From: Bdellovibrio bacteriovorus
Lineage (GTDB): Bacteria; Bdellovibrionota; Bdellovibrionia; Bdellovibrionales; Bdellovibrionaceae
Length of the DNA: 64,000 nucleotides
Reading direction: 5' to 3'
NCBI RefSeq assembly: GCF_025558485.1
Contig: NZ_CP102930.1
Location: forward strand, 1-64,000
The notes below the pieces were generated by a model. It saw only the letters and a program-made list of their open reading frames with translations, ran no database searches and was not told the origin of the DNA. Below are positions 1 through 64,000 of this stretch, piece by piece; the stretch's first letter is position 1; every line of letters begins with the position of its first letter. Both the position numbers and the translations under genes were made by a program.

Positions 1-511
1 ATGCTATCTCTGAACAGTTTTGCTGATCAAAACGTCAACTCAAGCAGGCCTGTCAATGAGTGCAACAAAGGGCTATGAATGAAATGGTTGCAAATTCAGA
101 GGGAACAGTCTTTTTGGTGGTGACTCATTCTGAGACAGGCCTCTGGCCCTGCATTTGCTTTTCTTAGATTTGAGGCGACGAGCTCTAATGGGGCCGTTTT
201 CAGCCAAGGAAGTGACATTTTTTTGTCTTCATGCGTATAGGGAAGGATCAGTTATGAAAAAACTCAGTCTTGTTCTTGCATGTGAGGGGCTCATATCGGG
301 GTTTGTAAGCAGCTCGGAGCCATGAATGTCGGGGAAACCGAAAATGGCACCTACCGAGTTTACAGAGGCAGAAAAAAGATCCATGAAAGGGTCATAAACC
401 ATCCCCCGGCCGGAATCATCTAAAAAGGCGGCTGACCGCGCGCGGAGAAATAAAAAAGGGCTCATTGCTGAGCCCTTTTCCTGTTTCTTTGCATTCTGAA
501 CTTGAATTAAC
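1..511. other. No supported gene at left edge
   Basis: No convincing coding region is visible. A 23-codon reading frame at 254-325 (+) begins with a plausible ribosome site (GGAAGG) and a signal-peptide-like start, then stops; it could be the remnant of a secreted-protein gene. A minus-strand frame covering 229-531 runs straight through a terminator hairpin and has no recognisable features, so it is not called. Apart from the terminator at 452-480 nothing else stands out. Confidence 0.5.
452..480. terminator. Bidirectional rho-independent terminator
   Basis: GGGCTC (458-463) pairs with GAGCCC (470-475) around a 6-nt loop. A-rich sequence lies on the left and TTTT on the right, so it can act on either strand. 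It sits just downstream of the minus-strand lipoprotein gene ending at 512 and is the likely end of the pilMNOPQ-lipoprotein operon. Confidence 0.75.
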
Positions 512-1120
512 TTAGTCGCCCAGACTTTCAATGGAAATAAAGCCTGTGGTTCTTTCCGGAGTCAGCTCCCCCTTGGCATCACGAGAGAAACCGATAATGT
601 CCACCACCCCTGAAGACTGGAATGACGACGAGGCGTTCAAACCACCGCAGATAATCGGACATGTTGTGGAGATAACCTGCGCCGGAGTGTATCTTTCCGC
701 CGCATTGGTTGGACTTTTATAGCTTGGAATCTCCGGTCCACCGACAGCGGCTTCCCCTTTTTTGTACCAAATTTCATTCAAGGCCAAAAGATTATCCCCC
801 GCGAACTCACAAAGGTAAGTCCCGCCAGAGAACTGTGGCCCCTGGAACTTCAGACGAATGGTTGCCACAATCAGGGTCTTTTCAGTGTTTGGCCATGCAA
901 TATTCAGATACTGAACCTGGAAGAACGCCGCCCCCACGTCATTTGGCGACGGGTTGGAAGGGTCCTCTGTTTCCTTGGTCAGACAGCTCTTTGCAGAAGC
1001 GTTGATGACATAGGTTCTTGTCGTACCCAGTTGCACGGCCAGTTCGCTGGTGTTTTCCGAGCAGCTTGGCAAAAGAACGGCAACAGTTGAAGCCAAAAGC
1101 AGGACTTTTAGAAATCTCAT
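512..1120 (-). CDS. Putative lipoprotein downstream of pilQ
   Basis: A 202-residue protein with a type II signal peptide: hydrophobic stretch from about residue 4 to 18 and lipobox LPSC with the lipidated Cys at 20. No domain is recognised. The mature part has several Cys residues (CLTKE, YLCEF, TTCPIICGG), so disulfides are possible in the periplasm. It starts 13 bases after the pilQ stop with a good ribosome site (AAAGGGG), so it belongs to the pil operon. Position suggests a pilus accessory protein such as a pilotin-like lipoprotein, but there is no sequence evidence for that role. Confidence 0.75.
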   Translation of the reverse strand: MRFLKVLLLASTVAVLLPSCSENTSELAVQLGTTRTYVINASAKSCLTKETEDPSNPSPNDVGAAFFQVQYLNIAWPNTEKTLIVATIRLKFQGPQFSGGTYLCEFAGDNLLALNEIWYKKGEAAVGGPEIPSYKSPTNAAERYTPAQVISTTCPIICGGLNASSSFQSSGVVDIIGFSRDAKGELTPERTTGFISIESLGD

Positions 1121-1133
1121 GTATTGCCCCTTT

Positions 1134-3317
1134 CTATAGATCCGTTGCGTTCGGAGCTGTCACACCTGAGCTCACCTGACCTAAAATTCGAGGTGTCAGG
1201 AAGATCAGCAGTTCAGACTTTTCTTTCGTGATATTTTTGGTTTTGAACAAGTGACCCAGAACCGGGATTTCGCGGAACCAAGGAACCCCTGTTTCCCCGT
1301 CAGTCGCGTCACTTTGATAGATGCCACCGATAACGGCGGTCTGTCCGTTCTTAACCAGGATTCTGGTATTGGCTTCACGACTGTTCACCGCAAACGCCCC
1401 TTGACCAGCACTACTCACGTCAGCTCCACGGAACTGTCTGTTCACAAGCACTTTCATTATAACAGAACCATCCGCTGTCACTTGTGGAGTTACATCCAGC
1501 TTCAAAGTCAATGGCTTGAACTGGAACGTTTCCTGAGTCGCCGTCCCGTTTTGAGTCACCTGACGAACTGGAACTTCCGTTGTCTGACTGATTTCAGCTT
1601 TTTCGTTGGACATGGTCGAAATTCTTGGCGCAGAGATGATCTTCACCTGATCGTTGATTTCGTTCAAAGACAAGGCGGCGGAAAGAGTTCCGAAAATATC
1701 CAAAGTCCCCACGTTCAAACCGAAGTTCAAAGCCCCGTTCTGACCGGCAGCTGAAGAGTTCACGTTAAAGCTTGGATTCATGTTCACCGGACCACGAGCT
1801 GTACTGCCCAGTTTGATCGGCGCACCAGAGGCACTCCAGTTAATACCGATGTTTCTGGTGAAGTTTTCAGACGCTTCCACAATTTTTCCTTCGATGGAAA
1901 CCTGTGGGGGCTGTGTATCCAGACTTTGGATCAATTTTGCCGCGCGCTCCAGATTTTCCTCGATATCGGTTACAACCAAAGCATTGGTACGAACGTCGCC
2001 AACCACCTTGCCGCGATCACCCAGGAAGTCCTTGATCTTCTTTTCCAGCTCGTCCACTTTGGCGTAGCTGACCGGGAACATGCGCACTTTCAAAGGCTCC
2101 AGATTTCTGCGGGCCTGAGCCAGCTTCGTAGCATCGTCCTCTTCCGCTTTCAAATCCTGAACCGGAGCGATACGCAGAACATTGCCCTGACGGGTGTAGC
2201 CCAGTTTTTTTGCCTGCATCAAAACAACCAAGGCCTGATCCCAAGGCACCTGGCGCAGCTTCAGGCTGACGGCACCCTTCACGTCCTCAGAGATCACCAT
2301 GTTCACGCCACTTTCTTCAGTGATGAAGTTCAAAGCGTCGCGGATGTCCATGTTATTGGTCTCGATGGAGATTTTCTTACCGTAGAATTTCGTATTGCCA
2401 GCCAGGAACTCTGTCAGATTCTGACTTGGCAGGATTTTATTATCCCCCATGGCATTACTGACATCCGTCACTTCCACTGTTTCAGCCGGAGCAGCGCCCG
2501 CGCCACTTGCCACGATCAAAAGGCTGTTACCTTCCTGCTGAACTGTTGGTTCACCAACGCCATCGCGCAACTGAATCACGAAACGTGCTGTGGCGGAACC
2601 CGGATTTTGATATGCATCGATAGCACCCACGCTGCCTTTGATGTCTTTCGTGTTCAAAGAACGCTTCAGACGGTCCGGCAGATTGGCATTATCAACCTCA
2701 ATAATATACTGGTGCAGATCCGGGTTGGTACGCGTTGTATAAGTCAACGGACGATCCCCCTGCACGATCACAGTTCCGCCTGTATCATTGGCGCGGAATT
2801 TAAGATCCGTGATATTTGCCGGAGCCCCGGATGGAGCCACCGTCGCAAACGGGTCCTGTGCTGGCGGAGCTGTTTCGGTCACAGTTGGTTGCTGCTCAGC
2901 AAACGGGTCCGGAGTGGTTTCCACCACTGTTGGTTCTTCCGTTGTCGGTGCTGGCACATCTGCCACTGAATTGTCAGCAAATGGATCTTCAGTTGGATTG
3001 CTTTCTTCCGGAGCAGGAGGAGTGTCCTGAGCCACCTGGTCACCGCCACCGGCCTGATTCACTTCCTCTTCAATCGCCAGATCCTGGTCTCCACTTGGAG
3101 CCGCCTCAGCTTCCGCTTGCGATGGCTGGTTGTCGATGTCATCGAATTCGGCGAAATCACTTTCAGCACTGGATGGCGCAGCCTCATCAGCAGGCGCCAC
3201 CTCGGCAGAAGTGTCAAATCCATCCAAAGACAGATCATCTTCCACCGGCTGACTGGCACAAGAGGTCAAAGATGCAATCATTGCACTCAGGATTAACAAT
3301 CTAATGAATCCGTTCAT
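1134..3317 (-). CDS. pilQ: Type IV pilus secretin PilQ
   Basis: Outer-membrane secretin through which the type IV pilus is extruded. The 727 residues show an N-terminal signal with a lipobox-like LTSC (Cys 20), then about 140 residues of acidic, Pro/Ala/Glu-rich low complexity, an AMIN peptidoglycan-binding domain (about 165-275), STN and secretin N-type domains (about 310-470), and the C-terminal secretin channel (about 480-715) with the typical VPVR and GGIYQ segments. A strong GGAGGAG ribosome site precedes the ATG. It is the last pil gene of pilMNOPQ, 24 bases after pilP. The lipobox and the long acidic linker are unusual for PilQ. Family assignment is secure. Confidence 0.96.
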   Translation of the reverse strand: MNGFIRLLILSAMIASLTSCASQPVEDDLSLDGFDTSAEVAPADEAAPSSAESDFAEFDDIDNQPSQAEAEAAPSGDQDLAIEEEVNQAGGGDQVAQDTPPAPEESNPTEDPFADNSVADVPAPTTEEPTVVETTPDPFAEQQPTVTETAPPAQDPFATVAPSGAPANITDLKFRANDTGGTVIVQGDRPLTYTTRTNPDLHQYIIEVDNANLPDRLKRSLNTKDIKGSVGAIDAYQNPGSATARFVIQLRDGVGEPTVQQEGNSLLIVASGAGAAPAETVEVTDVSNAMGDNKILPSQNLTEFLAGNTKFYGKKISIETNNMDIRDALNFITEESGVNMVISEDVKGAVSLKLRQVPWDQALVVLMQAKKLGYTRQGNVLRIAPVQDLKAEEDDATKLAQARRNLEPLKVRMFPVSYAKVDELEKKIKDFLGDRGKVVGDVRTNALVVTDIEENLERAAKLIQSLDTQPPQVSIEGKIVEASENFTRNIGINWSASGAPIKLGSTARGPVNMNPSFNVNSSAAGQNGALNFGLNVGTLDIFGTLSAALSLNEINDQVKIISAPRISTMSNEKAEISQTTEVPVRQVTQNGTATQETFQFKPLTLKLDVTPQVTADGSVIMKVLVNRQFRGADVSSAGQGAFAVNSREANTRILVKNGQTAVIGGIYQSDATDGETGVPWFREIPVLGHLFKTKNITKEKSELLIFLTPRILGQVSSGVTAPNATDL

Positions 3318-3341
3318 TAGCTCCTCCTAAAACTTAAAAAA

Positions 3342-3800
3342 CTATTTTTTCAACTCCATCACGCGGGGCTCTTTAAAGGCCTTGCCGTCCTCGTACTTGG
3401 TTTCCACCACGACGACTTCACCCTCGCGAATGGTCGCCACGAATCCTTCGCTACGACCGACTTTGGAATTTTTAGTCACTACAAACACAGCCCCATCGGG
3501 ATCTCTGATCATCGCGCGAGGCGTTCTCACATCCCACAAAATACCCACAACCTGCAAAGGAACCTGAGTTTCCGCCGCAGCCGGAGGTGGCGTCGTCGCC
3601 GCCGGTGGAGGAGTCGTCCCACCTGCCGGAGGCACTTGCGTGGACTCAACCTCTTTCATGAACTCCGCAGGCAAATCCCCATTAGATGGGGCATCCTGAG
3701 AATGAGCTGGCGCCATGAACTTCATGCTGACCGCAAAGGCCAGCCACAATCCCAAAGATGCCACTAAAATGTAAGATACAATCCATCTTACAGATTTCAC
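3342..3800 (-). CDS. pilP: Type IV pilus assembly protein PilP
   Basis: PilP links the inner-membrane PilN/PilO pair to the secretin PilQ. The 152-residue product has one N-terminal membrane segment (about 8-30), a Pro/Ala-rich linker (about 55-75) and a C-terminal beta domain with the PilP-like segment starting VPLQVVGILWD. Typical PilP proteins are lipoproteins, but here no lipobox Cys is visible, so it is probably held by the transmembrane helix. It overlaps pilO by 4 bases. Identity rests on position between pilO and pilQ plus the C-terminal domain. Confidence 0.88.
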   Translation of the reverse strand: MKSVRWIVSYILVASLGLWLAFAVSMKFMAPAHSQDAPSNGDLPAEFMKEVESTQVPPAGGTTPPPAATTPPPAAAETQVPLQVVGILWDVRTPRAMIRDPDGAVFVVTKNSKVGRSEGFVATIREGEVVVVETKYEDGKAFKEPRVMELKK

Positions 3801-4390
3801 TGCTGAGTCTCCGTCGTTGCAGGTTTCTTTTCTTCCGGAGCCAGTTTATAACCCACAACCTGTCCATCAAATTTCAATTTCTTCGATCCCGGCTCTGATT
3901 CGGTCAAAACAATGTTCTGAACACGCGCCATACGCTCGGCAGTGGAAACCAGGAACGTGAACTGTGCCAGTTCGGCATAGCTGCCTTCCAGGGACACTTC
4001 CACCGGAACCTCTTCCACCACTTCTTTTTTGATGTTCTCTCCCGGCTTTTTCGACTTCACGCTAACACCCGCATTACGGGCAAAGTCATCAATCGCCTTA
4101 TTGATATCAATCGAGAACAACACCGCCGGCAAGCGACGGGAGATTTCCTGATACTTCTGGCTGAGCTGGCCGACTTTTTCCTGCATTTCCTGCACTTGTT
4201 TTAAAGTCGCATCGGTGTCTTTTTTCTTATTTTCCTCTTCCTGCAACTGCTGATTCACAGTCGCAATCTGAGCGTCCACCGCAGAACCGTCATCATAGAT
4301 GAAGTTCCAGTAAAGTCCGGTCAGGGCCAGGCCGATAATCAGAATCTTTCCAATCGTTTGAACTGCGAGAGTGTCAAATATCTTATTCAT
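3797..4390 (-). CDS. pilO: Type IV pilus assembly protein PilO
   Basis: Inner-membrane alignment-complex protein that pairs with PilN. The start is set at the ATG at 4390 (reading MNKIFD), because it overlaps the pilN end by 8 bases as expected in this operon; a start ten codons further upstream lies deeper inside pilN. The 197 residues have one transmembrane helix (about 14-33), a coiled coil (about 45-85) and a C-terminal ferredoxin-like PilO domain (about 90-180) with an FTFLVSTAERMARV segment typical of the family. The C-terminus is Lys/Thr-rich and probably disordered. Confidence 0.92.
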   Translation of the reverse strand: MNKIFDTLAVQTIGKILIIGLALTGLYWNFIYDDGSAVDAQIATVNQQLQEEENKKKDTDATLKQVQEMQEKVGQLSQKYQEISRRLPAVLFSIDINKAIDDFARNAGVSVKSKKPGENIKKEVVEEVPVEVSLEGSYAELAQFTFLVSTAERMARVQNIVLTESEPGSKKLKFDGQVVGYKLAPEEKKPATTETQQ

Positions 4391-4997
4391 TTGGTCTCTC
4401 CAGCAAACAACTGATCTCAAACTTTTTCAAACTGACGCCATCCTGCACGGACTCGCTGGAGCTCACCAGATTGACGTCCATCAGAAACACACTTTTCGTC
4501 AAAGCTTCCAAAAACTGGGACACTTCAAAGTCGCTTAACGCCAGCCCCTGAATGTTCACCCGGCCCGGATTGATCTGCACCCGGGTCAGCCAGGCTTTTT
4601 CCGGAATCACAGTTTGCAACAGATCCAAAACACGAATTTCGCGCTGACGGTCTTTGGAGATTTTTTCCAGCGCGGAAATACGCGCCTCCATCAGGGCTTC
4701 GTCCTCTTTAAACTTCTTGATCTCGGCCACAGAGTCTGCGGCCTTGGCATTATAGGATTGAAGCTCGGCCAGAATCTGGTTTTTAGAGTTCAATTCAGCC
4801 ACTTTGGTCGGAACATTCTGGCTTTCATATATATAGAGAGCCAACGGCCCCACCAGCAAAAGCACCAGACGCTTTAACGCCTCTTTGCGGATTTCATCAG
4901 CTCCCATGAAAGAGTCTGAGGAAATACCCAGCGACGCCCCCAAGGACGCCCCTGCCACACCTGAACCGGTTCCATTTGCCAGATTAATCTTGATCAT
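4383..4997 (-). CDS. pilN: Type IV pilus assembly protein PilN
   Basis: Bitopic inner-membrane protein that binds PilM in the cytoplasm through its N-terminus and PilO in the periplasm. The 204 residues begin MIKINL, the conserved PilN start that docks on PilM (INLLP in other species). A Gly/Ser-rich insertion follows (about 9-32), then one transmembrane helix (about 43-60), a coiled coil (70-120) and a PilN periplasmic domain with an AWLTRVQINPG segment. It overlaps pilM by 4 bases. The Gly/Ser-rich spacer between docking peptide and helix is longer than usual. Confidence 0.92.
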   Translation of the reverse strand: MIKINLANGTGSGVAGASLGASLGISSDSFMGADEIRKEALKRLVLLLVGPLALYIYESQNVPTKVAELNSKNQILAELQSYNAKAADSVAEIKKFKEDEALMEARISALEKISKDRQREIRVLDLLQTVIPEKAWLTRVQINPGRVNIQGLALSDFEVSQFLEALTKSVFLMDVNLVSSSESVQDGVSLKKFEISCLLERPNE

Positions 4998-6049
4998 GTC
5001 GCGTCCCCCTGCTGGCGCAATGCCAGTCCGGTGACAACGCCCGCAAACGAGCTGATCTGATCAAGATATTCAGGAGAGAACTTTTTCGGGTTCGCTTTTA
5101 TACGCAGGAACGGATTAAACGGTTCCATCAAAATGCCAGTCACACGGGAGACCGTTTCCACCAGACCGGAAGTTGCTGAACTTCCCCCTGTGTAGAAACA
5201 GCGGTTCAAAACCAGTCCGTTTGTGGTGGCACTTAAGAAATCCAGACTACTGCGGATTTCCTCGGTCACGGCTTCGTTGGTCGCACTGATAATACTGTGA
5301 ACCTCGTCAGGCACTTCACGACGGGAAATAGCGCTCAGCTTTAAAGCCTCAGCCTCTGCCACCGTGACACCCATGGCTTTATGGATTTCATTGGTGTAGT
5401 TCGCGCCCCCGACCGGAATATCCCGGCAGAAGATGACCTCGCCGTTTTGCAAAACCACGAAGTTTGTAATGGAGGCACCGAAGTTTAAAATTCCCACGAC
5501 TTCGCCGGGAATTTTTCCGTAATTCAATTCAAAAGCATTGGCCAATGCAAAACCGCTGACGTCCAAAACACTGCAACTCAGTCCACTGACTTCGATCACC
5601 TGAGTGTACTGACTGACCAGCTCGTTCTGTGCGGCAATCAGCAGGATATCCATCGCATCCGGGGAAGAACTGGTGTTCAGGATATGGTGAGCCAGACTGA
5701 TGTTATTGATATCAAAAGGAATATATTGTTCAGCCTCGAAGCGGATTTGATCCTTGATCAGCTTGCGATCCATCTTGGGAATGGTGATCTTTTTTACAAT
5801 CACGGCGGTTCCCCACATGGCGGTGGCAATGCCTTTACGCTTGGTTTTAACTTCGGCAATCAGTTGCTGAATCGCGACCCCGACAGATCCGATATCGACA
5901 ATTTCCCCGCCAGACACGGCGTTGGGAGGCGTTGGTGCAAAACCAAAAGAGAGCAGCTGGGCGCCTTTGCCACTGACGTCCATTTCAGCAAGTTTGATGG
6001 AGCTCGATCCGATGTCGAGTCCTATGACTTTTTTCGATTTAAAAAACAT
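4994..6049 (-). CDS. pilM: Type IV pilus assembly protein PilM
   Basis: Cytoplasmic actin-like ATPase of the pilus alignment complex. The 351 residues show the ASKHA phosphate-1 loop GLDIGSSSIKLAE (about 10-22), a PKMDRKLIKDQIRFEAEQYIPF segment split over the SHS2 domain (about 95-117), and the late nucleotide-binding segment YTGGSSATSG (about 288-297). First gene of the pilMNOPQ run; length is standard for the family. Confidence 0.95.
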   Translation of the reverse strand: MFFKSKKVIGLDIGSSSIKLAEMDVSGKGAQLLSFGFAPTPPNAVSGGEIVDIGSVGVAIQQLIAEVKTKRKGIATAMWGTAVIVKKITIPKMDRKLIKDQIRFEAEQYIPFDINNISLAHHILNTSSSPDAMDILLIAAQNELVSQYTQVIEVSGLSCSVLDVSGFALANAFELNYGKIPGEVVGILNFGASITNFVVLQNGEVIFCRDIPVGGANYTNEIHKAMGVTVAEAEALKLSAISRREVPDEVHSIISATNEAVTEEIRSSLDFLSATTNGLVLNRCFYTGGSSATSGLVETVSRVTGILMEPFNPFLRIKANPKKFSPEYLDQISSFAGVVTGLALRQQGDAT

Positions 6050-6204
6050 GCTCTCGCTGCTTCCCCAGTTGTACCACTCAGATGTCTTTTCAAAGACTTA
6101 CGTCTTTAGACACAAGTCTAACATACTAAAATTATTTCTGCTTGGGTGGGGAATGTCAAACAAGGGTCGAGGCCATACCCAAAGGTCCAGCCTCGGTCGA
6201 AATT
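6050..6204 (-). promoter_or_regulatory. pilM upstream region with inverted repeats
   Basis: This 155-base gap separates pilD from pilM. AAAGAC (6092-6097) and GTCTTT (6102-6107) form a perfect inverted repeat with a 4-base spacer, about 45 bases before the pilM ATG, a plausible operator position. A second inverted repeat, CGAGGC (6168-6173) with GCCTCG (6190-6195), lies just after the pilD stop and could be a weak terminator, though no T tract follows on the minus strand. No clear -35/-10 pair was found. Confidence 0.35.
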
Positions 6205-6996
6205 TTAGCTCAGTCCCGGAAGGAACAGGTCGAGGTACCAAAGAGCGATGGCTTCACCGCCGAACAAATACAGAACCGCACCTAAGGCCAGGTAAGGACC
6301 AAACGGGATCACCGTCTTTAGTCCTGCTTTCTGTTTTCTGGCAGCGATCAAACCGATCACACTGCCGATAACTGCTGAAGACATAATCACAAAGGGAATC
6401 GCCTTCCATCCCAGGATCGCACCGATCCAGGCCAGAAGCTTGATATCCCCGCCACCCATGCCTTCATTTTTGGTCAGCAGATAATAGACATACGCCATCC
6501 CCCACAGGAATCCGCCCCCCATCAAAACACCGAAAAGGGCGTCCAGAAATTCCCGCTGCGGATTCAGAGCCGCACCAACCAACCCGATCACAATCCCGGA
6601 AAGCGTGAACTCATCCGGCAGAATCATGTGGTCAATGTCAATAAACGTACAAACCACCAAACCAAAGACAAAGATCAGGTATTCAAGCAATGTCCAGGAA
6701 AGACCGGCATAGTGATAGCTTAAAGCAAACAGAACCGCCGTGATGATTTCCACCAAAGGATAACGGAATGAAAACTTCGCATGACACTTGCGACAGCGCC
6801 CCCGCAGAATAAACCAGCTGAAAATGGGGATGTTGTCGTACCACTTCACCGGAGTTTTGCAGCTATAACAATAGCTGCGTGGCTTGACGATACTTTCCTC
6901 GCGCGGAAGACGGTAAATGATGACATTTCCGAAACTGCCGAAAATAGCACCCAATACAAAGAAAAGGACATAAAAGCCCGTATCTATATCAAACAA
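6205..6996 (-). CDS. pilD: Prepilin peptidase PilD (A24 family)
   Basis: Inner-membrane aspartyl protease that cleaves and N-methylates type IV pilins and pseudopilins. The 263 residues contain the N-terminal GSFGNVIIYRLP segment, the two zinc-type CxxC pairs of the methylase region (CYSC near 43 and CRKC near 69), and both catalytic aspartates: DIDHMILPDEFT (about 121) and GMGGGDIKLL (about 180). Seven or eight membrane helices are expected. It overlaps the upstream ABC permease gene by 8 bases and ends the pyrB-pilD run. Confidence 0.95.
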   Translation of the reverse strand: MFDIDTGFYVLFFVLGAIFGSFGNVIIYRLPREESIVKPRSYCYSCKTPVKWYDNIPIFSWFILRGRCRKCHAKFSFRYPLVEIITAVLFALSYHYAGLSWTLLEYLIFVFGLVVCTFIDIDHMILPDEFTLSGIVIGLVGAALNPQREFLDALFGVLMGGGFLWGMAYVYYLLTKNEGMGGGDIKLLAWIGAILGWKAIPFVIMSSAVIGSVIGLIAARKQKAGLKTVIPFGPYLALGAVLYLFGGEAIALWYLDLFLPGLS

Positions 6997-7759
6997 TGTC
7001 TTTTCTCCTGAAGAAGAAGTTGGTCAGCAAAATGGCCAGCAAAGCCCAGCCCGTCATGTGCGCCAGCATCCACAAAATATTGTCAAACGGAATGCCATTT
7101 TCAAGGAAGTAAGCGGACTTCCAGTTCATACGATAGAAGTTCGGAGTCACCCAATGCAGAACCTTCACGGCCTGCACGAAAACATCTTCCTGGCTTTTTT
7201 CTGCAAAGAAGGCCAGATCCCCCAGCCAGTGCCCCAGCAGGAAAACCATAAAGCCCGCCCCCAACGCCAGCACCGGTCGCACCACCAGACTGAAGAAAAT
7301 CACCAGACACAGAATCACGGCGCTTTCACACCAAAGACTTAGACCAATTTCAAAGAATGCCGGGAAAAGTTTGGGTTCATTCCACAACCCCAGCAAACCC
7401 CACAGCACCACACCCAATGCACCCATCAAAAGAGTATTCAATGCCAGAACACCGAAAAGTTTTCCCAGAATAAACTGAGCACGGCTAACCGGCCGGGACA
7501 GAATCAATAAACACGTCTGCTTTTCGATTTCTTTGGCCAAAAGATAAGCCCCCGCGAACAAGGAAATCCCCAGACCTGAAATCTGAATCGCCATAAAACC
7601 AAAGTCCGCCAGAATCTTTCTTTGTTCCGCAAAAGACAAAGCCCCCAAAAGAAAGCTCAATCCCAGCAAGGCAACGGCAATTAAGACCGCCACCATAAAG
7701 ATTTTTTCCCGCAGCATTTCGCGCAAGGTGGTGCGCGCCAAAGTCCAAATCTTATACAC
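6989..7759 (-). CDS. ABC-2 type transporter permease
   Basis: A 256-residue integral membrane protein with six hydrophobic helices and the ABC-2 / NosY-like arrangement: a short cytoplasmic N-terminus with the family's TLREMLREKIF segment, helix 1 (about 20-42), helix 2 (54-75), the conserved EIEKQT...SRPVSR loop (77-95), then four further helices. It pairs with the ATPase gene upstream (8-base overlap). The substrate is unknown; relatives are annotated as exporters or gliding-associated permeases (GldF type), but nothing here fixes a role. Confidence 0.85.
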   Translation of the reverse strand: MYKIWTLARTTLREMLREKIFMVAVLIAVALLGLSFLLGALSFAEQRKILADFGFMAIQISGLGISLFAGAYLLAKEIEKQTCLLILSRPVSRAQFILGKLFGVLALNTLLMGALGVVLWGLLGLWNEPKLFPAFFEIGLSLWCESAVILCLVIFFSLVVRPVLALGAGFMVFLLGHWLGDLAFFAEKSQEDVFVQAVKVLHWVTPNFYRMNWKSAYFLENGIPFDNILWMLAHMTGWALLAILLTNFFFRRKDIV

Positions 7760-8495
7760 GGCCTTCCTCCTTGCCCTTTAGCACAGAGAAAGCTTTTTCC
7801 AGACTTTGATATTCCGCCATGAAAGAGTTTAAAACCCCGTCATAAAGAACCTGCCCGCGATTGATCACCACCAGATGCGAACACAGCTCTTCCATGTCCT
7901 GTAACAAGTGGCTGCTGAAGAACAGACTGACCCCTCGTTTTTGTTCCTCGCGCAGGATATCTTTCACCATCGCCCGGCCATCGGGGTCCAAGCCTGACAT
8001 TGGCTCATCCAGAATAAGTAAATCCGGACGTGTCAGAACGGCCTGAGCAATCCCGATTCTTTGCAACATACCCTTGGAGTACGTGCGCAAACGACGGTCT
8101 TTAGCTTCAAACAGATCCACCTTTTTCAGAGCTTCGTGGGCACGTTCATGGAAGTCTTTTAAAGAGGCTCCGTAACAAAGGTTCCAGTGCAGGCGCAGAA
8201 ATTCCATCCCCGTCAGAAATTCGTAAAGATAAGGACGCTCCGGCAGGTACCCCACACGGGTTTTACTTTCACTGGTCAGTGGTTTTCCGAAGAAATGAAT
8301 CTGTCCGCTGTCGGGACGGATAAAATCAAAAATACATTTGATTGTGGTGGTTTTGCCAGCGCCATTGCTGCCGACAAAACCCGAAGTCTGCCCTTCCGGC
8401 AGCACGAAGCTGACGTCGCGCAGGACATGACGGTCCTTTTCAAAAAGACCGCCCTTGAATGTCTTATTCAGCTTTTCAATAGATAATACAGACAT
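7752..8495 (-). CDS. ABC transporter ATP-binding protein
   Basis: Nucleotide-binding subunit of an ABC-2 exporter, 247 residues. Walker A is GSNGAGKTT (about 39-47), the signature is YSKGMLQRIGIAQ (about 139-151, a degenerate LSGGQ), Walker B with catalytic Glu is LLILDEP (about 159-165), and the H-loop His lies in FFSSHLL (near 196). The sequence type matches the NatA/NosF/GldA group, which works with ABC-2 permeases such as the next gene. It starts 7 bases after the PhnD-like gene, so it is cotranscribed with carB. Confidence 0.92.
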   Translation of the reverse strand: MSVLSIEKLNKTFKGGLFEKDRHVLRDVSFVLPEGQTSGFVGSNGAGKTTTIKCIFDFIRPDSGQIHFFGKPLTSESKTRVGYLPERPYLYEFLTGMEFLRLHWNLCYGASLKDFHERAHEALKKVDLFEAKDRRLRTYSKGMLQRIGIAQAVLTRPDLLILDEPMSGLDPDGRAMVKDILREEQKRGVSLFFSSHLLQDMEELCSHLVVINRGQVLYDGVLNSFMAEYQSLEKAFSVLKGKEEGRV

Positions 8496-8502
8496 TATTT
8501 GT

Positions 8503-9393
8503 TTATGGCTTTAGCTCGATATTCAGAGCCTTTACCATCTCCCTCACAGGATCATACTGTTTAGAAGTGGCTGGTATCAAGTCACGAGAACCCAAAATCT
8601 CGGAGTACATGTTTTTATTTCGGGTTTGTTCCAGAATATCGATCAACGAGAACATCAAAGTGTGTGTGATTTTAGGGTATGCATCGTAAAATTCCTGACG
8701 AACACAGAACGGATCGTTAGGAATCGGGGCGCTCATCCACAAAATGCGGTATTTGGCCTTTTTATCTGTACCGAACTTTTCCCAAGCCCCTTCCAGACCT
8801 TTTTCGTCATCACTAAAGACCGCAGCTGCATCCACTTTTTTGGCCTCCAGGAACTGAATGGATGCCTGATGATTTCCAGTGAAGGCCACTTCCTTGAAGT
8901 CTTTATCCTGCAAGCCTATTTTACGCAAAGCCACCTGCGGATACAGATAGCCCGAAGAGGACTTGTCATCCACAAACGCGATGCGCTTGCCTTTTAAGTC
9001 TTTCAGCTTTTTGATGCCGGAGTTCTTAGGCGTCACAATCACAGAGTAGTAGTAAGGATGATTCCACACTTTTTTCAGCAAAACCTTGGCTTGCGCCTGC
9101 TGTTCCGCAAAAACATACGTCGATGAAGAGAAGAAGGCAAAATCCACCTTCTTGGTTTTCATCGCCTCCACAAGGCCTGCATAATTTTTGGAAATATAAA
9201 TATTCACAGGAATATTGAGCTTCGCCTGAAGCTCTTTGGCCAAGGCCAAACCCTGCTCGCGCAAATTCTCGGGATTACCCCCTGGGATCACACCCAGAGT
9301 GATCGACGGCGGAACTGCTTCCGTGGTTCCTTCCGCCGCGTGTGCTGTGGAAATCGAAAGAATTGTCAGCAAGCCGAGAATGAGTCGTTTCAA
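8503..9393 (-). CDS. PhnD/TauA-type periplasmic binding protein
   Basis: A 296-residue secreted protein: Sec signal peptide (1-19, cleavage after AHA), then a phosphate/phosphonate-type (PhnD superfamily) periplasmic binding fold. Recognisable segments are [13 protein letters not shown], the [18 protein letters not shown] strand-loop, and [24 protein letters not shown], the typical ligand-pocket region. It overlaps the carB stop by 4 bases and is followed by an ABC-2 exporter pair rather than a PhnE-type permease, so it may be an orphan sensor or use another permease. Substrate unknown. Confidence 0.85.
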
Positions 9394-12300
9394 AATGCCT
9401 CCATAGCCCCCAGGGCCTCGACTGATGATGACTCATTTCTTTCGTTTTTCAAAGCAAGAACAAAGGCCTCGGCCGCATCACTTTCGGTGATACAAGGGAT
9501 ATTATAGTCTGTGCAAGCTCGACGAATGTCGAAGCTGGCCTCAATCGCACGGCGACCCGAGGTCGTATTGATCACAAACGCCACCTCGCCAGAGCGAATT
9601 TTGTCCACGCAGTGAGGACGTCCTTCATCGACTTTACGAAGCGACAGACAATTCACACCTTTATCATTGAAAAAGCTCGCGGTCCCGGTTGTTGCTGAAA
9701 CCCCGTAGCCCATTCTTTGCAGCTCGCGCGCCAAAGGCAGCATGACTTCCTTGTCCTTATCACGCAAAGAGAAGAACACCTGACCGATTTTTGGAAGTCT
9801 TATGTTACTTGAAAGGAAGGCCTTCGCCAGAGCTTCGGAATAATTCCTTCCGCGGCCCATGCTTTCCCCTGTGGATTTCATTTCAGGCCCCAGGATGGAA
9901 TCAGATTCCGGGAACTTTTTGAACGGGAAGACCACGCCTTTAACAGAAACGGTCTGCGTGTTTCTCCAGTTCAAAGAATCCAGCTTCAAATCCTTCTTTT
10001 TCTTCCCAAGCATTGCCGACACACCCAAATCAATCAAAGGAATGCCCGTGGCTTTGGCCACGAACGGCACGGAACGGGAACTGCGTGGGTTGGCTTCGAG
10101 CATGTACACGACATCGTCTTTTACTGCCAATTGCAGATTCAGATGCCCGATCACGCCGATACGATTTGCCAGTTGCTTGCTAAGGTCCTCAATGCGTTCG
10201 CATGTTTCATCTTTCAGGCGATGCGGCGGCAGAACCCCCATCGAGTCCCCCGAGTGAACCCCAGCGGCTTCGATATGTTCCACCACACCGCCGACGACGA
10301 CCCAGTCATCACCGCGAACCAGATCCACATCGACTTCCAAAGCTCCGGCCAGAAATTGATCCATCAGGCACGGTTTATCGGTAGAAATATAATCCTTATG
10401 GCGTTGGAAGTAAGACAGAAGCTCTTCGGTATTTTCTATGACTTCCATGCGACGCCCGCCCAAGACATAACTTGGACGACAGATCATCGGGTAACCGACC
10501 GTCTTTTCTATTTTCAAAGCTTCTTCCAAAGAGCCCGCCATGCCTGAATTTGGAATGGCGAAATTCAATTCGCGGCAGATCTTAGAGAACAATCCGCGGT
10601 CTTCCGCCAGATCAATGGTTTCCAGTGAAGACCCCAGCAGTTTATAGCCCGCTTTGACCAGATCCGGTGCTACTCCGATCGGAGTCTGACCACCCAACTG
10701 CGCGACAAAGCCCATCGGCTTGATAAAGCGCATGATCTCACAAAGACTTTCTGCCGTCAGAGGTTCAAAGAACAAAACATCCGAAGTGTCATAGTCTGTG
10801 GACACGGTTTCCGGGTTGGAATTCACCATGATGACTTTTTTGCCGCTTTTCTGGAAACCTTTCACTCCGCGCACGCAGCTATAATCAAACTCGATCCCCT
10901 GCCCAATGCGATTCGGACCACTGCCGATAATCACCACCGCATCCGGTGCATTCACCGTCGCAGAAGTCATCGGCCAGTAAGAGGAATAGAAATAAGGTGT
11001 GGAGGATTCAAATTCGCCCGCACAAGTATCCACTTGGGAATAACGCGGAAGAATGCCGTGCTTTTCACGCAAAGCGCGGATATCGGTTTCTTTTTTCCCG
11101 ATCAAAGCCGCCAATCGAGCATCGGTGAAACCTTTTCTTTTTGCCTTCAACAGCAAGTCAGCATTGTTGTCAGTGAAGTCTGCTTTGAAAGTTCTTTCAA
11201 ACTTGATCAAAGCCTCAATGTGTTCCAGGAAGTAAGGATTGATACGTGTCAGTTCTTCGATCTCGGCCACTGTCTTGCCATCGCGGAAGGCCTGGAAAAG
11301 ATGATAAATGCGGCGGCTGTTCGGGTAAGAGATCTTACCCGTTTCCAACGCCACCTCAGGGATGGCTTGAGGGTCTTTTTCCAGACTGGCCAAAGCCTTC
11401 ATCAGGGATTCCTGCAAAGTCCGGCCGATCCCCATCACTTCGCCCACACTTTTCATCTGCGTGGTCAGGGTGTCTTTGGAACCCACAAATTTTTCAAAGG
11501 CAAAGCGCGGGATTTTTGTGACGATGTAATCCAAAGCCGGTTCATAACAAGACGGCGTCACTTTGGTGATATCGTTTTGCAATTCATCCAGACTGTAGCC
11601 AATCGCCAGCAGTGCTGCAATTTTGGCAATCGGGAACCCGGTCGCTTTACTTGCCAGCGCGGAAGAACGACTGACCCGTGGATTCATTTCAATCACCACA
11701 CGTTCACGCGTGGTGGGATGAACAGCGAACTGAATATTGGCCCCACCGGTTTGAATGCCGACTTCGTTGATGATCTTGCAGGCTTCATCACGCATGGACT
11801 GGTATTCACGATCGCTCAAAGTCTGTTGAGGTGCCACGGTGATGCTGTCACCCGTGTGCACACCACAAGGGTCCAGATTTTCGATACTGCACACAACCAC
11901 GAAGGTGCCCTTGTGATCGCGCATGACTTCCAGTTCGTATTCTTTCCAGCCCAGAATGCTTTCTTCCACCAAAACTTCGGAAGTCGGGCTTTCATGCAGG
12001 GCAGTCACCAGCATTTTTTTATACTCTTCAGGGGAATAAGCAATACCGCCACCACCGCCGCCCAAGGTGTAGTTCGGACGAAGAATCATGGGATAACCCA
12101 GTTCTTCTGCGATTTGCAGGCCGTGTTCGTAAGTGCGGATCAGATGACTTTTGGGATATTTGGCACCGATCTTATCCAAAAGACCGCGGAAGATTTCGCG
12201 ATCCTCTCCGGCTTTGATCACTTGCGGAGTCGCGCCCAAGAGCTGAACTTTATGTTTTTGCAAAATGCCTTTGGCGTGCAGATCCAAGGCCAGATTCAAA

Positions 12301-12584
12301 GCCGTTTGGCCCCCTAAAGTGGGGATAACCGCATCGGGCTTTTCTTTTTCGATGATTTTTTCAAGGTAGTCCACTTTCAGTGGCTCAACATAAACCCGGG
12401 TGGCGATTTCCGGGTCCGTCATGATTGTCGCCGGATTGGAATTCACCAGAATGACTTCCAATCCTTCTTTCATCAGGGCCTTACAGGCTTGAGTGCCGGA
12501 GTAATCAAACTCACAGGCTTGTCCAATAACGATGGGTCCAGATCCGATAATAAGAACTCTCTTAATACTGGACTTGCGCGGCAC
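9390..12584 (-). CDS. carB: Carbamoyl-phosphate synthase large subunit
   Basis: Makes carbamoyl phosphate from ammonia (delivered by CarA), bicarbonate and two ATP, for pyrimidines and arginine. At 1064 residues it has the full family length: two ATP-grasp halves, each with the [20 protein letters not shown]-type glycine motif (about 9-28, and about 550 in half two), and a C-terminal MGS-like allosteric domain (about 935-1050). The start is GTG with a strong AGGAGG site 7 bases upstream. It is separated from carA by one unrelated gene, an unusual order, and overlaps the next gene by 4 bases. Confidence 0.97.
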
Positions 12585-12607
12585 TCTTTCCTCCTAGGTC
12601 ACGGCCA

Positions 12608-13276
12608 TCAGATCCCCAATTTCCCCTCGTTGGAGTAAATCATTTCGGGTCTGACGTGTTTGTACTGTTCAAATTTATAACGCATTTTAATCAGGCGAAG
12701 CATCAGCAGATCCGGGTCCAAATCCGGATCTTTGCGGTGACGTTTCACCTCGGCCAGAATGAATTTCTTCGCACTTTCAGGGTGGAAGCAGAAGCCGCGG
12801 GTAAAGACATAAGAATCCCCGTGAGGAATCAGGCGCACTTCAAAAAGTTCATCCGGATCAAAACCAAAGACAAAAGGCGACGCCTTCACCACCAAAGTTT
12901 CAGCTCCGAACAGGCCTTTTTTCCCGTGCAGAAGATCTTTGATATAAACGTCCCCGTCCTTGATTCTGACAAATTCAAAAATGGAATGACGGTGCTGTTT
13001 CAGCACTTCCAGAGTTTGCAATTCCTCTTCTGAGAAACGCAGTTCACGCACCAGCAGGCAGGCTTCCAGCGGGGTCTGACCAAATCCTTTTAGTTCTCTG
13101 GTGAAAAAATACCAGTCATAGAACTGAGCCATGCGCGATTCATAGTGCTCGGAGTTTTCATCCAATGTACCCGCATTTTCAAAGAACTCTTTCTTGGCCA
13201 TGGCCAGTTCATCTTTGAAGGCATCGCTGACAAAGTGGTTCAGAATTTTTTCGATCAGTTTTTCGTATTCGTTCAT
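12608..13276 (-). CDS. Unknown protein between carA and carB
   Basis: A 222-residue, probably cytoplasmic protein without signal peptide or membrane segment. No domain is recognised. It is rich in Phe, Glu and Lys and has a mixed alpha/beta pattern; a helical N-terminal half (1-100) with a DWYFFTREL segment is followed by a region of short strands (100-165) and a basic helix. ATGA overlap with the carA stop and a 23-base gap to carB show that it is translated within the car operon. Its fixed position could mean a role linked to carbamoyl phosphate, or chance insertion. Confidence 0.8.
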   Translation of the reverse strand: MNEYEKLIEKILNHFVSDAFKDELAMAKKEFFENAGTLDENSEHYESRMAQFYDWYFFTRELKGFGQTPLEACLLVRELRFSEEELQTLEVLKQHRHSIFEFVRIKDGDVYIKDLLHGKKGLFGAETLVVKASPFVFGFDPDELFEVRLIPHGDSYVFTRGFCFHPESAKKFILAEVKRHRKDPDLDPDLLMLRLIKMRYKFEQYKHVRPEMIYSNEGKLGI

Positions 13277-14337
13277 ATCATCCGCTCTACAAAATAGCTA
13301 AACAGCCCGGAGGCCTCGTGCGGTCCCGGACAACTTTCCGGGTGATATTGTATTCCTAAACACTTGCGTTTTTCACTATAAAATCCTGCCACAGTGCCAT
13401 CATTAAGGTTCACATGAGTCACTTTCACGTCAGAAGGCAGTGTGGACTCTTCCACGGCGTATCCGTGGTTCTGACTGGTCACATAAATCTGATTAAGCAC
13501 AGTGTCGCGAATTGGGTGATTGCTGCCACGATGACCGAATTTCAGCTTGTAGGTCTTTGCCCCCAAAGCCAGGCCCAGAATTTGGTGCCCCATGCAGATC
13601 CCAAAGATGGGTTTTACACCCAATAATTCCCGAACAGTCCCGATAGCCACTTTCACATCCGCCGGATCACCGGGACCATTGGTCAGCATAATCCCGTCAG
13701 GATTGTAGGCCAAAATGTCCTGCACAGAAGTGCGGCTGTTGAAAATCTTGATTTCCGAACAGCGATGCTGAAGTTCTCTTAAGATATTTTCTTTGCTGCC
13801 AAAATCCAGCACAGCCACGCGCGGGCCGACCATATTGTCGCCACGACGCACTTCGGGTTCTTTGCGAGAGGCAATATAAACCCAGTCTTTATCCAAAGTC
13901 TTTTTCTGGGCAATCAGGGTTTGCGCTTTTGCCACAGCCGTCGCCTGATCCTGTGCCTGCACCAAAGCCCCCCACGGAGTTCCCCCCTGACGAAGGCGCA
14001 AGGCCAACATGCGCGTGTCGATTTCAGTCAGCAGAGGAATTCCATTTTCCGTCAGGCGCTTTTTCCAGGCTTGATCGCGTTCGGAATCCTGAATCTCAAG
14101 ACAGATAAAGCCATCAATCCACAACTGACGTGATTCCCACACGTCATCTTCGATGCCGTAATTACCCTGCATGGGTGCAGTCATCACCACAATCTGAGAA
14201 AAATACGATGGGTCGGTAGCGATTTCCTCATAACCAGAATGAGACGTGTTAAAAACAACCTCGCCCGCGCGATCCGTGCCACCCTGCCATTCGCCCGTGT
14301 AGATTTCCCCACTTTCAAGCACCAGATAGCCGCGCAT
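13273..14337 (-). CDS. carA: Carbamoyl-phosphate synthase small subunit
   Basis: Glutamine amidotransferase subunit that feeds ammonia to CarB. About 354 residues: N-terminal CarA-specific domain beginning YLVLESGEIYTG, and a class I glutaminase domain with the nucleophile Cys in GICMGHQILGL (about 245-255) and the His/Glu pair in QYHPES (about 330). The ATG at 14337 is preferred because it forms a TGATG overlap with the pyrB stop; a GTG lies one codon upstream. Slightly shorter than the 380-residue enteric protein, within family range. Confidence 0.96.
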   Translation of the reverse strand: MRGYLVLESGEIYTGEWQGGTDRAGEVVFNTSHSGYEEIATDPSYFSQIVVMTAPMQGNYGIEDDVWESRQLWIDGFICLEIQDSERDQAWKKRLTENGIPLLTEIDTRMLALRLRQGGTPWGALVQAQDQATAVAKAQTLIAQKKTLDKDWVYIASRKEPEVRRGDNMVGPRVAVLDFGSKENILRELQHRCSEIKIFNSRTSVQDILAYNPDGIMLTNGPGDPADVKVAIGTVRELLGVKPIFGICMGHQILGLALGAKTYKLKFGHRGSNHPIRDTVLNQIYVTSQNHGYAVEESTLPSDVKVTHVNLNDGTVAGFYSEKRKCLGIQYHPESCPGPHEASGLFSYFVERMI

Positions 14338-15239
14338 CACTGTACCTCTTTCATTGTCATGTGAATCAGACTTTGACGAACCAAAACACCGTTACGAACC
14401 TGATCCAGTACCTGGCAGCGCGGATCTTGCAAAACCTCTGCATCCAGCTCAGTTCCCTGATTGATGGGGCCCGGGTGCATGATCAAGGCTTTTTCCGATA
14501 GCGCTTTCAGGTTCTTTTGTGTGAACCCAAACTGTTCGCGATAGTCCGTCAAAGAATACTTATGCTCGTGTCGTTCTAACTGAACCCGCAGGGCCATGGC
14601 TGCGGTCGCCCATTTTAATCCTTGCGAAAGATCGCCGAAGACCTGACATGGTGGTTGCTTGGGCAGAAATTCTAAAGGCCCGCAAAGCGCTACTTCGTAG
14701 CCAAGTTTTTCTGCCAGCTCAAAGTGCGAAGCCGCCACGCGACTGTGGCGAACATCGCCGACGATCAGAAGTTTTTGTCCCGCACAGGACCCCAGATGTT
14801 TACGAATTGTGTAGGCATCCAGCAGAGCTTGCGTCGGATGCCCTTTCTTACCCCAGCCTGCGTTCAGAATTGGAGTGGAGATTTTTTCGGAAAGGGCGTG
14901 TAAATCCAGATCATCGCCCGTGCGAATCACCAGAAAAGAAGGTTGCATGGCCTCGACATTCAAAACTGTGTCTTCCAGTGTTTCGCCTTTTTCCAGACTG
15001 CTTCCGGCCCCGCCATCCAGACGCAGCGGATGAATGCCCAGACGGGCGCAGGCGGTTTCAAAGCTCATACGCGTGCGCGTGCTAGCTTCAAAAAACAAAA
15101 GGGCTCCGGTTTTTCCGAAGCCCTCAATAGCAGACGATTTTCCCGCCGCGATTTGGTCGGCGAAAGAGAATAGGAAATCGATTTTTGTTTTTTCAAGAGA
15201 ACGAAGATCAATAAGAGAGAAACTTTTCCTAGACGACAT
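14337..15239 (-). CDS. pyrB: Aspartate carbamoyltransferase catalytic chain
   Basis: Joins carbamoyl phosphate and aspartate, the first committed step of pyrimidine synthesis. The 300 residues carry the carbamoyl-phosphate loop FEASTRTRMSFE (about 50-61), the HPTQALLDAYT segment (about 130-140) and the C-terminal LIMHPGPINQGTE loop (about 255-267). No pyrI regulatory chain is visible in the window. It heads the pyrB-carA-carB run, so substrate producer and consumer are co-expressed. No strong ribosome site precedes the ATG, which lies 35 bases after a lepB stop. Confidence 0.96.
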   Translation of the reverse strand: MSSRKSFSLIDLRSLEKTKIDFLFSFADQIAAGKSSAIEGFGKTGALLFFEASTRTRMSFETACARLGIHPLRLDGGAGSSLEKGETLEDTVLNVEAMQPSFLVIRTGDDLDLHALSEKISTPILNAGWGKKGHPTQALLDAYTIRKHLGSCAGQKLLIVGDVRHSRVAASHFELAEKLGYEVALCGPLEFLPKQPPCQVFGDLSQGLKWATAAMALRVQLERHEHKYSLTDYREQFGFTQKNLKALSEKALIMHPGPINQGTELDAEVLQDPRCQVLDQVRNGVLVRQSLIHMTMKEVQ

Positions 15240-15274
15240 CTAGAACCCAAGCCTAGGTTCCAAGAGCACTCTTG

Positions 15275-15952
15275 TCAATGGACCGTGGAAAAAACTCGGT
15301 CCCAACGCACTGAAGGATAGCGATCTCCACCCCATTTTTGCTGCCAATCCAGCGAGAGCCAAATTAAAGCCACCCGGCCCACCACCTGGGCCATAGGAAC
15401 CGTGCCCCAATAGCGCGAGTCGTCACTGGCGTCGCGATTATCCCCCAATAAGAAGACTTCTCCGGGAGGCACCACCAAGGGGCCAAAATCCTTGTCATCC
15501 GGGGTTTTCTGGAAAATCACCCGCCAGGCGGTGTCGCCCACTTTTTCAGAATAAATATCGAAAAGCTCCGGACTGGGATTATCACCAGTTGCCGAATCAA
15601 GCTTGTCATATTTAACGGGTTCTTCGTTCAACACCAAACGGCCGTTGATAATTTGCACACGGTCCCCGGGCAGACCAATCACACGTTTTACGTATGTCAC
15701 AGACGGTTGATTCGGATAAGTAAAGACCACCACATCGCCCCGTTCAGGCAAGGTCAGGGACCACCTTTGACTGGCAAAAGGAATCTGCACCCCATAAGAA
15801 ATACGGGAGGCAAAGATGAAATCACCCGGTTTAAGCGCGGGCTGCATCGACCCTGTCGGCACTTTATAGGCTGTCACCAAAAAATGGCGCACAAACAGTG
15901 CACACAGCACAGCCAAAATCAAAGTTGTCAGATATTCCCGCCAGCGATTCAT
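15275..15952 (-). CDS. lepB: Signal peptidase I, third copy
   Basis: Inner-membrane serine protease that removes Sec signal peptides. The 225 residues start with one transmembrane helix (about 8-28), followed by the catalytic Ser in VPTGSMQPALKPGD (about 31-44), the general-base Lys in YVKRVIGLPGD (about 88-98) and the C-terminal GDNRDASDDSR box (about 173-183). It is the most divergent of three consecutive copies (VPTGSM rather than IPSGSM), which suggests different substrate preference. It ends 35 bases before pyrB; CAAGAG-TG-CTCTTG just after the stop is only a weak hairpin. Confidence 0.94.
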   Translation of the reverse strand: MNRWREYLTTLILAVLCALFVRHFLVTAYKVPTGSMQPALKPGDFIFASRISYGVQIPFASQRWSLTLPERGDVVVFTYPNQPSVTYVKRVIGLPGDRVQIINGRLVLNEEPVKYDKLDSATGDNPSPELFDIYSEKVGDTAWRVIFQKTPDDKDFGPLVVPPGEVFLLGDNRDASDDSRYWGTVPMAQVVGRVALIWLSLDWQQKWGGDRYPSVRWDRVFSTVH

Positions 15953-16022
15953 CCTTAAATCCTAAACGGAACAAGGACGAGCCTCCAAAGGAATTTTGCA
16001 CACAGAAGGTCTTTTTCGGAAA

Positions 16023-16727
16023 TCAATGCAAGGACTGGAAGAGTCTGTCGAATCGGATTTGCGAAGGATCACACACAAATGTCATCGTCGGCAAAGTGCT
16101 ATGACAAGAAAGCCAGATCACCGAAGCTCGCCCCACCAGATATTCGTTCTTCACAAACCCCCAGGCACGCGAGTCCGCTGATTGATCGCGGTTGTCCCCC
16201 ATGAAGAAATATTCTCCTTCGGGAATTTTATAGACCTGCACGTCACCGGAATCCTCAGAAGTCAGAAAACGAACCGTATAAGAACGCTCGCCATTGTTTT
16301 CAGTGAAGTACTGAAAACCGGCTTCCTGGCCCTTGTCCGATATAGGAGTCATCGTAAAAGGATTGCCATTGACAGCAATGCGACCGGCTTTGATTTCGAC
16401 GCGGTCCCCGGGTAACCCAATCAAACGTTTGATGTAATAGACATCCGGGTTTTCGGGATACTTGAACACCACGATGTCGCCACGGGATGGCCCTGACCAT
16501 TGCATCAGCCATCGGTCACTAAATGGAATGTGCAAACCGTAAGCGAACTTTTTTACCAGAATGTGGTCGTGAATTAAAAGATTGGGAATCATGCTGCCTG
16601 AAGGAATCACAAAAGGCTCAAACAAAGCCCAGCGCAATCCCATCACCAGTAAAATTGGAAAAAGGAACGTTAGAATCGCCTGATTCCACGTTCCTTTCAA
16701 ATTGGGAGTACTGTTTTCTTCAGACAT
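16023..16727 (-). CDS. lepB: Signal peptidase I, second copy
   Basis: A second signal peptidase I, 234 residues: one N-terminal transmembrane helix (about 16-34), catalytic Ser in IPSGSMIPNLLIHDH (about 42-56), Lys in YIKRLIGLPGD (about 98-108) and GDNRDQSADSR (about 184-194). A cytoplasmic N-terminal tail of about 15 residues precedes the helix. Its start directly abuts the stop of the first copy (16728), so the two are translationally linked. It resembles the first copy more than the third, consistent with tandem duplication. Confidence 0.94.
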   Translation of the reverse strand: MSEENSTPNLKGTWNQAILTFLFPILLVMGLRWALFEPFVIPSGSMIPNLLIHDHILVKKFAYGLHIPFSDRWLMQWSGPSRGDIVVFKYPENPDVYYIKRLIGLPGDRVEIKAGRIAVNGNPFTMTPISDKGQEAGFQYFTENNGERSYTVRFLTSEDSGDVQVYKIPEGEYFFMGDNRDQSADSRAWGFVKNEYLVGRASVIWLSCHSTLPTMTFVCDPSQIRFDRLFQSLH

Positions 16728-17516
16728 CTAGTTAACAGAGTGGAAGAATCGGCCCCAGCGGATCGTCAATGGGTTGCACAGGAACGGAAGATTCGGAATC
16801 GTTTCTTCACAACTTAACCATACAAACATCGCACGGCCCAGAATATTTTGTTTTGGCAGGAAGCCCCAGCCACGGCTGTCATGAGAGTTCATACGGTTGT
16901 CACCCATCACAAACAGATGATCATCCGGCACCGTTACAGGACCGAAGGTTTCATAGACATCACCCTTGCGAAGAAGGATGGCGTGTTCTTTACCCTCTTT
17001 AGCCCCTTTGCCCGCAGGCAAAGCTTCTGTGAACTCGACATAGTTTTCTTTGTTATCGTTGATGTTGCCATCACGCTGGAAATCCGCATCGCGCAGCCAT
17101 GCAAAATCATCCATGTTGGCCGGAACTTTCTTTTCAACCGGTTTGTCGTTGATATAAAGAGTTCCGTTTTCGTAATAAATCTTATCGCCCGGTTCGCCCA
17201 CGATACGTTTGATGAAGAACGTGCTCATGTCTTTCGGGAACTTGAACACGATCACTTCGCCACGCTCTGGTTCGTTGAACTTCACCAGCCAGTTTTCGCT
17301 GAATGGAACACGCAGACCGTAAGTCAGCTTGTTCACAAAGATATGATCGTGAATCAGCAAAGATGGCAGCATGGAACCGGATGGAATCACGTACGCTTCA
17401 ATAAAGCCCCAGCGAATGAACAGGGCGATAAAGACCGCCAGGAACAAAGAGCCCCAACCTTCGGTCCAAAAGTGCTTCGTTTTGAAGTCCCAGCTTTTAG
17501 GTTTGTTGTCACTCAT
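16728..17516 (-). CDS. lepB: Signal peptidase I, first copy
   Basis: Signal peptidase I of 262 residues. Motifs: a transmembrane helix (about 20-38), catalytic Ser in IPSGSMLPSLLIHDH (about 44-58), Lys in FIKRIVGEPGD (about 99-109) and GDNRMNSHDSR (about 213-223). It is longer than the other copies because of an insertion of about 30 residues between the Lys box and the GDNR box, including the segment from about 125 to 170. It follows lepA by 10 bases, the classic lepA-lepB arrangement, so this is probably the ancestral copy. Confidence 0.95.
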   Translation of the reverse strand: MSDNKPKSWDFKTKHFWTEGWGSLFLAVFIALFIRWGFIEAYVIPSGSMLPSLLIHDHIFVNKLTYGLRVPFSENWLVKFNEPERGEVIVFKFPKDMSTFFIKRIVGEPGDKIYYENGTLYINDKPVEKKVPANMDDFAWLRDADFQRDGNINDNKENYVEFTEALPAGKGAKEGKEHAILLRKGDVYETFGPVTVPDDHLFVMGDNRMNSHDSRGWGFLPKQNILGRAMFVWLSCEETIPNLPFLCNPLTIRWGRFFHSVN

Positions 17517-17526
17517 GATGATTCTC

Positions 17527-19326
17527 CTAGTCTTCCACTTTCAAGATGGCCAAGAAGGCTTCCTGAGGGACTTCCACATGGCCGATGGCCTTCATGCGTT
17601 TTTTACCCTCTTTCTGCTTTTCCAGAAGCTTACGCTTACGGGAAATATCACCACCATAACACTTCGCGGTCACGTCTTTTCTGATCGCGCCCAGTGTCTC
17701 ACGGGCGATGATTTTAGCTCCGATAGCTGCCTGAATCGCCACCTGGTACTGCTGGCGAGGAATCAGCTCTTTCATTTTTTCCGCCAACAGACGTCCACGA
17801 TTTTGTGCCTTGGAACGGTGAACAATCAAAGACAACGCATCAATCGGCTCGCCGTTGATCAGAATGTCCAATTTGACCAGATCAGATTCCTCAAAACCGA
17901 TGAATTCATATTCCAAAGAAGCATAACCTTTAGAGATCGACTTCAAACGGTCATAGAAATCCATTACCATTTCATTCATTGGCAGCTTGTATTCAATGAT
18001 GACCTTTTTGTCGGTGACATATTCCATCTTCAACTGAATACCACGCTTGTCCTCGCACAGCTTCAGGATACCACCGATGTAATCGGTCGGCGTGTGCAGG
18101 GTCACTTTCACGTAAGGCTCTTCAAACTTTGCAATCAGCGTCTCAGTCGGCATTCCAGACGGATTTTCCAGCATCATTTCAGTGCCGTCCGTTTTGGTGA
18201 TGCGATAAACAACTGTCGGAGCTGTCGTGATCAAATCCAGATTGAATTCACGCTCCAGACGTTCCTGAACGATTTCCATGTGCAAAAGCCCCAGGAAACC
18301 ACAACGATAACCGAAGCCCAGGGCCGCAGACTTTTCCACCTCAAACGTCAGGGAAGAGTCATTCAGACACAGCTTATCCAAAGCGTCTTTCAGGTTTTCG
18401 TATTCAGACGCCACCACCGGGAAAATCCCGGCAAAAACCATCGGCTTGATTCTTTGGAAACCTGCCAAAGGCTCTGTCGCCGGATGCTTGGCCGCAGTGA
18501 CCGTGTCACCGACTTGAACGTCGCGGATGTCTTTGATACCGCAAACGATGAAGCCCACCTCGCCTGCTTCCAGAGTGTCCTGCATTGCCGGGAAGGGTTT
18601 GTACTTACCCATGCGCAGAACTTCATAGTCACGATTTGTGGCCATGAATTTAATTTTATCACCTTTTTTGATCACGCCATCGACCATACGAACCAGAACA
18701 ACAACGCCCTGATAAGCATCGAACCACGAGTCAAAGATCAATGCTCGTGGAGTCAGCGTGCGGTCCGCTTTGGGTGGCGGAACTTTTTCAACGATAGCTT
18801 CCAGGATATCGGTGATACCGATTTTTTCTTTTGCGGAAGCATGGATGATGCCGGTGCAATCCAAACCCACGGTGTCTTCGATCTGCTTTGCCACCCCTTC
18901 AGGGTCCGCAGAAGGAAGATCGATTTTGTTCAGAACCGGAATGATTTCCAGATTATTTTCGATAGCCAGATAGACGTTGGCCAGCGTTTGCGCTTCCACA
19001 CCTTGAGCGGCATCAACCACCAGAATCGCACCTTCACACGCCGCCAAAGAACGGGACACTTCGTAAGAGAAGTCCACGTGCCCCGGTGTATCGATCAAAT
19101 TGATCTGATACATGTTGCCGTCTTTGGATTTGAAATCCAGACAGACCGTTTGAGCTTTGATGGTGATACCACGCTCGCGCTCAAGTTCCATGTTGTCCAG
19201 GAACTGATCCTTTTTCTCACGATCCGACAAAGAGCCGGTGGCAGAAAGAAGACCGTCAGCCAAAGTGGATTTGCCGTGGTCGATGTGAGCGATGATAGAG
19301 AAGTTACGTATAAATTTAGGATCCAT
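17527..19326 (-). CDS. lepA: Elongation factor 4 (LepA)
   Basis: Ribosome-associated GTPase that helps translation under stress. Full length at 599 residues: G domain with P-loop [15 protein letters not shown] (about 13-27), [14 protein letters not shown] (about 79-92) and NKID (about 133-136), followed by EF-G-like domains II, III and V and the LepA-specific C-terminal domain with [14 protein letters not shown] and [19 protein letters not shown]. No ribosome site precedes the ATG; a TATAAT box lies only 8 bases upstream, so the mRNA may be leaderless. Confidence 0.97.
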
Positions 19327-19334
19327 AGGGCGGT

Positions 19335-19340
19335 ATTATA
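19335..19340 (-). promoter_or_regulatory. Candidate -10 box of lepA
   Basis: TATAAT on the minus strand, 8 bases before the lepA ATG. Transcription would then begin on or next to the start codon, which would explain the lack of a ribosome site. No good -35 hexamer was found at 16-18 bases; that space is occupied by the metK terminator stem. Confidence 0.4.
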
Positions 19341-19380
19341 AATAAGAAGCGCCGAGTTGCTAGGAACAACTCGGCGCAAT
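19341..19380 (-). terminator. metK rho-independent terminator
   Basis: On the minus strand GCGCCGAGTTG and CAACTCGGCGC form a perfect 11-bp stem (19367-19377 with 19349-19359) with a 7-base loop, followed by TTCTTATTTAT. It lies 24 bases after the metK stop and just ahead of lepA, separating the two transcripts. Confidence 0.85.
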
Positions 19381-19400
19381 GATTAAGGTTTTAAAGATTT

Positions 19401-20564
19401 TTAAGCCAGCGTTTTAACGGCGTCTTTCAGTTGTTCCACCTTATTCAGGCGTTCCCAAGTGAAAGACTCTTCGTTACGACCGAAGTGACCGTAAGCCGCT
19501 GTGGGGCTGTAAATCGGTCTTAGCAGGTCCAGATCCTTCGTAATGCGAGCTGGGCGCAAATCGAAGACCTGGCGAACCGCTTTTTCCAGAACTTCCGGAC
19601 CTACTTTGCTGGTTCCGTAATCGTTCACAGTGATGCTCACCGGCTCCGCCACACCAATCGCGTAAGCAACTTGAACCAGGCAACGCTCAGCCAAACCTGC
19701 ACCCACGATATTCTTCGCAATATGACGTGATGCGTAAGCGGCAGAGCGATCCACTTTGGACGGGTCTTTACCAGAGAATGCACCACCGCCGTGAGCCCCG
19801 TGACCACCGTAAGTGTCCACGATGATCTTACGACCCGTCAGACCCGCATCCCCCATAGGGCCACCTGTTACGAAACGGCCTGTTGGGTTGATGAAGAATT
19901 TGGTTTTGGCATCAATCCACTGAGAAGGGATGGATTTTTTGATCAGCTCTTCAGTGATGAATTCTTTGATCGTCGCATTGGAAACACTGTCCGCATGCTG
20001 AGTGGAGATCACCACCGCATCAATGCGTTTTGCAATTCCATTTTCGTACTGAACAGTCACTTGAGATTTGGCATCCGGACGCAACCAATCCACCTTGTTG
20101 GCCTTGCGAAGAACTGCAAGATCTTTCACCAACTGATGAGACATGGCGATGCTTAAAGGCATCAATTCCGGAGTTTCATTCACAGCATAACCGAACATCA
20201 AACCCTGGTCGCCCGCGCCTTGATCATCAGAAAGAGTTTCTTTTACACCGACAGCGATATCCGGGGACTGCTGACCAACCGCGATCATCACGCCGCAAGT
20301 TTTGTAGTCGAAACCTTTGTCAGAGTGATCGTAGCCAATGCGCTTTACAACATCACGAGCCACCTCAGAGAAGTTTACTTTCGCAGAAGTCGTGATTTCA
20401 CCAGCAACAACAACCAAACCCGTTGTCAGCATGGTTTCACATGCCACGCGCCCCTTAGGGTCCTGAGCCAGAATAGCATCCAGGATACCGTCAGAAATTT
20501 GATCCGCCATTTTATCCGGATGGCCTTCAGATACAGATTCACTCGTAAACAAATAGTTTTTCAC
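19401..20564 (-). CDS. metK: S-adenosylmethionine synthetase
   Basis: Makes S-adenosylmethionine from methionine and ATP. The 387 residues contain the N-terminal ATP motif [18 protein letters not shown] (about 8-25), [12 protein letters not shown] (about 116-127) and the P-loop-like [16 protein letters not shown] (about 262-277). Length is standard. The start codon is GTG (20562-20564) with GAGG 11 bases upstream. That ribosome site is partly buried in a hairpin of the structured leader, and a promoter lies 103 bases upstream of the start. Confidence 0.97.
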
Positions 20565-20576
20565 AGCTTTCGTTTC

Positions 20577-20662
20577 CTCATTAGGGGAAGGTGGTTAATG
20601 AGCTCGGCCCTTCAAATAGGCCATCCTAATTCAGTCGGCAGTGCAGACCTCTTTTAGCGAGC
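20577..20662 (-). promoter_or_regulatory. Structured metK leader, candidate riboswitch
   Basis: On the minus strand the leader can fold into a multibranch structure. GCTCG (20662-20658) pairs with CGAGC (20606-20602) to close it. GGCC (20622-20619) pairs with GGCC (20609-20606). A 7-bp hairpin, CTCATTA (20602-20596) with TAATGAG (20583-20577), sequesters part of the GAGG ribosome site. The 12-base loop contains ACCT, which could pair with AGGT near the 5' end. It does not match the SAM-I consensus I know. Translational control of metK by its product is an inference. Confidence 0.5.
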
Positions 20663-20666
20663 GGCC

Positions 20667-20695
20667 AACCTAACAAAAGGGGTTCCGGGGGTCAA
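20667..20695 (-). promoter_or_regulatory. metK promoter
   Basis: TTGACC (20695-20690) and TAGGTT (20672-20667) on the minus strand are separated by exactly 17 bases, close to the housekeeping consensus. The -35 box overlaps the stop codon of the preceding gene. Expected transcription start is near 20660, giving a leader of about 96 bases. Confidence 0.6.
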
Positions 20696-21297
20696 GGGTC
20701 CTTGGGTTTGTGGTGGTAAAAATACGCCAGTTCAAGGAAAAAGACTGTAAAGCCTCCAACCAGGCCAATCAGGCCCATTCCAATCATGAACTGGGCAAGT
20801 GTTTTACCCAAAGAGCTGATAGCCGGTTCGGGCACCCAACCGCCATTTTGCAGAAAGAACATGATGATATAGGCCGCGACGCAAATGAACGTCCATGCAA
20901 TCGCATGGGTTCGGTTGGTCAGCAGCCCCACAATCAAAGGCAGCACCGCAAACCACAGCAGCGTCGGAGAGAAAAAGCCGCCAGTAAAGAAAGAAAAGGA
21001 AAACTGAAACACCATCCCGGCCAGAACCATGTTGTAGGCCGCAGCCGCCATGGAACCGGTCACCCGGTAAACCACCGGCGACAGGGCATGAATGATCGAA
21101 CAGGTGAAGCCGATCCGGGCCAACACAGGCTGTTCCACAAAAAATAAGGAAATCAAACTATAGGTCCACATCAACAGACCCGTAAGAACCGTGATAAGAA
21201 CCAGCAGGCGGCCCTTATAATGACGAACCAAACCGTCCTCTTTGACATCCAAAGAGAACAAACTGGCGCCCCAATGCAGTCGATTTTCCTGTTCCAA
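20692..21297 (-). CDS. Orphan six-helix membrane protein
   Basis: A 201-residue integral membrane protein with about six hydrophobic helices (roughly 32-54, 60-80, 84-104, 112-126, 130-150, 168-190), short loops and a cytoplasmic N-terminus. The pattern resembles the membrane sensor domain found at the N-terminus of some bacterial histidine kinases, but no kinase or other output domain follows; the protein ends shortly after the last helix with HHKPKDP. The start is taken as TTG (21297); no ribosome site is clear, so the start is uncertain. Function unknown. Confidence 0.6.
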   Translation of the reverse strand: MEQENRLHWGASLFSLDVKEDGLVRHYKGRLLVLITVLTGLLMWTYSLISLFFVEQPVLARIGFTCSIIHALSPVVYRVTGSMAAAAYNMVLAGMVFQFSFSFFTGGFFSPTLLWFAVLPLIVGLLTNRTHAIAWTFICVAAYIIMFFLQNGGWVPEPAISSLGKTLAQFMIGMGLIGLVGGFTVFFLELAYFYHHKPKDP

Positions 21298-21311
21298 GCA
21301 ACGTTCCAGAC

Positions 21312-21339
21312 AAAAAAAGAGGTGGATAAGCCCACCTCT
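21312..21339 (-). terminator. hpf rho-independent terminator
   Basis: On the minus strand AGAGGTGG (21339-21332) pairs with CCACCTCT (21325-21318) around a 6-base loop, followed by an uninterrupted T run. It lies about 37 bases after the hpf stop. Confidence 0.85.
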
Positions 21340-21375
21340 CTATTATAGTTCGCCGCTACAAAAATTGCACGAAAA

Positions 21376-21726
21376 TCAGGCCGCCTTTTTCCAGCGCGCA
21401 AATGTCTCGTGACGAGTCTCTTTTGTGCTTTCCGGTTTTTTATGATCTTTGAATTGTTTGTTCACTTTCAGGAATTGTTTTTCCAGTTTTTCCGCCACGG
21501 AATCCACAACACTGTACACATCCGGGCCGTAAGCCGTTGCCTTAAAATACTTCTCACGGGTATTTACGGAAATCTCAACGCAGAATTCATTCTTCTGCTT
21601 ACTGAAATACACGCTGCCGTAACCTTCTTTAAGCAGGAAGCGCCCGACCTCTGACATTTTTTCTTCTGTGTAGTTTACCAGGGAATCGGAGTGATCGAGA
21701 TGCTTAAAGGTATAGTTGAGTTTCAT
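21376..21726 (-). CDS. hpf: Ribosome hibernation factor (HPF/RaiA family)
   Basis: Binds the 30S decoding site of idle ribosomes and promotes dimerisation or silencing. The 116 residues match the short HPF/RaiA domain: N-terminal MKLNYTFKHLDHSDSLVNYTEEK, an alpha-beta-beta-beta-alpha pattern with FCVEISVNTREKYFKATAYGPD... in the middle, and the C-terminal helix KLEKQFLKVNKQFKDHKK. The C-terminal dimerisation domain of long HPF is absent. A strong ribosome site (AAGGAG) precedes the ATG. The upstream motif at 21778-21806 has a flagellar-sigma-like -10, fitting expression in non-growing attack-phase cells. Confidence 0.93.
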   Translation of the reverse strand: MKLNYTFKHLDHSDSLVNYTEEKMSEVGRFLLKEGYGSVYFSKQKNEFCVEISVNTREKYFKATAYGPDVYSVVDSVAEKLEKQFLKVNKQFKDHKKPESTKETRHETFARWKKAA

Positions 21727-21777
21727 GTTTTCTCCTTCTTGGCCCCTTTCAAGGCCTTGGTTTTCGTACCTGGACTT

Positions 21778-21806
21778 CTTATCGGTCCAGCCGGACTAAA
21801 GATGAG
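21778..21806 (-). promoter_or_regulatory. FliA-like promoter of hpf
   Basis: On the minus strand CTCATCTTTAGTC, 8 bases, then CCGATAAG. The -10 half matches the flagellar sigma-28 type GCCGATAA. The same two blocks with the same 8-base spacing occur at 22307-22335. Predicted transcription start is about 45 bases before the hpf ATG. Confidence 0.55.
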
Positions 21807-21820
21807 CCCTATTTTGAGAC

Positions 21821-22300
21821 TCATTTGGATTTTCTTTGGGTTAATAGACAGGCCTTAAAAATTTCAACATCCTGCTGATTTTTAAGATATTTTGCCACCG
21901 GGGTCATAGAAGCATAGGCCTCCTGACACTGACCTCGACTGAATTCCAATTTGGCGTCAAAGTAAGAATCCCTCAAAGCTGCGGGCAAACGGTCCACCGT
22001 GCGGGGCTCAGCCTCCCCGGTTTCGATTTTGCGTTTGTATTCGCGCAAAGCCTCTTCAGACTTGCGACGCAGCTCACGGATATCAGAATAACGGGGAACA
22101 TGCGGAGGGATCTTTTTGGACGCTTCCAGTGCCCCTTCATAGTTCCCGGCCAGGAAATAGCTTTCCGCCCGCTCCATGCGGGTGGCGATATCCGCCGGAT
22201 CTATTTTTTTATTTGAAGAGCCAAATGGGTTGGCAAGAATTCCCAAGGACAGCCCGGCAAGGGCTACAGCATAAATGGCGAATTGCGCTGGCTTGATCAT
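21821..22300 (-). CDS. Small secreted or anchored repeat protein
   Basis: A 159-residue protein with an N-terminal hydrophobic segment (about 5-24; signal peptide or anchor, with ILANPFGSS around a possible cleavage site). The rest is helical and TPR/SEL-like in pattern: RMERAESYFLAGNYEGALEA at 41-60 resembles one TPR motif. No family is named. The ATG at 22300 is only 6 bases from a FliA-like -10 box, so the transcript is probably leaderless. Its promoter motif is shared with hpf downstream, which suggests co-expression. Confidence 0.75.
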   Translation of the reverse strand: MIKPAQFAIYAVALAGLSLGILANPFGSSNKKIDPADIATRMERAESYFLAGNYEGALEASKKIPPHVPRYSDIRELRRKSEEALREYKRKIETGEAEPRTVDRLPAALRDSYFDAKLEFSRGQCQEAYASMTPVAKYLKNQQDVEIFKACLLTQRKSK

Positions 22301-22306
22301 AGGAAA

Positions 22307-22335
22307 CTTATCGGAAATCCCCGACTAAAGATGAG
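22307..22335 (-). promoter_or_regulatory. FliA-like promoter, second copy
   Basis: On the minus strand CTCATCTTTAGTC, 8 bases, then CCGATAAG, identical in both blocks to the motif in front of hpf. The -10 ends 6 bases before the ATG at 22300, so translation would start at or next to the first transcribed base. Confidence 0.55.
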
Positions 22336-22396
22336 GATATTCCATGTTCCAATTCGAGAATCGGGCGAAGAAAAAAGCTCACTTCGCCCGGAGTGC

Positions 22397-22972
22397 TTAC
22401 AGGTTCACCATTTTTTTATAATACTCCAGCAGCTTTTTGGCCCCGTGAAGCAAGTTGGCTTCCCAATCATTGTGCGCATTATGATCTGCACCGTCGGTGA
22501 TATATTTTAAAGAAATCAACTGCACGTTCATTTTGCGGCAGACTTTCGCCAGCGCATAACCTTCCATATCCACCAGATCGCAGGCCACTTTCGGAGTTCC
22601 TGTTTCAAACGCATCACCGGTTCCACAAATGCCAGAACTTAATTCCGGGAAATAGGGAATCAAATCAATGGCCCCCGGCAAAGGATCAAAAGGAGTTTCT
22701 CCAACCTTGAAACCCAACGGGGAAATGTCCATGTCTCTTTGCACGAAACTGGAAACCTCCACCAGATCATGCGTCTGAAAACGCGAACTGCCCGCCGTCC
22801 CCAGATTGATCATCACTTTGCATTTCGTCTTGTGAATCGCTTCCAAAGCCGCATAAGTGGCATTCACTTTACCGATACCGGAATAAATAACAGGAATATT
22901 TTCTTTTTCAAAAAGCCCCTGTGACTCTCCGGGAAGAGCCATGATCAGAGCCACGTCATTAATATTGAACAA
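22397..22972 (-). CDS. MTA/SAH-type nucleosidase
   Basis: A 191-residue phosphorylase/nucleosidase superfamily protein. Family landmarks are the N-terminal ALIMALPGESQ strand-turn, the GIGKVNATYAALEAI segment (about 33-47), INLGTAGS (about 56-63), the substrate-binding DMEGYALAKV (about 134-143) and a late catalytic Asp in ITDGADHNAHND (about 157-168). It probably cleaves methylthioadenosine or S-adenosylhomocysteine, releasing adenine. That fits the overlap (14 bases) with apt, which salvages adenine, and metK nearby. It is shorter than the usual 230 residues; a futalosine- or other nucleoside-specific role is possible. Confidence 0.8.
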   Translation of the reverse strand: MFNINDVALIMALPGESQGLFEKENIPVIYSGIGKVNATYAALEAIHKTKCKVMINLGTAGSSRFQTHDLVEVSSFVQRDMDISPLGFKVGETPFDPLPGAIDLIPYFPELSSGICGTGDAFETGTPKVACDLVDMEGYALAKVCRKMNVQLISLKYITDGADHNAHNDWEANLLHGAKKLLEYYKKMVNL

Positions 22973-23456
22973 GGGAAAAGACCTCTTCGTTTTTAAACTT
23001 CATCTGATTCAGGAATGTCAGGTTCACCAGAACCGCCACCCCTTCCACCGAATACCCCGCAGCCTGACTTAAATCAATCGCCGCCTGCAACGTGCCACCA
23101 GTGGCCAGAACATCATCGACGATCATGATGTTGCCCTGCCCCAGCGGAAGCTCAATTTCCGCAGAACCATATTCCAAAGCATAAGAGACTCTTTTGGTTG
23201 GTGGCGGCAACTTCCCCGCCTTGCGAATCGGCAGAAACCCTTTGCCATGTGTCGCTGCCAAATGAGCCGCCAAAATAAATCCACGAGATTCAATTCCCGC
23301 AAAATAATCCACTTTTGCCAGATCAATCCGCTGCACCAGATGACGGGAAACAAAATTCATAGCCTCAGCATTTTGCAGCAACGGCGACATGTCCCGAAAA
23401 AGAATCCCCGGCTTAGGAAAATCCGGCACATCCCGAATAAGACTTTTAATATCCAT
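22959..23456 (-). CDS. apt: Adenine phosphoribosyltransferase
   Basis: Converts adenine and PRPP to AMP. At 165 residues it is standard length, with N-terminal IRDVPDFPKPGILFRDMSPLL (two halves of the Apt signature), GIESRGFILAAHLA (about 54-67), a KLPPPT flexible loop (about 82-87) and the PRPP-binding motif IMIVDDVLATGGTLQAA (about 111-127). It overlaps the nucleosidase gene and is probably cotranscribed with it. Confidence 0.96.
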   Translation of the reverse strand: MDIKSLIRDVPDFPKPGILFRDMSPLLQNAEAMNFVSRHLVQRIDLAKVDYFAGIESRGFILAAHLAATHGKGFLPIRKAGKLPPPTKRVSYALEYGSAEIELPLGQGNIMIVDDVLATGGTLQAAIDLSQAAGYSVEGVAVLVNLTFLNQMKFKNEEVFSLVQY

Positions 23457-23531
23457 AAAAACTCCCCGATCAAACCCTTATCAAGGTCATCCAAAGCCCA
23501 CCTTTAAGGTTATCAATAAGATCAACCTAAA

Positions 23532-23624
23532 GGTTGGTCAAAACGGTTCAGCTGCAAGGCGGAGGGACCTCCCGCAGCGCAGGCGTGCTCCAAGCACGTA
23601 TCAGATGAGCCGTTTTCACCAACC
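23532..23624. repeat. Cloverleaf-like palindromic element after rpoN
   Basis: A 93-base element bounded by GGTTGGTCAAAACGG (23532-23546) and CCGTTTTCACCAACC (23610-23624), which pair over 15 positions with one mismatch. Inside are two further hairpins: GCGG-AGG/CCTCCCGC (about 23559-23575) and CGTGCT-CCA-AGCACG (23584-23598). It begins 5 bases past the rpoN stop and lies 75 bases before apt. It could be a REP/MITE-type repeat, an RNA element or an unusual terminator; no second copy was seen in this window. Confidence 0.6.
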
Positions 23625-23629
23625 GCGCC

Positions 23630-25066
23630 CTAGAAGTATTTTTTGCGTTGTGATGATGGTAGGATCTTCAGCATATCACGGTATTTGGCCACCGTTCGAC
23701 GTGCGATCTGAATGCCTTCGACCTTCAAAAGATCCACGATCTTCTGATCAGACAAAGGATTCTTCGGATCTTCCTTGGCCACCAGATCCTTGATTTTGAT
23801 TTTCACTGACTCGGAAGCCAATGAATCTCCATCAGAAGAGCTGATACCGGAATTAAAGAAGTATTTAAGCTCGTAAATACCCTGCGGCGTGTGCACATAT
23901 TTCGCCGTCGTCACACGGCTGACCGTGGATTCGTGCATACCGATGTCATTGGCGATATCACGCAGAACCATCGGTTTTAAGTGCTCAGAACCCTTTTCAA
24001 AGAACTCGCGCTGATGCTTCACGATAGACTCAGTCACTTTGTAGATCGTGCGCTGTCTTTGATGGATGGACTTGATCAGCCAAACTGCCGAGCGCAGCTT
24101 TTCCTGAATATAATCCTGGGTTTTATCACCGGTGGTTTTACCACCTTTAAGCATGTTTTTATAGAAGTTGGAAATCTTCAGACGAGGCAATCCATCCTCG
24201 TTCAGGGAAACAACGTAGTCGTCCCCCACTTTGTAAACGTAAACGTCCGGAGTCACATAGTGCGTGTCACTGCTGACAAACGCACGGCCCGGCTTGGGGT
24301 CCATCGCATAGATGATCTTGCAGATCTCAACGATGTCTTCCACGTCACGGTTCAGGGCTTTGGCAATCGCCTCGTAGTTTTTCTTTTCCAGATCCTTGAC
24401 GTGATTTTTAATCAGCGTCACCAGATCATGGGTGTCTTCTTCCATGTGTTTGGCCTGAATCAGAAGACACTCCTGCAGATCCCTGGCACCCACACCTGGG
24501 GGATCAAATTCGTGAATCAAAGTCAGGGTATCCTCCAGCAGGGACAGATCCACTTTTTCCTCTTCCGCGATTTGCTCCAGAGGAACTTTGATATAACCGT
24601 CATCGTCGATAGCACCGATCAGGGCGTCTGCGGCTCTTTCCTCTTCTTCAGAAAAGCCGTTCATTTTCACTTGCCAGTAAAGGTGATCATGCAGGGTTTG
24701 AGACGCTGTGATGACGTTCTCATAGTTCATGATTTCTTCAGAACCTGCCATACCGGATTGAGGCGGTTTTTGATTGGCTTCGATGTAGGATTCCCACTCG
24801 AATTCGTCCTGTTTTTGCGGATCCTGAATATTCTGCTGGTCCGGGGCTTCGGAGTGTTCAACTTCGTTGGCAGCTTCCTTGGTGCGCTGAAGGTCTTCAT
24901 CCTTCAGGGCGGATTCCGCCTCTTCCAGAATTGGGTTTTCTTCCAGCTCCGAGCGAACAGCCGATTCCAACTCCATACGCGACATCTGCAAAAGCTTGAT
25001 GGCCTGTTGCAGCTGCGGAGTGATTACCAGAGACTGGCTCAGGTTCATCGTCTGTCGAAGAGCCAT
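23630..25066 (-). CDS. rpoN: RNA polymerase sigma-54 factor
   Basis: Alternative sigma factor that needs AAA+ activators; one such activator is encoded at 60336. The 478 residues have the Gln/Leu-rich region I (LVITPQLQQAIKLLQMSRME, about 14-33), an acidic region II (about 50-110), the core-binding domain, the HTH region and the C-terminal RpoN box ARRTVAKYR (about 455-463). It follows lptB as in many proteobacteria. Confidence 0.97.
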   Translation of the reverse strand: MALRQTMNLSQSLVITPQLQQAIKLLQMSRMELESAVRSELEENPILEEAESALKDEDLQRTKEAANEVEHSEAPDQQNIQDPQKQDEFEWESYIEANQKPPQSGMAGSEEIMNYENVITASQTLHDHLYWQVKMNGFSEEEERAADALIGAIDDDGYIKVPLEQIAEEEKVDLSLLEDTLTLIHEFDPPGVGARDLQECLLIQAKHMEEDTHDLVTLIKNHVKDLEKKNYEAIAKALNRDVEDIVEICKIIYAMDPKPGRAFVSSDTHYVTPDVYVYKVGDDYVVSLNEDGLPRLKISNFYKNMLKGGKTTGDKTQDYIQEKLRSAVWLIKSIHQRQRTIYKVTESIVKHQREFFEKGSEHLKPMVLRDIANDIGMHESTVSRVTTAKYVHTPQGIYELKYFFNSGISSSDGDSLASESVKIKIKDLVAKEDPKNPLSDQKIVDLLKVEGIQIARRTVAKYRDMLKILPSSQRKKYF

Positions 25067-25123
25067 TAAAATTTCCCTTTCCCATGAAACTGCTGAGCTG
25101 GAGACAGGCTGTCTCTGTCAGCT

Positions 25124-25846
25124 TTACAGCTTAAAGTTTTCGCCGAGATAGAACTTACGTGCCAATTCGGAATTTGCAATTTCATCTGAACTTCCGCTGA
25201 CCTGGATCTTCCCGTCCTTCAGTATATAAGCATAATCACAAATGCCCAAAGTCTCACGCACGTTGTGATCGGTAATAAGAACTCCTATACCTTTGGCCTT
25301 AAGTTCGCGGATGATATTCTGAATATCGGCGACCGCGATGGGGTCAATCCCCGCAAACGGTTCATCCAGAAGAATGAACTTCGGTGATCCCGCCAAAGCC
25401 CGGGCAATCTCCACACGACGGCGCTCCCCCCCGGACAGGGCATAACCGTAACTGTCGCGGATATGGCCAACGTGGAAGTCCCCGATAAGCTGCTCCAATC
25501 GTTCCGAACGCTGAGCGCCCGAATAACCATGGGCTTCCAAAGCCACAGTGATATTTTCCGCCACTGTTAGTTTACGGAAAATGCTGGGTTCCTGCGCCAG
25601 ATAACTCAAGCCCACGCGAGCCCTTTTATACATGGGTTCTTGCGTGATGTTCACTTCATCCAGATTGATTGAACCCGCGTCCGGCTGGACCAGCCCCACC
25701 ACCATGTAAAAGGACGTGGTTTTCCCTGCCCCATTGGGCCCCAGCAGACCGACCACCTGGCCGGATTCCACAGAGAAAGACGCGCCATCAACGACTTTGC
25801 GCTTTTTGAAGGATTTGGAAATGTCTTTGATGGTGAGCATGCTCAT
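25124..25846 (-). CDS. lptB: LPS export ABC ATPase LptB
   Basis: Cytoplasmic ATPase that powers lipopolysaccharide extraction with LptFG. The 240 residues carry Walker [12 protein letters not shown] (about 35-45), Q-loop [12 protein letters not shown], signature [15 protein letters not shown] (about 138-152), Walker [14 protein letters not shown] (about 157-169) and H-loop ITDHNVRE. These are the standard LptB variants. It overlaps the LptC-A gene by 4 bases and precedes rpoN, the usual neighbour. Confidence 0.96.
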
Positions 25847-26844
25847 TGGTCTTTATTCTCCACCTTGGCCCGTACTCTTTCTACCTTAACCTTTTTTCCG
25901 CCATCGAGAAAGATGATTTCCTCACCCGTCAGTTCATCATTATTTTGAATCACTTTAGGACGGCCCTTGAAGGTGTATTTATTGGTCAGCAGGTCCAGAT
26001 CCACATTTTCTGCGGTCGCAAACTTATCCACATCACTGACGCGAACCCCGCCTTTGATGGCCACAGAGCTTAAAATATCAGCTCCCTTGCCGTACAAGAA
26101 CGAGGCCTCGGGCCCCTCAAGTTTCATATTATCGTAGCTCATGCGCACGGCCCCCAGAAAACGGGCCTCACGATTTTTACCGCTGAACTCTGCCCCGTCA
26201 GCCACGATATCGAAGGCTTTTCCATCCTTCATTGGCTTTTGTGCGGTCACGCGTTTTTCGATCAGCATCTTGGACTGATCCACCAGCACTTTCATGCTGG
26301 CCCCCTTCAGGAACAAAGCGGCCCCGGAAGCATCACGGGGACCTTCCATCACCACCTGTTCAGGACTTTCGATACGACGGGTTTTCGAGGAATAGAAAAT
26401 AGCCGGAGTTTTGAAAATATAGCCGTTCTCGGACTTCGTAACCACGTTGCCGATGACACTGAGGTCCTTCGATTTGGAATCAATCGACCCCTCGTCACCG
26501 GTCACGGTGAATTCCACTTTTTCCTTGTTATAGAAAAGTACACGCACTTGCTTCAGCTTCCAGGTGCCTTCGCCCTGATTGCCTTCGGCGGAAACTGCAA
26601 ACAATTCCCAGTCACGATTGCCGGACTGGCTTTCCACCAAATGCACGCCGCCCATGCGCTGCTCTGCCAGACTGGAAGGGGCCGGGGCATCTTTGTTCTT
26701 TTTGGCTTCCGCCTTTTGGCGCTCCACGCGTGCGCGGACTTCCGCTTCGTCCTCATGCTCCAGACGAGCCGGGAAAATGATAAGAATCTCGACAAACAAT
26801 GCGAGAAGCAGAACCAGAAAAATAATATTCTTATATTTACCCAT
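25843..26844 (-). CDS. LptC-LptA-like fusion protein
   Basis: Periplasmic bridge protein for lipopolysaccharide transport. The 333 residues have one N-terminal membrane anchor (about 7-26), a charged linker (33-58), an LptC-like beta-jellyroll region (about 65-190, with [10 protein letters not shown] and [18 protein letters not shown]) and a second OstA/LptA-like region (about 195-325, ending [20 protein letters not shown]). Separate LptC and LptA proteins are about 190 and 180 residues, so the length fits a fusion. No separate lptA is seen before lptB. The two-domain reading is an inference from pattern and length. Confidence 0.8.
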
Positions 26845-26920
26845 AGATGAAAGAAAGCTTAAACCATCCCGCAGGATCGGTCAAAAAGGATCGCCTAGCC
26901 GGGCTGCACAGAGCGAAAAG

Positions 26921-26948
26921 AAAAAGGCCCGGGAATCCCGGGCCTTTT
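26921..26948. terminator. Terminator of the gliding operon
   Basis: AAGGCCCGGG (26924-26933) and CCCGGGCCTT (26937-26946) form a perfect 10-bp stem with a 3-base loop. A-rich and T-rich flanks allow function on both strands. On the minus strand it follows the last gliding motor gene (stop at 26960) and precedes the LptC-A gene. Confidence 0.85.
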
Positions 26949-26959
26949 GTGTTTCGTAT

Positions 26960-27550
26960 TTAATTTGAAGTGGGCTCTTGTGGAAGTTTCATAACCGCGA
27001 AATTAATTTCGCTGGCACCAGCTTCAGTGACCGTGTACATCACCTTTTTCACTGTGCCGAAGTCCACACCCTTATCGGCCTGCACGGTCACTTTGCTCCA
27101 GGCATTCGGATCTTCTTCAGCTTCTCCGCGCGCGGTTTCCACCACATCACGAATCTTGTTCTGAAGCTTGCTGTCCTGTTCCGCCTTGGATTTTTGCAAA
27201 GCATCCACCAACTGGTCTTTCAATCTTGCGATCATCCAGTCTTCCTGGCCTTTGACTTCATCAAAGGTCGCCACCACCTCTTTGTCCAACAAAATTTCCT
27301 TGTTGGAAATCGTCACGACGTGGGATGGTTTCAATTCTCTGACAGAAGCCGCTTTTGGCAGAACCACTTCCTTCGGGATATAAAGAATTTCACCCGTGGC
27401 ATTGTAATTCTGCAAAAGGAAGATAACCAGAACCGTGAACATATCCACCATCGCTGTCAAAGACAGCAACGCCGTCACGTCACGCTTCCCTTTTCTTTTG
27501 CTTAAAATATTGTGGTAGCGATGACGCTCACCCGGTCTGAAGATGGCCAT
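26960..27550 (-). CDS. ExbD/TolR-like gliding motor protein (AglS-like)
   Basis: A 196-residue ExbD/TolR family protein: a cytoplasmic N-terminus of about 20 residues, a single transmembrane helix (about 28-47) with the proton-path Asp in TAMVDMFTVLVIFLLQ, and a periplasmic domain. It is longer than typical ExbD (about 140) because of a Glu/Lys-rich helical insertion (about 90-150). It is one of two ExbD-like genes after a TolQ/ExbB-like gene, as in the Myxococcus AglRQS motor. Which of the two corresponds to AglQ or AglS cannot be settled by eye. Its start overlaps the previous stop by one base. Confidence 0.88.
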   Translation of the reverse strand: MAIFRPGERHRYHNILSKRKGKRDVTALLSLTAMVDMFTVLVIFLLQNYNATGEILYIPKEVVLPKAASVRELKPSHVVTISNKEILLDKEVVATFDEVKGQEDWMIARLKDQLVDALQKSKAEQDSKLQNKIRDVVETARGEAEEDPNAWSKVTVQADKGVDFGTVKKVMYTVTEAGASEINFAVMKLPQEPTSN

Positions 27551-28026
27551 TACTGTGGCCCTCCCGTCGCAACAGAGATCGCTGAAAAGCCTGCGGCCAG
27601 ACAGTTATCCATTGCTTTAATCAGTTGTTCGTAAGGAATAATATCCGCAACAGTCACAATCGCATCCACTTTTTCAGGATACAGCTGTTTCACGCGCTGC
27701 AGTTGTGCCACAAGACCTGCTTCATCAAATTGTTCGTTCACCATGGGAAGACTGATCACTTGTTTCCCAACAGTTAAAACATAGCCGACTTCCTTCACAT
27801 CCACTTTCAACACCACATCGGCGTTAGGCGGAGGCGTCGGGCTCGGCTGCGTGTCCGATTTCTTCCCATACAGGGAACTACCAATTTGAATCATAGACAC
27901 TTGAGTCCATACGGCCGTGATAAGCAGGAACGTGATAAGAACGCTCATCAAGTCGATGAAAGGCACGAGGTTCAGCTCGATATTCTTCTTTCTGCCGCTG
28001 GAATCGCCGCTATCTATGTGAGCCAT
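27550..28026 (-). CDS. ExbD/TolR-like gliding motor protein (AglQ-like)
   Basis: A 158-residue ExbD/TolR family protein with a short cytoplasmic N-terminus, one transmembrane helix (about 22-42) carrying the family Asp in LVPFIDLMSVLITFLLITA, and a periplasmic domain (about 65-155) with the IPYEQLIKAMDNCLAAGF segment, the ExbD-type helix. It lies 12 bases after the TolQ/ExbB-like gene and should form the proton channel with it. In Myxococcus the equivalent trio drives gliding. Confidence 0.9.
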   Translation of the reverse strand: MAHIDSGDSSGRKKNIELNLVPFIDLMSVLITFLLITAVWTQVSMIQIGSSLYGKKSDTQPSPTPPPNADVVLKVDVKEVGYVLTVGKQVISLPMVNEQFDEAGLVAQLQRVKQLYPEKVDAIVTVADIIPYEQLIKAMDNCLAAGFSAISVATGGPQ

Positions 28027-28038
28027 TGAAAACCTCTA

Positions 28039-28704
28039 CTAGTCTTTGATTTTTTCTCTATTAGCAACAACCAGATTCAAAAGACTCATGCTTGTTTCAA
28101 CAACTTCGTTTTCAGTTTTCTGAATGCGATGCTGGAACAAACCGTAAGCAACGATGGAAACAATTGCCACCAAAAGACCGAACGCCGTACAGTTCAGGGC
28201 GTGGGAAATACCTTTGGAAAGTTCCAAAGCTTTGGTCGCCGGATCGGCAGCCGCCACCGCACGGAAGGAACCGATCATACCGATGATCGTACCCAAAAGA
28301 CCCGCCAGAACCGCGACGTTACCAAACACAGCAAGGAAGGAAGTCCAGCCTTCAACTTTGGGCATTTCACGCATAACCGCCGCGTCCATTGCCACTTGCA
28401 CTTCTTCGTCCGGGCGTTTATTCATCGCCTGAACCAAACCAGCTTTCACTGTGTTTGTCAGAGGAGCCGGACGGGCGTCGCAATAGCTGATCGCCTGGCG
28501 AAGGTCACCTGCAACAACCATACGGAAGATCTGGTCAGTGAACTCCTTTTTGTCCACGGAAAGATTTTTCAGCTTCATCATTCTTTCAATGATCACAAAA
28601 AGCGCCAGAATGGCGATAACTGCGATCACGTACATGACGAAACCACCCTCAGCGAAAGCACGCTGGATGAAATTCATGTTGTCTACTGTAACTGTTGGGT
28701 TCAC
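28039..28704 (-). CDS. aglR: TolQ/ExbB/MotA-type motor protein (AglR-like)
   Basis: Inner-membrane proton-channel subunit, 221 residues. Three membrane helices are visible: about 18-38, 126-147 and 168-192; the long cytoplasmic loop lies between the first two. The third helix contains the family pattern KGISHALNCTAFGLLVAIVS. The start is GTG with a perfect GGAGGAG ribosome site. It precedes two ExbD-like genes and follows the FHA/TonB-like gene, matching the AglR-AglQ-AglS motor of Myxococcus gliding. The symbol rests on this context rather than on an alignment. Confidence 0.87.
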   Translation of the reverse strand: MNPTVTVDNMNFIQRAFAEGGFVMYVIAVIAILALFVIIERMMKLKNLSVDKKEFTDQIFRMVVAGDLRQAISYCDARPAPLTNTVKAGLVQAMNKRPDEEVQVAMDAAVMREMPKVEGWTSFLAVFGNVAVLAGLLGTIIGMIGSFRAVAAADPATKALELSKGISHALNCTAFGLLVAIVSIVAYGLFQHRIQKTENEVVETSMSLLNLVVANREKIKD

Positions 28705-28737
28705 GAGAACTCCTCCTTAAAAAACTTATTAAAAACT

Positions 28738-30873
28738 TTAATTAGCCTGATTCAATACAAACGGATACGCCTGCACTTCTGCAGTCATGCCCGTTGGCGG
28801 TTCCGGGAACACCCAGCTGGCCAGACGGCGGCGGATACATTCCTCCACCTCGGCATTGCCCAAAGTGGAACTGACCACTTTCACATTGCGCGCCTGACCA
28901 CGTTCGATGATTTCCCATCCCAGAATCACTTTACCTTCCATCTTACGACCCTTCTCCAAGGTGTTCAGAGCACGCTCATAGCAGCTCTTCACTTCATTCA
29001 ACTTGGAACGGATCACACGACGGATGGCTTCCTTGTCAATGGTCGGATCGAAGGATTCTTCGTTACCGCCGCCTTCAATAGCCACGGTTGTTTTAGAGCC
29101 AAAGCCTTCAGCCGCGCCATACGCTGCCTGACCTGACCCACGACCTTTTGTTCCGATACCTGCAATACCTTGAGTCGCTGTGCCTTTACCACCAGCTCCG
29201 GCGTCTTTGAATCTGGAACCCAGATCATCACCCGCGCGGTCTTCGTTAAAGCCGGAAGTTCCCGTGGCTTTATCCGCCATCCCCAGAACTTCACCCGCAC
29301 CGGAATAAGCCTTGTCGATATTGGCACGGCTTCCGCCGCCGCCAAAGGCACTGAACAGACCCACCTTGGACAAATCCTTGCTTGCCGATTGTGCATTCGC
29401 ACCCGCTGTTTTGCCAGTCTTCACCGCACCACCCTGACGAGTGGAGGTGAATTTCTTCGTGCGGTCTTTCGCATTAGGCTTCGGAGCCACTTCACTGGCA
29501 CGCGCTGCAACTTCATTTTTAGCAGCAGCGTTCTGAGCCTTGGCACCTTTCTTCTGCGCATCACGATTCTGATCCGCAACAACCACTTTCTTAGGTGGCG
29601 GAGGAGGAGTCGGTGTTGCCACCGGTTGTGGTGGCGGCGTTGGCGGCTGTGGAGGCGGCGGAGTCGGTGACGGCGTTGGTGCCGGAGGCGGATTATTGAA
29701 AACCACCTGCGCAATACGCTGCACTTCCTCCTGCTTGTTTTCCTCCCAGTCTTTTGGAGTCGTTGCGGAAATATACAATGCCAACAGACCGACCATAATA
29801 AGCGACATCAAGACGCCCATCGTTTCGGAACCTGACAACATCAATGGAGGCAACATCGGCACCGTCGGTGCCTGCGGCACGAAACGGATGTACAGGCAGA
29901 TGTTCCCGCCCGGCAATGTGATACATAGCATTTCGTTTTGATCCACACGAACGCTGTAACCACCTGCGCCTTTTTGTGCTTTTCCAACCTTAATCAAATC
30001 CTCTGCATACTGAGTGCCCGCAGAGGTCACCAGTTCAGATTCCATTTCATTGGTGGTGTTCACACGCAGACCCGCAGACATATCCAGCAGGGCATAACCG
30101 CGCGGAACCAGTCCTTCAGGCAACGCCACCTGTTGATCGCCACCCGTGTTCACACGAATGGTTTTATTGCCCTTAAAGTGGTAAGTCGTCAAAACACGCT
30201 CTTTCCACGCCACCAGGACTTCAACTGTGGAACCCTTGCCCGGCTTCAGGTGAGTTTTCAGATTTCTGATCTCACTTGGCGGAGCAAATGTTTTGCTCTT
30301 TTTGGCTTTTTTATAGGAATTACGCTCTTTGCGAATCTCGGGCTTTACCGGAACCGATGTCAAAACCGGCTTTTCCTCGGCCTTTGGTGTTTCCACCGGA
30401 ATCACGGGTGTCGCCACCGGGATAACCGGAGTGACCTTGATTTCCTCGGTCTTAACCACCGCTGCCGGAGGCATGGATGGTTCAGGTTTTGCCGGAGGAA
30501 GCTTGGCCTCGACAACCGGAGCCGGCGCATCATCTGCCACGACCGGAGCCGCGCCCGGAATCACTTTTGGTTTTGGCACGCCGACGAAGAAGGCAATACG
30601 GAAAGGTCCAACTTCAATTTCATCCCCGGAGGAGATGGATTCATCCAGCACAGCCTGTCCGTTTTTAAAAGTCCCTTGAGAGGACCCCAGATCACAGACA
30701 TACCATCCGCTGTCGCGAAGCTCGATCAGACAGTGAATCGGAGAAACGCCATCAGCGTCCAAATCCAGATGCACCTCGGCGTTGTGTCCGACCACGATTT
30801 GATCCTGGTCAAACTGTTTCACGCCCACCAGCTGATTGTTTTTGAAAATCCTAAAAATTAACGGCGATCTCAA
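28738..30873 (-). CDS. gltG: FHA-TM-TonB-like gliding protein (GltG/PglI-like)
   Basis: A 711-residue inner-membrane protein that probably couples the motor to the periplasm. An N-terminal FHA phosphothreonine-binding domain (about 20-100, with CLIELRDSGWYVCDLGSSQG) is cytoplasmic. A Pro/Val-rich linker follows, then a second cytoplasmic domain, one transmembrane helix (about 350-372), a long Pro-rich periplasmic stretch (about 395-430), a Gly/Ala-rich region and a C-terminal TonB/AgmX-type domain (about 610-705, with SCYERALNTLEKGRKMEGKV). FHA plus TonB-like C-terminus matches Myxococcus PglI/GltG. The start TTG overlaps the previous stop. Confidence 0.85.
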   Translation of the reverse strand: MRSPLIFRIFKNNQLVGVKQFDQDQIVVGHNAEVHLDLDADGVSPIHCLIELRDSGWYVCDLGSSQGTFKNGQAVLDESISSGDEIEVGPFRIAFFVGVPKPKVIPGAAPVVADDAPAPVVEAKLPPAKPEPSMPPAAVVKTEEIKVTPVIPVATPVIPVETPKAEEKPVLTSVPVKPEIRKERNSYKKAKKSKTFAPPSEIRNLKTHLKPGKGSTVEVLVAWKERVLTTYHFKGNKTIRVNTGGDQQVALPEGLVPRGYALLDMSAGLRVNTTNEMESELVTSAGTQYAEDLIKVGKAQKGAGGYSVRVDQNEMLCITLPGGNICLYIRFVPQAPTVPMLPPLMLSGSETMGVLMSLIMVGLLALYISATTPKDWEENKQEEVQRIAQVVFNNPPPAPTPSPTPPPPQPPTPPPQPVATPTPPPPPKKVVVADQNRDAQKKGAKAQNAAAKNEVAARASEVAPKPNAKDRTKKFTSTRQGGAVKTGKTAGANAQSASKDLSKVGLFSAFGGGGSRANIDKAYSGAGEVLGMADKATGTSGFNEDRAGDDLGSRFKDAGAGGKGTATQGIAGIGTKGRGSGQAAYGAAEGFGSKTTVAIEGGGNEESFDPTIDKEAIRRVIRSKLNEVKSCYERALNTLEKGRKMEGKVILGWEIIERGQARNVKVVSSTLGNAEVEECIRRRLASWVFPEPPTGMTAEVQAYPFVLNQAN

Positions 30874-31196
30874 TTAGCACCCCGAACCCGCTGTATATCC
30901 TCTGTTGTTCTTCTCATCTCGGGTAAAAAATTTTCTCTTAACTTGATCAATCTCTTGTAGTTGAAGTTTTTCTTCTGGAAGAGATAAAAAAGCTCCGGCT
31001 TTTGAGTCGAACCCTCAACCAATTCGTCTTCGAAACTCAACGTCGCTTTTTTCTTGGCGGTCGTTGTCGTCGTGGTTGTGGTTGTCGTGCTGCGGGAAGT
31101 GGACTGGGCAAAGCTGACTTCATAGACCAGAAGAGCCGCTAGCAAAATTGTCATGTGTTTTAGGTATCGCATCATAGTCTTCACCCGACCCTTCAC
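30870..31196 (-). CDS. Small secreted gliding-cluster protein
   Basis: A 108-residue protein with a signal peptide (hydrophobic about 13-27, FAQ cleavage) and a remarkable run of ten Thr residues (about 38-47) followed by KKK. The C-terminal half is charged and helical. The start could be GTG at 31196, one base after the previous stop, or ATG at 31175. No domain is recognised. By position, between the GltE-like lipoprotein and the GltG-like gene, it may be the GltF equivalent, but the sequence does not show this. Confidence 0.7.
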   Translation of the reverse strand: MKGRVKTMMRYLKHMTILLAALLVYEVSFAQSTSRSTTTTTTTTTTAKKKATLSFEDELVEGSTQKPELFYLFQKKNFNYKRLIKLRENFLPEMRRTTEDIQRVRGAN

Positions 31197-31197
31197 T

Positions 31198-32046
31198 CTA
31201 TTTTAAACCAGCTTTCGCCTTATTTTCCAAAGCAATAATGCGATTACGGCTATCAGCAGGCCCACCTACAAACTTTAGTCTGTTAATGACTTCCAAACCA
31301 TCCTGATACTTCTTCATGTGGTCCACAAGAAGAATTGCGTAATTTAAAAGCACTTCCTTGCTGTTCGCATTGTCTTTCAAGGAGGCCTTGTACAACTCTT
31401 CCGCACGATCCAGCTTGCCTTGCGCAGTTAGCGAGATCGCATAGTTGTTTAGAACTCTTGGGTCACGAACCCCTTTGCGATAAGCTGTTTCCAAAACAAC
31501 ATTGGCTTTGTTGTAGTCCTTTTCCTGGACGTAGATAGCACCCAGATTAGCAGCCGCCACGGCTTCATCATTATTCATATCCAAAGCCTTGCGGAAGGAT
31601 TTGATGGCATCACGGCGCTCGCCCTGAGCCAGCTGAACAATCCCCATATTGGAATACAATTCCGCCGTTTTCGGGCTGGCAGCGATAGCCTTTCCCAAAA
31701 GATAGCGACACAGATCAAAGCGGCTGCGTTTATAGTGATACATCGCCAGCGCATTCAATGCGCGTGCATCATTCGGTGACTGAGTCAGAATCTGCGTGGA
31801 AGCCTGATAGATCTTCTCGTCGTTCTGAGCTTTGATCGCTTCATTCAAGGACGCATACTGAGATGGCGCCGGTGGGGTCACCGGACGAACCGGCTCGACC
31901 TTTTCCAGATCTTTGAAATCGTCCACTTCTGCCCGCGGGGCTTCCGACACCGTTGACGTCTTGGCTTCTGATGACGTTTCCTTGGTCGGACTGGATGAAC
32001 ACGCTGCTAAAGCCAACAGAGAAAAACAAGTGATGATCTTTTTCAT
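31198..32046 (-). CDS. gltE: TPR lipoprotein (GltE/AglT-like)
   Basis: A 282-residue lipoprotein with lipobox LAAC (Cys 16) and about five tetratricopeptide repeats between residues 75 and 260 (for example NDARALNALAMYHYKRSRFD and TAELYSNMGIVQLAQGERRD). The ATG at 32046 is chosen because it gives a canonical lipoprotein signal and a TAATG overlap with the preceding stop. A Myxococcus TPR lipoprotein of this kind, AglT/GltE, is part of the outer-membrane gliding complex. Assignment is from architecture and gene order. Confidence 0.85.
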   Translation of the reverse strand: MKKIITCFSLLALAACSSSPTKETSSEAKTSTVSEAPRAEVDDFKDLEKVEPVRPVTPPAPSQYASLNEAIKAQNDEKIYQASTQILTQSPNDARALNALAMYHYKRSRFDLCRYLLGKAIAASPKTAELYSNMGIVQLAQGERRDAIKSFRKALDMNNDEAVAAANLGAIYVQEKDYNKANVVLETAYRKGVRDPRVLNNYAISLTAQGKLDRAEELYKASLKDNANSKEVLLNYAILLVDHMKKYQDGLEVINRLKFVGGPADSRNRIIALENKAKAGLK

Positions 32047-35000
32047 TATTGACCTATCCAATTCACTAGACGAATGTCAGATCCAACTTCGCCACCGTTG
32101 TAGTAGTTTTTCGGATCATGTTTGTTCATAAACTCATAAGCGGACTTGAATCCGGCGTTGTAAACTTCCAGCTCAAAACCACGATCCACGGTTGCTTTAT
32201 AACTTTCGCGAGCCTTGGCATTAAATGGTTCCGCGAACTTTTCCACACCCGCCTGATACTGTTTGGTTTCTTCCGCATTCAGCCCCGAAGGCAATGGCGC
32301 ATTCACAATGGACTGGGCCATGTTCAGATTCGCATCCCCCAGAATAGCCAGGGAGCTTACGATTTCCTCTGCACTGTCATACTTGATAACGTCGGCCAGT
32401 TCGCCGGTCAAACGAGTCAACAGGGCCACTTTCTTATCGGCCGCCGCTTTCTGTTTAGCCGGATCTTTCGGGAATGTGATGGCTTTCATTTCCTTGTACG
32501 TGTCTTCCGCCTCGCCTAGCTTCAGCTTGGCAGCGTAAGAGGCTCCGACACCTTTTTTGTTAGGCGCAAAACGTTTTTGAATAGCCAGGGTTTTCTGCTT
32601 CCATTCCTGAGCCCGTGTGGTCGCACGCTGACGCGAGGACAATTCCGACACCCAGTAAGCACTTTCCACCACGCGTTCCTGATCGCGACCACCACCTTCC
32701 ACATACTCTGTGTAACGGGAAATCGCCGCTCCGGTCTGGCCGGCTTTGCGATGGATCTGCGCCATGCTGTACACAGCTTCAATATTGTCACTGTGCTTTT
32801 TATTGATCTTGGTGAATTCTGTATAAGCGCGGATGGCCTCATCAGATTTACCCAGTGCCTCATACAAAACCGCCGCATTGAACAGCAGATTCGGAGACAA
32901 AGGATCATTCGGGCTTTCCTGAGCGGCTTGTTTATAGAGCTTTGCCGCTTCTTCAAACTGCGCTGAATCCTGATAAAGCTTCGCCAGCAAACGGCGGGAT
33001 TTTGGTTTCAACTTATCTGCCGCAGGATCTTTTGAGCTTAAAACACCCTGATAAGCCGAAATGGCCGGACCGTTCATCCCGGCGCGCTCATAGTTGACAG
33101 CCGCGTTGAAGATCGCCGTGGCCGCAAGGCTGGACTTTGGATTTTGTTTGGCAAAGGATTCAAACACCTGTGCACTGTCCGCGTATTTCTTTTCCAGTTC
33201 CAGATCCTGACCGCGTTTGAAAGAGGCTTTTTCCATCACACCGCGGATATCAGCACCGGCTTTGGAAGAGGCAATCCCCGGCACAGCCAGCAGTTCCGCT
33301 CCGGTTTTTTCCAGACCCGCATAGTCCTTGCGCAAATTATAGATGTCCAACAGCAAGTTGGCTGAATATTCCGCCTGCTTGGTGTTTGGATACTGTTTCA
33401 CGATTTCACGGAACTGGGTCGTAGCCGGATCGAAGTGATTGCTTTGATAGTACAATCGACCAATACGGAATTTGATTTCCGGAGTCTTTTCAGACGTCGG
33501 GAACTTTTCAACATACCACTGACCGGCTTTGATAAAGCGGTCCACTTTCGGCTCCAAAGGAACCGGATCGGTGGAATTCCCCACACGTCTTTGCATTTCC
33601 TGATCAGACGGGATGCTTCGTTCCACAGACAGAATTAAGTTCTGAGCGGCTTTGCCATAGAACTTGCTTTGCGGGGCATTGTCCACGATCCACTTGTACT
33701 GGGCTCCGGCTTCATCATATTTGCCCATATCGTACAACAATTCACCGTAGTAGAAGTGCATGTCCGCCGCACTGGCAGAATCCGGGAATTCACGCAGATA
33801 AAGCTGGTAGCCTTCATAGGCCTGAGTTTGCGAGAACGCCGCACGGGAGTTCTGTGCTGTCTGATGCTGCTGCAAAACATAGTTGCGCAAAGTGGTTTCA
33901 CGCAGTTTGTAGGAATTTTCCACCAGCTCTTTATTGTTCTTATTGGCCGCATACCAGGCGCCGGAGGAATCGTAATCCTTCACCCAACCATACAATTCGT
34001 TCTTAAAGCGTTGAGTGTTCTTCGCATAGAAATAGTTCTGAACGATCTGATACTGGTATTCAAACGCCTTGGGGGCTGTTGGATTCTGGGAAATCAGAAG
34101 TTTAAAGACCTCACGGGATCCGTCCTTGTTACCGCGGTCGGAATACTGATAAGCCAGTCTTTCCAGGTAAGGGCTGTAGTTGTTCCCCACCAGATTTTTA
34201 AAGTAATTCGCGGCATTGTTCGGATCGCCGCCTTCAGCATAGAAGACCACGATATCACGCAGCGCCTCGCCTTCAAGACGGGTGCGGTTGACCTTCAGAC
34301 GGCTGGCCAGTTGGTCCCCGGTTTCAGCTTTGCCTGCTTTGATAATGTATTCAAGATAGTTCATAGCCTGCTGAACTTTACCCAGACGGAACAAACACCA
34401 TGAGCCCTTATAAAGAGCAAAAGTGTGCAGACGATGTCTCTTTTCCTTGATCAGATGAGAATATTCCTTGTAGGCATTCGCCCACTTTTCATTTTCAAAA
34501 TAGTATTCCGCCAAAGCGAAATGCGCTTCGCCCACAAACGGCGAATTAGGGTACCCTTTGGTCAGGCGCTCGTAATATTCCGCGCCTTTTTTCACATCAC
34601 CCAGTTCAAAGTAGTTGTAGCCCAGGAAAAACAGGGCCTGACTCATTTTTTCGTCACGTGGGAAATCACGCTGGAACCATTCATACAGCTGAACCGCTTT
34701 TTTGTTGTATTCACGGGCTTCAGCAGTGTCCAAACGAGGTTTGCTTTTGGTTTTTCCGGCCTGGAAAGCACGAAGCCTTGCATCGTATTCATCCTGCTTG
34801 CGGGAATCAATCAGGCTGGCTTTTTCAACGTAAAGCTCTGCCAGACGCAACCACAGTTCACCGCGGTTGGGACTGGTTTTGAATTTTTGTGTCAGCTTGT
34901 ACAGTTCACGAATCTGCTGATCCAGCACACGCTCGTATTCAGCTTTATTGCCGCCACCCGTGTCGTGTTCCATGATTTCAGAGGATCGCGGTGGCTTGAC

Positions 35001-35222
35001 AGATTCCAGATTATAATTCTGCACATCCTGTTTAAAGCCCATGTTCGTGGACGGCAGCGACGTGTCCGTCTTTTTACTAGCCTGCGACAACAGTTCACCG
35101 ACTGTCTTTTTCTTCACGGTTTTAGTGGTTCTAACAGTCTTCGTCTGAGCCTGCGTTACCGGGGCCGCCAGAAGAAAACTTAAAAATCCTGAGACAAGAA
35201 GTTGATGCCTGTTGAATTTCAT
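32046..35222 (-). CDS. gltD: Large TPR gliding protein (GltD/AgmU-like)
   Basis: A 1058-residue periplasmic protein: Sec signal peptide (about 1-25), then some twenty helical TPR-like repeats through most of the length (such as SQALFFLGYNYFELGDVKKG and NLLFNAAVLYEALGKSDEAI). The C-terminal 170 residues are less repeat-like. Size and repeat type match Myxococcus AgmU/GltD, a gliding-complex scaffold. It starts 3 bases after the GltC-like gene and is translationally coupled to the lipoprotein downstream. Confidence 0.87.
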   Translation of the reverse strand: MKFNRHQLLVSGFLSFLLAAPVTQAQTKTVRTTKTVKKKTVGELLSQASKKTDTSLPSTNMGFKQDVQNYNLESVKPPRSSEIMEHDTGGGNKAEYERVLDQQIRELYKLTQKFKTSPNRGELWLRLAELYVEKASLIDSRKQDEYDARLRAFQAGKTKSKPRLDTAEAREYNKKAVQLYEWFQRDFPRDEKMSQALFFLGYNYFELGDVKKGAEYYERLTKGYPNSPFVGEAHFALAEYYFENEKWANAYKEYSHLIKEKRHRLHTFALYKGSWCLFRLGKVQQAMNYLEYIIKAGKAETGDQLASRLKVNRTRLEGEALRDIVVFYAEGGDPNNAANYFKNLVGNNYSPYLERLAYQYSDRGNKDGSREVFKLLISQNPTAPKAFEYQYQIVQNYFYAKNTQRFKNELYGWVKDYDSSGAWYAANKNNKELVENSYKLRETTLRNYVLQQHQTAQNSRAAFSQTQAYEGYQLYLREFPDSASAADMHFYYGELLYDMGKYDEAGAQYKWIVDNAPQSKFYGKAAQNLILSVERSIPSDQEMQRRVGNSTDPVPLEPKVDRFIKAGQWYVEKFPTSEKTPEIKFRIGRLYYQSNHFDPATTQFREIVKQYPNTKQAEYSANLLLDIYNLRKDYAGLEKTGAELLAVPGIASSKAGADIRGVMEKASFKRGQDLELEKKYADSAQVFESFAKQNPKSSLAATAIFNAAVNYERAGMNGPAISAYQGVLSSKDPAADKLKPKSRRLLAKLYQDSAQFEEAAKLYKQAAQESPNDPLSPNLLFNAAVLYEALGKSDEAIRAYTEFTKINKKHSDNIEAVYSMAQIHRKAGQTGAAISRYTEYVEGGGRDQERVVESAYWVSELSSRQRATTRAQEWKQKTLAIQKRFAPNKKGVGASYAAKLKLGEAEDTYKEMKAITFPKDPAKQKAAADKKVALLTRLTGELADVIKYDSAEEIVSSLAILGDANLNMAQSIVNAPLPSGLNAEETKQYQAGVEKFAEPFNAKARESYKATVDRGFELEVYNAGFKSAYEFMNKHDPKNYYNGGEVGSDIRLVNWIGQ

Positions 35223-35225
35223 ATA

Positions 35226-36803
35226 TTACTCGCAGCTCTGTTTTCCAAGGTAGTGATAATTTCCAACTTCATCCAACCAGTATTCACCTTGGAACGGATA
35301 GTACTCATAACCATTTTCGATATAGAACTTGCGGTTGACGTTTTCGTCGATCTGATCACCGCTGATGTCCTTACCGGCAATTTTCTTTTTAATGCTTTCC
35401 TTACGGCCTGTGATCATCTCGTAACGGATGAATCCGGCCTGCTCGTAAAGATCACGCAGCTCCACACGCATGTTCAGCAAATGTGCCTTGGCCATATCGC
35501 CAATCGCAAATTTGGTGTTTTTGCTGCGGTTTGCAATAATCTTCAACGAGTACTGCCCCAAAGCGGAAGCCCGGAAGGAGGAGTTCGATTCCACCCGCCG
35601 TTTTTCCTGATTCAGCTTTTCCAGATAGTTCATGGAACGTTTCACATCGCCCTGATCCAGAACACTTCGCAGGACAATGTACGGCAAACGAAGATTCGCC
35701 GATTTATCTGTGGTCTTCATCACGTGGGCTTTTTCCAGCTCATTATAGAAGGCCCCCGCTTCGTTCGTGGACTTCAGGAAATCCCCGATCTTGGCACGAA
35801 CCGGTCCGTAAGTTTTTTCAAACAGACTCAAGACCTTTTCCATCTCGTCATATTTACAGATGTACAGATAGACGATGGAACGGAGAAGTAAACTCTCCGG
35901 CATATAGAAGTCTTCGTAATATGCCGAATGGAGAGTTTGGAAGTTACTCAAGGCTGAACGGAAGCGCGCTCCGCGCAACATCGCCCAGCTCTGCTCAAAG
36001 ACAGCGTCATGCCACATCAGAGTATCGCGAGGCACCTGAGAGTAAGCCTCAACGGCCAGATCCCAGTCCTGCTTTTGATACAAGGCACGTGCCAGACCCA
36101 TCTGCGCTGCCACCTTATTAGTGTCAGTTACCGGAGCCTTGTGGCGAGCATCCAACATCTTGCGGAAAGTTCCAATCGCCAATGATGTCTGGTTAGCCTC
36201 AAGCTCTGCCAATCCTTTGGAATAAAGCGCCTGGAAGTAATAGCTGCTGGTTGAGCTGACTTTGCTGAAAAGCTCTGCAGCCTTGGCAAAATCACGGTTT
36301 CTAAGACGGATTTCACCCAGACGATAATTGATCATATCGCGCAGGTTTGCCGGGAAATCGTTCAGATCCACGCGGGAAACCGCATAATTCAGAATCGTGT
36401 CATCGCCCAGCGTATCAGCCACCACAGACAGCTTTTCAATCGCCATCTTGGAATACTTTGGATGTTTCATACGAATGACATCCACAAACTGGAAGGCCGC
36501 TGTTTGATAAAGCTTCAGTTCCACCAGCATTGTTCCCAAAATGTACTTGATCTGAGGTCTTTCCGCAGAAAGCTCAGAACGGCGACTTAAAGAGAACAGC
36601 GCATTGGCTGCGGATTCATACTGCCCGCCCTGTGCCATACGAAGGGCGTTGCTCAGTTGATTTCTTAAGGTGGCCTCTCGCGAATTTCCAGACATGACTG
36701 AGCTGCGCGCCGGCTGCTTGCGCAATGTCTTTCTTTGCTGGGCGTCCCCGATGACCGGAGTTACGATACTTGCTGCAATCAGGAATAGTAATAATTTCTT
36801 CAT
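35226..36803 (-). CDS. gltC: Periplasmic helical-repeat protein (GltC-like)
   Basis: A 525-residue secreted protein: signal peptide (about 1-20), then helical TPR-like hairpins over most of the length (for example YRLGEIRLRNRDFAKAAELF). No membrane segments. In Myxococcus GltC is a soluble periplasmic TPR-like protein between the outer-membrane barrels GltA/GltB and the rest of the complex; order here (A, B, C, D, E) agrees. The ATG overlaps the gltB-like stop by 4 bases. Confidence 0.83.
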   Translation of the reverse strand: MKKLLLFLIAASIVTPVIGDAQQRKTLRKQPARSSVMSGNSREATLRNQLSNALRMAQGGQYESAANALFSLSRRSELSAERPQIKYILGTMLVELKLYQTAAFQFVDVIRMKHPKYSKMAIEKLSVVADTLGDDTILNYAVSRVDLNDFPANLRDMINYRLGEIRLRNRDFAKAAELFSKVSSTSSYYFQALYSKGLAELEANQTSLAIGTFRKMLDARHKAPVTDTNKVAAQMGLARALYQKQDWDLAVEAYSQVPRDTLMWHDAVFEQSWAMLRGARFRSALSNFQTLHSAYYEDFYMPESLLLRSIVYLYICKYDEMEKVLSLFEKTYGPVRAKIGDFLKSTNEAGAFYNELEKAHVMKTTDKSANLRLPYIVLRSVLDQGDVKRSMNYLEKLNQEKRRVESNSSFRASALGQYSLKIIANRSKNTKFAIGDMAKAHLLNMRVELRDLYEQAGFIRYEMITGRKESIKKKIAGKDISGDQIDENVNRKFYIENGYEYYPFQGEYWLDEVGNYHYLGKQSCE

Positions 36804-37591
36804 CTGTAGCTAGCCTCCGGGAAGAACCAACTCATACCCACGGTAAGGAAGAGGTTGTTGAAAGAGTTTGTCGAACCGTCGATGCCTTTGGCGTTAAAGA
36901 AGTTCCAACTGAAATCCCAGCGGAATGCATAGGCTTTGCTAAGCGCAAAAATCTGACCGGTGGCCAGATGGATTGTTCCTGCGCTTTCACCGGACTGAGT
37001 GTTCGTGGTGCCGTAACCGGCAGAGAAATACAGATCGAACGGGATGATCTTTTCGTTGAACCAGCTCATTTTGCCGTACACCGGAATGTACATCAGATCC
37101 GCGCCGATAAAGGACTTCGGATACACCAGATTTTCTGTGCTGACACCATTGATCTCGCGCAGTTCATCAGTCGCCTGACGATTGGAAGTGGTCAAACCGA
37201 AGTAATTCAGCTCCACACCCCAGCTTTCACTTAGGAAATAGCTGGCTTTCGCTACACCACCAAATGTCAGGAAGAACGGATCATTGGTCACCGTGGTCAA
37301 ACCGCCAAACAATTGAAAACGGCCCGTCTTGGGAAGGAAACGTTTCTGAATGACAGAGATCTCCTGGAAAGGAGCCAAACCACCCAAGCCCGAGAAATCA
37401 GTCAGGGTGTTGTCCCTTGGAGAGGCTTCCTGATAGGAAGGAGCGGAGTTGGTGATCGCAGGTCGTGGAGCCTCTTTTTCAAGCTCCATCTCAATAACAT
37501 CCAGCTCTTCGCCTTCTGATTGAGCATATGAAAGTCCCGGAGCCATCAGAGTCAGCAGCAGTAGCAAAGAAGAGATTTTTCTATTTAACAT
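36800..37591 (-). CDS. gltB: Outer-membrane barrel-like gliding protein (GltB-like)
   Basis: A 263-residue protein with a Sec signal (cleavage after SYA, about residue 23), an acidic linker (24-75) and a C-terminal region of alternating amphipathic strands (for example FQLFGGLTTVTNDPF and AKASYFLSESWGVELNYF) typical of an outer-membrane beta-barrel. It lies between the GltA- and GltC-like genes. Myxococcus GltA, GltB and GltH are integral outer-membrane proteins of gliding. Confidence 0.82.
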   Translation of the reverse strand: MLNRKISSLLLLLTLMAPGLSYAQSEGEELDVIEMELEKEAPRPAITNSAPSYQEASPRDNTLTDFSGLGGLAPFQEISVIQKRFLPKTGRFQLFGGLTTVTNDPFFLTFGGVAKASYFLSESWGVELNYFGLTTSNRQATDELREINGVSTENLVYPKSFIGADLMYIPVYGKMSWFNEKIIPFDLYFSAGYGTTNTQSGESAGTIHLATGQIFALSKAYAFRWDFSWNFFNAKGIDGSTNSFNNLFLTVGMSWFFPEASYR

Positions 37592-37604
37592 CTGTCAGCT
37601 CCTC

Positions 37605-38330
37605 TTAGAACAGATAAGACAAACCCACATCCAGGTTTGTCGTGTAAGTAACGCGTTCTTGAAAATCACCGTAATCCGGAACAGGTTGATTCGGTTTCAG
37701 CTTGCCGTTCAGGAATGGAATCGGTGCCTGATGGGCATATAAACGAAGGTCAAAACGGAAAGCCCACTGTTTGGTGAAATAAAACTTCTGCCCAATCCCG
37801 AAAGCCACCGCTGGGTAGGTTTTATGCACATACTTCACCGCCCCCGCGGAAAGCGAGCCGTACAACTGGGTGTTGAAGACGATGGACTTCGTCAGACTCA
37901 TCTTGCCGTAGAAGGCCTTCAGATTATAGTCACCCATGATCGTCATTTCCGGTGCTGGAGCGCGGTTGAAATCCAGCTGGAATTGCTGGTTCAGCTGATC
38001 CGCATAGCTGGAAAGACCCGCGAAGTTTTTGGCAACAATCAAACCCCAGGCATGATTTTCACTGGAGTTATAGTAAAGTCCCAGACCCAGTTTGCTGACA
38101 TTGGCAATGGGCTCTGTCATGGCATAGCCATAAAAGCCGTCAATTTCAAATCGGCCTTGAGTCACCACATTGCGGTTCTTCACGCTGACAGGCTTGTCGA
38201 ACACAGGAAGAACGGACTCTTGCGCCAGCTCCTCTGTTGGCAGATTCACAACTTCCGCGGCAAAAGCGGCCTTATGAAGCATCAACGCAAGAACTATGAT
38301 GAGCGCGGCTTTGAAACCATTTTTTAGCAT
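37605..38330 (-). CDS. gltA: Outer-membrane barrel-like gliding protein (GltA-like)
   Basis: A 241-residue protein: signal peptide (about 1-25, cleavage after AFA), then beta-strand pattern with aromatic girdles and a final strand ending in Phe (LDVGLSYLF), the hallmark of outer-membrane barrels. It resembles the GltB-like product in length and pattern. It starts 3 bases after kdsC and opens the glt run. Confidence 0.83.
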   Translation of the reverse strand: MLKNGFKAALIIVLALMLHKAAFAAEVVNLPTEELAQESVLPVFDKPVSVKNRNVVTQGRFEIDGFYGYAMTEPIANVSKLGLGLYYNSSENHAWGLIVAKNFAGLSSYADQLNQQFQLDFNRAPAPEMTIMGDYNLKAFYGKMSLTKSIVFNTQLYGSLSAGAVKYVHKTYPAVAFGIGQKFYFTKQWAFRFDLRLYAHQAPIPFLNGKLKPNQPVPDYGDFQERVTYTTNLDVGLSYLF

Positions 38331-38333
38331 GTA

Positions 38334-38837
38334 TTACCTACCCGATGAAAAGGCACCGTATTTATAAATGTAATCGCAAACTTCCCGAACAGCCCCGCAG
38401 CCACCTGGTCTGCGAGTGACATAATCAGCAACTTCCATAACCTCGTCCACCGCTTCGGGGACGGTTGCACCAAAGGCCACTGCCTGAATCATGGGAATAT
38501 CGAAAATGTCGTCACCGACATAAGCCATTTCCCCTGTTGAAATACCGGATTCCTGTTGCAGTTGTAAGAAAGAGGGCTCTTTGTCGAGAGCACCTTCGTA
38601 AAAGTAATGAATTCCCAGGGATTTTACGCGGGCCCGAATGTCTTCCGCTTTGCTGCCGGTGATGACGGCAATCTTATAACCCGCTTCTGTCAGGCGTTTG
38701 ATGCCCACACCATCGCGAATCGAAAAGAAACGACGCCATTCCTTGCCATCAAACCATAAGCGCGTGTCAGTTAAAACGCCATCAACGTCGAGCACCAACA
38801 TCTTGATATTTTTAAGTTTTGATATTTCTAATCCCAC
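38334..38837 (-). CDS. kdsC: KDO-8-phosphate phosphatase (KdsC-type HAD)
   Basis: Removes phosphate from 3-deoxy-D-manno-octulosonate 8-phosphate in the lipopolysaccharide core pathway. A 167-residue C0-type HAD phosphatase: motif I VLDVDGVLTD (about 15-24), motif II ITGSK (about 59-63), motif III Lys in ALDKEPSF, and motif IV YVGDDIFDIPMI (about 106-117). The start is given as GTG at 38837 with no ribosome site; an internal ATG near 38804 would remove the N-terminal helix only. It is the first gene of the gliding run, an odd partner. Confidence 0.9.
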   Translation of the reverse strand: MGLEISKLKNIKMLVLDVDGVLTDTRLWFDGKEWRRFFSIRDGVGIKRLTEAGYKIAVITGSKAEDIRARVKSLGIHYFYEGALDKEPSFLQLQQESGISTGEMAYVGDDIFDIPMIQAVAFGATVPEAVDEVMEVADYVTRRPGGCGAVREVCDYIYKYGAFSSGR

Positions 38838-38846
38838 TGAATCATT

Positions 38847-38880
38847 GTGAAAAATAAAAGATCAAGGGGCAAGTGCCCCA
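38847..38880 (-). terminator. Terminator after the coiled-coil protein gene
   Basis: On the minus strand TGGGGCA and TGCCCC form a hairpin (GGGGCA 38866-38871 with TGCCCC 38874-38879) followed by TTGATCTTTTATTTTT. It ends the transcript of the gene at 38941-39381 and isolates the kdsC-gliding operon. Confidence 0.7.
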
Positions 38881-38940
38881 CCCTGATACAGGACTTAGGG
38901 TTTAATTCAGATACCGACGAACGTCCAGCGTAGGACAAGC

Positions 38941-39381
38941 CTAAGAGCCGGAGTGTTTTGCACGAGCCTCCAGCTCATTCACCCGCTGCTGCAATTTGAA
39001 GAGTTGCTGTTCCAATTCCTGGACCCGACGTTTCAGGGCCTGGTCCTCTGCGGAAGACTCCGCTCCGGAAGTGGATGTGCCATTTAAAAGACTTGCCCCC
39101 AGTTCGGCCCGGCGCAAATTCAGCTCCTGAAGTTTGTCCAGATCGGCATCTTCGACAAAACCATCCCCAGCCGCCTGCTGTCCTTTAAGCAGTTGGTGCT
39201 GATCATGAATCTGCCGACTGAGCTGCGCCATCTTTTGCAGACTCTGCCAGGAGTTTTGCAGTTTTGAAAAATTGGGCGGGAACTCCCGGGTTATGACGGA
39301 AAAGACAATGACGAACATGACCACCGAAACAAACAGACTGCGCAGAATCGAACCTAAAATCTTGGCCAATGCCGTTTTCAT
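38941..39381 (-). CDS. Membrane-anchored coiled-coil protein
   Basis: A 146-residue protein with one N-terminal transmembrane helix (about 10-32) and a largely helical periplasmic or cytoplasmic part. The C-terminal 40 residues form a clear coiled coil (LKRRVQELEQQLFKLQQRVN). The ATG at 39381 is chosen because CAGGAG lies 8 bases upstream; a longer frame upstream lacks a ribosome site. Monocistronic. No family recognised. Confidence 0.75.
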   Translation of the reverse strand: MKTALAKILGSILRSLFVSVVMFVIVFSVITREFPPNFSKLQNSWQSLQKMAQLSRQIHDQHQLLKGQQAAGDGFVEDADLDKLQELNLRRAELGASLLNGTSTSGAESSAEDQALKRRVQELEQQLFKLQQRVNELEARAKHSGS

Positions 39382-39451
39382 CAATGACTCCTGAAATGAT
39401 ATTTGACTCAAAGTACAAGCGATGGTCAAGTGAGCCTAAATGGAGATCGCT

Positions 39452-40243
39452 ATGACCAGACTCGCGCTTCTTTTGACCAGCTTCCTTCTTGTGGCCTCTT
39501 TCGGATGCACCCAGAAAAAGGAGGAGTCGGCCTCCTCTCCTGCGGAAAAATCCTCTTCAAAAAAAGAACTCATTGTCGGAACGGATGCCGCCTATGCCCC
39601 GTTTGAAAGTGAAAATGCCGACAAGACATTAAGCGGCTTTGATATCGAGGTCATCCAAGCCGTCGCTGCCAAAACGGGTTTGCAGATTCAAATTGTAAAC
39701 ACTCCCTGGGAGGGCTTGTTCAATCAACTGGATTCCGGCGACCGCGACATCCTGATTTCGGCCATCACGATCAATGACGAACGAAAAAAGTCCATGGACT
39801 TTTCAGACCCCTACTTTGAAGCCGTGCAACTGATCGCGGTTCCCAACAAATCCACCGTCAGCAAGTTTGATGACTTGAAAAAACTAAAGGTCGGTGTCCA
39901 GATCGGGACCACCGGCGACAGTGTTGTCACCCAGCTTCTGGGTAAAGACAGCTCCAGTATCAAACGCTTTGAAGGAACACCGTTGGCTTTGCAGGAGCTT
40001 ATCAACGGAGGTGTGGACGCTGTGGTGGCCGACAACGGTGTGATCAACAATTTCTTCGCCAACAATCCAAAGAACTTTAAAGTTCTTTCTGACACCAGCT
40101 TTTCCAAAGAGGTCTATGGCATCGCTGTAAAAAAAGGCAATGCCGAGCTGTTGCAAAAAATCAATTCCGGCCTAAGCCAGATCAAAGCTGACGGCACCTA
40201 TGACAGCATTTACAAGAAATACTTCGGAGAAAAGAAAAACTGA
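39452..40243 (+). CDS. Polar amino-acid ABC transporter, binding protein
   Basis: Periplasmic or lipid-anchored solute-binding protein of family 3 (GlnH/HisJ type), 263 residues. Lipobox FGC near residue 19, a low-complexity Ser/Lys linker, then the binding fold beginning ELIVGTDAAYAPFE, with GFDIEVIQAVAAKTG, the ligand-contact region ISAITINDERKKSMDFSDPYF and KKLKVGVQIGTTGD. Start at the ATG at 39452 because GGAG sits 7 bases upstream; a more upstream ATG would contain that site. The stop overlaps the permease start (TGATG). Confidence 0.93.
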   Translation: MTRLALLLTSFLLVASFGCTQKKEESASSPAEKSSSKKELIVGTDAAYAPFESENADKTLSGFDIEVIQAVAAKTGLQIQIVNTPWEGLFNQLDSGDRDILISAITINDERKKSMDFSDPYFEAVQLIAVPNKSTVSKFDDLKKLKVGVQIGTTGDSVVTQLLGKDSSSIKRFEGTPLALQELINGGVDAVVADNGVINNFFANNPKNFKVLSDTSFSKEVYGIAVKKGNAELLQKINSGLSQIKADGTYDSIYKKYFGEKKN

Positions 40244-40986
40244 TGTTCGCGTGGTTTCGTACTGACATTATCATCGAATACTGGCCCTTGTTTTTGCAGG
40301 GGCTGAAAACAACCCTGATCCTGACCGCCATCGGTATTTTCTTCGGCACCATTCTGGGTCTTTTCCTGGGCTTGGGAAAAATCGCCAACGTCGAACGTGG
40401 CTTCTGGAAATGGCCCGTTCAACTGATGATCCGCCTGCCTTCGCAAATCTATATCGGTTTTTTTCGCGGTACTCCGCTGTTTGTTCAGATCCTGCTGATT
40501 CATTTTGCTCTGGTGCCACTGTTAATTCACCCCGAAGACGGTGTTTTGATTCAAGGTGAATGGGCCCTGTATCTGAAACGCGAATACGGTGCCATGATTT
40601 CCGGTGCTCTGGCCTTAAGCTTAAATTCCGCCGCATATATCGCAGAAATCTTCCGCGCCGGGATTCAGTCCATCGATCGCGGGCAATTTGAAGCCGCCCG
40701 TTCTTTGGGACTTAGTTATTTCCACACGATGAAATCCATCATCATTCCCCAGGCTTTCCGTCGTATGCTGCCACCCTTGGGAAATGAAGCCATCACGTTG
40801 CTAAAGGACTCTTCACTGGTGTCTGCAATTGGTTTGGCAGAACTGGCCTATGCCGCCCGCACAGCCGCTGGAGCCTATGCCCGGTACTGGGAGCCTTATT
40901 TGTTTATTTCCGTGCTATATCTGGTGATCACGCTGGCCATGTCCTTTATGGTTCATCGACTTGAAAAAAGGTATCAATCCGCATGA
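40243..40986 (+). CDS. Polar amino-acid ABC transporter, permease
   Basis: Inner-membrane permease of the HisM/GlnP family, 247 residues, with about five helices. Family signatures are [40 protein letters not shown] and the EAA loop [25 protein letters not shown] (about 148-172, in two parts). An insertion around residues 90-110 (after the RGTP segment) is slightly longer than usual. A single permease gene implies a homodimer. It overlaps the ATPase gene by 4 bases. Confidence 0.94.
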
Positions 40987-41717
40987 TTAAAATTCAGAAT
41001 TTGCAGAAATATTTCGGCAGCAAGCAGGTTCTTAAGGATGTCTCGTGCGAGATCAAGGACAACGAAGTGGTTTGCGTCATCGGGCCGTCGGGGTCAGGAA
41101 AAAGCACCTTTCTTCGCTGTATCAACGCTTTGGAAACCGCCCAAGGCGGATCTATCGATGTCGATAGTTTCATTGTGACCTCCGCAGAAACAGATTTAAA
41201 CAAATTACGCGCCCATGCGGGCATGGTTTTTCAACGCTTTAATCTGTTCCCGCACAAGACCGCTTTGGAGAACATCATGCTGGCACCCATGAAGGTCAAA
41301 GGACTTTCTGCCGCTGCTGCCGAAGCCAAGGGTAAAGAACTGCTGGCCCGAGTGGGATTGGCCGAAAAAGCAGACTCTTATCCCAGCGAGCTTTCCGGAG
41401 GCCAGCAACAGCGTGTGGCGATTGCCCGAGCCCTGGCTATGGAACCTCAGGTGATGTTATTCGATGAACCCACATCAGCTCTGGACCCGGAAATGGTCGG
41501 TGAAGTTCTGGATGTGATCAAGTCACTGGCCCATGAAGGCAAAACCATGATCGTTGTGACTCATGAAATGGGCTTCGCCCGTCAGGTCAGTGATCGTATT
41601 ATGTTTATGGATCAGGGGCAGATTGTGGAACAAGGACCGCCGGAAAAAATCTTCAGCGCAGCGGAAAACGAACGCACTCGCACGTTCCTCAGCAAGGTTC
41701 TACTGCATCATCAGTAA
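40983..41717 (+). CDS. Polar amino-acid ABC transporter, ATPase
   Basis: GlnQ/HisP-type ATPase, 244 residues: Walker [10 protein letters not shown] (about 32-40), Q-loop [17 protein letters not shown], signature [15 protein letters not shown] (about 139-153), Walker [15 protein letters not shown] (about 159-172) and H-loop [12 protein letters not shown]. Substrate is probably Gln, His or another polar amino acid, not resolvable from sequence. Its last 7 bases overlap the end of the convergent VTC gene. Confidence 0.96.
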
Positions 41718-42493
41718 AGAATCCCGGGTCGCAAAACTTCCGGCATCTGCAAGTGGGTCAACATAGAGTTGCCAAACTTTGAAAAAGACCCCTGCTCCAG
41801 CTGGAAGTACCGAATCAGGTCCACCATCCACAGGGGAATCTTTTTTTCACACTTCAGCTCCAGTATGACATTGCATCCCGGCTCTTCAAAAGAAGCGGGA
41901 TGATCATAGTGGCTCAAGTTTTCCTCCTGCGGGTTCACACACCAGTAATCCATTTCCTGAAAACGCAGATCCCGATCAAAAGTCACTCGCGCATAATCAT
42001 CAACCACCGACAAATAGGCCTTGCGCCGATACTGGGTCAGAATAACCGGTCCGACATTGTAGGTTTGCTTCATAAACAAAAAATCTTCCAGATTCCCCAA
42101 AGAGCCCGGCTCCATATCCGAGGGAATGTTCCCCCACTCCACAATATCGACCCAGTCCATCGTATCTATTTTGGCTCTTTTTTTGCGCACAAAGTCCCGC
42201 AGCTTGTATTTAATCTCAAAAAAATAGGGCGGTCGTGGAGAATCCCCATAAGACCGAATACGCATATTAAAATTAAAAGCGTTCGCTGTTTCCTTAAAAC
42301 GCATAATATAAAGACTGGGAGTGTCCAGATACAGGCTGTTGATCGTATAAAACAAATCCGGTGAAATCCGCGAGTAATAATCCATCTCGCAATAGCGCTC
42401 CACATACTGGGAAATCGGCCCCACCAGACTAAGAGGTATCAGATACTTCAGTTCGTAGCGCTCCAAAGCCAGGGGTGAAACCGGACCGCTCAT
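41711..42493 (-). CDS. VTC-domain polyphosphate-polymerase-like protein
   Basis: A 260-residue protein that is almost entirely a VTC domain, the triphosphate-tunnel fold which in yeast Vtc4 makes polyphosphate from ATP. Tunnel features are visible in order: [10 protein letters not shown] (about 11-20), [16 protein letters not shown] (about 53-68), [25 protein letters not shown] (about 92-109), [10 protein letters not shown] (about 153-162), a late acidic ligand in [14 protein letters not shown] and a final FSKFGNSM. No membrane segment, so likely cytoplasmic. Bacterial VTC proteins often neighbour DUF4956 proteins, as here. Polymerase activity is inferred. Confidence 0.88.
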
Positions 42494-43653
42494 AAAGACA
42501 CCGTTTTTAAGGTTCGACTTAAGAAATTGCGTGTGGGTTCTTCCGTTAAACGTTCATTTTCCAGAAGATATTCCACATACAACAGCAAAATTTCCTGCTG
42601 CTGGGAAAGTAAATCCAGCTGCGCCTGCTCAGATGACATTCGGTTTTCCAGCTCGGTCAACGTATCCGCACTTCGCGATTTTTGACTTAGCACCAAACCG
42701 GATCTGGACATCTTATACAAGCTTCCCAAGTTTTGAATCTGATTGCGCAGACTTTGCAAACGATCCTGACTGCCAGTGGCTTCTTTCAACTTTAATGCTC
42801 TTTTTAAAACCAGTTCATTCTGTTTCTGACGGGACAAATCATCCGAGCCCAGCCCGGGAAGCTGAATGCTCAGCTCGACCTTATAGCCGACTTCCTCGTC
42901 CTTGCGGCTTTGGGACACGTCCATGCCCTTGATCCATTGGTTCTCTCGCGCACGCAGAATTTCCAGTTCTTTTCCCAGATCCTTGTATTCCGCCTGTAAC
43001 AGCCGCGCACTTAAAGAACGCTCATGCACTTTCTGCGCACTCACCGCTTCCAGCACATCCTCCACCGCCAGCAAATCAAAACTTGTCAGATTTTCGTCTT
43101 TCCAGTCCGGCGCCCATTGCCTGATTTTCTGCACAACCGTCTGGTGCTCCTGAATCACCACACTTTCCAGACGCTTAAGTTTGTAAATGTCCGCTTGTGC
43201 CCCAAGAAAAGACTTGCTGGTGCTGCGGCCTGCCCGCAGGGAAAGCCCCTGCGCCTTCCGATAGCTTTCGGACAGTTTCAAAATCCTTTCCAAAGCCTCT
43301 TTCTTTTGTCGGGTGATTTCCAACGACACCAGATGCACATAGCGTTCGTGCAGGGCCCAGGCCAAAGAGGCCTCTTTCACAATCCGCGTCTGCGATTCCG
43401 CACCAGCCCCCAGCTTCCATTCCGGCCAGGAACGAAATTGAAATTTCAAACCCACTTCGTATTCACGCTTTTGATCTTCCTTTTCGACCGAGGCAAATGC
43501 CTCCACATTTCTTAATGGGTTGCGGGAATCTGTTGAACGCATTTGTTCCTGCGAAAGCACTGTTTCATCCTGCCACGCGGTTTTTAGAACCTGTTCAGCC
43601 GTCAACGCCTGCGACGAAGTGGAAAAAAGCGAAAGCCACAACACCCACAGCAT
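42490..43653 (-). CDS. TolC-like outer-membrane efflux protein
   Basis: A 387-residue secreted protein: signal peptide (about 1-16), then long helices with heptad-like spacing (for example LEITRQKKEALERILKLSES and LTELENRMSSEQAQLDLLSQ) around a short strand-rich part, the pattern of the TolC/OEP family. It is shorter than TolC (about 430-490). Translationally coupled to both neighbours (TAATG with the adaptor gene, ATGA with the VTC gene). No ABC or RND pump gene is present. Confidence 0.75.
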   Translation of the reverse strand: MLWVLWLSLFSTSSQALTAEQVLKTAWQDETVLSQEQMRSTDSRNPLRNVEAFASVEKEDQKREYEVGLKFQFRSWPEWKLGAGAESQTRIVKEASLAWALHERYVHLVSLEITRQKKEALERILKLSESYRKAQGLSLRAGRSTSKSFLGAQADIYKLKRLESVVIQEHQTVVQKIRQWAPDWKDENLTSFDLLAVEDVLEAVSAQKVHERSLSARLLQAEYKDLGKELEILRARENQWIKGMDVSQSRKDEEVGYKVELSIQLPGLGSDDLSRQKQNELVLKRALKLKEATGSQDRLQSLRNQIQNLGSLYKMSRSGLVLSQKSRSADTLTELENRMSSEQAQLDLLSQQQEILLLYVEYLLENERLTEEPTRNFLSRTLKTVSL

Positions 43654-45401
43654 TAAGGTGTCCTTTTTTCTGCTGTGGGTAGAACAACAAAACGTCCCCC
43701 GGACTTTGCTTCAAAGACTGCAAAAAGCTTTTTACTGTCCGGGTGCAGAGCCAAAGCCTCCAGATGGGAATATGAAAAATCGCGAACCAATTCGGCTTTG
43801 CCCTGTCCCGCTTTCACCTTCCACACAGCACTGCATGAAGCCTTCCTGCAACTGGAAGAGACATAAAAGTTTTCTCCCAGTTTCACCAGATCAGTGACCA
43901 CGGATTCGACCTTTATATGCGGCAAAGTCATCTCGAACTCGGCTGCCACATGGACCCGATCCGCACTTAAAGGACGGTCTTCAAAAAGATTCTGAAAATC
44001 ATCGACCTTCAGAATCAAACCTTTATTTAAAGCCAGCGCCGGGCCTTTCAAGGCCAGATACAGATTCTCTCCGTCAACGGCGTGGCCTTCCACTTCAAAA
44101 CCCGCTTTGGGGTTCTGCTGATCCAGACCTGCCAGCCTGCGCAGAACCTCTTCTTTGGATTGAGACAGGGCCTGCAAAATCTTTTCACGCAGTTCGACGG
44201 TCTGTTCCAGATGATAGCGCAAACCATTGCGGCGGACTTTAGCAAACAAATGACGGTCCGGTTTCAATTTGCCTTTTTTTGTTCTCGACAAAGAACCCAG
44301 CAGATACAGACGATCCCCCGCCAACGAAACGGATTCGATGTCCTGCATCTGATCCAGACCTGTGATCGAAATTTGGTGCGACTGCACCTGCCCCTGCTCA
44401 TTCATCAGAAAAAGCACTGGCCGATCTTCGGGATAATCATCGGACACTAAAACAAACTGACGCAATTCCGGAATAAAAACCATTCCTGACATTTCAGGAT
44501 GAAACTGAGTCAGAACCTCCTCCGGCAACTCCAAATCCTGTGGCAGTTCGCTCACCGAATCAGCGACCACCTCATCAGCCTGCGCAAAGTTAACAAAAGA
44601 CAGGCCCCAGCGTTTATGCACAGACACCTTTTCCCCCAGCAGGAAGCCGTTTGTCGGTGGAATTTTAATAACCACCTCACGCCCCCAGGCCGACAGGGTC
44701 TGAATGCGCAGAAGACGTTCAGGAATAGGCACAATCCGTGATCCCACACTGAGCACCTGACCACGAATCGACTTGCCGCCACTGGAAACCACCTCCACCG
44801 CTTGCCCAACCGACAAAGAGGAGTTCAGATTTTCGTTCACATAGCCATTTACATAAGTGGGATTTAACGGCAGCAATGTGATAAGCGGAGCAAAAGACGG
44901 CGCTTTTTCACCGCTTTTGAAGTTAACTGCACCAACAGCACCGTCCACTTCGGCAAAGACAAAAAGATTTTTCAGGCGACCTTCAATCAGATCCATCTCG
45001 CGTTTGGTGTCTTCCAAATCCACAAGCAACGGATCTGCGCCATTGGGCACCGTGGTTCCCAGTTCCTGAGCAATACCGGCGATCTCGCGACGCAGACGCA
45101 TTTCCGCCTGAAGCTTGTCATAGCGACTTTTTAAAACCCGTAACTGAGCATCCCATTCAGACTGTCCCAGCTCTGCCAACAGATCGCCTTTTTTCACAAT
45201 CTGGCTGGGCATGACATAAATATGTTTGATTTCCACCGGGCTGTCGAAATTGACCTGAAACTCGCGCGATTCCGCCACACCCAGGATATTCACCGGATCA
45301 GAGCTAAGGAAGAGTCCCAACACCACCACCAAAGCAACAGCAACAATCCAGCATCCCAGCAAAAATCGGTTTTCGGTCCCGAAGACCTCGCCTATCTTCA
45401 A
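43653..45401 (-). CDS. HlyD-like adaptor fused to a probable beta-propeller
   Basis: A 582-residue membrane protein. One N-terminal transmembrane helix (about 12-35), a biotinyl-lipoyl/HlyD-like part with a short hairpin (about 48-130; PSQIVKKGDLLAELGQSEWD, then FVFAEVDGAVGAVNFKSGEKA), a beta-barrel (about 135-230), and a long C-terminal region (about 260-575) with repeated four-stranded blade patterns (FVLVSDDYPEDRPVLFLMNE, SVSLAGDRLYLLGSLSRTKK) that looks like a beta-propeller of the DUF3616/esterase-phytase type. Start TTG at 45401, 6 bases after GAGGTG. Such a fusion is not a standard pump adaptor. Confidence 0.75.
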   Translation of the reverse strand: MKIGEVFGTENRFLLGCWIVAVALVVVLGLFLSSDPVNILGVAESREFQVNFDSPVEIKHIYVMPSQIVKKGDLLAELGQSEWDAQLRVLKSRYDKLQAEMRLRREIAGIAQELGTTVPNGADPLLVDLEDTKREMDLIEGRLKNLFVFAEVDGAVGAVNFKSGEKAPSFAPLITLLPLNPTYVNGYVNENLNSSLSVGQAVEVVSSGGKSIRGQVLSVGSRIVPIPERLLRIQTLSAWGREVVIKIPPTNGFLLGEKVSVHKRWGLSFVNFAQADEVVADSVSELPQDLELPEEVLTQFHPEMSGMVFIPELRQFVLVSDDYPEDRPVLFLMNEQGQVQSHQISITGLDQMQDIESVSLAGDRLYLLGSLSRTKKGKLKPDRHLFAKVRRNGLRYHLEQTVELREKILQALSQSKEEVLRRLAGLDQQNPKAGFEVEGHAVDGENLYLALKGPALALNKGLILKVDDFQNLFEDRPLSADRVHVAAEFEMTLPHIKVESVVTDLVKLGENFYVSSSCRKASCSAVWKVKAGQGKAELVRDFSYSHLEALALHPDSKKLFAVFEAKSGGRFVVLPTAEKRTP

Positions 45402-45402
45402 G

Positions 45403-46086
45403 CTACACCTCAATCACCGATTCCTGATTCATAAAATTCAGTCCTCTGACTGAAGAAACTTTCCCCAGTTGCTCGACCAGCTCTGCGGAAGTGGCTCGCG
45501 CATTCAAACGGACCTGATAAGAAAAATCCAAACGGTCCCCCTGGGCCATCTCGCGGATGGTTGCCAAGGCAAAATGCCGGCAGGAGCGTCCCAGAATATC
45601 CTCGACTTCGCGCTGATCATCCCCTGAACGCGCCAGATTCAGACGCAACAAACCATCAAACTGCGGGCCAGAGGCAAACGGCGATTTCTGCAACACCAGC
45701 AAAGCAGAGATAAAGCAGACCGCACCAATAATCGCAATGCCATACGCATGCACACCCGAAGCAAGGCCCACGGCCAGCGAGGCAAAAATAAAGAACATAT
45801 CCCGCGGGTCTTTGACATTGGTACGAAAACGCAACAACGACAGCGCCCCGATCATTCCGATACCCCGCGCGACATTGTCGCCAATGGCCTGCATCGCAAT
45901 GGCAATCACAATCGGCAACAGAACCAAGCCGTGCAAAAAGTTAAGTGAATAAGAAAGACCCCGGAAAGTGCGCACATATGCCACAGCCAAAGCTGTGCCC
46001 AGAATAAAACTGAGCAAAAAAGCATAGACGACAGAAATCCAAGTCGGGTTTGCAAATGAAGAATTAAGGACCGCAAAATCCAGCAT
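45403..46086 (-). CDS. DUF4956 membrane protein
   Basis: A 227-residue inner-membrane protein with four helices (about 17-38, 45-66, 80-115 as two close segments, 115-132) and a soluble C-terminal domain (about 145-225) with alpha/beta pattern. The conserved DUF4956 signature GALSLLRFRTNVKDPRDMFF (about 80-99) is plain. The C-terminal domain resembles an ACT- or GlnB-like fold by strand pattern. DUF4956 proteins commonly sit beside VTC-domain genes. It is the first gene of the four-gene operon. Confidence 0.88.
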   Translation of the reverse strand: MLDFAVLNSSFANPTWISVVYAFLLSFILGTALAVAYVRTFRGLSYSLNFLHGLVLLPIVIAIAMQAIGDNVARGIGMIGALSLLRFRTNVKDPRDMFFIFASLAVGLASGVHAYGIAIIGAVCFISALLVLQKSPFASGPQFDGLLRLNLARSGDDQREVEDILGRSCRHFALATIREMAQGDRLDFSYQVRLNARATSAELVEQLGKVSSVRGLNFMNQESVIEV

Positions 46087-46354
46087 ACCCTGCCTCCACA
46101 GAATTAGTCAGGAAGGGCCCATTTTTCAAACAATCACAGTCTATCTCAACCAAAATAAAACATAATGACAGAGACTTAATCGCCTCTCTGCCCCTGCTTG
46201 TTCTGGCAATTCACACACTGCTATCTGACAGATTACACACGGGAAATCATCTGATGTTTATTCTGCCACTAGGACCTTCCCCGATTGGCTGATTTCATCG
46301 GCGCAGCTTAGTCTTGTATTCAGATGACTCATATATTCCAAACCAGGAGGATCT
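46087..46354. promoter_or_regulatory. Divergent promoter region
   Basis: This 268-base gap separates the divergent DUF4956 gene (-) and the Cys-rich secreted gene (+) and must hold both promoters. CCGAT and ATCGG form an inverted repeat at about 46279-46299. A strong AGGAGG ribosome site precedes the plus-strand gene. No confident -35/-10 pair could be assigned. Confidence 0.35.
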
Positions 46355-46687
46355 ATGAAAACTCTGTTTGCAATCGCCTTGTTTGCGTTCCTGTTCAGCC
46401 TTCCCTCTGCACAAGCCAGCGATGATGTCGGTGCCGGTCTGAACTATTTGAATCAAGTTTTGGATATCGCTCAGGATGTCAGTGGCGGAACGGAAAGACT
46501 TAGTTCTGAACCCGGAACCGAAACCTATACCTGCCGAGCGTGGACACGCTGCTATAATGGCTATACAATTTCCTGCTGGGCCCGGGGCTATGGCTGCTAC
46601 GCTGAATACACCCCCGGCTATCGTGTCTATTGCGAGGCCTGGGACCGCTGGGGTAACACCCGCTATGCCGTCGATTACTGCTACTAA
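46355..46687 (+). CDS. Small Cys/Tyr-rich secreted protein
   Basis: A 110-residue protein: signal peptide (1-21, cleavage after AQA), a linker, then a compact C-terminal half (about 55-110) with six Cys and many Tyr, Trp, Gly and Arg residues (TCRAWTRCYNGYTISCWARG). The six Cys would allow three disulfides, as in small extracellular peptides. No family recognised. It is monocistronic, with its own terminator and a strong ribosome site (AGGAGG), so it may be abundantly expressed. Confidence 0.8.
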   Translation: MKTLFAIALFAFLFSLPSAQASDDVGAGLNYLNQVLDIAQDVSGGTERLSSEPGTETYTCRAWTRCYNGYTISCWARGYGCYAEYTPGYRVYCEAWDRWGNTRYAVDYCY

Positions 46688-46706
46688 GAATCTGCCTTTT
46701 CTTAAG

Positions 46707-46731
46707 AAGGGACCTTTTTTGGGTCCCTTTA
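46707..46731 (+). terminator. Terminator of the Cys-rich gene
   Basis: AAGGGACC (46707-46714) pairs with GGTCCCTT (46722-46729), with a T-rich loop and TTTA following. It lies 20 bases after the stop codon and about 110 bases before dacB. Confidence 0.8.
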
Positions 46732-46841
46732 TTGTCACCTGTCAGGGTATTTTACAGCCCTTCCCGCCATATAAGACAGCACATTGAAAAACCGCCGGGC
46801 ACAGATTATGAAACAGCGGCAAACGTCTGGAAGGAGTGCCC

Positions 46842-48164
46842 ATGGTACGTCTGTTCGCTAAAAATATTCTAACGGTGATGGCTGGAACCCTGATGGTTTC
46901 CTCTGTCGCGTCCGCAAAAGTCTATGTCAACTCCGTCTGCCATATGAAGACTTCCGCCAATACCAAGGAAATCAAAGGCGATGGCGATATCACAAAAAAG
47001 TATCCTTTGGCTTCCATCTCCAAAATCGTTACGTCCTTATGGGCGATTGACAAACTGGGTGTGGACTATCGCCACAAGACGATTCTACATCTGACTCCGA
47101 CAGCGAATGGCCGTATGGACGTCCATATTGAAGGCAGCCGCGATCCTATGTTTGGTCGCAACATGAGCTACTTCCTGATCTCTGAATTGAACCGCATGAA
47201 GATCACCAATATCGAAAAGCTGACTTTCGATGAAAACTTCCTGATGCACTGGCTGGCAGAGGAATCCCCATTGATTGGCGGAGTCACACCGAAATACGAC
47301 ACCATCGAGCAACAAGCTGCTGTGGTTCGCAAGCACCTGCTTGAATACTTCGCCACGGCCATCAACAAGAGCATGTATTCCAGCCTGCGCGCCAAAGCGA
47401 CGAAGAACAATGTCTTCATGCTGGAAAAGCCCAACATCACAGTTCGCACTGTAGAGTTCGTGCCAAAATCCCAGTATAAAAAGGACCAGTTGACGGCCTC
47501 TGTCGTTCTGAAATCCGCGCCTTTGCGCATGCTATTAAAGCGCATGAACAACCAGTCCAATAACTATATCGCTGATAACCTTTACTGGAATCTGGGCGGC
47601 ACAACAGCTTTCAATGCTTTCGCGCAATCCACTTTGAACGCCTCCAGCGCTCAAATCGTCTTTCACAATGGTTCCGGCAATAACGAAGGCACCACGGCAA
47701 AACCGATTTACAACGAAGCCAGCTGTGAAACTATGGTCAAAGCGATCTATGCTTTGAACAAGGCTTTAACCTCCAAAGGTTACAAACTTAGCGATGTGAT
47801 CGCTGTGGCCAACAAGGACTCTGATTCCACCGTGGATAATTTCGGCGGTGTTGCCAGCGGTGCAATGATTGCAAAAACAGGCACCGTGAATAAAGCCAAA
47901 ACCCTGGCTGGCAGCATTTCCACCAAAGACGGTGAGTTCTTCTTTGCAATTCTTCTGCATGCAGATATGGATCAAAACAGTTCTGATCGTGGTGTGGCGA
48001 CTCAGATGATCAAAAACAAAGTGGCCCAGATGATTAACAATCGCTCCGGTCCACGCAAGATTGAATACACTGAGTTCATTCCACTGGCGTTCGATACCCA
48101 GTCCTATCTGGCTGAATACAACGTCATTGCCCCTGCACCTTCAGTCAGTCTGAAAAAGCAATAG
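46842..48164 (+). CDS. dacB: D-alanyl-D-alanine carboxypeptidase/endopeptidase (PBP4 type)
   Basis: Periplasmic S13-family peptidase that trims or cleaves peptidoglycan cross-links. About 440 residues with Sec signal (cleavage after ASA, about 25). Active-site motifs: SISK (S58-K61), SNN (SxN motif in NNQSNNYIAD, about 235) and KTG (about 342). The start is the ATG at 46842 with AAGGAG 5 bases upstream. The length is short for PBP4, with a reduced domain II. In Bdellovibrio two DacB enzymes act on prey wall to round the prey cell; gene order suggests this is one of them (Bd0816 from memory). Confidence 0.92.
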   Translation: MVRLFAKNILTVMAGTLMVSSVASAKVYVNSVCHMKTSANTKEIKGDGDITKKYPLASISKIVTSLWAIDKLGVDYRHKTILHLTPTANGRMDVHIEGSRDPMFGRNMSYFLISELNRMKITNIEKLTFDENFLMHWLAEESPLIGGVTPKYDTIEQQAAVVRKHLLEYFATAINKSMYSSLRAKATKNNVFMLEKPNITVRTVEFVPKSQYKKDQLTASVVLKSAPLRMLLKRMNNQSNNYIADNLYWNLGGTTAFNAFAQSTLNASSAQIVFHNGSGNNEGTTAKPIYNEASCETMVKAIYALNKALTSKGYKLSDVIAVANKDSDSTVDNFGGVASGAMIAKTGTVNKAKTLAGSISTKDGEFFFAILLHADMDQNSSDRGVATQMIKNKVAQMINNRSGPRKIEYTEFIPLAFDTQSYLAEYNVIAPAPSVSLKKQ

Positions 48165-48181
48165 CAGAATTGTTTTTAAAA

Positions 48182-48221
48182 CCCCGGAAAGGTCTTCTAT
48201 AATAAAGACTCTTTCCCGGGG
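48182..48221 (+). promoter_or_regulatory. Hairpin with TATAAT just before the next gene
   Basis: CCCCGG-AAAG-G-TCTT and AAGAC-TCTTTCCCGGGG form an almost perfect 15-17-bp stem between dacB and the next ATG (48227). The loop contains TATAAT (48198-48203), a possible -10 box. If transcription reads through from dacB the hairpin would hide the GGGG ribosome site; if it starts at the internal -10 the left arm is absent and the site is free. No T tract follows on the plus strand, so a simple terminator is unlikely. Confidence 0.45.
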
Positions 48222-48226
48222 AAAAT

Positions 48227-50347
48227 ATGCGCATTTTATTGTTGTCCGTTCTGACCTTGGTCCTGGTTCAGTGTTCCTATTTACAAAGTAAAAACCACAC
48301 CGTTCAACGGATTACTGCCGCATCGTCGCGCATGGTGCTGGATAAAAGTGGTTATCTGTATGATCCGACGGACACTTCCTGCGATGGCTTCCCGCGCCTG
48401 CAAGTGGAAACCATGCCCGGCACCTGCCTGGGAATGGTCATGCCGCGCGATCGCGCACTGGACAAGACCACCGATAAAAGCTTTATCAAACCTCGCACGA
48501 TTTTACAGATCGGCACCTCCCGCAGCTTTCTGGTTGTCGATATGGGCGGCTGGAGTCCTCAGAACGGCCGCCTGTTCCTGCTAACCCCTTCCGCTGCAGG
48601 TCCTTACGAAATCAAAGCCCTGAAAGTGGGACTGGAAACTCCACATGGTTTGGCTTTGGGACCTGATGGATATTTCTATATTGGTGAACGCACACGTATT
48701 TCCAAATTCCATCTGCGCAACAACCAGGTGACTGATTGGACTCTGGTCATTGGTGATATCTCCCGGAAAGAGGGTTACATGCACCCGCTGTCCCAGTTCG
48801 TGTTTGATCCGCGTAACGGGGATCTTTACATCAACTCAGGATCACCAAGTGATCACTGCGTGGTGCAGGGAACCGGAGCTTATAAAACCTGCCCGGAAGA
48901 ACAGGCACAAGGCAACGGCGCCATCTACCGGATTCCAGCAGAGCTGCTCAAAAATCTTCCTCCTAAAGGACTGCGTTTCTTTGAAGTGGCCGCTGCGGGT
49001 TTGCGCAACTCCATGGCGATGACCGTTTCCGATGCAGGCTTCCTGATTCAAGGGGAAAACAGCCGCGACTTCCAGGAGCTGGAAGAGCCTTATGAAGAAA
49101 TCAATGTTGTGGATTTGGATCACGGACGGGGCTTCCATTATGGCTGGCCGTACTGCTATAACTTCCACGCCACGTCGCCTGAATGGCTGTTCCCGGAAAA
49201 TAGAAATCTTCCGTTGCACAAACAGTTCAAAAAACCCGTGGACTGCGAACAAGCTCAACCCCGTGAAGTCGGCGACTATCAAGCCCCGTGGCTGTTAATG
49301 CCACCACATGTGGCACCACTGCATATGGCTTACTATAAGGGCCGGATGTTCGCCGATCTTTTTGGCGGACAACTGCTGGTCACCTGGCACGGCTATCAGG
49401 CCGCAGGTCATCGCCTGGTGGCCTACTCTGTCGATGATAAGGGCCGCCCTCGCGTCGAGGGGAAATCTTCGGCTTACAATATCAATCAAAAAGGCTCCTG
49501 CCCGACCCGAAAGGCTTTTGCCCCTCATGGCGGAATGGATCGTCATGGCTCTTATCGCGAAATCATATCCAAGTGGGATGCGGTCAATGGCATTCGTCCA
49601 AAGGGAGCTCCGGTGGCCTTTACCGAAGCCTCCGACGGATCACTGTGGATTGTCGAGGATCGTGAAAACCGCACGATCCTGCGTCTGGCCCGCACTGAAA
49701 CTGCAAACTATCAGGAGCCCTGTGAAGGGCAGCGTTCCGGCGTGGACCCGCAAGTGCAATTGCTGGCATGGCGCTCAGCCATTCGCGAAAATGCAAAACT
49801 GGAAGATGGCTACCGCCAGATTCAAAGCGGCCTGATTCAAAAACACTGTCTGGGCTGTCACGGCAATATGCAGGCACAGGATATCGCCAATGACCGTTTC
49901 AGCAATTTGGATTTCCTGGTAAAAAACGAATGGATTCTGCCCGGCGACGTCGAACGCAGTAAAATCTACGGAGCCGTGGCACGCGTCGAGGGTTACACCC
50001 CGATGCCTCCGGCAGACAAAGAACAGATCTACGGCACGGCCGAAGGTGAACGAGTGAACAAGATCATTGCCACCTGGCTTTCTGCTCTGCCAACAGATAT
50101 AGATCGACGTTATTCTCAGGTAAAAATCGTGGATACCCGTAACATCCGCGCAGCCCCCAGCACCAACGCCAAAGTCTGCGGTCAGACAGTCAGCGGGGAC
50201 CTCGTCTATATTGATCCTCGTTCCTCTACCGTGGTTTCCAGCAACGGATACAAATGGAGTCGCGTCTATCTGGTGCCTTCCCACAGCCGTCTGTACAAAG
50301 GCGCCTGCCCGTCCCCTGAAGACGGCGTTTACTACATCGCACGCTGA
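48227..50347 (+). CDS. Propeller-cytochrome c-SH3 fusion protein
   Basis: A 706-residue exported protein. N-terminal signal with a Cys at 16 (LVLVQC, an imperfect lipobox). Residues about 80-510 resemble the soluble aldose sugar dehydrogenase/PQQ beta-propeller family (GLETPHGLALGPDGYFYIGE, AAAGLRNSMAMTVS, GWPYCYN). A cytochrome c domain follows, with haem motif CLGCH (541-545) and a possible axial Met in YTPMPPADK (about 592). A bacterial SH3 domain ends the protein (about 625-705; KIVDTRNIRAAPS). It may be a surface oxidoreductase anchored to the cell wall; substrate unknown. Confidence 0.85.
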   Translation: MRILLLSVLTLVLVQCSYLQSKNHTVQRITAASSRMVLDKSGYLYDPTDTSCDGFPRLQVETMPGTCLGMVMPRDRALDKTTDKSFIKPRTILQIGTSRSFLVVDMGGWSPQNGRLFLLTPSAAGPYEIKALKVGLETPHGLALGPDGYFYIGERTRISKFHLRNNQVTDWTLVIGDISRKEGYMHPLSQFVFDPRNGDLYINSGSPSDHCVVQGTGAYKTCPEEQAQGNGAIYRIPAELLKNLPPKGLRFFEVAAAGLRNSMAMTVSDAGFLIQGENSRDFQELEEPYEEINVVDLDHGRGFHYGWPYCYNFHATSPEWLFPENRNLPLHKQFKKPVDCEQAQPREVGDYQAPWLLMPPHVAPLHMAYYKGRMFADLFGGQLLVTWHGYQAAGHRLVAYSVDDKGRPRVEGKSSAYNINQKGSCPTRKAFAPHGGMDRHGSYREIISKWDAVNGIRPKGAPVAFTEASDGSLWIVEDRENRTILRLARTETANYQEPCEGQRSGVDPQVQLLAWRSAIRENAKLEDGYRQIQSGLIQKHCLGCHGNMQAQDIANDRFSNLDFLVKNEWILPGDVERSKIYGAVARVEGYTPMPPADKEQIYGTAEGERVNKIIATWLSALPTDIDRRYSQVKIVDTRNIRAAPSTNAKVCGQTVSGDLVYIDPRSSTVVSSNGYKWSRVYLVPSHSRLYKGACPSPEDGVYYIAR

Positions 50348-50375
50348 TGAGGTTTTCCTCTGATTTCCAGTGACT

Positions 50376-50416
50376 GCAAGAACTGCCGCTCTGTCAAAAA
50401 GAAGGACAGTTCTTGC
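50376..50416 (+). repeat. Intergenic inverted repeat
   Basis: GCAAGAACTG (50376-50385) and CAGTTCTTGC (50407-50416) are perfect 10-base arms 21 bases apart. An alternative inner pairing, CTGTC with GACAG, competes with the outer stem. It lies 29 bases after the previous stop and about 115 bases before the next gene. No T run follows, so it is more like a regulatory structure than a terminator. Confidence 0.5.
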
Positions 50417-50530
50417 ATTACAGAGATTTCAGAAAAACCCGTATAAAACTCTGTATTAGAATTCAAGCTCTATTGCTGATGGCATCCTTTATGCTTTACC
50501 TCCCCAGATATCTATCTGTCTGGAGGATCT

Positions 50531-51577
50531 ATGATTCGGGATTCACGTTTGAAAACCCTGTTGGTGCTGGCCTGTGTGGGCAGCCTGACCACAGCCTGCG
50601 AAGTTAAAAAGAATCTGGATGACATGCACAAGGCCACGGTGGAGATGAGCGAAACCACCAAGCGCATGGAGGAAAAGACCGGAGAGCTGGATAAAAAATC
50701 CGGCTCTTTGGATGATAAAACCGCCGAGCTTTACGATGCCCTTAGACAGGGTAACGCCGCCCTACTGCGCAAAGAGTTCCTGCAACAAATGAATGAATCC
50801 AAAGAAATGGCCAAGAAGCTCAGCCTGGGTGTGAAGTACTACTGGGCTTACGAATTCCAGTTGTGGTCCATGCAGGGTCTGGACAATGATCATCGTCGTG
50901 AGGAACTGGCTTCTTCCGCTGCGCGCGAATTCATCCGCGAAATTCATGAATATGCCCCGACAGAAGAGTTTATTTCCCCGACCTCGGACAACAATACCGA
51001 TATGAACTTCCTGGCACTGGTCACAACTCTGCACGAAGTCAACGACAAGCAGAAAAACCGTGTTGATCCCAAAGGCATTGAGCACATGTCGATGCTGTCT
51101 TTGATCGAGCGTGCACTAAAACAAAAAGTTGATCTGGATGCAGGTCGTATTTCCATCAATGATCTGGCTCCGGCTTCTTACGATCTTCTTGCTTTCGAAA
51201 GCAAGCTGATCCAGATCCTTCAGGCCCGTCAGAACTTTATCCTGACCATGCTGGTTGCCAAAGCCAGCAACATCGACAAGAACCTGAAGAACAAGATCAA
51301 GCTGGGCCTTTTGGGCATGAAGTGGTCGTTGGATCTAAATCGTTACAACGATGTTGAAATTAATGAAATGACCCGTTACCTGAAAGCCGTTCTGGATACA
51401 CGGGCTATTTTAAGAAATACCGGTCATGCTATTGTCGTGGATGAAACCATTCAAAAAGTCATGATGAACGGACAATTCGCCCAAACCAAATCCCAGGGCA
51501 AAGCCCGGTTGGCGGCGGAAGCCCAGATCGTGGACTACATCCGCCAGGTTCGCGGTGAATCCGTGAAAACAAAATAG
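50531..51577 (+). CDS. Helical lipoprotein with N-terminal coiled coil
   Basis: A 348-residue lipoprotein: lipobox TTAC with Cys near residue 23 and hydrophobic stretch 8-20. Right after the Cys comes a coiled coil (about 28-62) of near-heptad KKSGSLDDKTAELYDAL type, then a mostly helical domain to the end, with no recognised family. A strong ribosome site (TGGAGG) precedes the ATG. The coiled coil close to the membrane resembles those of Lpp-like or methyl-accepting stalks. Function unknown. Confidence 0.8.
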   Translation: MIRDSRLKTLLVLACVGSLTTACEVKKNLDDMHKATVEMSETTKRMEEKTGELDKKSGSLDDKTAELYDALRQGNAALLRKEFLQQMNESKEMAKKLSLGVKYYWAYEFQLWSMQGLDNDHRREELASSAAREFIREIHEYAPTEEFISPTSDNNTDMNFLALVTTLHEVNDKQKNRVDPKGIEHMSMLSLIERALKQKVDLDAGRISINDLAPASYDLLAFESKLIQILQARQNFILTMLVAKASNIDKNLKNKIKLGLLGMKWSLDLNRYNDVEINEMTRYLKAVLDTRAILRNTGHAIVVDETIQKVMMNGQFAQTKSQGKARLAAEAQIVDYIRQVRGESVKTK

Positions 51578-51613
51578 TTTTTTCCCTCCGGCATATCCCG
51601 TATGCTTGAGGGG

Positions 51614-52063
51614 ATGAAACAACTGTCCGGTCTTATTTTAGTTCTCTTGATATTCACCTCGTGCAGCTCGGTCTTGAAAAGATCCAATGAGCTGCTGCCC
51701 TTTACAAGCGATGGTTGCAGCATGAGTCCCAACGGCACTCCCAAAGAACCCGAGGCCTTTCTGCAATGCTGTGTCCGCCATGACTACCACTACTGGCAAG
51801 GCGGCACTGTTGAGCAAAAAGCCGGTGCCGATGAAGAACTGCGCTCCTGTATTAGCAATGCCTCTGATAAAAAGACCGGGGATTTATACTGGGTCGGTGT
51901 TCGTGTCGGCGGAGGGCCGGAATTTAAAACACCGTTTCGTTGGGGATACGGATGGCGCCAGCATCGCGGCTATGACGCCTTGTCTGCGGATGAAGAAGAA
52001 CAGGTCTTCACCAAGACCAAGGACATTGACTGGGATGGGATTTACAGATCTCTAAAAAAATAA
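51614..52063 (+). CDS. Phospholipase-A2-like lipoprotein
   Basis: A 149-residue lipoprotein with lipobox FTSC (Cys 17). The start is the ATG at 51614 (GAGGGG directly upstream); a frame beginning four codons earlier has no ribosome site. The core has DGCS (33-36) and CCVRHDYHYW (52-61), which resemble the calcium-loop and catalytic His-Asp helix (CCxxHDxxY) of secreted phospholipase A2. Further Cys at about 87. Membrane-lipid hydrolysis in prey is an attractive but unproven role. It ends at a bidirectional terminator. Confidence 0.8.
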   Translation: MKQLSGLILVLLIFTSCSSVLKRSNELLPFTSDGCSMSPNGTPKEPEAFLQCCVRHDYHYWQGGTVEQKAGADEELRSCISNASDKKTGDLYWVGVRVGGGPEFKTPFRWGYGWRQHRGYDALSADEEEQVFTKTKDIDWDGIYRSLKK

Positions 52064-52086
52064 AGGAGGCCTGAGGCCTCCTTTTT
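52062..52086. terminator. Bidirectional terminator between convergent genes
   Basis: AAAGGAGGCC (52062-52071) and GGCCTCCTTT (52075-52084) form a perfect 10-bp stem with a 3-base loop, flanked by A and T runs, between the stops of two convergent genes. Confidence 0.88.
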
Positions 52087-52446
52087 CTATTTCGTAAACT
52101 GGCAGATCAAAGTGCTGAGATTGTAAGAATAGCTGGCGGCCACTTCTCTGTAACCGTGGTTTCCATTCTTCTGCACAAAAGTATGCTCCACGATGCCTTC
52201 ACCCGGCAGCATTCTGCCATCTCTGGTGGAGATATCAATCTTTCTGGGGTAGCCCGCATAGGGGCCACTGGTTTCCACACTGACCACCGTCAATACGAAA
52301 TTGTCATCGGAAATCCGGTCATAAAGCCCCGGCTCACGCTGACAGTAATAGTTCTCAATACCTTGCACGGGAAATACTTTGGCCTGTGCCCAAGCCGGAG
52401 TCCCACCCAGAACGCTCAACACCAATACAAACAATGACTTTTTCAT
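52087..52446 (-). CDS. Small secreted protein, unknown
   Basis: A 119-residue protein with a clear signal peptide (about 1-20, AWAQA cleavage) and a beta-rich mature part with two Cys (NYYCQRE and LICQF). The ATG at 52446 is chosen because the signal peptide starts there; the open frame extends 54 codons further without features. No family recognised. It lies 100 bases after the metallo-beta-lactamase-fold gene on the same strand. Confidence 0.72.
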   Translation of the reverse strand: MKKSLFVLVLSVLGGTPAWAQAKVFPVQGIENYYCQREPGLYDRISDDNFVLTVVSVETSGPYAGYPRKIDISTRDGRMLPGEGIVEHTFVQKNGNHGYREVAASYSYNLSTLICQFTK

Positions 52447-52546
52447 GCCTCCGTCAGATGCCAGAACTGTTCCAGCCCCAACTGAAAACAATTCGATTTG
52501 CGGTGTCACAGACTTTGCCAGCCGCCGCAAATCGTTTTCGTGAGAT

Positions 52547-53728
52547 TTATTCCAAATCCTGCCACCATTCGACATTTTGGTAATTGTCATCCACGTAAAC
52601 CATTTCACCCAATTGAGGGGTCATGATGCGAACCCCGCGTTCCTTGGCCAGACGAACCAGACTGTCCACAGGATGGCGCCAGGAATGGAACGCCAAAGAG
52701 AACATTCCCCAGTGAACCGGAAAAAATCTTTGTGCTTTCAGATCACGCCAGGAATGGAACGCCAAAGAGAACATTCCCCAGTGAACCGGAAAAAATCTTT
52801 GTGCTTTCAGATCAAAGTAAGCCTGCACGGATTCCTCCGGCAAGGCATGCACAGCCCGCCACTTTTCGTTGTATTGACCATTTTCGATAAAGGCAATTTC
52901 AAACGGACCGTACTTGTCGCCGATTTGTTTAAAGTGAATGTCGTAGCCCGAGTCCCCGCTAAAGAAAACATTGTGTGTCTCTGAACGAATTACCCAGGAC
53001 GCCCACAAGGTCTTATTCCCGTCACGCAAACCCCGTCCCGAAAAGTGCTGTGCCGGCGTGGCAATAAACTCAACGCCATCCAGAGTTGTACCTTGCCACC
53101 AGTCAAATTCAGAAATCCGGGAATCCGCAATACCCCAACCACGCAAGTGCGCCCCGACCCCCAATGGGGTCAGGAAGGGTACATCCTTATCTGCAAAGAA
53201 TTTTATCGCCTGCATATCCAGATGATCGTAGTGATCATGCGAAATCACGATAACATCAATCTTAGGAAGTTCCGACAGGCTTAGTGGAGGCGGCTGGAAG
53301 CGTTTGACCATAAAACTGACCGGAGCAGCACTTCCTGAAAACACGGGGTCCACCAGAATGATTTTTCCGGAAAGATTCAACAGGAAGGTTGAATGCCCCA
53401 TCCAGATAACTTTAAGTTTGTCCGAAGGTTTTAAAAACTCCTGCAGGTCCGGCTTAACTTCGGGCAGGCGTTTTGCAGGCTCTCGCCCTTTGCCACCCGC
53501 GAAGAATTCAATCAATGTGCCGGCACTCATCGCCTCTTTACGCATTTTTTCCAGAACATCAGGAATGCGATTCTGAAATTCATGCTTCTGCGGATTGTAC
53601 TGTGCAGATTTTTTAAGTCTGTTTTTTTCTTCATCCCCCGGGCTGGTGCCCATTGCCGGGAAGGCAATAACGAACAGGCCGCCCAGCAGAACTATCAAAC
53701 CAACAATCGCCACAATCAAAATCTTCAT
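52547..53728 (-). CDS. Membrane-anchored metallo-beta-lactamase-fold hydrolase (NAPE-PLD/UlaG-like)
   Basis: A 393-residue protein with one N-terminal membrane segment (about 4-25) and a metallo-beta-lactamase domain (about 95-385). Metal ligands are seen in ISHDHYDHLD (about 168-177), the HFSGRG region, FSGDSGYD (about 250) and PVHWG. The family includes N-acyl-phosphatidylethanolamine phospholipase D and UlaG-like lactonases. It contains a perfect 23-residue duplication (about 305-350) that doubles the final PVHWG metal-ligand segment; without it the length would be 370, normal for the family. Activity of this allele is therefore uncertain. Confidence 0.88.
   Translation of the reverse strand: MKILIVAIVGLIVLLGGLFVIAFPAMGTSPGDEEKNRLKKSAQYNPQKHEFQNRIPDVLEKMRKEAMSAGTLIEFFAGGKGREPAKRLPEVKPDLQEFLKPSDKLKVIWMGHSTFLLNLSGKIILVDPVFSGSAAPVSFMVKRFQPPPLSLSELPKIDVIVISHDHYDHLDMQAIKFFADKDVPFLTPLGVGAHLRGWGIADSRISEFDWWQGTTLDGVEFIATPAQHFSGRGLRDGNKTLWASWVIRSETHNVFFSGDSGYDIHFKQIGDKYGPFEIAFIENGQYNEKWRAVHALPEESVQAYFDLKAQRFFPVHWGMFSLAFHSWRDLKAQRFFPVHWGMFSLAFHSWRHPVDSLVRLAKERGVRIMTPQLGEMVYVDDNYQNVEWWQDLE
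52677..52814. repeat. Perfect 69-bp tandem duplication
   Basis: Bases 52677-52745 and 52746-52814 are identical, 69 bases each, in frame inside the hydrolase gene, adding 23 residues. Bases flanking the unit differ, so the boundaries are exact. Absence of any mismatch implies a recent event or ongoing copy-number change by slippage. Confidence 0.97.
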
Positions 53729-54442
53729 ACGGCCCTCTTCACCTTGCGTTTTAAGGAGGTTTCAAAATTCTTTTTCATTCTTTCACGATCCGCCTTCGGG
53801 GGAGCACCAAAGAAGCGCGCATATTCCCGGCTGAACTGTGACGGGCTTTCATAGCCCACTTTGAAAGCAATGCTGGCAGCATCGCCGGATTCCGACATCA
53901 ACATGCGACGGGCCTCCATCAGACGCAGGTTCTTTTGGAATTGAATCGGACTCATCGCCGTCACATCTTTAAAGTACTTGTGAAACGACGAGGGGCTCAT
54001 ACCCACATCAGAACTCAGGGTCTCGATATCAATTTTCCTGGCATAGTTGGTAACAATATTGGAAATAGCGGCTCGAACCCGGCTGGCCTGACTGCCCACC
54101 ATGCCCAGTTGTCTAAGCACATCGCCCTGCTCTGACTTAAGCAGATAAAAGAAACCCGATATAAGGTTCTTTTTCACTGGAGCTGACAATATTTCCGGTC
54201 ACTGGAAGATGGGCCGAGGCCAGCACGTATTCACCCGCGCCATAAGTGTAAAGCTCATCCCCCAGTACGACATCTTTTCGGCCCTGCAAAAGAATGCACA
54301 TGGAAGGAACATAGATATCATCAATTCTTTCAATTCGGGAATATCGTGCCACCTTCAGGTGCGGGATCTTGGTTTCGGTGATCCCGTCCTGTGAAGCCAG
54401 CCTTTTGGCAATTTCCAGAAGTTCTTTAAGCCGATGTTTCAT
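53725..54442 (-). pseudogene. Broken AraC-family regulator
   Basis: The 5' part (54442-54137, starting MKHRLKELLEIAKRL) matches the N-terminal domain of AraC regulators of the AraC_N type and stops at EPYIGFLLSA. The 3' part, in another frame (from about 54170), resumes at YLLKSEQGDVLRQL and contains the two HTH motifs (IETLSSDVGMSPSSFHKYF and IAFKVGYESPSQFSREYARF). Intact relatives are about 300 residues; roughly 50-60 residues are missing at the junction along with a frameshift. The 3' frame has no credible start. Probably an inactive remnant. Confidence 0.8.
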
Positions 54443-54611
54443 AGTGGATACAGACTATCAAATGTTGACAGTTAATACATTAATTTCGGCATATCTGGAG
54501 GATTAGGCAAGAACTTCGGAGACCTGATATACCGTCATTTATTCTATAGGAACATACTGAATATGAACCAAAAAATGGTTTGCATAAAAGAACCATCTCA
54601 AGGAGATAAAC

Positions 54612-55374
54612 ATGAAAGAAGTCACGTTTAAAAAAGAAAACAAATGGATATATCGCTTTGGCATTCGATGCCGCTTATCAAGGTGCCAGCGGTGGCGAGC
54701 CCCGTCAGAAAGAAGATCCAAATTCCCGCAGCACGGACGTCAGCTTTGCTGTGGACTATCTACAATCCCTGCCTTATGTGGATGCTGACAACATCGCAGG
54801 CCTGGGCGTTTGCGCTGGTGGTGGTTACACCCTCGAAGCTGCAAAAAGAGACCACCGAATCAAAGCGGTCGTCACAATCAGCGGCGCCGACTACGGAGCC
54901 GTCCTAAGAAGAGGCTGGGAAGGCCACGGAGATCCAACCTCTGCCACGGGCCTGCTAAATGCCGTCGCCCAATCCAGAAAAGCAGAAGCCATGGGAACAA
55001 AACCCGCTATGGCCCAATACATTCCGGAAAAATTGGAGGACATTGTTCTGGCGGAACTGAAGGAAGGACACGAGTACTACAAAACCCCGCGCTGCATGCA
55101 TCCAAACTCACAAGGCAACATGACCTTCTCAAGTCTGGCAAACATCGTGGCATTCGACACCACAGCAAATCTGTCCGCACTACTGATGCAACCAACACTC
55201 ATGATCGCAGGAAGCAAAGCCGGCACTCTGTGGATCTCAAAAGAATGGAACAACCTAATCAAAGGCAAAAAACAGCTAGTACAAATCGAAGGCGCCAGCC
55301 ACTTCGACCTCTACGACAGAAAAGCCGAAGAAGTAACAAAAGCAATCATTCCTTTTTTAAAAGAATATCTATAA
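54612..55374 (+). pseudogene. Broken alpha/beta hydrolase
   Basis: A good ribosome site (AAGGAG) and ATG at 54612 start MKEVTFKKENKW, as in full-length dienelactone-hydrolase-type proteins, but the frame is lost at about 54650. The remaining homology runs in another frame from IALAFDAAYQG (about 54655) to 55374. It retains the nucleophile-elbow segment GVCAGGGYTLEA with Cys at the nucleophile position and a late His in GASHFDLYD. About 60 N-terminal residues are missing. A start inside (54658) is possible but lacks a ribosome site. Confidence 0.78.
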
Positions 55375-55432
55375 CCCACTAACCGATCCTTCACCGCCCA
55401 CGGTACGAGGGATCGAACCTTATGCCCGCGGG

Positions 55433-55455
55433 AAAAAGCGCCAGTGGCGCTTTTT
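55433..55455. terminator. Bidirectional terminator
   Basis: AAAAAGCGCC, loop AGT, GGCGCTTTTT: a symmetrical 10-bp stem with T and A runs. It sits between the plus-strand hydrolase remnant and the minus-strand tRNA-Ala and can end both transcripts. Confidence 0.85.
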
Positions 55456-55470
55456 CGTGCGGAGCAAGGA

Positions 55471-55513
55471 GGAGCCGCCCCGCGAAGGCGGGTCGGCTCC
55501 CGACGTCGTCGGG
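55471..55513. repeat. Two adjacent strong hairpins beside tRNA-Ala
   Basis: GGAGCCG-C-CCCGC (55471-55483) pairs with GCGGG-T-CGGCTCC (55488-55500), 12 bp with one mismatch, and CCCGAC (55499-55504) pairs with GTCGGG (55508-55513). The two stems overlap by two bases. It lies in the tRNA-Ala 3' spacer. Confidence 0.7.
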
Positions 55514-55586
55514 CTCGCATCCCGATCCAAGGAAAACCACCCACGAAGCCAAAATACAAACAATTACAAAAAGGAAAAAGAGAAGT

Positions 55587-55662
55587 TGGTGGAGCTGATC
55601 GGGATCGAACCGACGACCTCAACACTGCCAGCGTTGCGCTCTCCCAGCTGAGCTACAGCCCC
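55587..55662 (-). tRNA. tRNA-Ala (anticodon GGC)
   Basis: The 76-base minus-strand sequence folds into a full cloverleaf: acceptor GGGGCTG/CAGCTCC with the G3-U70 pair that marks alanine tRNAs, D-arm GCTC/GAGC, anticodon loop CTGGCAG (anticodon GGC), T-arm with GGTTCGATCC, and encoded CCA at the 3' end. It reads Ala codons GCC and GCU. The 11-base GGGATCGAACC of its T-arm recurs at 55409-55419. Confidence 0.98.
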
Positions 55663-55703
55663 ACATAGTGACAAGATCCAATAATAGCCCTAAAATCTTT
55701 TAA

Positions 55704-56183
55704 ATGAAAAGCCAAAAGTTACTCTTTGTCTGCTTAGGAAATATCTGTCGCTCCCCTACTGCGGAAGCCGTGGCGGCACATCTTATTCGCCAGAAAGATC
55801 TGCCTTGGGTGGCTGACTCAGCCGGAACCTCCGGCGCGCATGACGGGGAATCTTCCGATCCGCGCAGTATTCTGCATGCCCGTCGTCGCGGCTATGACCT
55901 GACCAGCGTTTCCCGGCAAATTCGGGAGTCCGACTTTTATGACTTTGACTGGATTCTGGCGATGGACTCTTCCAATTTGGATTTCATGAAACGCATCTGC
56001 CCGGACCCGGCTCTGCTTTCAAAATTATCCCTGATTACAGAGTATTGCTCTGAAAGAAAACACAAAGGCGTTCCGGACCCTTATTATGGCGGGTCCGACG
56101 GCTTTGATGAAGTGATTGATATTCTGGAAGACGCGATCGAGGGTTTGTTTGAACGACTCCTCGACCGCAGCGATAAGATCTAG
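55704..56183 (+). CDS. Low-molecular-weight protein-tyrosine phosphatase
   Basis: A 159-residue LMW-PTP. The active-site loop is CLGNICRS (Cys10, Arg16) right at the N-terminus, and the general-acid Asp lies in PDPYYGG (about 123). Length is standard. It could dephosphorylate tyrosine kinases of polysaccharide export or act as arsenate reductase; the DPYYGG motif and lack of a resolving Cys pair favour the phosphatase. It ends overlapping kdsD by 4 bases. Confidence 0.94.
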   Translation: MKSQKLLFVCLGNICRSPTAEAVAAHLIRQKDLPWVADSAGTSGAHDGESSDPRSILHARRRGYDLTSVSRQIRESDFYDFDWILAMDSSNLDFMKRICPDPALLSKLSLITEYCSERKHKGVPDPYYGGSDGFDEVIDILEDAIEGLFERLLDRSDKI

Positions 56184-57160
56184 CGAACTTTGGCGCGCAA
56201 AAGATCCTGAATATGCAAAATCCCCACGGGCCTGCGCGGCTGTGCGGATTCTTTATCCAATACGAAGACCATTTGAATTTGGAACTGTTCCATCACAAAC
56301 AAGGCTTTTTCAGCCAGTTCATTGGCATCAATCGTTCGTGGATTTGTGGTCATTAGATCTTTGGCCACTCCCGTCAGTGGATCATTGGATTTTTCCAAAC
56401 GGCGACGAATATCCCCGTCCGTTATAACCCCAACCAGATCCCCTTTTTCGTCCACAATACCTGCAGCACCACGAACATCCTTATGAGTCATGATCGAGAA
56501 CACCTGACGAACCGGCGTATCCAACGTCACTGTTGGCAAAGCCTCCCCACCGTGCATCACATCGCGAACACGGGTTAGCAGACGATAACCCAGACTACCG
56601 CCCGGATGGAATTCAGCAAAGTCGTCAGAGCTGAAACCTTTTTCCGCCATCACAGCCATGGCAATGGCATCACCCATTGCCAGCGTCGCGGTACTGCTTG
56701 CCGTAGGGGCCAGTCCCAACGGACAAGCCTCTTCAGACACATGAACATTCAAAGTCACTTGGGCGGCTTTAGCCAAAGAGGACTCTGGTTTCCCGGTGAT
56801 TGCCACCAAAGGAATCCCTTTGCGATTCACAAAACGCAGGATGCCCGCAAATTCCGGCGACTCCCCCCCATAAGACAAGGCCATCACCAGATCATTATTT
56901 TCCACCAGCCCCAAATCCCCATGAGAACTTTCCGCCGGATGCAGAAACACCGCTGGTGTCCCTGTCGAAGAAAAAGTGCTGGCCAGTTTGCGTGCGATCT
57001 GTCCGGACTTACCCATCCCGGTCAGAACAATTTTTCCATCACAGGCTTTAATCATCTGCACCACTTTTTCAAAGTCGGCACCGATACGCTCTTTCAACGC
57101 CAGAATGGCCTGAGCTTCGACATCCAAAACTTTTAAAGCCTGCTGAATAACTTTAGACAT
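56180..57160 (-). CDS. kdsD: Arabinose-5-phosphate isomerase
   Basis: Interconverts ribulose 5-phosphate and arabinose 5-phosphate, the first step of Kdo synthesis. The 326 residues have a SIS domain (about 35-175; VLTGMGKSGQIARKLASTF and SSHGDLG) followed by two CBS domains (about 205-320). This architecture is the standard KdsD/KpsF form. It follows pyrG by 13 bases; kdsB lies two genes upstream and kdsC in another operon, so only kdsA is missing from the window. Confidence 0.94.
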   Translation of the reverse strand: MSKVIQQALKVLDVEAQAILALKERIGADFEKVVQMIKACDGKIVLTGMGKSGQIARKLASTFSSTGTPAVFLHPAESSHGDLGLVENNDLVMALSYGGESPEFAGILRFVNRKGIPLVAITGKPESSLAKAAQVTLNVHVSEEACPLGLAPTASSTATLAMGDAIAMAVMAEKGFSSDDFAEFHPGGSLGYRLLTRVRDVMHGGEALPTVTLDTPVRQVFSIMTHKDVRGAAGIVDEKGDLVGVITDGDIRRRLEKSNDPLTGVAKDLMTTNPRTIDANELAEKALFVMEQFQIQMVFVLDKESAQPRRPVGILHIQDLLRAKVR

Positions 57161-57173
57161 AGAAAAACCTTTC

Positions 57174-59574
<2,401 letters not shown>

Positions 59575-59578
<4 letters not shown>

Positions 59579-60150
59579 TCTTTTACCCAGTTTTCGTAAA
59601 TATATTCTTCAACCGCATCCTGGCCTTCTTTTTTCAAAGAAGAGACCGGGAATACCGCACTCAGGCCCGAAGTCTTTTTGATTTTTGCTGTCGCCTGCAA
59701 CATCTGACTGCGGGACATCTTATCAGCCTTGGTCAACACGACAGCCAAAGGGAAGCCACGCCTTTCCGAAAACTCTTTCAGCAGTTCTTCATCCTGTGTC
59801 CATGCCCGGCGAATATCCATCACCAGCACCAGACCGCGCAGGTTTTCACGGTTCATCAGATAAGTTTCAATCATGCGATGCCATTCACGCATTTCATCAC
59901 CGGAACGCGCGGCAAATCCATACCCCGGCATATCCACCAGAACATAGGACTGATCCAAATCAAAGAAATTCAGCAAACGTGTTTTACCCGGCGTGGAGCT
60001 GACTTTGGCGATTTTATTTTTGGTCAGAGCATTGATGAAAGACGATTTTCCGGCATTGGAGCGACCAGCGATGGCTACTTCTGCTTTTCGGTGAACAGGG
60101 AAATCTTTTTCCAGAACGGCGCTTTTGATAAATTGAATCGTCTTTGGCAT
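59575..60150 (-). CDS. engB: Ribosome-biogenesis GTPase EngB/YsxC
   Basis: Small TRAFAC GTPase needed for 50S assembly. About 191 residues from the ATG at 60150 (MPKTIQF): G1 GRSNAGKSSFINALT (about 28-42), G3 DMPGYGFA (about 73-80), G4 TKADK (about 142-146) and G5 SSLKK. A TTG 15 bases further upstream is an alternative start, with GGGAG close to it. First gene of the engB-kdsB-pyrG-kdsD operon. Confidence 0.95.
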
Positions 60151-60335
60151 AGCTAAGACTATCAAAGCTCCCCCCTTTTCTCAATTCTCGGAATCAAGTC
60201 CCCTGCCCGATAATCTGGTGAGTCGAAAAACCCCGAGCCCCGCTTATATTTGAGCCCAGCCCGGCCAGAGACTTGAAAAGGCCCAAAGCATCAAACCCGG
60301 CACTCATGCTGGACATTTTTTAAGCAGGAGACCCC

Positions 60336-61565
60336 ATGTCACAAGCCTTTTTGAAAACGATGGATGAAAACGGAAAAACACTCAGTCTTCAGGATTTTTC
60401 CACCTTGGGTAAGGATTCCAACTGCCAATTCCCGCTTTCGGGAATCGACATTGCCGACCGCCACGCCCGTATCGAAAAGAAAGATCAATCCTATCTGATT
60501 CGCGATCTGCGTTCCGCCGCCGGCACCTTCGTCAATGATGCCCGCGTGATGGAAGCCTACCTGAACGATGGCGATGTGATTCGCATCGGTGATCAGGAGT
60601 TTCTATTCCTGACACAGGAACAAACCAACAGACCTTTCCCCGTCACCAGCCGCAATGAAGTCTGGAATGAGGAACTACAAGCCCTGTCGAATGTTTCCCA
60701 AACCGCATTCCCGGTGCTGATTCTTGGGCCGTCGGGCACGGGTAAAGATGTCATTGCCCATGCCCTGCACGAAGAAAGCTCTCGCTGTAAAGGCCCCTTT
60801 GTCAGCGTCAATTGCAGCGCCCTCAGCGAAACCCTGATCGAAAGTGAATTGTTTGGCCATATCAAAGGCAGCTTTACCGGAGCCATCAGTGACCGTAAAG
60901 GGGCTTTTGAAGCGGCCCGTGCCGGGACTTTATTTCTGGATGAAATCGGGGATCTTTCCTATGGATTGCAGGCCAAATTGCTAAGAGCTTTGGAAAATAA
61001 TGAAATTCGTCCTGTGGGGGCTGACCGCAACGTGCGCACCGATGTGCGTATCATCGCCGCCACTCACCAGAATCTGGCACAAAAAATCCGCGAGGGCCTG
61101 TTCCGCGCCGACTTGTACTTCCGTCTGAATGTCGTCACCATCGCCCCACCGGCCTTGTCTTTGCGCATGGAGGATTTTGAAGAACTGCTTTATTCTTTTG
61201 CCAAAAAGATGCGCGTGCGCTTTTCTCACGGCGCCATCGTCCGTTTGAAAAAACATCCGTGGCCGGGGAATATCCGTGAACTTAAAAATCTGGTCAGCCG
61301 CACGGCAGCCCTTTATCCACGCACACACATCACGGAAAACCACATTGAAAAACTTCTGGATAAAACACTTTTGGAAAAATCCGAGGAACGCGTCACCAAT
61401 GACATCCCCGTGATCAAAGAGATTGAAAAGCAGATGATCTTAAAACGTCTGGAGGCCAATCGCGGCAACCAGCGACGAACAGCCCAGGATCTGGGGATGC
61501 CGAAAAGCACTCTGCATGACCGCTTGAAATATTACAATATCGATCTGGCCAATTTTAAGGTTTAA
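60336..61565 (+). CDS. FHA-domain sigma-54 activator
   Basis: A 409-residue enhancer-binding protein. FHA phosphopeptide domain (about 20-85; DRHARIEKKDQSYLIRDLRS), AAA+ domain (about 110-335) with Walker A GPSGTGKD, the sigma-54-contact loop ESELFGHIKGSFTGA (about 169-183; GSFTGA variant of GAFTGA), Walker B LFLDEIGDL, and a Fis-type HTH (about 370-405). There is no receiver domain; control is probably by Ser/Thr phosphorylation read by the FHA. It ends 11 bases inside the convergent FliL-like gene. rpoN lies at 23.6 kb. Confidence 0.95.
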   Translation: MSQAFLKTMDENGKTLSLQDFSTLGKDSNCQFPLSGIDIADRHARIEKKDQSYLIRDLRSAAGTFVNDARVMEAYLNDGDVIRIGDQEFLFLTQEQTNRPFPVTSRNEVWNEELQALSNVSQTAFPVLILGPSGTGKDVIAHALHEESSRCKGPFVSVNCSALSETLIESELFGHIKGSFTGAISDRKGAFEAARAGTLFLDEIGDLSYGLQAKLLRALENNEIRPVGADRNVRTDVRIIAATHQNLAQKIREGLFRADLYFRLNVVTIAPPALSLRMEDFEELLYSFAKKMRVRFSHGAIVRLKKHPWPGNIRELKNLVSRTAALYPRTHITENHIEKLLDKTLLEKSEERVTNDIPVIKEIEKQMILKRLEANRGNQRRTAQDLGMPKSTLHDRLKYYNIDLANFKV

Positions 61566-62538
61566 CGATCGCGGTTTTGATGAAGATACGACGAACGTAC
61601 CCCTTCGTCAGAACCTTGTTAACCTCTTTACGCAGACGATCGCAAAGCGCCTGCTTCCCTTCAGCTGAGGATACCTGATCGAATGTCATCTCTTCGATCG
61701 TCCTTAGGAACAAATCCTCCACTTCCGCTTCGCGGTCTTTGATTTCCACAACGACATCAGAGGCCGCGCCTTCCACATAGAACTCGAATGCGCCCATAGG
61801 ATTGGAGCCAGCCTCTCCCGAGCGACGCAGATTCACCACCATGCGTTTCATCAGGAAAATATTCTGGGCGGCCCGCGTGGAGTCGTAAAAAGGTTCTGTT
61901 TCAGTCTTGGGATCATATTGGTATTTTTGCGATGACCAGTCTGCCAAAGAACGCACAAACAGATCTTCACTGTGCGGAAGTAAACCCTTGGTGCCGACCC
62001 GGTACAGAACAAAGCCTGCGGCCCCCGTCGCGACAATCAGAACCACAAACATCAGCTTTTTTACCAGTGAGTAACTTTTGAAAGCCGCAGTCCCCGCACC
62101 CAGATTTTTTTTCAGCCCGACCATCAGCGACTTTAACCACGCCACAGTCAGTGGTCCGGCGTTAACCACACGATGGCGCGCCTGTTCTTTAAACTTTCTG
62201 AAACTTAAGCGCATCACTGTGCGCTTCATTTTTATTTTATAGGAAATTCGGGGAAGAAACGGAAACGCTTTTAAAAGCTTCGCGCGCACCCCTGTGGCGG
62301 TCTGCCATAACTTTTCCTCTTCAGCCAGAGTGTATTCCAGCTCAAGGCCTTCTTCGTAGATTTCACCGGCACCTTCCACATCAGGGCCAATTTCCCCTAG
62401 CGACTGGGCAAATTCAGGATCTTCTTCCGCCAGCACCGAGTCCAAGGACTCCAAAGACATCAGGTCTTCGCCTTCCGCTTCCGGGGCTCCGTCCTTGATC
62501 TCTTCCTCTACTTTGGTCGTGTTTTCCTGCTCAGCCAA
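61555..62538 (-). CDS. FliL-like membrane protein with long acidic N-terminus
   Basis: About 327 residues. An acidic N-terminal region (1-80), a basic cytoplasmic part (about 85-155), one transmembrane helix (about 163-182; LMFVVLIVATGAAGFVLYRV), and a C-terminal periplasmic FliL-like domain with LMKRMVVNLR, the NPMGAFEFYVEG strand and LFLRTIEEMTFDQV-to-KTAIVKP end. FliL supports flagellar stators. The start is taken as TTG at 62538 behind GGGGGA, because the longer frame reaches into the divergent gene's promoter. Typical FliL proteins are about 150-180 residues; the extension is unusual. Confidence 0.72.
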   Translation of the reverse strand: MAEQENTTKVEEEIKDGAPEAEGEDLMSLESLDSVLAEEDPEFAQSLGEIGPDVEGAGEIYEEGLELEYTLAEEEKLWQTATGVRAKLLKAFPFLPRISYKIKMKRTVMRLSFRKFKEQARHRVVNAGPLTVAWLKSLMVGLKKNLGAGTAAFKSYSLVKKLMFVVLIVATGAAGFVLYRVGTKGLLPHSEDLFVRSLADWSSQKYQYDPKTETEPFYDSTRAAQNIFLMKRMVVNLRRSGEAGSNPMGAFEFYVEGAASDVVVEIKDREAEVEDLFLRTIEEMTFDQVSSAEGKQALCDRLRKEVNKVLTKGYVRRIFIKTAIVKP

Positions 62539-62641
62539 ATGCAATCCCCCAAGACGATTGTAAGGAAGGAACCAAATACGCCGCAAGAACAATTTATAAA
62601 CAGAAGTCCATCGGCTAGCATTAAAGGGTAGGAGCTTTTCA

Positions 62642-63280
62642 ATGAAAGTATTGATTTCGCTATTTGTGGCCTCAATGGCCTTGTCCGGCTGTGCAAATTT
62701 CCACCGTTCCACCGAAAGTGGATATGCCGGCAGTCCACAGGACATCCGTTACAGTGACGACGCCGATCGTGGCACCTATGACCGCCAGACACGTCAAACG
62801 GCTTACGAACTGGGAAAAAATCCCACCAACCTTAGCGGCAAAGACTTGCAGGAAATCCGCGACCGTCAGCAGGTTCGTCAGCTGGAACGCAGCCTGTCCT
62901 CGCGCAAAGAACGCGAACAGTATTCCAAGATTCTGCCCTGGCTGAAAAATGATGCAGAAAAAATTGATTTCCTGTCCGTGCCGTCCATCGAAGGCCGTCA
63001 GCAATGGATCAATCGCAATAATGTCTGGAGTCGCGCCCAAGCCCCGCAAGAGGAAATGAAGGGGCTGATCGAAACACAGGATATCGCCGTGGGAATGCCT
63101 CAGGATTATGTTAAACGCTCTTGGGGTGATCCGATGAGTGTGGAGGTTTCCGGCAACCCAATCTATAAGAACGAACGCTGGAAATATCAGAAGTTTGTTT
63201 CCGCCCCCGAAGGCTATCGCAAAGAAACGCGATATGTTTACTTCGAAGGCGGCCGTGTCGTGGGTTGGGAAACGGAATAG
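62642..63280 (+). CDS. Putative lipoprotein with a SmpA/BamE-like C-terminus
   Basis: A 212-residue lipoprotein: lipobox LSGC (Cys 17). The middle is charged and helical (about 50-110). The C-terminal part DIAVGMPQDYVKRSWGDPMSV...YEGGRVVGWE resembles the SmpA/OmlA/BamE fold (GMxxxxVxxxWGxP, then beta strands). A ribosome site (GGAG) lies 10 bases before the ATG. It could be an envelope-assembly factor, but the family match is only by pattern. Divergent from the FliL-like gene. Confidence 0.75.
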   Translation: MKVLISLFVASMALSGCANFHRSTESGYAGSPQDIRYSDDADRGTYDRQTRQTAYELGKNPTNLSGKDLQEIRDRQQVRQLERSLSSRKEREQYSKILPWLKNDAEKIDFLSVPSIEGRQQWINRNNVWSRAQAPQEEMKGLIETQDIAVGMPQDYVKRSWGDPMSVEVSGNPIYKNERWKYQKFVSAPEGYRKETRYVYFEGGRVVGWETE

Positions 63281-63305
63281 CCTCCCTTACCGCAAAGGGC
63301 CCACC

Positions 63306-64000
63306 TTAGTGGGCCTCGTCCCAGTTGTCCCCGATTGCATAGTTCACTTTTAATGGCACTTTCAACTTCACTACATTTTCCATGATCGACACTAATTGTG
63401 GCGTGTGCTTTTTCAGGCTTTCCTCAAAATCCTCAAAGATCAATTCATCGTGCACCTGCAACAGCATACGCACCGGAACCTGCTCAAAGACCTCAATCAT
63501 GGCCTTTTTAACCAGATCACTGGCCGTTCCCTGAATCGGCGCATTGATGGCTGCACGCTCTCCGAACTTTTTCATGGCCATATTCTTGGAATTAAGTTCG
63601 TCAATGTAACGGCGACGCCCAAACAGTGTTTCAACATAGCCCTTTTCATGGGCTGCTTTCACTGTACCATCAATGTATTCGCGCACATTTTTGAAACGAC
63701 TGAAGTAGCGTTCGATGATGTCTTTGGCCTCGGTTCGGGAAATCCCCAGATTTTCTGCCAGACCGAAAGCCCCCTGCCCGTAAGCAATACCGAAGTTCAC
63801 GGCCTTGGCCGAACGACGATGTTCTGATGTCACTTCCTTCAAGGGCACTCCAAAGACTTCCGCCGCCGTCGCCGCGTGAATGTCCAAATCATCCGCAAAG
63901 GCTTTGCACAAATTCGGGTCTTCAGAAATATGTGCCAGAATACGCAATTCAATCTGGGAATAATCGACAGAAAGAAGTTTCATGCGCGGAGCTGCAATAA
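63306..64000 (-). CDS. polA: DNA polymerase I, C-terminal part (runs off the window)
   Basis: The polymerase palm and fingers of DNA polymerase I. Motif A is LLSVDYSQIELRILAH, motif B region RRSAKAVNFGIAYG, and motif C LLQVHDELIFE with the second catalytic Asp. The reading frame continues without a break to base 64000, so the gene extends beyond the right edge and only its last 231 codons are visible. A GGCCCAC/GTGGGCC hairpin overlaps the stop codon (63298-63315) but lacks a T tract. Confidence 0.95.
   Translation of the reverse strand, partial: IAAPRMKLLSVDYSQIELRILAHISEDPNLCKAFADDLDIHAATAAEVFGVPLKEVTSEHRRSAKAVNFGIAYGQGAFGLAENLGISRTEAKDIIERYFSRFKNVREYIDGTVKAAHEKGYVETLFGRRRYIDELNSKNMAMKKFGERAAINAPIQGTASDLVKKAMIEVFEQVPVRMLLQVHDELIFEDFEESLKKHTPQLVSIMENVVKLKVPLKVNYAIGDNWDEAH

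Follow-up and report, generated by a model that had tools for sequence, protein, structure and literature searches.

The known riboswitches for S-adenosylmethionine (SAM) illustrate how RNAs of unrelated descent have come to sense the same cofactor in several different ways. SAM-VI riboswitches are found upstream of metK in a single genus, Bifidobacterium, where the few representatives form a three-way junction and exert translational control with SAM (PMC6914780). In these RNAs the Shine-Dalgarno (SD) sequence joins P1 and P3, the AUG start codon resides in P1, and J2-3 carries six conserved nucleotides (PMC6914780). SAM-III riboswitches, also called the SMK box, have an SD sequence that joins P1 and P3 and require a bulge in P2 (PMC6914780). 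SAM-I (S-box) riboswitches have been reported ahead of the metIC and metX genes of Geobacter and Desulfuromonas, and in those cases are linked to terminators (PMC545781). As SAM-VI shows, a riboswitch class can have fewer than 20 known members, and the metK leader described here is a comparably rare candidate.

The leader lies on the minus strand of the window, which is the whole stretch of 64,000 nucleotides that was analysed, and spans approximately 100 nucleotides from the promoter to a GTG start codon (Table 1). Judging from named relatives, the window derives from the family Bdellovibrionaceae, most likely the genus Bdellovibrio. Its substructures occur in the order P1, P2, a GAUG junction, P3 and P4. 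The same pattern, TTGG(A)CCG-YUCG-[CUAA..UUAG]-GAUG-[G..C]-CGAG-[CUCAUUA..UAAUGAG]GA..GUG, is shared by 15 of the 24 genomes of this genus that were compared, the window's own among them. Like SAM-VI RNAs, this leader precedes metK, is confined to one genus with few carriers, and appears to form a three-way junction; translational control is likewise presumed. Unlike SAM-VI RNAs, it holds the SD sequence in a separate P4 downstream of P1, its J2/3 is a four-nucleotide GAUG, and the 3' strand of P1 (CGAG) is far from the GTG. The leader resembles the SMK box in preceding metK, in its three-way junction and in sequestering the ribosome site, but its P2 and P3 are simple hairpins and its SD sequence lies beyond the junction. 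As with SAM-I, the RNA could control SAM synthesis, although it has no four-way fold and involves a ribosome site instead of a terminator. The leader may thus work like SAM-III and SAM-VI, but its separate SD hairpin and its GAUG junction make it a member of neither.

Table 1. Features of the metK locus in the window, in the order of transcription
Feature	Position	Strand	Observation
metK promoter: -35 TTGACC (20695-20690), 17-nt spacer, extended -10 TGnTAGGTT (hexamer 20672-20667)	20667..20695	(-)	Read from sequence
P1 5' strand CUCG, overlapping the likely transcription start region	20658..20661	(-)	Pairs with 20603-20606 in 15/15
P2 hairpin, conserved base CUAA...UUAG, variable tip, 21-33 nt	20626..20657	(-)	Compensatory changes at 3 pairs; folds in 15/15
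Junction GAUG	20622..20625	(-)	Invariant in 15/15
P3 hairpin, sequence wholly variable, 14-36 nt, a hairpin every time	20607..20621	(-)	Changes on both sides in 6/8 counted pairs
P1 3' strand CGAG	20603..20606	(-)	Invariant in 15/15
P4 hairpin CUCAUUA/UAAUGAG, loop 20584-20595, sequesters ribosome site	20577..20602	(-)	Strands conserved in 15/15
P5, alternative ribosome-site fold, UUCC/GGAA and UCAUU/AGUGA	20562..20591	(-)	Predicted in 14/15
Shine-Dalgarno GAGG, 3 of 4 bases within P4	20576..20579	(-)	Invariant in 15/15
metK, S-adenosylmethionine synthetase, 387 aa, GTG start	19401..20564	(-)	ORF
Terminator-like hairpin 3' of metK	19349..19377	(-)	13-pair stem, then T-rich tail

At the gathering threshold, no relevant Rfam family was found in the whole window or at 20 metK loci, and relaxed searches (E up to 10) of three leaders carrying the element and one leader from a sister clade returned only chance matches to unrelated families. 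The original prediction that the leader does not match SAM-I is therefore borne out, and by Rfam score the RNA belongs neither to SAM-III or SAM-VI nor to any other SAM or SAH family. A literature search, with supplementary material outside its reach, revealed no report of this metK leader. We conclude that the leader is a real, conserved and apparently undescribed metK leader RNA. Our preferred reading, to which we assign a probability of roughly 0.5, is that it functions as a translational OFF switch for metK that is restricted to this genus, with SAM or a related compound as the probable ligand of this proposed switch. The stronger claim falls just short of even odds, namely that the RNA represents a new SAM-sensing translational riboswitch class that occurs only in one predatory lineage, is structurally unrelated to SAM-I through SAM-VI, and marks one more independent origin of a three-way junction controlling metK.

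The metK promoter recognized originally (TTGACC-17-TAGGTT) is present in the window and is kept as TTGACC-17/18-TGnTAGnTT in all 15 genomes that bear the element, where the spacer is only 50% identical. It was absent from the output of a stringent consensus promoter scan. Two further elements predicted at the outset, a GGCC hairpin (P3) and a 7-bp hairpin over the GAGG (P4), are likewise in place ahead of the GTG start. On the minus strand, metK is followed by the terminator-like hairpin and then by lepA, and thus the leader probably serves metK alone. The same hairpin is visible in most relatives of the genus for which the 3' flank was inspected; in the window it is strong, reading GCGCCGAGTTG...CAACTCGGCGC. 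The same strand carries, upstream of metK, a probable membrane protein gene of at most 201 amino acids (20692-21297) that extends at its end into the metK promoter. A terminator-like hairpin takes the place of this gene in several relatives (e.g. L008, L012, L019 and L020). A MetJ repressor was found in none of the 24 genomes of the genus, with an E. coli control scoring positive.

To assess the structure, metK upstream regions were taken from 50 genomes, including that of the window. Taken by itself, the window leader is no more stable than its dinucleotide shuffles (z = +0.22 and -0.34), and the case therefore rests on its relatives, several of whose leaders do fold better than shuffles (z about -2.4; L066 and L079 were left out of this comparison). 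MetK proteins of relatives within the genus are 88-98% identical. Because a MAFFT alignment of all 15 leaders misaligned GGATGG in four of them, a covariance model (R1) was built from the other 11, and the four, consisting of the window leader and three relatives, served as a held-out test. In the MAFFT alignment of the 11 sequences, 96.6% of cells are paired and nine pairs have changed on both sides, which none of 500 shuffles matched, and pairing falls to 43-50% when partners are slid by one column. When all 15 sequences are fitted to the model, an alignment that hence leans towards that model, 97.9% of cells are paired and 10 pairs (31 cells) have changed on both sides, again with 0/500 shuffles; sliding by one column leaves 42-50% across both alignments. 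The four held-out leaders are recovered by R1 at 47.9, 53.5, 53.6 and 54.5 bits (E = 1e-8 to 1e-10).

The compensatory pairs among the 15 sequences are located mostly in P3 (six of its eight counted pairs) and P2 (three), with one in P4 and none in P1. Thus, the pairing of P2 and P3 is demonstrated by compensatory changes, and that of P1 and P4 is supported by perfect complementarity and position only. P4 pairing is intact in all 15 leaders, including L020, which retains only 5 bp and contains the sole compensatory pair of P4 in a region where the alignment is doubtful. In P1, one pair varies between U-G and C-G and the other three never vary. The closing stem of the original prediction best matches this helix (YUCG/CGAG), which is paired in 15 of 15 leaders but shows no compensatory change. 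The alignment of related metK leaders suggested at that time has therefore uncovered a conserved RNA secondary structure in the mRNA leader, as expected for a riboswitch. The outcome that would have refuted the original prediction, related leaders lacking conserved pairing, did not occur.

P4 is a perfect inverted repeat, and the conservation might in principle reflect a DNA operator for a transcription factor, built on the palindrome CTCATTA-N-TAATGAG, rather than an RNA. We consider this highly improbable. The spacing of the palindrome varies with the P4 loop (7-12 nucleotides), the lengths of P2 and P3 vary, and the compensatory changes fit an RNA. Furthermore, of 14 genomes that contain the palindrome, 13 have it at metK only and the remaining one carries a second copy.

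Within the genus, R1 yields a single strong match per genome in exactly 15 of 24 species, every time at metK, and the element is missing from the other nine. No other SAM or methionine gene bears it. Across 66 family and 369 phylum genomes (354 of the latter beyond the 15 carriers), R1 found nothing else above chance. The few weak matches elsewhere that were inspected were rejected, since those in L175 and L176 are within ORFs and that in L081 has no leader-like context. On a metK tree, the 15 carriers fall in supported subgroups, with nine element-free species forming a separate group, and as few as two changes explain the presence and absence of the element. A single origin is possible.

The conserved positions are concentrated in the predicted core of the RNA. 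Among the 15 sequences, no variation is seen in GAUG, in CGAG or in the core strands of P4, and the base of P2 is 95% identical, and the tip of P2 (49% identical) and the interior of P3 (30%) vary freely. A constant core with free tips is a pattern typical of RNA sensors. The variation in P2 and P3, whose sequences change freely provided that pairing holds, and the presence of two folds (P4 and P5) that both cover the ribosome site would also suit a leader that senses nothing, whose hairpins fix a low rate of translation or stabilise the 5' end of the mRNA. However, a passive fold has no need of a GAUG and stem bases that are invariant in sequence beyond what pairing demands, and such a function is in our judgment unlikely, though worth keeping in mind.

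It is also conceivable that a regulatory protein binds the leader, and CsrA would be the most likely one. CsrA is encoded in 24 of 24 genomes of the genus, and this RNA shares with CsrA-regulated leaders the presence of GGA motifs both close to the ribosome site and further upstream. A translational repressor of this kind could use the conserved UUAGGAUGG and the GAGGA overlapping the ribosome site as its two GGA sites, and the AGGAUG of the leader resembles the known CsrA consensus. CsrA sites are unpaired or in loops, whereas the upstream GGA begins with a G that is held in a conserved pair with a C at the base of P2 in all 15 leaders. The RNA therefore does not offer two or more GGA sites that are unpaired or in hairpin loops. 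Control by CsrA would also leave the conserved CGAG/YUCG and the P2 and P3 hairpins of variable length unexplained, and CsrA is present in nine species that are missing the element. This possibility consequently seems rather remote.

Returning to the translational OFF switch, the expression platform is linked to the conserved domain, as P4 covers the GAGG in all 15 leaders. P1 is predicted to close P2 and P3 into a three-way junction that would be a plausible ligand pocket, and P4 begins immediately 3' of P1, with no linker between them. P5 is mutually exclusive with P4, is predicted to be near-isoenergetic with it in 14 of the 15 leaders, and spans the start codon in most relatives; compensatory changes within P5 were not found. 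Given that the ribosome site is hidden in either fold, the default state in these folding models is probably closed or balanced, and the ON state is not defined by them. The UC of P1 can pair instead with the GA of the junction, with a probability of about 0.2 on average. This alternative pairing, together with P1 running straight into P4, suggests that binding of a ligand in the junction would favour P1 and thereby shut the ribosome site. When SAM (or a close derivative) is plentiful, it would bind the junction and stabilise P1, and P1 would then stack on P4 such that the ribosome site stays closed. When SAM is scarce, P1 would open and its UC would pair with the junction GA to extend P2, allowing the weak P4 (about -5 kcal/mol) to breathe open. 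In this mechanism, we infer the ligand, the direction of control and the coupling of P1 to P4.

P1 is the weak point of the model, having no compensatory change and a 5' strand that coincides with the predicted transcription start. Consensus spacing from the -10 hexamer places the start at about 20662-20658, which is within this strand, and thus part of the strand may be outside the transcript. An RNA starting at G20658 would have no P1. In addition, two element-free members of the genus (L022 and L025) carry TTCG at the position of the P1 5' strand, indicating that part of the conservation there may belong to the promoter. An alternative partner for P1, the CGAA/CGAG near the start codon of L006 and L020, is not conserved. 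A pseudoknot between the 12-base loop and the 5' part, suspected from the window alone, requires the AGGU of the -10 box, which is expected to be untranscribed, and is not consistently conserved; the presence of its two partners disagrees in L007, L019 and L020. The original prediction of a conserved, structured and metK-specific RNA that hides the ribosome site thus holds, but without the pseudoknot.

A riboswitch at this location might sense a different compound, either from the pathway or from the predatory life cycle, such as methionine, SAH or MTA. An association with metK suits several compounds of the methionine/SAM cycle, and a second enzyme of the cycle may be encoded nearby, judging from the sequence of a putative nucleosidase-like ORF (22397-22972). 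Nevertheless, known metK leaders such as SAM-III and SAM-VI usually work through feedback by the product SAM (PMC6914780), which makes another ligand quite unlikely. If SAM is not bound, the leader points to another metabolite or a protein that controls the supply of SAM. If our preferred reading is true, this predator, which obtains nutrients from its prey, would have a SAM-binding fold independent of those known, and the leader would be the first metK regulator proposed in this group, as far as our literature search shows. With its length of about 100 nucleotides, the leader is directly testable.

Two other metK leaders were noted. In L022, a distant species of the genus, the leader (minus strand, locus 2670-2721) retains a hairpin like P4 together with the ribosome site, but its front part is much reduced. 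It scores 9.1 bits (E = 4) against the element model and is possibly a degenerate or ancestral form. Five sister species (L013, L014, L015, L016 and L018) share a different conserved metK leader, which has no Rfam match and, apart from one weak match, is confined to them. Its predicted structure is paired in 98% of cells, with no changes on both sides. This leader would include an 11-bp hairpin around an invariant CUCUGCCCCGGUUAG and also a small hairpin over its AAGGA ribosome site.
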